A DNA stretch of 13,528 nt from an uncultured Collinsella sp. GTDB taxonomy: Bacteria; Actinomycetota; Coriobacteriia; Coriobacteriales; Coriobacteriaceae. The notes beneath the pieces were generated by a model, which did no database searches, was not told the origin of the DNA, and worked only from the letters and a program-made list of their open reading frames with translations. The DNA is taken from the NCBI GenBank assembly GCA_900555765.1, contig USMA01000009.1, positions 1 through 13,528 on the forward strand, given 5' to 3'. The translations under genes and the position numbers were made by a program. This document shows, piece by piece, positions 1 to 13,528 of this stretch; the stretch's first letter is position 1, and every line of letters starts with the position of its first letter.

Positions 1-1
1 C

Positions 2-259
2 ATCAAGTCTCAGAAGAAGCGAATCCGCACCAATGAGGCAGCTCGCATGCGTAACAAGGCTGTCAAGTCCGAGCTCAAGACGCTGCCCAAGCACGTCCAG
101 TCCGCCGTCGCCGATGGCGACGCCGAGAAGGCCCAGGCTGCCCTCAAGACCGTCACCAAGCGTCTCGACATGGCTGCCGCCAAGCATGTTATCCACAAGA
201 ACCAGGCTTCCAACCGCAAGTCCGGTCTTGCCAAGCTCGTGAACAGCATCAACGCCTAA
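2..259 (+). CDS. rpsT: 30S ribosomal protein S20, 5' end missing
   Basis: Small-subunit ribosomal protein that binds 16S rRNA early in 30S assembly. The reading frame is open from base 2 and gives [20 protein letters not shown] at the left edge, which matches the usual S20 beginning (normally preceded by about three residues, so only the start codon and a few codons lie outside the window). The protein is short, very rich in Lys, Arg and Ala, and predicted as three long helices, as expected for S20; 85 residues are visible before the TAA stop. It is followed at once by a strong intrinsic terminator, so it is probably its own transcription unit. An internal ATG at 47 is not the real start, because the family sequence continues upstream of it. 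Confidence 0.96.
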
Positions 260-293
260 GTTGTAAATTTCACACCACACAGATTACGCGCAT

Positions 294-330
294 AAATGGA
301 GCCTGTTTTATGGAACAGGCTCCATTTTTT
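294..330 (+). terminator. Rho-independent terminator after rpsT
   Basis: A perfect 11-bp inverted repeat, TGGAGCCTGTT (297-307) and AACAGGCTCCA (314-324), encloses a 6-nt loop. It is followed by six T residues at 325-330, and three upstream A residues can extend the stem. It ends rpsT transcription. An ATG at 296 inside the stem is in frame with lepA but is not a credible start. Confidence 0.95.
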
Positions 331-333
331 GTA

Positions 334-348
334 CCGCTCGGGTAAGAT
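334..348 (+). promoter_or_regulatory. Candidate lepA promoter, -10 box TAAGAT
   Basis: CCGCTCGGGTA (334-344) overlaps a -10-like hexamer TAAGAT (343-348). The lepA ATG begins at 356, leaving seven bases between hexamer and start codon, so the predicted transcription start falls at or next to the A of ATG. No purine-rich ribosome binding site lies between them. The same 11 bases occur before dnaJ (4452-4462). No convincing -35 box is seen. The promoter call is inference. Confidence 0.6.
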
Positions 349-355
349 AGTCCGC

Positions 356-2167
356 ATGAAAACTTCAATTGACATTTCCCACATCCGCAACTTCTCAATC
401 GTTGCGCACATCGACCATGGCAAGTCCACGATCAGTGACCGCATTCTCGAGCTCACCCATACCGTCGACGAACGCGACATGGAGTCGCAGCTGCTCGACA
501 CCATGGATATCGAGCGCGAGCGCGGCATCACGATCAAGTCCAATGCCGTTCGCGTGTCCTATGACGCCGACGATGGCGAGACGTATCAGTTCAATCTGAT
601 CGATACGCCGGGCCACGTTGACTTTACCTATGAGGTCTCGCGCACGCTGGCAGCCAGTGAGGGCGCGGTGCTCGTCGTTGACGCCACGCAGGGCGTCGAG
701 GCGCAGACCGTCTCCAACGCGACGCTCGCCATGAACGCCAATCTGGACATTGTGCCGGCCATCAACAAGATCGACCTACCCTCGGCCCATCCCGATGAGG
801 TTAAGACCGAGATCGAGGACGACCTGGCGATCCCTGCCGATGATGCCGTATGTGTCTCGGGCAAGACCGGCGAGGGCATCCACGATCTGCTGGAGTCCAT
901 TGTCTTTTTGATCTCTCCGCCCAAGGGCGATGCGAACGCGCCGCTCAAGGCACTCATCTTGGATTCGTACTTCGACGAGTATCGTGGCGTCGTCGCCACG
1001 GTGCGAGTCTTTGACGGTTCCATCAAAAAGGGCGATACCCTGCGCATGATGCAGGCAGAGGGCGACTTTTTGGTCGACGGCGTGGGTGGCAAGCGGCCTG
1101 CCGAGACCCCGGTCGACGCGCTGACGGTCGGCGAGGTCGGATACGTGGTCACGGGCCTGAAGGACCCCGAGGCCGTTCACGTGGGCGATACCCTCACGTG
1201 GGCGTCGAATCCCTGCCCCGAGCCGCTTCCTGGTTACCGTGAGGCCAAGCCCATGGTCTATACGGGTCTGTTCCCGATCGATAACAAGGATTACGAGAAC
1301 CTGCGTGACGCGCTCGATAAGCTGCATGTCAACGACCCGTCGTTGGTGTGGGAGCCCGAGACCTCGGTGGCACTCGGCTTTGGCTTCCGCGTGGGCTTCC
1401 TGGGCCTGCTGCACATGGAAGTCGTCAAGGAGCGCCTGGAGCGCGAGTTCAACCTGGACCTCATTGCCACGAGTCCCTCGGTCGACTATCACGTCTACAA
1501 GACCGACGGTGAAATGATCGATGTCCGCAGCCCGCAGGATCTTCCCGAGGTCACGCGCATCGAGCGCATCGAGGAACCCTACCTCTAGGCTAAGATCATC
1601 TGCCCGCCCGAGTATACGGGTGCCGTCATGCAGCTCGCTATCGAGCACCGTGGCATTACAACCGACATGATCCATCTCACGAGCAAATCGGTCGAGATGC
1701 GCTTTGACATGCCGCTCGCCGAGCTCATCCTGGACTTCTTTGACCAGCTCAAGAGTCGTACCAAGGGCTATGCCTCGCTCGATTACGAGTTCAACGAGTA
1801 CCGTCCCTCCGAGCTCGTTAAGCTCGATATCTTGCTTTCGGGCGACGAGGTGGACGCGCTGTCGTTTATCGTCCACAAGGACAAGGCCTATGGTCTGGCC
1901 CGTGGCCTGTGCGACAAGCTTAAGGAGATCATCCCGCGTCAGCTGGTCGAGGTGCCCATCCAGGGTGCTATCGGCAATAAGATCTTTGCCCGCTCCACCG
2001 TCAAGGCGCGTCGCAAGGACGTGCTTGCTAAGTGCTACGGCGGCGATATCTCGCGTAAGCGCAAGCTGCTCGAGAAGCAGAAAGAGGGCAAGAAGCGCAT
2101 GAAGGCCATCGGATCGGTCGAGGTCCCGCAGGAGGCCTTTATGGCGATCCTCAAGGTGGACGAGTAG
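356..2167 (+). pseudogene. lepA: Elongation factor 4 (LepA) with in-frame TAG at codon 411
   Basis: Translational GTPase of the EF-G/LepA family that acts on the ribosome (back-translocation and 30S biogenesis have been proposed). From ATG 356 it shows the G1 motif AHIDHGKS (residues 17-24), the effector region ERGITIKS, G3 DTPGH (83-87) and G4 NKID (137-140), then domains II and III. TAG at 1586-1588 interrupts the frame after EEPYL. The same frame then resumes with [15 protein letters not shown] and runs to a normal TAG at 2165-2167. Read through, it is 603 residues, the usual LepA length, and the sequence on both sides is fully family-like. The truncated 410-residue product would lack the domain V equivalent and the LepA-specific C-terminal domain. 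One base change from CAG, AAG or GAG explains the stop. ATG 356 is preferred over ATG 296, which lies in the rpsT terminator. It heads a lepA-dusB-hemW unit. Gene identity is certain; whether the stop is real is not. Confidence 0.9.
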
Positions 2168-2171
2168 GTCT

Positions 2172-3215
2172 ATGGCGCTTTCTGAATACAGCAAGCGGCT
2201 GCTGGGCGCCTATGCCGAGCAGCCGTTCCTTATGGCTCCCATGGCGGGCGTGACTGACCCTGCCTACCGCATCATGTGCCGCCGCCGCGGTGCCAACCTT
2301 GCCTACAGCGAGATGGTGAGCGTGGCGGGCCTTGCCTATGCCAGCAACAAAACGTGGCGCCTGGTGCTGCCGGCCGACGAGGAGCAGCAGATTTGTGTGC
2401 AGCTCTTTGGCTCCAAGCCCGATCAGTTTGCGAGTGCCGTCGCCGCCGTCGAGGAGCGCGTTGGCGATCGCCTGTCGCTCATCGATATCAATATGGCATG
2501 CCCCGCCCGCAAGGTCGTTACCAAGGGCGAGGGCTCGGCGCTCATGCGCACGCCCGATTTGGCCGAGAAGATCGTCGAGGCGGCGGTGGGCGCGGCGCAT
2601 GTACCCGTGACCGTCAAGATTCGCAAAGGCTTTTATGCCGAGGACCGCAATGCCGCGACATTTGCCCAGATGCTTGAGGGCGCAGGGGCTGCCGCAGTTG
2701 CCGTGCACGGTCGTTGTGCCACGCAGCTCTATACGGGCCAGGCCGATTGGTCTGTCGTCGATGAGGTTGCCGACGCCGTCGAGATTCCCGTGATTGGTTC
2801 GGGTGATGTGTTCTCGGCCGAGGACGCTGCTGAGCATCTGCAAGGCTCGGGTGCCAGCGCGGTGTTTATCGCGCGCGGCATCTACGGCAATCCGTGGGTG
2901 TTCGGTGATGCTCGCGCCCTTGCGCTCGATGGCACGCCGGTGCCGGCTCGCAGCTCCGTTGAGCGCCTGGACGCCCTGCGTGAGCACCTAACGCTGACGC
3001 ATGAGCTCCTGCCGCTCATGTCGCGTGCCCGCACGTACGCAAGCTGGTACTTAAAAGGCATGCCCCATGCTGCAGCCTGGCGCGCGCAGGTGGTGCGCTG
3101 CTCCACGTATGAGGAGTTTATGGCGCTGGTCGATGAGATCGAGCATGATGTGGTGGCCTGTGAGGCTGCCCTTGCCGCCGGCGAATCGGTGTCCCCTCAT
3201 CCGCTGGAGGCTTAA
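2172..3215 (+). CDS. dusB: tRNA-dihydrouridine synthase, DusB type
   Basis: FMN-dependent enzyme that reduces uridine to dihydrouridine in the tRNA D-loop, using NADPH. The 347-residue protein begins its TIM barrel with MAPMAGVTDPAYR (about 21-33). It carries the catalytic cysteine in DINMACPARK (Cys110), the barrel motif VKIRKG (148-153), HGR (179-181) and the phosphate-binding segments IGSGDV (208-213) and IARGIYGNPW (233-242). Length and motif order fit the family. The catalytic loop reads NMACP where most relatives have NMGCP, a mild substitution. It starts only 4 nt after the lepA stop, so translation is probably coupled, and it ends 2 nt before hemW. Assignment to DusB over other bacterial Dus enzymes rests on the overall motif pattern and is slightly less sure than the Dus call itself. 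Confidence 0.93.
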   Translation: MALSEYSKRLLGAYAEQPFLMAPMAGVTDPAYRIMCRRRGANLAYSEMVSVAGLAYASNKTWRLVLPADEEQQICVQLFGSKPDQFASAVAAVEERVGDRLSLIDINMACPARKVVTKGEGSALMRTPDLAEKIVEAAVGAAHVPVTVKIRKGFYAEDRNAATFAQMLEGAGAAAVAVHGRCATQLYTGQADWSVVDEVADAVEIPVIGSGDVFSAEDAAEHLQGSGASAVFIARGIYGNPWVFGDARALALDGTPVPARSSVERLDALREHLTLTHELLPLMSRARTYASWYLKGMPHAAAWRAQVVRCSTYEEFMALVDEIEHDVVACEAALAAGESVSPHPLEA

Positions 3216-3217
3216 GG

Positions 3218-4450
3218 GTGGCCGTTACAGCGCTGTACGTGCACGTGCCGTTCTGTGCCAAAAAGTGCCGCTACTGCGACTTCGACTCGCGCAGCTTTGC
3301 TTCGTGTGATTTGGATGCCGCGCTCGATTCCTATTTTGAGCAGTTGTACGCGCGCCTCGATGCTTTTGGTAAGGCTGGGGCCCTCGACCAGATCCGCACC
3401 GTCTATGTTGGCGGCGGTACGCCGTCGCTGGCGGGGGAGCGCCTGGTGGAGCTGGCGCGGCGTATTCGTGCGTGGTGCGCCCCCGTTGAGTTTACCTGCG
3501 AGGCCAATCCTGAGTCGCTGACCTCCGAGCTCGCTACTGCACTTGTCAAGGTTGGTGTCACACGCGTCTCTCTGGGCGTGCAAACGCTCGATAACACCGA
3601 ACTTACTGCCATCGGCCGTATTCACGATGCCGATCGGGCGCTCGCCGCCATCGCGACGGTGAAGGACGCTGGCCTCGATGTGTCGTGCGACCTCATGTGC
3701 GGACTTCCCGTGCAGCCCGCAGCGAGTTGGAAGCGCACGCTCGATGGCGTGCTGGCGGCGGCTCCGCATCATGTGTCGGTCTACCCGCTCACGCTCGAGG
3801 AGGGGACGCCCCTTTATCGCATGGCGTGCCGCGACGAGTCGCTCGAGCCTGATGAGGATTTTCAGGCCGCCTGCATGGACGTGGCACGCGAGCTCCTGGG
3901 TGCCGCCGGCTATCACCCGTATGAGGTGGCGAGCTACGCACTCGACGGCCATGAGTGCGCCCATAACATTGCCTACTGGACCGGACGGGGCTACCTGGGC
4001 CTGGGTCGTTCTGCCGCGGGCATGCTCGACGCCGAGGATTTCGACCGTCTTACAGGTTTGTTCCCCGGCGTGTCTTCTCGAGGCGATTCGTACCGCGTAC
4101 GTCTGGTGCAACGTGACGATGACGCGACGGCGTTCGAGGCCGAATATCTGTCGCAGCGTGAGGCTGCGGCTGAAGACCTGATGCTCGCTTGTCGCATGAC
4201 GCGCGGTATTGCGTCCGACCTGTTGCTTCGTGCAGCTTGCGTCATCCCGGCCGATGAGCTGGCAGCTGCCTGCGATCGCGCGCTCGAATTGGGCCTTGCC
4301 ACTTGGGTACCCGAGACGCTCGGGGTCCATGAGGGACCCTTCACTTCGGCAGATGTCGTCGCGGGCCATGTTCGAGCTCGTCTGGCGCCGACCCACCTGG
4401 GCTGGCTCGATGGAAATGTTCTGTTCGAGCTGTTTTGGGATCTAGCTTAG
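3218..4450 (+). CDS. hemW: HemW-like radical SAM heme chaperone
   Basis: Radical SAM protein related to oxygen-independent coproporphyrinogen oxidase. HemW members bind and deliver heme and do not oxidise coproporphyrinogen. The cluster motif is CAKKCRYCDF (Cys13, Cys17, Cys20). A Cys followed by Asp-Phe rather than another Cys marks HemW over HemN. GGGTPS (65-70) and NPES (97-100) are SAM-binding and barrel motifs, and the C-terminal half keeps the HNIAYW segment near LGLG, typical of the family. At 410 residues it is a little longer than usual. The start is GTG 3218, supported by GGAGG at 3206-3210 inside the end of dusB; the gap to dusB is 2 nt. In many bacteria hemW follows lepA and precedes hrcA; here a dnaJ follows directly. 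Confidence 0.92.
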   Translation: MAVTALYVHVPFCAKKCRYCDFDSRSFASCDLDAALDSYFEQLYARLDAFGKAGALDQIRTVYVGGGTPSLAGERLVELARRIRAWCAPVEFTCEANPESLTSELATALVKVGVTRVSLGVQTLDNTELTAIGRIHDADRALAAIATVKDAGLDVSCDLMCGLPVQPAASWKRTLDGVLAAAPHHVSVYPLTLEEGTPLYRMACRDESLEPDEDFQAACMDVARELLGAAGYHPYEVASYALDGHECAHNIAYWTGRGYLGLGRSAAGMLDAEDFDRLTGLFPGVSSRGDSYRVRLVQRDDDATAFEAEYLSQREAAAEDLMLACRMTRGIASDLLLRAACVIPADELAAACDRALELGLATWVPETLGVHEGPFTSADVVAGHVRARLAPTHLGWLDGNVLFELFWDLA

Positions 4451-4451
4451 G

Positions 4452-4466
4452 CCGCTCGGGTAGAAT
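4452..4466 (+). promoter_or_regulatory. Candidate dnaJ promoter, -10 box TAGAAT
   Basis: CCGCTCGGGTA (4452-4462) leads into TAGAAT (4461-4466), a good -10 hexamer, and is identical over 11 bases to the element before lepA. A start near 4473 would give a leader of about 36 nt. No standard -35 is evident, and neither a CIRCE nor an HspR-type inverted repeat is seen. Confidence 0.6.
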
Positions 4467-4482
4467 TACCGGAATATATACG

Positions 4483-4499
4483 CTGCTGTGAGCAGGAGG
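4483..4499 (+). promoter_or_regulatory. Small hairpin overlapping the dnaJ ribosome binding site
   Basis: CTGCT (4483-4487) and AGCAG (4491-4495) form a perfect 5-bp stem around the triloop GTG. Its 3' arm covers the first two bases of the strong ribosome binding site AGGAGG (4494-4499), which sits 9 nt before ATG 4509. It could slightly modulate dnaJ translation, but the stem is short and may be chance. Confidence 0.3.
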
Positions 4500-4508
4500 T
4501 TGCCGCGC

Positions 4509-5612
4509 ATGGCGACGATGAACGAAAAAGATTACTACGAGATTCTGGGTGTCTCCAAGGACGCCACCTCGCGTGATATTCAAAAGGCCTTCCAGCAAAA
4601 GGCCCGCAAGCTCCATCCGGACGTCAACAAAGAACCGGATGCCGAGGAAAAGTTTAAAGAGGTTTCCGAGGCCTACGCCGTGCTTTCGGATGAGCAAAAA
4701 CGTGCGCGCTACGATGCCATGCGTTCTGGCAATCCCTTTGTCGGTGCCCCTACGGCTTCGCCCTATGGTGGCGGCTATGCCGGCAACACGGGCTATGGCA
4801 ATCCCTTTGAGGGCGGCTTTCCATTTGGCGGTGCCGGGGGCCAGCAGCGTCGTGGGCAGGCTGCCTACAATCCCGAGAACGGCGCCAACGTGGTCGTCGA
4901 TATCAAGCTCGACGCCAAGGAGGCCAAGGGCGGTGCCCGCAAGACCGTCCGCTATACGCGCTTCGATACCTGTGGTCACTGCGGCGGCTCGGGTTCTGTC
5001 TCCTCCGAGCATGCCCATACCTGCCCAAGCTGTGGCGGCCGCGGCCACATCGATGTTGACCTGTCCTTCCTGTTTGGTGCGGGCACGTTCCAGTCGGTCT
5101 GCCCCGAGTGCGGCGGTTCCGGTAAAGTCGTGGCCGATCCCTGCCCTGATTGCGGCGGCAGCGGTCGTACTCGCGTAACCTCCGAGCAGACGATTGAGTT
5201 TCCTGCCGGCACGCACGATGGCGACGAGGTCCGCATTGGCGGCATGGGTCATGCTGGCACCAACGGTGCCGCGGGCGGCGACCTGGTCGGCCGCGCCCAT
5301 GTTGAGGCCGAGCGCTTGGAAGGCAAAGCTCGTACCGGTTTTTACCTGATGGGCATCGTAGCGCCGTTTTTGGTACTCTCGGCCATCTCGGGTGTGTTCT
5401 CGGCCTTTGCCGTGATGTGCTTTATTCCGTTTACCATGGGCCTGTTCATGGTGCTTTCGGACGGTGTGCTTCATCGCAGCCTGCTGTGGTGGAAGCGCGG
5501 TGCGCTGCAGTTTGCCAACGGTTTTGCCACCGGCTTCATGTTCGCGCTCGTGTCGGTTTGGTTTGCGAGCTGCTCGCAACGGGCCATGCTTTCGCCGTAC
5601 CAAATGCAATAA
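4509..5612 (+). CDS. dnaJ: DnaJ-type co-chaperone with C-terminal membrane segments
   Basis: Hsp40 co-chaperone that would stimulate DnaK. The 367-residue protein has a J domain (about 6-71) with the catalytic HPD at 36-38, then a Gly/Phe-rich linker (about 74-120). A complete zinc finger follows with four CxxCxGxG repeats beginning at Cys155, Cys172, Cys198 and Cys212, and C-terminal domain I ends near [10 protein letters not shown] (257-265). Domain II and the dimerisation tail are absent. Instead residues about 277-355 form two or three strongly hydrophobic segments (about 278-297, 299-318 and 336-355), so the protein is probably anchored in the membrane. No DnaJ-like remnant appears in the other + strand frames over this tail, which argues against a simple frameshift. 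ATG 4509 is chosen for its AGGAGG; an in-frame GTG at 4488 lacks one. A second dnaJ follows. Confidence 0.9.
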
Positions 5613-5641
5613 CATCAAACCCTCTGTTTGCGGTCGGCCCA

Positions 5642-5654
5642 GCTTGGGTATAGG
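5642..5654 (+). promoter_or_regulatory. Candidate promoter element before the second dnaJ
   Basis: GCTTGGGTA (5642-5650) resembles the GCTCGGGTA before lepA and dnaJ, and TATAGG (5649-5654) occupies the -10 position. This is weaker than the other two. It lies in the 81-nt gap between the two dnaJ genes, where no terminator is visible, so read-through from the first dnaJ is also likely. Confidence 0.4.
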
Positions 5655-5693
5655 ACGCACTGTGACAATAATGAAAGTCGGAAGGATTCGGTC

Positions 5694-6853
5694 GTGTCGG
5701 AAAATAGGGATTACTACGAGGTGCTTGGCGTCGACAGGGATGCCGACGCGCGGACGATTAAGCGCGCGTTTCTAAAGAAGGCCCGTACCGTACACCCGGA
5801 CGTTTCGGACGACCCCGAGGCCGAGGCCAAGTTCAAGGAGCTCAACGAGGCCTATTCCGTTCTTTCCGATGAGCAGAAGCGTGCTAACTACGACCGTTAC
5901 GGCACTGCCGACGGCCCTGGTGGTTCGGGCTACGTCGATATCAACGATATCTTTGGTGGCATGGGCATGGACGACTTGTTCTCGTCGTTCTTTGGCGGCG
6001 GTGCCGGCGGTGGCGCCCGCAGCCGTCGTGAGCGTCGTCGCGGACGAGACATGGCCATCTCGCTTTCGGTGACGCTCGAGGAGGCGGCGCTCGGCTGCAA
6101 AAAGACGATCAGCTATGACCGCCTTGCTCCTTGCGAGGACTGCAATGGCACCGGTAGGGCAGAGGGCGCACAGGAAAAGCAGTGCGGCCGCTGCCACGGT
6201 ACGGGCTACGTCACGACGGTTCAGCGTTCGTTCCTGGGCCAGGTTCAGTCTTCCTCGCCTTGTCCCGACTGCCATGGCGAGGGCACGGTTATCGACCATC
6301 CCTGCGAGACCTGCGACGGTCAAGGCCGCACGCCTTCGCACGAAAAGATCGACATCGATATTCCCGCCGGCGTTTCGACCGGTCGCCAGCTGCGCGTGAG
6401 CGGCTTTGGCGAGGCCGGCCTTCGCGGCGAGCCTTCGGGCGACCTGATTGTCAACGTGCGCGTTGCCGACCATGAGCGCTTTAAGCGCAACGGGGACGAC
6501 CTGTACATGGTGAGCGATATCTCGATTGCGCAGGCTGCGCTCGGCTGCGAAATCGAGGTCGCGGGCATGGCCCTGGCCTTATGCCCGACGAGGCCGTTAA
6601 GGTGACGGTTCCCGCCGGCGCCCAGTACGGCGACACCGTGAGCGTCAATAATTACGGCATGCCGCGCATTGGCGGTGGCGGTTCGCGTGGCCGCCTGATC
6701 GTGCAACTGCGCGTGGTCGTTCCCACCAATCTTTCCAATAAGCAGCGCGAGCTGCTCCGTGCTTTTGCCGATGAGATGGGCGATGACGTCGCTTCCGGTA
6801 AGAAGTCGGTGACCGACCGTATCAAGAGTGCCCTCGACGATATCCTCGATTAA
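5694..6853 (+). pseudogene. dnaJ: Second DnaJ (canonical type), frameshifted near 6566-6581
   Basis: Class A Hsp40. From GTG 5694 it has a J domain with HPD (34-36) and a Gly/Phe region with DIFGGMGMDDLFSSFF. A zinc finger follows with repeats starting at Cys147, Cys164, Cys190 and Cys204, then C-terminal domain I and the start of domain II (IAQAALGCEIEV). After Gly291 the frame runs out of family sequence and stops at TGA 6603-6605 (303 residues). The rest of domain II, MPDEAVKVTVPAGAQYGD onward, is intact in the -1 frame from about 6578 to TAA 6851-6853. One missing base, or an 11-base insertion CATGGCCCTGG at 6566-6576, would explain this; removing those 11 bases restores VAGLMPDEAVKV. The GTG start is supported by GAAGGA at 5681-5686. 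No classic slippery heptamer is present. Restored, the protein would have about 380 residues, the normal DnaJ size. Confidence 0.88.
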
Positions 6854-6862
6854 GGAGCCCGC

Positions 6863-8155
6863 GTGCTCGCACCCCATATTTCCGTCGTCAACCTCGGCTG
6901 CCGTGTCAACCGGGTTGAGTCTGACCGTATCACTGCCGATCTTATGCGCTTGGGCTTTGCTATTGTGGAGCCCCAGGATGCCGATCTGATCGTCATTAAC
7001 ACTTGTGCCGTTACGGGCGAGGCCGAGGCCAAGACCCGTAAGGCCGTCCGTCATGCGCTGGCCCATCCAAACGAGCCCTATGTGGTCGTGACGGGATGCG
7101 TGGTCAATTTGCATCCCGAGGAGCTGTCGGAGCTTTCGGATCGCGTGATTGCCGAGCCGTCCAAGATAGATGTCGCCGAACGTGTTTGCGAGGTGCTGGG
7201 TGTTGAGTCCGATAGCGTTCCCGCCTGCAGCGATGGCGAGGTGGTCGATGCGCTCGGTCGCTCTCGCCTGGGCGTGAAGATTCAGGATGGCTGCAACCAT
7301 CGCTGCACCTATTGCATTGTGTGGAAGGCGCGCGGCCCCGAGCGCTCCGTGCCCGTCGAGTCCGTGCTCGAGCAAGTTCGCGAGGCCCAGGAGGCCGGCG
7401 TGCCCGAGGTGGTGCTGACCGGTGTGAACCTGGGTGCCTACGATGGCAAGAGCGCGACCGACGAGCACGTCGAAATCGATGAGCTGCTCGAGGCCATCAT
7501 GGAGCGCACGTCTATTCCGCATGTGCGCATTTCCTCGGTCGAGCCCATGGATATCTCCGAGCGTCTGCTTAAGGTTATGGCGCGCTATCCGCAGCGTATC
7601 GCCCCGTTTTTGCACCTGCCCGTGCAGTCCGGCTGCACAGCGACTCAGCATCGCATGGGCCGTCCCTATAGCGCCGCGGCCATAGAGGAAACGGTGCGTA
7701 TGATTCGCGCCAACTTGCCCCAGGCTTCTCTTTCGTGCGATGTCATCGTCGGTTTTCCTGGTGAGACGGACGAGGAGTTCGAGGAGTCGCTGGCGCTGTG
7801 CCGTCGTGTGGGTTTCTCGCGTATGCTCGTGTTCCGCTATAGCAAGCGTCCCGGTACCCTTGCTGCCGATATGCCCGCACAGGTGCCGCCCGAGGTTATG
7901 ACCGAGCGCAGCCGTCGTATGCGCGCCGCGGCGCAGGAACTCGCCATTGCTGACGCTCGTCGTCGCGTGGGCACCGTCGAGCGTGCCGTCCTCGAGTACG
8001 GCGATAACCTGACGCTCGGCTCGTTCCATCATGCCCGTCTTGACGATACCTGTGGACTCACAGCCCCGTGCCTGCTCGATGTTGCTATCATCGGAGTCGA
8101 TGATTCCGGCTTGGTCCATGCGCGCAGGGAGGTTCATGGAAGCCTCGAAGATTAG
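6863..8155 (+). CDS. mtaB: tRNA t6A37 methylthiotransferase MtaB
   Basis: Radical SAM methylthiotransferase that converts N6-threonylcarbamoyladenosine at position 37 of tRNAs reading ANN codons to its 2-methylthio form. The N-terminal domain carries the three cysteines for the auxiliary Fe-S cluster (Cys13 in LGCRVN, Cys48 in NTCAVT, Cys79 in TGCV). The radical SAM motif is DGCNHRCTYC (Cys144, Cys148, Cys151). TGVNLGAY, SSVEP, HLPVQSG and VGFPGETDEEF are family signatures, and a short TRAM-like tail ends the protein (about 360-430). The motif set favours MtaB over MiaB and RimO. It starts at GTG 6863 with AAGGAG at 6852-6857, overlapping the stop of the second dnaJ. Its end overlaps phoH by 20 nt. 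In Firmicutes mtaB also lies downstream of dnaJ. Confidence 0.93.
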   Translation: MLAPHISVVNLGCRVNRVESDRITADLMRLGFAIVEPQDADLIVINTCAVTGEAEAKTRKAVRHALAHPNEPYVVVTGCVVNLHPEELSELSDRVIAEPSKIDVAERVCEVLGVESDSVPACSDGEVVDALGRSRLGVKIQDGCNHRCTYCIVWKARGPERSVPVESVLEQVREAQEAGVPEVVLTGVNLGAYDGKSATDEHVEIDELLEAIMERTSIPHVRISSVEPMDISERLLKVMARYPQRIAPFLHLPVQSGCTATQHRMGRPYSAAAIEETVRMIRANLPQASLSCDVIVGFPGETDEEFEESLALCRRVGFSRMLVFRYSKRPGTLAADMPAQVPPEVMTERSRRMRAAAQELAIADARRRVGTVERAVLEYGDNLTLGSFHHARLDDTCGLTAPCLLDVAIIGVDDSGLVHARREVHGSLED

Positions 8156-9122
8156 ACTTACCGTTCCCGAGGGTATCGACCCCTCGCGCGTTTTGGGCGC
8201 CGGCGACGGCGTCCTTCGTGCACTCGAGAACTTGATTCGCGCCCATGTGGTCGCCCGTGGCGATAGCATCGCCGTAAGCGGTGACCCGGATGAGGTCGAA
8301 CTCGTGGCGCGTTTTTTCGAACATGCCTTTCGTGAGGCTGCTGCCGGGCGCACGCTTTCTGCCGACGATGTCTCGCGCTGTCTGGCCGTTCTGCGCGACG
8401 GTGCGCACGAGGCTACGTCGCTTCGCGATGACGTGCTGCTTTCGTATCGCGGTCGTGCCATTCGCCCCATAACGCTCGGCCAAAAGCGCTATGTGGATGC
8501 CATTCGCTCGCATACCATCACATTTGGCCTGGGTCCTGCCGGCACCGGTAAGACTTATCTGGCCATGGCGCTCGCCGTTGCCGCGCTCAAGCGCCACGAG
8601 GTGGGCCGTCTGATCTTGACGCGTCCGGTTGTCGAGGCGGGGGAGAACCTGGGCTTTTTGCCCGGTACCCTCGAGGAAAAGATCGATCCCTACATGCGTC
8701 CGCTCTACGACGCCCTTTTTGACATGATGGATCGCGAGCGCACCGATGAGCTTATGGAGCGCGGCGTGATCGAGATCGCCCCGCTTGCCTATATGCGCGG
8801 CCGCACGCTGAGCGATGCCTTCGTGGTGCTCGACGAGGCGCAAAATACCACGCCCGAGCAGATGAAGATGTTCCTGACGCGCCTGGGCTTCAACTCCAAG
8901 TTTGTGATTACCGGCGACCTGAGTCAGCGCGACCTGGTTGGTCGTCGCGGCGGTCTTGCTGACGTTGAGCAGATTTTGGGCCGTGTCGACGATGTGGCGT
9001 TTGCGCACCTGGAGCGCGCCGACGTGGTGCGCCATGCCCTGGTGGGTCGTATCGTCGAGGCATACGATACTTATGATGATGTGCGCGAGAAACGCGTACG
9101 TGACCGAAAGGAGTCCCGTTGA
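8136..9122 (+). CDS. phoH: PhoH-like ATPase (YbeZ family)
   Basis: P-loop ATPase of the PhoH family, thought to act in RNA metabolism together with YbeY, which is encoded next. The 328-residue protein has an N-terminal domain (about 5-100), then Walker A GPAGTGKT (133-140), a TRPVVEAGENLGFLPG segment (162-177), Walker B FVVLDEAQN (229-237) and the family signature ITGDLSQRDL (258-267). Length fits the YbeZ type. ATG 8136 is preferred: AGGGAGG lies just before it (8126-8132), although the 3-nt gap is short, and MEASKIRLTVPEG starts the conserved region. An in-frame ATG at 8118 has no ribosome binding site. The gene overlaps mtaB by 20 nt and ybeY by 4 nt, so all three are probably translated in a coupled way. 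Confidence 0.93.
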   Translation: MEASKIRLTVPEGIDPSRVLGAGDGVLRALENLIRAHVVARGDSIAVSGDPDEVELVARFFEHAFREAAAGRTLSADDVSRCLAVLRDGAHEATSLRDDVLLSYRGRAIRPITLGQKRYVDAIRSHTITFGLGPAGTGKTYLAMALAVAALKRHEVGRLILTRPVVEAGENLGFLPGTLEEKIDPYMRPLYDALFDMMDRERTDELMERGVIEIAPLAYMRGRTLSDAFVVLDEAQNTTPEQMKMFLTRLGFNSKFVITGDLSQRDLVGRRGGLADVEQILGRVDDVAFAHLERADVVRHALVGRIVEAYDTYDDVREKRVRDRKESR

Positions 9123-9628
9123 GTGTATTGATCAGCAACGATGCCGAGCTCGATACGCTGCTCGACGCGCAGGAGGTGGAGCACATCTGCGAGGTTGTGC
9201 TTGACGCCGAGGGCGTTGAACGTGAAGTCGAGATTTCCCTTTCGTATGTCGATGAGGACGAGATGCATGAGCTCAACCACGAGTGGCGCGGTATCGACCG
9301 CACCACCGATGTGCTCTCGTTTGAGTGCGATTCGGCCTTTGACGATGACATTCCCGCCGATGAGACGCTCGAGCTCGGCGATATTATCTTGGCCCCGCAG
9401 GTTATTGCCCGTCAGGCCCCCGGTTTTGGCAATAGTCCCGCTGACGAGTGCCGTCTGATGCTCGTACACGGCATGCTGCACCTGCTGGGCTATGACCACA
9501 TCGAGGACGACGAGGCCGAGGTCATGGAGGCCCGTGAGGACGCCATTCTGCGCGATTTGGCGCTCGAGCGCGGCGAGGACCCCAAGCTGGTCCACGGCGG
9601 CCCCATCACCAACCACGCCCACGACTAG
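9119..9628 (+). CDS. ybeY: Endoribonuclease / rRNA maturation factor YbeY
   Basis: Zinc-dependent single-strand endoribonuclease needed for 16S rRNA 3'-end maturation and ribosome quality control. The 169-residue protein has the metal motif HGMLHLLGYDH with His117, His121 and His127, preceded by the family segments LNHEWRGIDRTTDVLSF (52-68) and LGDIILAP (86-93). It starts at TTG 9119, which overlaps the phoH stop as TTGA; AAAGGAG at 9107-9113 is 5 nt upstream, supporting this rare start codon. The C-terminal tail after about residue 150 is polar and includes KLVHGGPITNHAHD, which is less conserved. Position between phoH and dgkA matches the usual phoH-ybeY-dgkA-era order, without the membrane HD-domain gene found there in Firmicutes. 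Confidence 0.93.
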   Translation: MSVLISNDAELDTLLDAQEVEHICEVVLDAEGVEREVEISLSYVDEDEMHELNHEWRGIDRTTDVLSFECDSAFDDDIPADETLELGDIILAPQVIARQAPGFGNSPADECRLMLVHGMLHLLGYDHIEDDEAEVMEAREDAILRDLALERGEDPKLVHGGPITNHAHD

Positions 9629-9637
9629 GAGCCGTCT

Positions 9638-10015
9638 ATGATTCCCGGATCGAACAAGGACCATCCGTCCTTCTTAAAGTCGTTTTCCTACGCCATGGAG
9701 GGCTTCGTCACCGCCGTCAAGACCGAGCGCAACATTAAGGTCATGCTCGTGGCGGGCGTGTGCACCGTCATTGCCGGCTGCATCGTGGGGCTCGACATTG
9801 CCGAGTGGGCCACGATTATCATCTGTTGCGGCCTGGTGATTCACGGCGAGCTGTGTAACACCGCCATGGAGGCTATCGTCGACCTAGCGACCCAGGAGTT
9901 CCATCCGCTGGCCAAGCGTGCGAAGGACATCGCCGCCGCCTCTGTATACGTTCTTTCCATCACCGCCGCGATTGTGGGCGTGCTGGTATTTGCCCACGCG
10001 CTCGGCTTTATTTAG
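9638..10015 (+). CDS. dgkA: Diacylglycerol/undecaprenol kinase family membrane protein
   Basis: Small integral-membrane lipid kinase. In Gram-positive bacteria this family mainly phosphorylates undecaprenol to recycle the cell-wall carrier lipid; the E. coli enzyme uses diacylglycerol. The 125-residue protein has three predicted membrane helices (about 33-50, 56-75 and 102-122). The N-terminal amphipathic part includes FSYAMEGFVTAVKTERN, and the catalytic region is ELCNTAMEAIVDL (71-83) followed by AKRAKDIAAASV (92-103). These Glu, Asn and Asp positions match the family's active site. It starts at ATG 9638 with AGGAG at 9627-9631, overlapping the ybeY stop. Substrate preference cannot be read from sequence alone. 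Confidence 0.9.
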   Translation: MIPGSNKDHPSFLKSFSYAMEGFVTAVKTERNIKVMLVAGVCTVIAGCIVGLDIAEWATIIICCGLVIHGELCNTAMEAIVDLATQEFHPLAKRAKDIAAASVYVLSITAAIVGVLVFAHALGFI

Positions 10016-10027
10016 AAAGGGATTCCC

Positions 10028-11086
10028 ATGTCCGACAATATGCAGTCTGCCGATGAAGTTTTGGATGACGAGTCCCTAGACGCGGTGGATACCGAGGATG
10101 TCGAGGAGTTCGACCCGTTTGAGGGTATGAGCGACGAGGAACTCGACGCCCTGTGCGACGAGGACGACAACCTCGCGGGCTTTGGTGACGTTGAGCCCGG
10201 TTTCCGCAGCGGCTTTGTGGCCCTGGTCGGTCGTCCCAACGCTGGCAAGTCTACGCTGCTTAATGCCTGCTATGGCAAAAAGGTCGCCATCACCTCGCCG
10301 GTGGCCCAGACGACCCGCCGCCGCATGCGCGCCGTCGTCAACCGCCCCGGCTACCAGCTGGTCTTTGTCGATACCCCCGGTATTCATAAGCCCAAGGACG
10401 GCTTGGGATCCGAGCTCAACAAGAGCGCGTTGTTCGAGCTGAACGATGTTGATGTTGTCGCGTTTTTGATTGATGCCACCAAGCCGATCGGCAGGGGAGA
10501 CTCCTGGGTTGCCGAGCGCGTCAAGAACTCCCGTTCCAAGAAGGTCCTGGTGCTCACTAAGGCCGATGAGGCCGACCCCGCACAGGTCATGGAGCAGCTT
10601 AAGGCCGCCCACGAGCTCATGGAATATGACGACGAGATCGTGACGTCGTCGGTCAAGAACTTCAACGTCGATGCCTTTATCGAGACCGTTGCGCACTTTT
10701 TGCCCGAAGGCCCGCGTTGGTTCCCCGAGGACATGGGTACCGATGCTTCCGATGAGACGCTCGTTGCCGAGTTTGTGCGCGAGAAGTTTTTGCGCCGCAC
10801 CCGTGATGAGATTCCGCTCTCCGTTGGCGTGATCTGCGATACGCTCGAGCAGAGCAAGAAGGTGCTGCGCGTGCACGCCACCATTTACGTCGAGCGCGAG
10901 GGCCAAAAGGGCATCATCATCGGCAAGGGCGGCGAGATGATCAAGCATATCGGTATCGACGCCCGTCGCGATCTTGAGCGCATCTTTGGCACGCAGGTCT
11001 TTTTGGAGCTGGACGTGAAGGTCAAGGCCGGCTGGCGTGACGACGAGGCCCAGATTCGCCGCTTTGGCTACAACGCCGAGGACTAA
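10028..11086 (+). CDS. era: GTPase Era with acidic N-terminal extension
   Basis: Essential GTPase that binds the 3' end of 16S rRNA and assists 30S maturation. The 352-residue protein has G1 GRPNAGKS (68-75), the Era-type segment SPVAQTTRRR (90-99), G3 DTPG (115-118), G4 TKAD (177-180, instead of the common NKxD) and a C-terminal KH domain with GKGG (299-302), ending in VKVKAGWRDDE. It is about 50 residues longer than typical Era because of an N-terminal extension. Of the first 57 residues, 24 are Asp or Glu, and the first basic residue is Arg60. ATG 10028 is supported by AAAGGG at 10016-10021. A later start at Met34 (10127) would drop part of the extension but lacks that site. It lies between dgkA and recO, a widely conserved order. 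Confidence 0.95.
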   Translation: MSDNMQSADEVLDDESLDAVDTEDVEEFDPFEGMSDEELDALCDEDDNLAGFGDVEPGFRSGFVALVGRPNAGKSTLLNACYGKKVAITSPVAQTTRRRMRAVVNRPGYQLVFVDTPGIHKPKDGLGSELNKSALFELNDVDVVAFLIDATKPIGRGDSWVAERVKNSRSKKVLVLTKADEADPAQVMEQLKAAHELMEYDDEIVTSSVKNFNVDAFIETVAHFLPEGPRWFPEDMGTDASDETLVAEFVREKFLRRTRDEIPLSVGVICDTLEQSKKVLRVHATIYVEREGQKGIIIGKGGEMIKHIGIDARRDLERIFGTQVFLELDVKVKAGWRDDEAQIRRFGYNAED

Positions 11087-11101
11087 GGACGCGCGGCGCG
11101 C

Positions 11102-11851
11102 ATGGCAGGCTCCCGGACATATCGCACGAAAGTGCTCGTCCTCGACAAGACGAAGCTCAAAGAGACCGACCTGATCTTGACGATGCTTGACGAGCGGGGG
11201 CGGCAGGTTCGTGCCGTGGCAAAGGGCGCCCGCAAACCTGGCGGACGCCTGGCTGCGCGCTGCGAGCTGTTCTGTACGGTCGATATGCTGCTCGCACATG
11301 GACGGTCACTCGACGTGGTTTCCCAGGCCGAGCTTATGGAGGCGCCGCTCGGCGTTGCGCCCGATTACGAGACGACCAGCGCCGCAAGCGCGATCGCCGA
11401 GGTCGCGCGCGTGTGCTCGTTCGAGGACGCTGAGGACCCGTTTACCTTTGCCATCACGCAGCGAGCGCTTGCCCTGGTGGGCAGCGGGCTCGACACAGCG
11501 CACATGGATCTACTTGTGGCGGCATATGTCTTTAAGCTGCTGTCGCACGTTGGCTACCGACCCGATTTTTCGGCCTGCGTGCTGTGCGGAGACCCCATGC
11601 TGTCGTATTTTTCGCCCCAGGCGGGCGGCCTCATGTGCGGGTCGTGCGCGTCGAGCGTTCCGGGTGCCGAACTGGTGTCGACCGGTGAGGTGGCGTGGCT
11701 TCGCGCCCTCATGTCAATGACCTTCGATGCACTCATGGCCGAGCGAATCGACCCGCATACGGCGGCGTTCTTGCTCGGGCTTTCGCATGTGTGGGCGGCG
11801 ACGCACACCGATCAGCGCCTCCGTGCGATGGAATTCATGTTGGGTCGGTGA
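11102..11851 (+). CDS. recO: DNA repair protein RecO
   Basis: Recombination mediator of the RecFOR pathway that helps RecA load onto SSB-coated single-stranded DNA and anneals complementary strands. The 249-residue protein has an N-terminal OB fold (about 5-80) with the typical VLVLDKTKLKETDLILTML (11-29) and KGARKPGGRL (41-50). A helical middle follows, then a four-cysteine zinc site: Cys159 and Cys162 (CVLC), Cys179 and Cys182 (CGSC). Length and layout fit RecO. It starts at ATG 11102, 15 nt after the era stop. The only ribosome-binding-like bases (AAGGA at 11085-11089) are 12 nt away, so translation may depend on coupling with era. It ends the packed run that begins at mtaB; no terminator is visible after it. 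Confidence 0.92.
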   Translation: MAGSRTYRTKVLVLDKTKLKETDLILTMLDERGRQVRAVAKGARKPGGRLAARCELFCTVDMLLAHGRSLDVVSQAELMEAPLGVAPDYETTSAASAIAEVARVCSFEDAEDPFTFAITQRALALVGSGLDTAHMDLLVAAYVFKLLSHVGYRPDFSACVLCGDPMLSYFSPQAGGLMCGSCASSVPGAELVSTGEVAWLRALMSMTFDALMAERIDPHTAAFLLGLSHVWAATHTDQRLRAMEFMLGR

Positions 11852-11870
11852 TGATGCGCAGGCGCGGGCT

Positions 11871-11884
11871 GCTTGTGGTAACAT
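11871..11884 (+). promoter_or_regulatory. Candidate rpsO promoter, -10 box TAACAT
   Basis: GCTTGTGGTAACAT contains a -10-like TAACAT (11879-11884) preceded by GG, related to the elements before lepA and dnaJ. Transcription from about 11891 would give a leader of roughly 100 nt. No clear -35 is seen. Confidence 0.45.
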
Positions 11885-11890
11885 ACCGAC

Positions 11891-11989
11891 CTGTTGGTAC
11901 CTCGACCTTGGTTGCTCGCTCCACCGGCGGCTTCCCAGTCCGAGGCGAATCGAGTCGCCCGATGGCGACGCAAAACGAAAGGTGAAACA
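11891..11989 (+). promoter_or_regulatory. Structured rpsO leader with two alternative hairpins
   Basis: This leader holds GTCGCC (11954-11959) paired perfectly with GGCGAC (11964-11969) around the loop CGAT. The same TCGCC (11955-11959) can instead pair with an upstream GGCGA (11944-11948). CCTCG (11900-11904) can also pair with CGAGG (11941-11945), which is compatible only with the downstream hairpin. Ribosomal protein S15 represses its own mRNA through leader RNA in several bacteria, so an S15-responsive switch is plausible here. That function is inference; the pairings are seen in the sequence. Confidence 0.5.
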
Positions 11990-12268
11990 ATGACTGTTTC
12001 CAAAGAGCGCAAGGCGGAGCTGACTGCCCAGTTCGGTAACACCCCGGTCGACACCGGCAACCCCAAGGTTCAGGTCGCCATCCTGTCCGAGCGCATCAAG
12101 GAGCTGACCGAGCACATGAAGTCCCACCAGAAGGACTTCCACACCCGTCGTGGCCTGCTCATGCTCGTCGGCCGTCGTCGTCGTCTTCTCTCCTACATCA
12201 AGAAGAACGACATCGTCGAGTACCGTGAGCTCATCAAGGCTCTGGGCATCCGCGACAACATCCAGTAG
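11990..12268 (+). CDS. rpsO: 30S ribosomal protein S15
   Basis: Primary 16S rRNA-binding protein that nucleates assembly of the 30S platform and contributes to an intersubunit bridge. The 92-residue protein begins MTVSKERKAELTAQFG and carries the family core HTRRGLLMLVGRRRRLLSYI followed by KKND, all helical and basic; length is close to the usual 89. ATG 11990 is chosen because AAAGGTG (11978-11984) precedes it and the protein matches S15 from the first residues. The frame is open further upstream, but that part is leader RNA. It is followed by an intrinsic terminator and then pnp, the common rpsO-pnp order. Confidence 0.97.
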   Translation: MTVSKERKAELTAQFGNTPVDTGNPKVQVAILSERIKELTEHMKSHQKDFHTRRGLLMLVGRRRRLLSYIKKNDIVEYRELIKALGIRDNIQ

Positions 12269-12283
12269 GATTTGTACATGCTA

Positions 12284-12314
12284 AGAGCGTCCTGCGCAGC
12301 GGGGCGCTCTTTTT
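12284..12314 (+). terminator. Rho-independent terminator between rpsO and pnp
   Basis: AGAGCG (12284-12289) pairs with CGCTCT (12305-12310). The stem can extend inward through TCC and GGG, including one G-U pair. Five T residues follow at 12310-12314. It would end most rpsO transcripts before pnp, so pnp either has its own promoter or depends on read-through. Confidence 0.88.
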
Positions 12315-12333
12315 GTGTAAGGGCGCGAACAAT

Positions 12334-12413
12334 CACGCTCTGAAGCGTGGCGGGGGCAGGGGGCCCGCGTCACATGAGAAGCCCGCAGGCAAGGGGCCTG
12401 TGGGGTAAAGGAG
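12334..12413 (+). promoter_or_regulatory. Structured pnp leader and ribosome binding site
   Basis: A perfect 6-bp hairpin CACGCT/AGCGTG (12334-12339 and 12344-12349, loop CTGA) is followed by a 9-bp stem, CCCGCAGGC (12382-12390) with GCCTGTGGG (12396-12404), one G-U pair and a 5-nt loop. That stem ends just before the ribosome binding site AAAGGAG (12407-12413). In E. coli the pnp leader is cut by RNase III in a hairpin and PNPase then limits its own synthesis. A similar role here is inference. No convincing promoter is seen between the terminator and this leader. Confidence 0.5.
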
Positions 12414-12417
12414 AACA

Positions 12418-13528
12418 ATGACACTCGTATCCAAGACCTTTGAGCTGTACGGCAAGACCTACACCTTTGAGTCGGGCGAGCTTGCCAAGCAGGCCACAGG
12501 CGCCTGCCTGGTCAAGCAGGGCGACACCACGATGCTCGACACCGTGGTCGTCTCCAAGGAGCGCAAGAACTACGACTTCTTCCCGCTGACCGTCGACTTC
12601 AACGAGAAGATGTACGCAGCCGGCCGCATCCCGGGTGGCTACCTCAAGCGTGAGGGCCGTCCCAGCGAGAAGGCCACGCTCACCGCGCGCATGATCGACC
12701 GTCCGATTCGCCCGAGCTTCCCGGACGGCTTCCGCAACGAGGTGCACATCGTCGCTACCTCGCTTGTCGCCGACCAGGTCAACCCCTTCGACGTCATCAA
12801 CGTCATGGGCGCTTCCCTGGCCATGACGCTCGGCGGCGTGCCCTTCGAGGGCCCGCTTGCCTGCGTGCGCATCGGCCGCAACGTGGAGACCGGCGAGTTT
12901 ATCGTCAACCCCACCTATGAGGAGCGCGAGAACTCCGACCTGGACCTGGAGCTGGGCGGCTCTGCCGACTTTATCTCGATGGTCGAGGCCGGCGCCGAGG
13001 AGATCTCCGAGGACGACATGCTCGCCGCCATGAAGTTTGGCCAGGAGGCCCTTGCTGCTATCTGCCAGGCTCAGGACGAGTTCGTCGCCGAGTGGGAGCA
13101 GGTCACCGGCCCCATCGTCAAGAAGGAGTACCCGCTCGACCAGCCCGTCGAGGAGGTCCAGGAGCGCATCTTCGCCCACTACGATGAGATGGCTGCCGCC
13201 CTTCGCGACGCCGACAAGCTCTCCCGTATCGGTAAGGTCGAGGCTCTGAAGGAGTCCATCCGCGCCGAGTTCACCGAGGAGGAGCAGGCCGCTTGGGAGC
13301 GCGAGATCCCCGTGGCGCTCAAGAAGCTCGAGAAGAAGGCCATGCGCACCATGGTCGTCGAGACCGGGGAGCGCGTCTACGGTCGTGCCGCCGATGAGAT
13401 CCGTCCCATCATGGTGAAGGACAACTACCTGCCGCTCGTTCACGGCTCCGGCCTGTTCCAGCGCGGTCAGACCCAGGTGCTCTCGGTTCTTTCGCTCGGC
13501 ATGCTCAACGAGGGCCAGCGTCTGGATA
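12418..13528 (+). CDS. pnp: Polyribonucleotide nucleotidyltransferase (PNPase), 3' end cut by window
   Basis: Phosphorolytic 3'-to-5' exoribonuclease, a trimeric ring enzyme central to mRNA decay. From ATG 12418, 370 codons are visible without a stop. The first RNase PH domain shows FFPLTVDFNEK (54-64), GRIPGG (69-74), KREGRPSE (77-84) and RMIDRPIRP (91-99), all classic. A helical linker domain follows (about 230-320), and the second RNase PH domain begins with VHGSGLFQRGQTQVLSV near the right edge. The catalytic second half and the KH and S1 RNA-binding domains lie outside the window. AAAGGAG at 12407-12413 sits 4 nt before the ATG. Confidence 0.97.
   Translation, partial: MTLVSKTFELYGKTYTFESGELAKQATGACLVKQGDTTMLDTVVVSKERKNYDFFPLTVDFNEKMYAAGRIPGGYLKREGRPSEKATLTARMIDRPIRPSFPDGFRNEVHIVATSLVADQVNPFDVINVMGASLAMTLGGVPFEGPLACVRIGRNVETGEFIVNPTYEERENSDLDLELGGSADFISMVEAGAEEISEDDMLAAMKFGQEALAAICQAQDEFVAEWEQVTGPIVKKEYPLDQPVEEVQERIFAHYDEMAAALRDADKLSRIGKVEALKESIRAEFTEEEQAAWEREIPVALKKLEKKAMRTMVVETGERVYGRAADEIRPIMVKDNYLPLVHGSGLFQRGQTQVLSVLSLGMLNEGQRLD

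Follow-up and report, generated by a model that had tools for sequence, protein, structure and literature searches.

The second DnaJ of Collinsella and its relatives, in which the last part of the protein is swapped for a predicted anchor, probably brings DnaK to the membrane. The gene for this membrane-tailed DnaJ (MJ, 367 aa) occupies positions 4509-5612 on the forward strand of the 13,528-nucleotide stretch of DNA analyzed here (the window), which carries the HemW-like, canonical dnaJ and MtaB-like neighbor genes described below on the same strand. The architecture is confirmed: MJ is a class-A-derived J protein whose domain II and dimerization domain have been exchanged for a hydrophobic tail.

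Domain architecture of the tailed DnaJ

The open reading frame runs unbroken from a GTG at 4488 to the stop codon ending at 5612, with the tail in frame with the DnaJ body. The RefSeq-annotated start of the Collinsella aerofaciens homolog (locus L001) corresponds to the ATG at 4509, which is preceded by a directly readable ribosome-binding site (AGGAGG, 4494-4499) and yields the protein of 367 aa. The C. aerofaciens protein, annotated as ‘DnaJ domain-containing protein’, is 96.5% identical across the full length of MJ, and no indel separates the two genes. Residues are numbered from the MNEKD start (codon 4518 = residue 1), and adding 3 gives the position in the 367-aa protein. A promoter and terminator scan around the gene gave results no better than those from shuffled sequences.

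A J domain with the HPD motif (4530-4715; PF00226, E 1.1e-25) is followed by a Gly/Phe-rich linker (4725-4871), predicted to be disordered with pLDDT below 50 at residues 72-118, and by C-terminal domain I (4893-5306), a beta sandwich matching DnaJ structures that encloses a zinc finger of four CXXCXGXG repeats (4971-5165; PF00684, E 1.8e-13). Among 143 full-length relatives, HPD is present in all and each of the eight zinc-finger cysteines in 142 or 143. Beyond domain I the similarity to DnaJ ends: the Pfam DnaJ_C match (PF01556) is restricted to profile positions 2-73 of 152, and the match to the NCBIfam DnaJ_bact equivalog TIGR02349 stops at position 260 of 354, scoring 243.7 bits, under the curated cut-off of 377.2. 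The initial annotation of this DNA had described an intact J domain, Gly/Phe linker, four-repeat zinc finger and domain I, with hydrophobic segments in place of domain II and the dimerization tail. The former is borne out by Pfam, TIGR02349 and the alignment, the latter by the profile ends together with the hydropathy and AlphaFold results below.

As a class A protein, MJ possesses the J domain with HPD, the G/F-rich linker and the four-repeat zinc finger in domain I; it lacks the second beta-sandwich domain (CTD II) and the C-terminal dimerization domain. Nor is it of class C (Djl type), which has the J domain alone in common with DnaJ, as the zinc finger and domain I are both present. In other DnaJs domain II bears a client-binding site; since this domain is absent, client binding by MJ may be weak.

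The tail as a predicted membrane anchor

In the window protein, hydrophobicity is uninterrupted from residue 274 to residue 314 (Kyte-Doolittle peak 2.35 over 19 residues), a length that could hold two helices; a second, weaker stretch lies at about residues 329-354 (peak 1.51), and the best 19-residue window beginning within residues 1-250 reaches 0.95. Hydropathy alone cannot split helices 1 and 2, and the split therefore comes from AlphaFold, which modeled three helices both in the full protein (residues 270-291, 296-314 and 322-363; mean pLDDT 76.5, with a low pTM of 0.46) and in the tail alone (pLDDT 89.7, pTM 0.76). Predicted membrane helices 1 (residues 270-291, positions 5325-5390) and 2 (residues 296-314, positions 5403-5459) are thus followed by a positively charged loop with a WW[KR] motif (residues 315-330, positions 5460-5507), predicted to be cytoplasmic, and by predicted membrane helix 3 (core residues 331-352, positions 5508-5573), which ends at a conserved Ser-Cys. 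Two points speak against a three-helix anchor, namely that helices 1 and 2 share an unbroken hydrophobic run of some 41 residues that has a short turn in it, and that the hydrophobicity of helix 3 is no more than moderate in the window protein (1.51).

The membrane-type hydropathy threshold, set at 1.6 for a 19-residue window, was exceeded by the tail in 143/143 full-length relatives (minimum 1.89, median 2.53) and by the body in none (median 0.96, maximum 1.55). The C-terminal halves of 56 canonical DnaJs had a median of 1.06 and a maximum of 1.66, so that at least one of them passes the threshold, which is not perfectly clean. Separate peaks, counted over 1.25, numbered three in 92 relatives, two in 45 and four in 6, a difference that makes other topologies possible. 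Mean net charge was +0.09 ahead of helix 1 and +0.01, +2.27 and +0.97 in the segments that follow helices 1, 2 and 3, a bias that fits an N-in orientation, mainly via one loop.

A tail of this composition could also be a soluble oligomerization or auto-inhibitory module, packing on itself or on the client site and not inserted into a membrane. Helix 3 is long and charged at its start (WWKRG), and canonical DnaJ dimerizes through its own C-terminus. Against such a module stand the membrane-range hydropathy of every relative and the scarcity of charges inside the helices (mean K+R+D+E of 0.39, 0.59 and 0.23 in helices 1, 2 and 3 of the 143 relatives), which leave it improbable. From hydropathy, charge bias and the membrane-type helices of the AlphaFold model, which support the membrane segments proposed in the initial annotation, we infer a membrane location with the N-terminus inside.

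Conserved residues of the tail include W324 (143/143), W325 (134/143), Ser351 (129/143) and Cys352 (134/143). The last two, at the outer end of helix 3 and followed by 6-20 residues, resemble a lipobox, and the C-terminus might be lipidated there or released as a short lipopeptide. A strict lipobox is found in just 4/143 relatives, the 125/143 matches being to a looser motif of our own making, and to our knowledge internal lipoboxes are not usual substrates; we consider lipidation or release very improbable.

Conservation and distribution of the tail

A protein search returned 5810 matches, the best 120 of which are all at least 58% identical, and in the 29 of these 120 that were aligned with the window protein the tails correspond, save for a different end in one (P0102). 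Scanning genome contigs gave 163 loci with a relative, the best 80 belonging to Coriobacteriaceae (55), Atopobiaceae (23) and uncultured actinobacteria (2). A profile of the tail matched 134 of 296 sampled Coriobacteriia genomes, or 131 after dropping three in which the match was over 0.001 and the locus was without a J-domain frame. Weak matches (E 0.0017-0.0042) in G042, G075 and G228, and the second one in G188, were rejected as chance, their loci (L157-L160) being without a J-domain frame. In 396 genomes of the phylum the profile found 29 matches; 23 were strong (E 7e-18 or better) and all came from genomes already in the class sample, and the remaining six were 0.0013 or weaker, none of them convincing outside the Coriobacteriia sample.

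The tail is consistently fused to DnaJ, with a J domain in 210 of 213 tail-bearing frames. Two of the exceptions (L029 and L116) are the same contig edge and the third (L181, in G236) has a stop inside the match. As loci overlap, the 210 frames represent 145 distinct sequences when trimmed to the J domain, 143 of them full-length. The initial annotation had named a normal domain II in close relatives as one of two observations that would undo its reading; the relatives carry the same tail instead. The other, a lack of predicted membrane helices, is likewise at odds with the hydropathy, charge bias and AlphaFold results.

For ten comparisons picked from 19 close C. aerofaciens-group loci, dN of the tail (0.009-0.042) was far below dS (0.097-0.518) in all ten, and judged by these substitution rates the tail is under purifying selection. 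It is less constrained, i.e. faster evolving, than the zinc finger and domain I (dN 0.003-0.028) in 10/10 comparisons. These observations bear on whether the tail is the product of a local frameshift, an assembly error or a decaying duplicate, a reading to which the interruption of both canonical dnaJ and lepA in the same window lends some weight. The tail is nevertheless in frame, conserved in 143 full-length relatives and apparently selected, and the gene aligns with that of L001 without a gap, so that close and distant relatives already refute the idea, to which we give next to no credence. On the evidence of the aligned sequences, the tail is no local error of the window.

The two disrupted genes were seen as follows. 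Canonical dnaJ (5694-6853), next to MJ, is broken in frame by an 11-bp insertion at 6568-6578 that none of 21 related loci shares (two of them come from the same genome); if the insertion is real, the membrane-tailed protein would be the sole intact zinc-finger DnaJ at this locus in the strain. In lepA, a stop codon at 1586-1588 interrupts the gene, and none of the 20 related loci compared shares it. Two housekeeping-gene disruptions within 13.5 kb hint at either sequence error or real decay. Comparison with C. aerofaciens L001 also revealed a 9-bp in-frame difference in Era, near 10092, in the acidic N-terminal part. The sequence containing L001 (NZ_OY725717.1; 899,693 bp) was deposited as ‘plasmid 6’ of C. 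aerofaciens; it has lepA, holA, era, rpsO and other housekeeping genes, and looks like a piece of the chromosome.

Origin of the tail and of the tailed DnaJ

Borrowing of the tail from a known membrane family was considered and rejected, as no convincing match was found in Pfam, the PDB or by Foldseek. In a Pfam scan of 21 diverse tails the window tail matched no family and the others gave scattered weak matches (best 0.0025), most commonly to DUF6132 (3/21); a PDB sequence search with the tail had a best E of 0.037; and Foldseek on the tail model returned 16 matches at E up to 10, none at 0.001. A tail-only profile search identified 30 proteins of 80-193 aa, 18 of which retain some of the zinc finger or of domain I, while the other 12 begin within the tail, immediately ahead of it, or behind residues from a different frame or source; three of the 12 (P0127, P0138, P0142) have foreign-looking starts and lie on contigs of at most 1557 bases. 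A free-standing or otherwise fused tail was therefore rejected, the short proteins being read as pieces, frame-broken copies or chimeras, a reading not proven for each.

The 37 tailed DnaJs among 100 DnaJ rows all grouped in one clade of a first tree (SH-aLRT 99). A second tree, to which 44 DnaJs of the phylum sample were added (L276 from G007 and 43 from genomes that the class sample does not include), again recovered the 20 tailed DnaJs used as one clade (100), placed within one of two large clades (98), that of the hrcA-linked Coriobacteriia DnaJ; in each of 16 other genomes giving two DnaJs, the pair was split between the large clades. Without constraint, the tree that includes other actinobacteria assigns MJ no firm sister, and the MJ stem is long (1.17). 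When MJ was constrained to group with the Coriobacteriia DnaJ, the likelihood improved by 38.9 (p-AU 0.872). In these trees a duplication within Coriobacteriia appears compatible, not proven, and the simplest account would be that the gene was duplicated in tandem around hrcA and that domain II was lost afterwards. The duplication reading that had been suggested at the outset holds up; the relation to hrcA and the disruption of dnaJ had been overlooked. Two DnaJ-like neighbors of tailed DnaJs (L067, L175) have very long branches (2.09 and 1.22) and are perhaps degenerate or misassembled canonical copies.

Gene neighborhood and the hrcA pattern

MJ lies between a HemW-like radical SAM gene (3218-4450; TIGR00539 above cut-off) and canonical dnaJ, beyond which an MtaB-like methylthiotransferase gene (6863-8155) follows; the latter, at 337.3, falls short of the MtaB cut-off (357.05) and exceeds that of the MiaB/RimO family. 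Both outer genes are conserved neighbors. Among the genes tested, a set without hrcA, 167 of 207 tail genes (from overlapping loci) had hemW before and dnaJ after, and a further 36 had dnaJ after, 35 of them without a tested gene before. The four exceptions were two contig ends (L055, L161) and two loci with mtaB next (L067, L070).

At 20 tail-free loci, hrcA was directly upstream of dnaJ in 19 (the exception being G082), mtaB was next in 19, and a same-strand upstream hemW match was present in 15, at a distance of about 4.5 kb in L224. Translation of five gaps in tail-free loci gave an HrcA-like frame in four; in the fifth (L222) the longest frame is a different one, though the HrcA profile match falls there. 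Our guess is that the tail-free genomes are mainly Eggerthellaceae. Across the 296 genomes, tailed DnaJ was present in 131 and HrcA in 153 (E 0.001 or better; 140 pass the NCBIfam HrcA cut-off), after weak HrcA matches in G083 and G174 (E 5.1e-4 and 6.7e-4) had been dropped. The two seldom co-occur: five genomes have both, 126 tailed DnaJ only, 148 HrcA only and 17 neither. In all five with both (G095, G101, G193, G243, G287; loci L121, L165, L172, L185, L194) hrcA sits between the tail gene and dnaJ.

This pattern bears on the possibility that MJ is a regulatory J protein, in which membrane stress would draw DnaK off HspR and let heat-shock genes respond, with HrcA becoming redundant and being repeatedly lost from the locus in which its gene would earlier have stood between the two dnaJ genes. 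DnaK is the co-repressor of HspR in Streptomyces, and the dnaK cluster of C. stercoris holds a gene for a MerR-type regulator, the kind to which HspR belongs. The rarity of co-occurrence, the position of hrcA in the five genomes retaining it, and a loss-only count of five hrcA losses inside the MJ clade (one being a single long-branched locus), made on a five-gene FastTree covering 119 loci, four of the five co-occurring genomes being represented, all accord with such a role. Yet independent events are few: a small number of clades dominates the pattern, with loss-only groups of 26 and 66 loci, and with three unordered states the minimum is three changes. Moreover, the HrcA matches in the five co-occurring genomes score 179.6-195.2, just under the NCBIfam cut-off of 197.2, with Pfam confirming one (G243), and a scan of the window for CIRCE and HAIR consensus patterns gave no site with up to 3 mismatches. 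The anti-correlation between HrcA and tailed DnaJ is real but dominated by few clades and is no proof of a functional link, and we consider a regulatory role unlikely. Among the HrcA/HspR literature matches listed, none names Collinsella or Coriobacteria, and the anti-correlation offers an entry point to a rewiring of heat-shock control in these bacteria.

Proposed role and relation to known systems

C. stercoris, Thermophilibacter provencensis and C. aerofaciens have only three J-domain proteins that were found, one of them the tailed DnaJ. The third J protein of C. stercoris is of class B, without zinc finger, and is encoded in a cluster of dnaK, grpE, the J-protein gene and the MerR-type regulator gene (Pfam: HSP70, GrpE); judged from frames, the order of the dnaK cluster is the same in C. 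aerofaciens. In the two Collinsella genomes the tailed DnaJ is the sole J protein seen with a predicted membrane anchor.

We regard it as likely that MJ is a membrane-tethered, class-A-derived J protein recruiting DnaK to inner-membrane clients. An intact J domain together with a predicted anchor leads us to infer that DnaK is brought to the membrane, where the clients would lie. The three-helix tail, oriented N-in and C-out, would hold the J domain, the zinc finger and domain I at the cytoplasmic side of the inner membrane. Exposed hydrophobic segments of membrane-near clients might then be bound by domain I and the zinc finger, and the HPD motif would trigger the DnaK ATPase at the membrane, so that DnaK activity would be concentrated there, for example on nascent or damaged membrane proteins.

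With canonical class A DnaJ (TIGR02349; E. coli DnaJ, Thermus DnaJ, Ydj1), MJ shares the J domain, the G/F linker, the four-repeat zinc finger and domain I; it differs in being without domain II and the dimerization domain and in having three predicted membrane helices. Plant ORANGE proteins, like the predicted MJ, combine a DnaJ-type zinc finger with membrane helices, but have no J domain, carry the helices ahead of the finger and are located in plastids. They have been called DnaJE1 molecular chaperones.

No recognizable description of a membrane-tailed zinc-finger DnaJ was met in the titles and abstract openings of the literature matches listed; the prokaryotic J-protein survey of Barriot and others (2020), cited in PMC8215388, may list the architecture. 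In the available portions of a 2026 review (PMC13254874), no anchored class A protein from bacteria is named. Loss of the zinc finger is the subject of a 2026 study on evolution from class A to class B (PMC12799103), in whose main text the words ‘transmembrane’ and ‘membrane’ have 0 occurrences. According to passages of PMC8215388, class C proteins and DnaJ have only the J domain in common, the tail-anchored J proteins of E. coli belong to class C, and transmembrane regions are mentioned under that class.

The actinobacterial DnaJ2 and DnaJ2B resemble MJ as duplicate DnaJs of changed architecture, MJ itself falling in one of the two Actinomycetota DnaJ clades; DnaJ2B is without the zinc finger, as parts of PMC12799103 describe, whereas MJ has kept the finger and lost domain II. 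In the E. coli class C proteins DjlC and DjlB (partner HscC), a C-terminal anchor holds the J domain at the plasma membrane (passages of PMC8215388), as is predicted for MJ; unlike MJ, they are without zinc finger and domain I. MJ of Coriobacteriaceae and Atopobiaceae would represent a different way of arriving at a membrane Hsp70 system, apart from that of DjlB and DjlC, having traded the second client domain and the dimer interface for a predicted polytopic anchor, and it makes the role of domain I and the zinc finger on their own testable.
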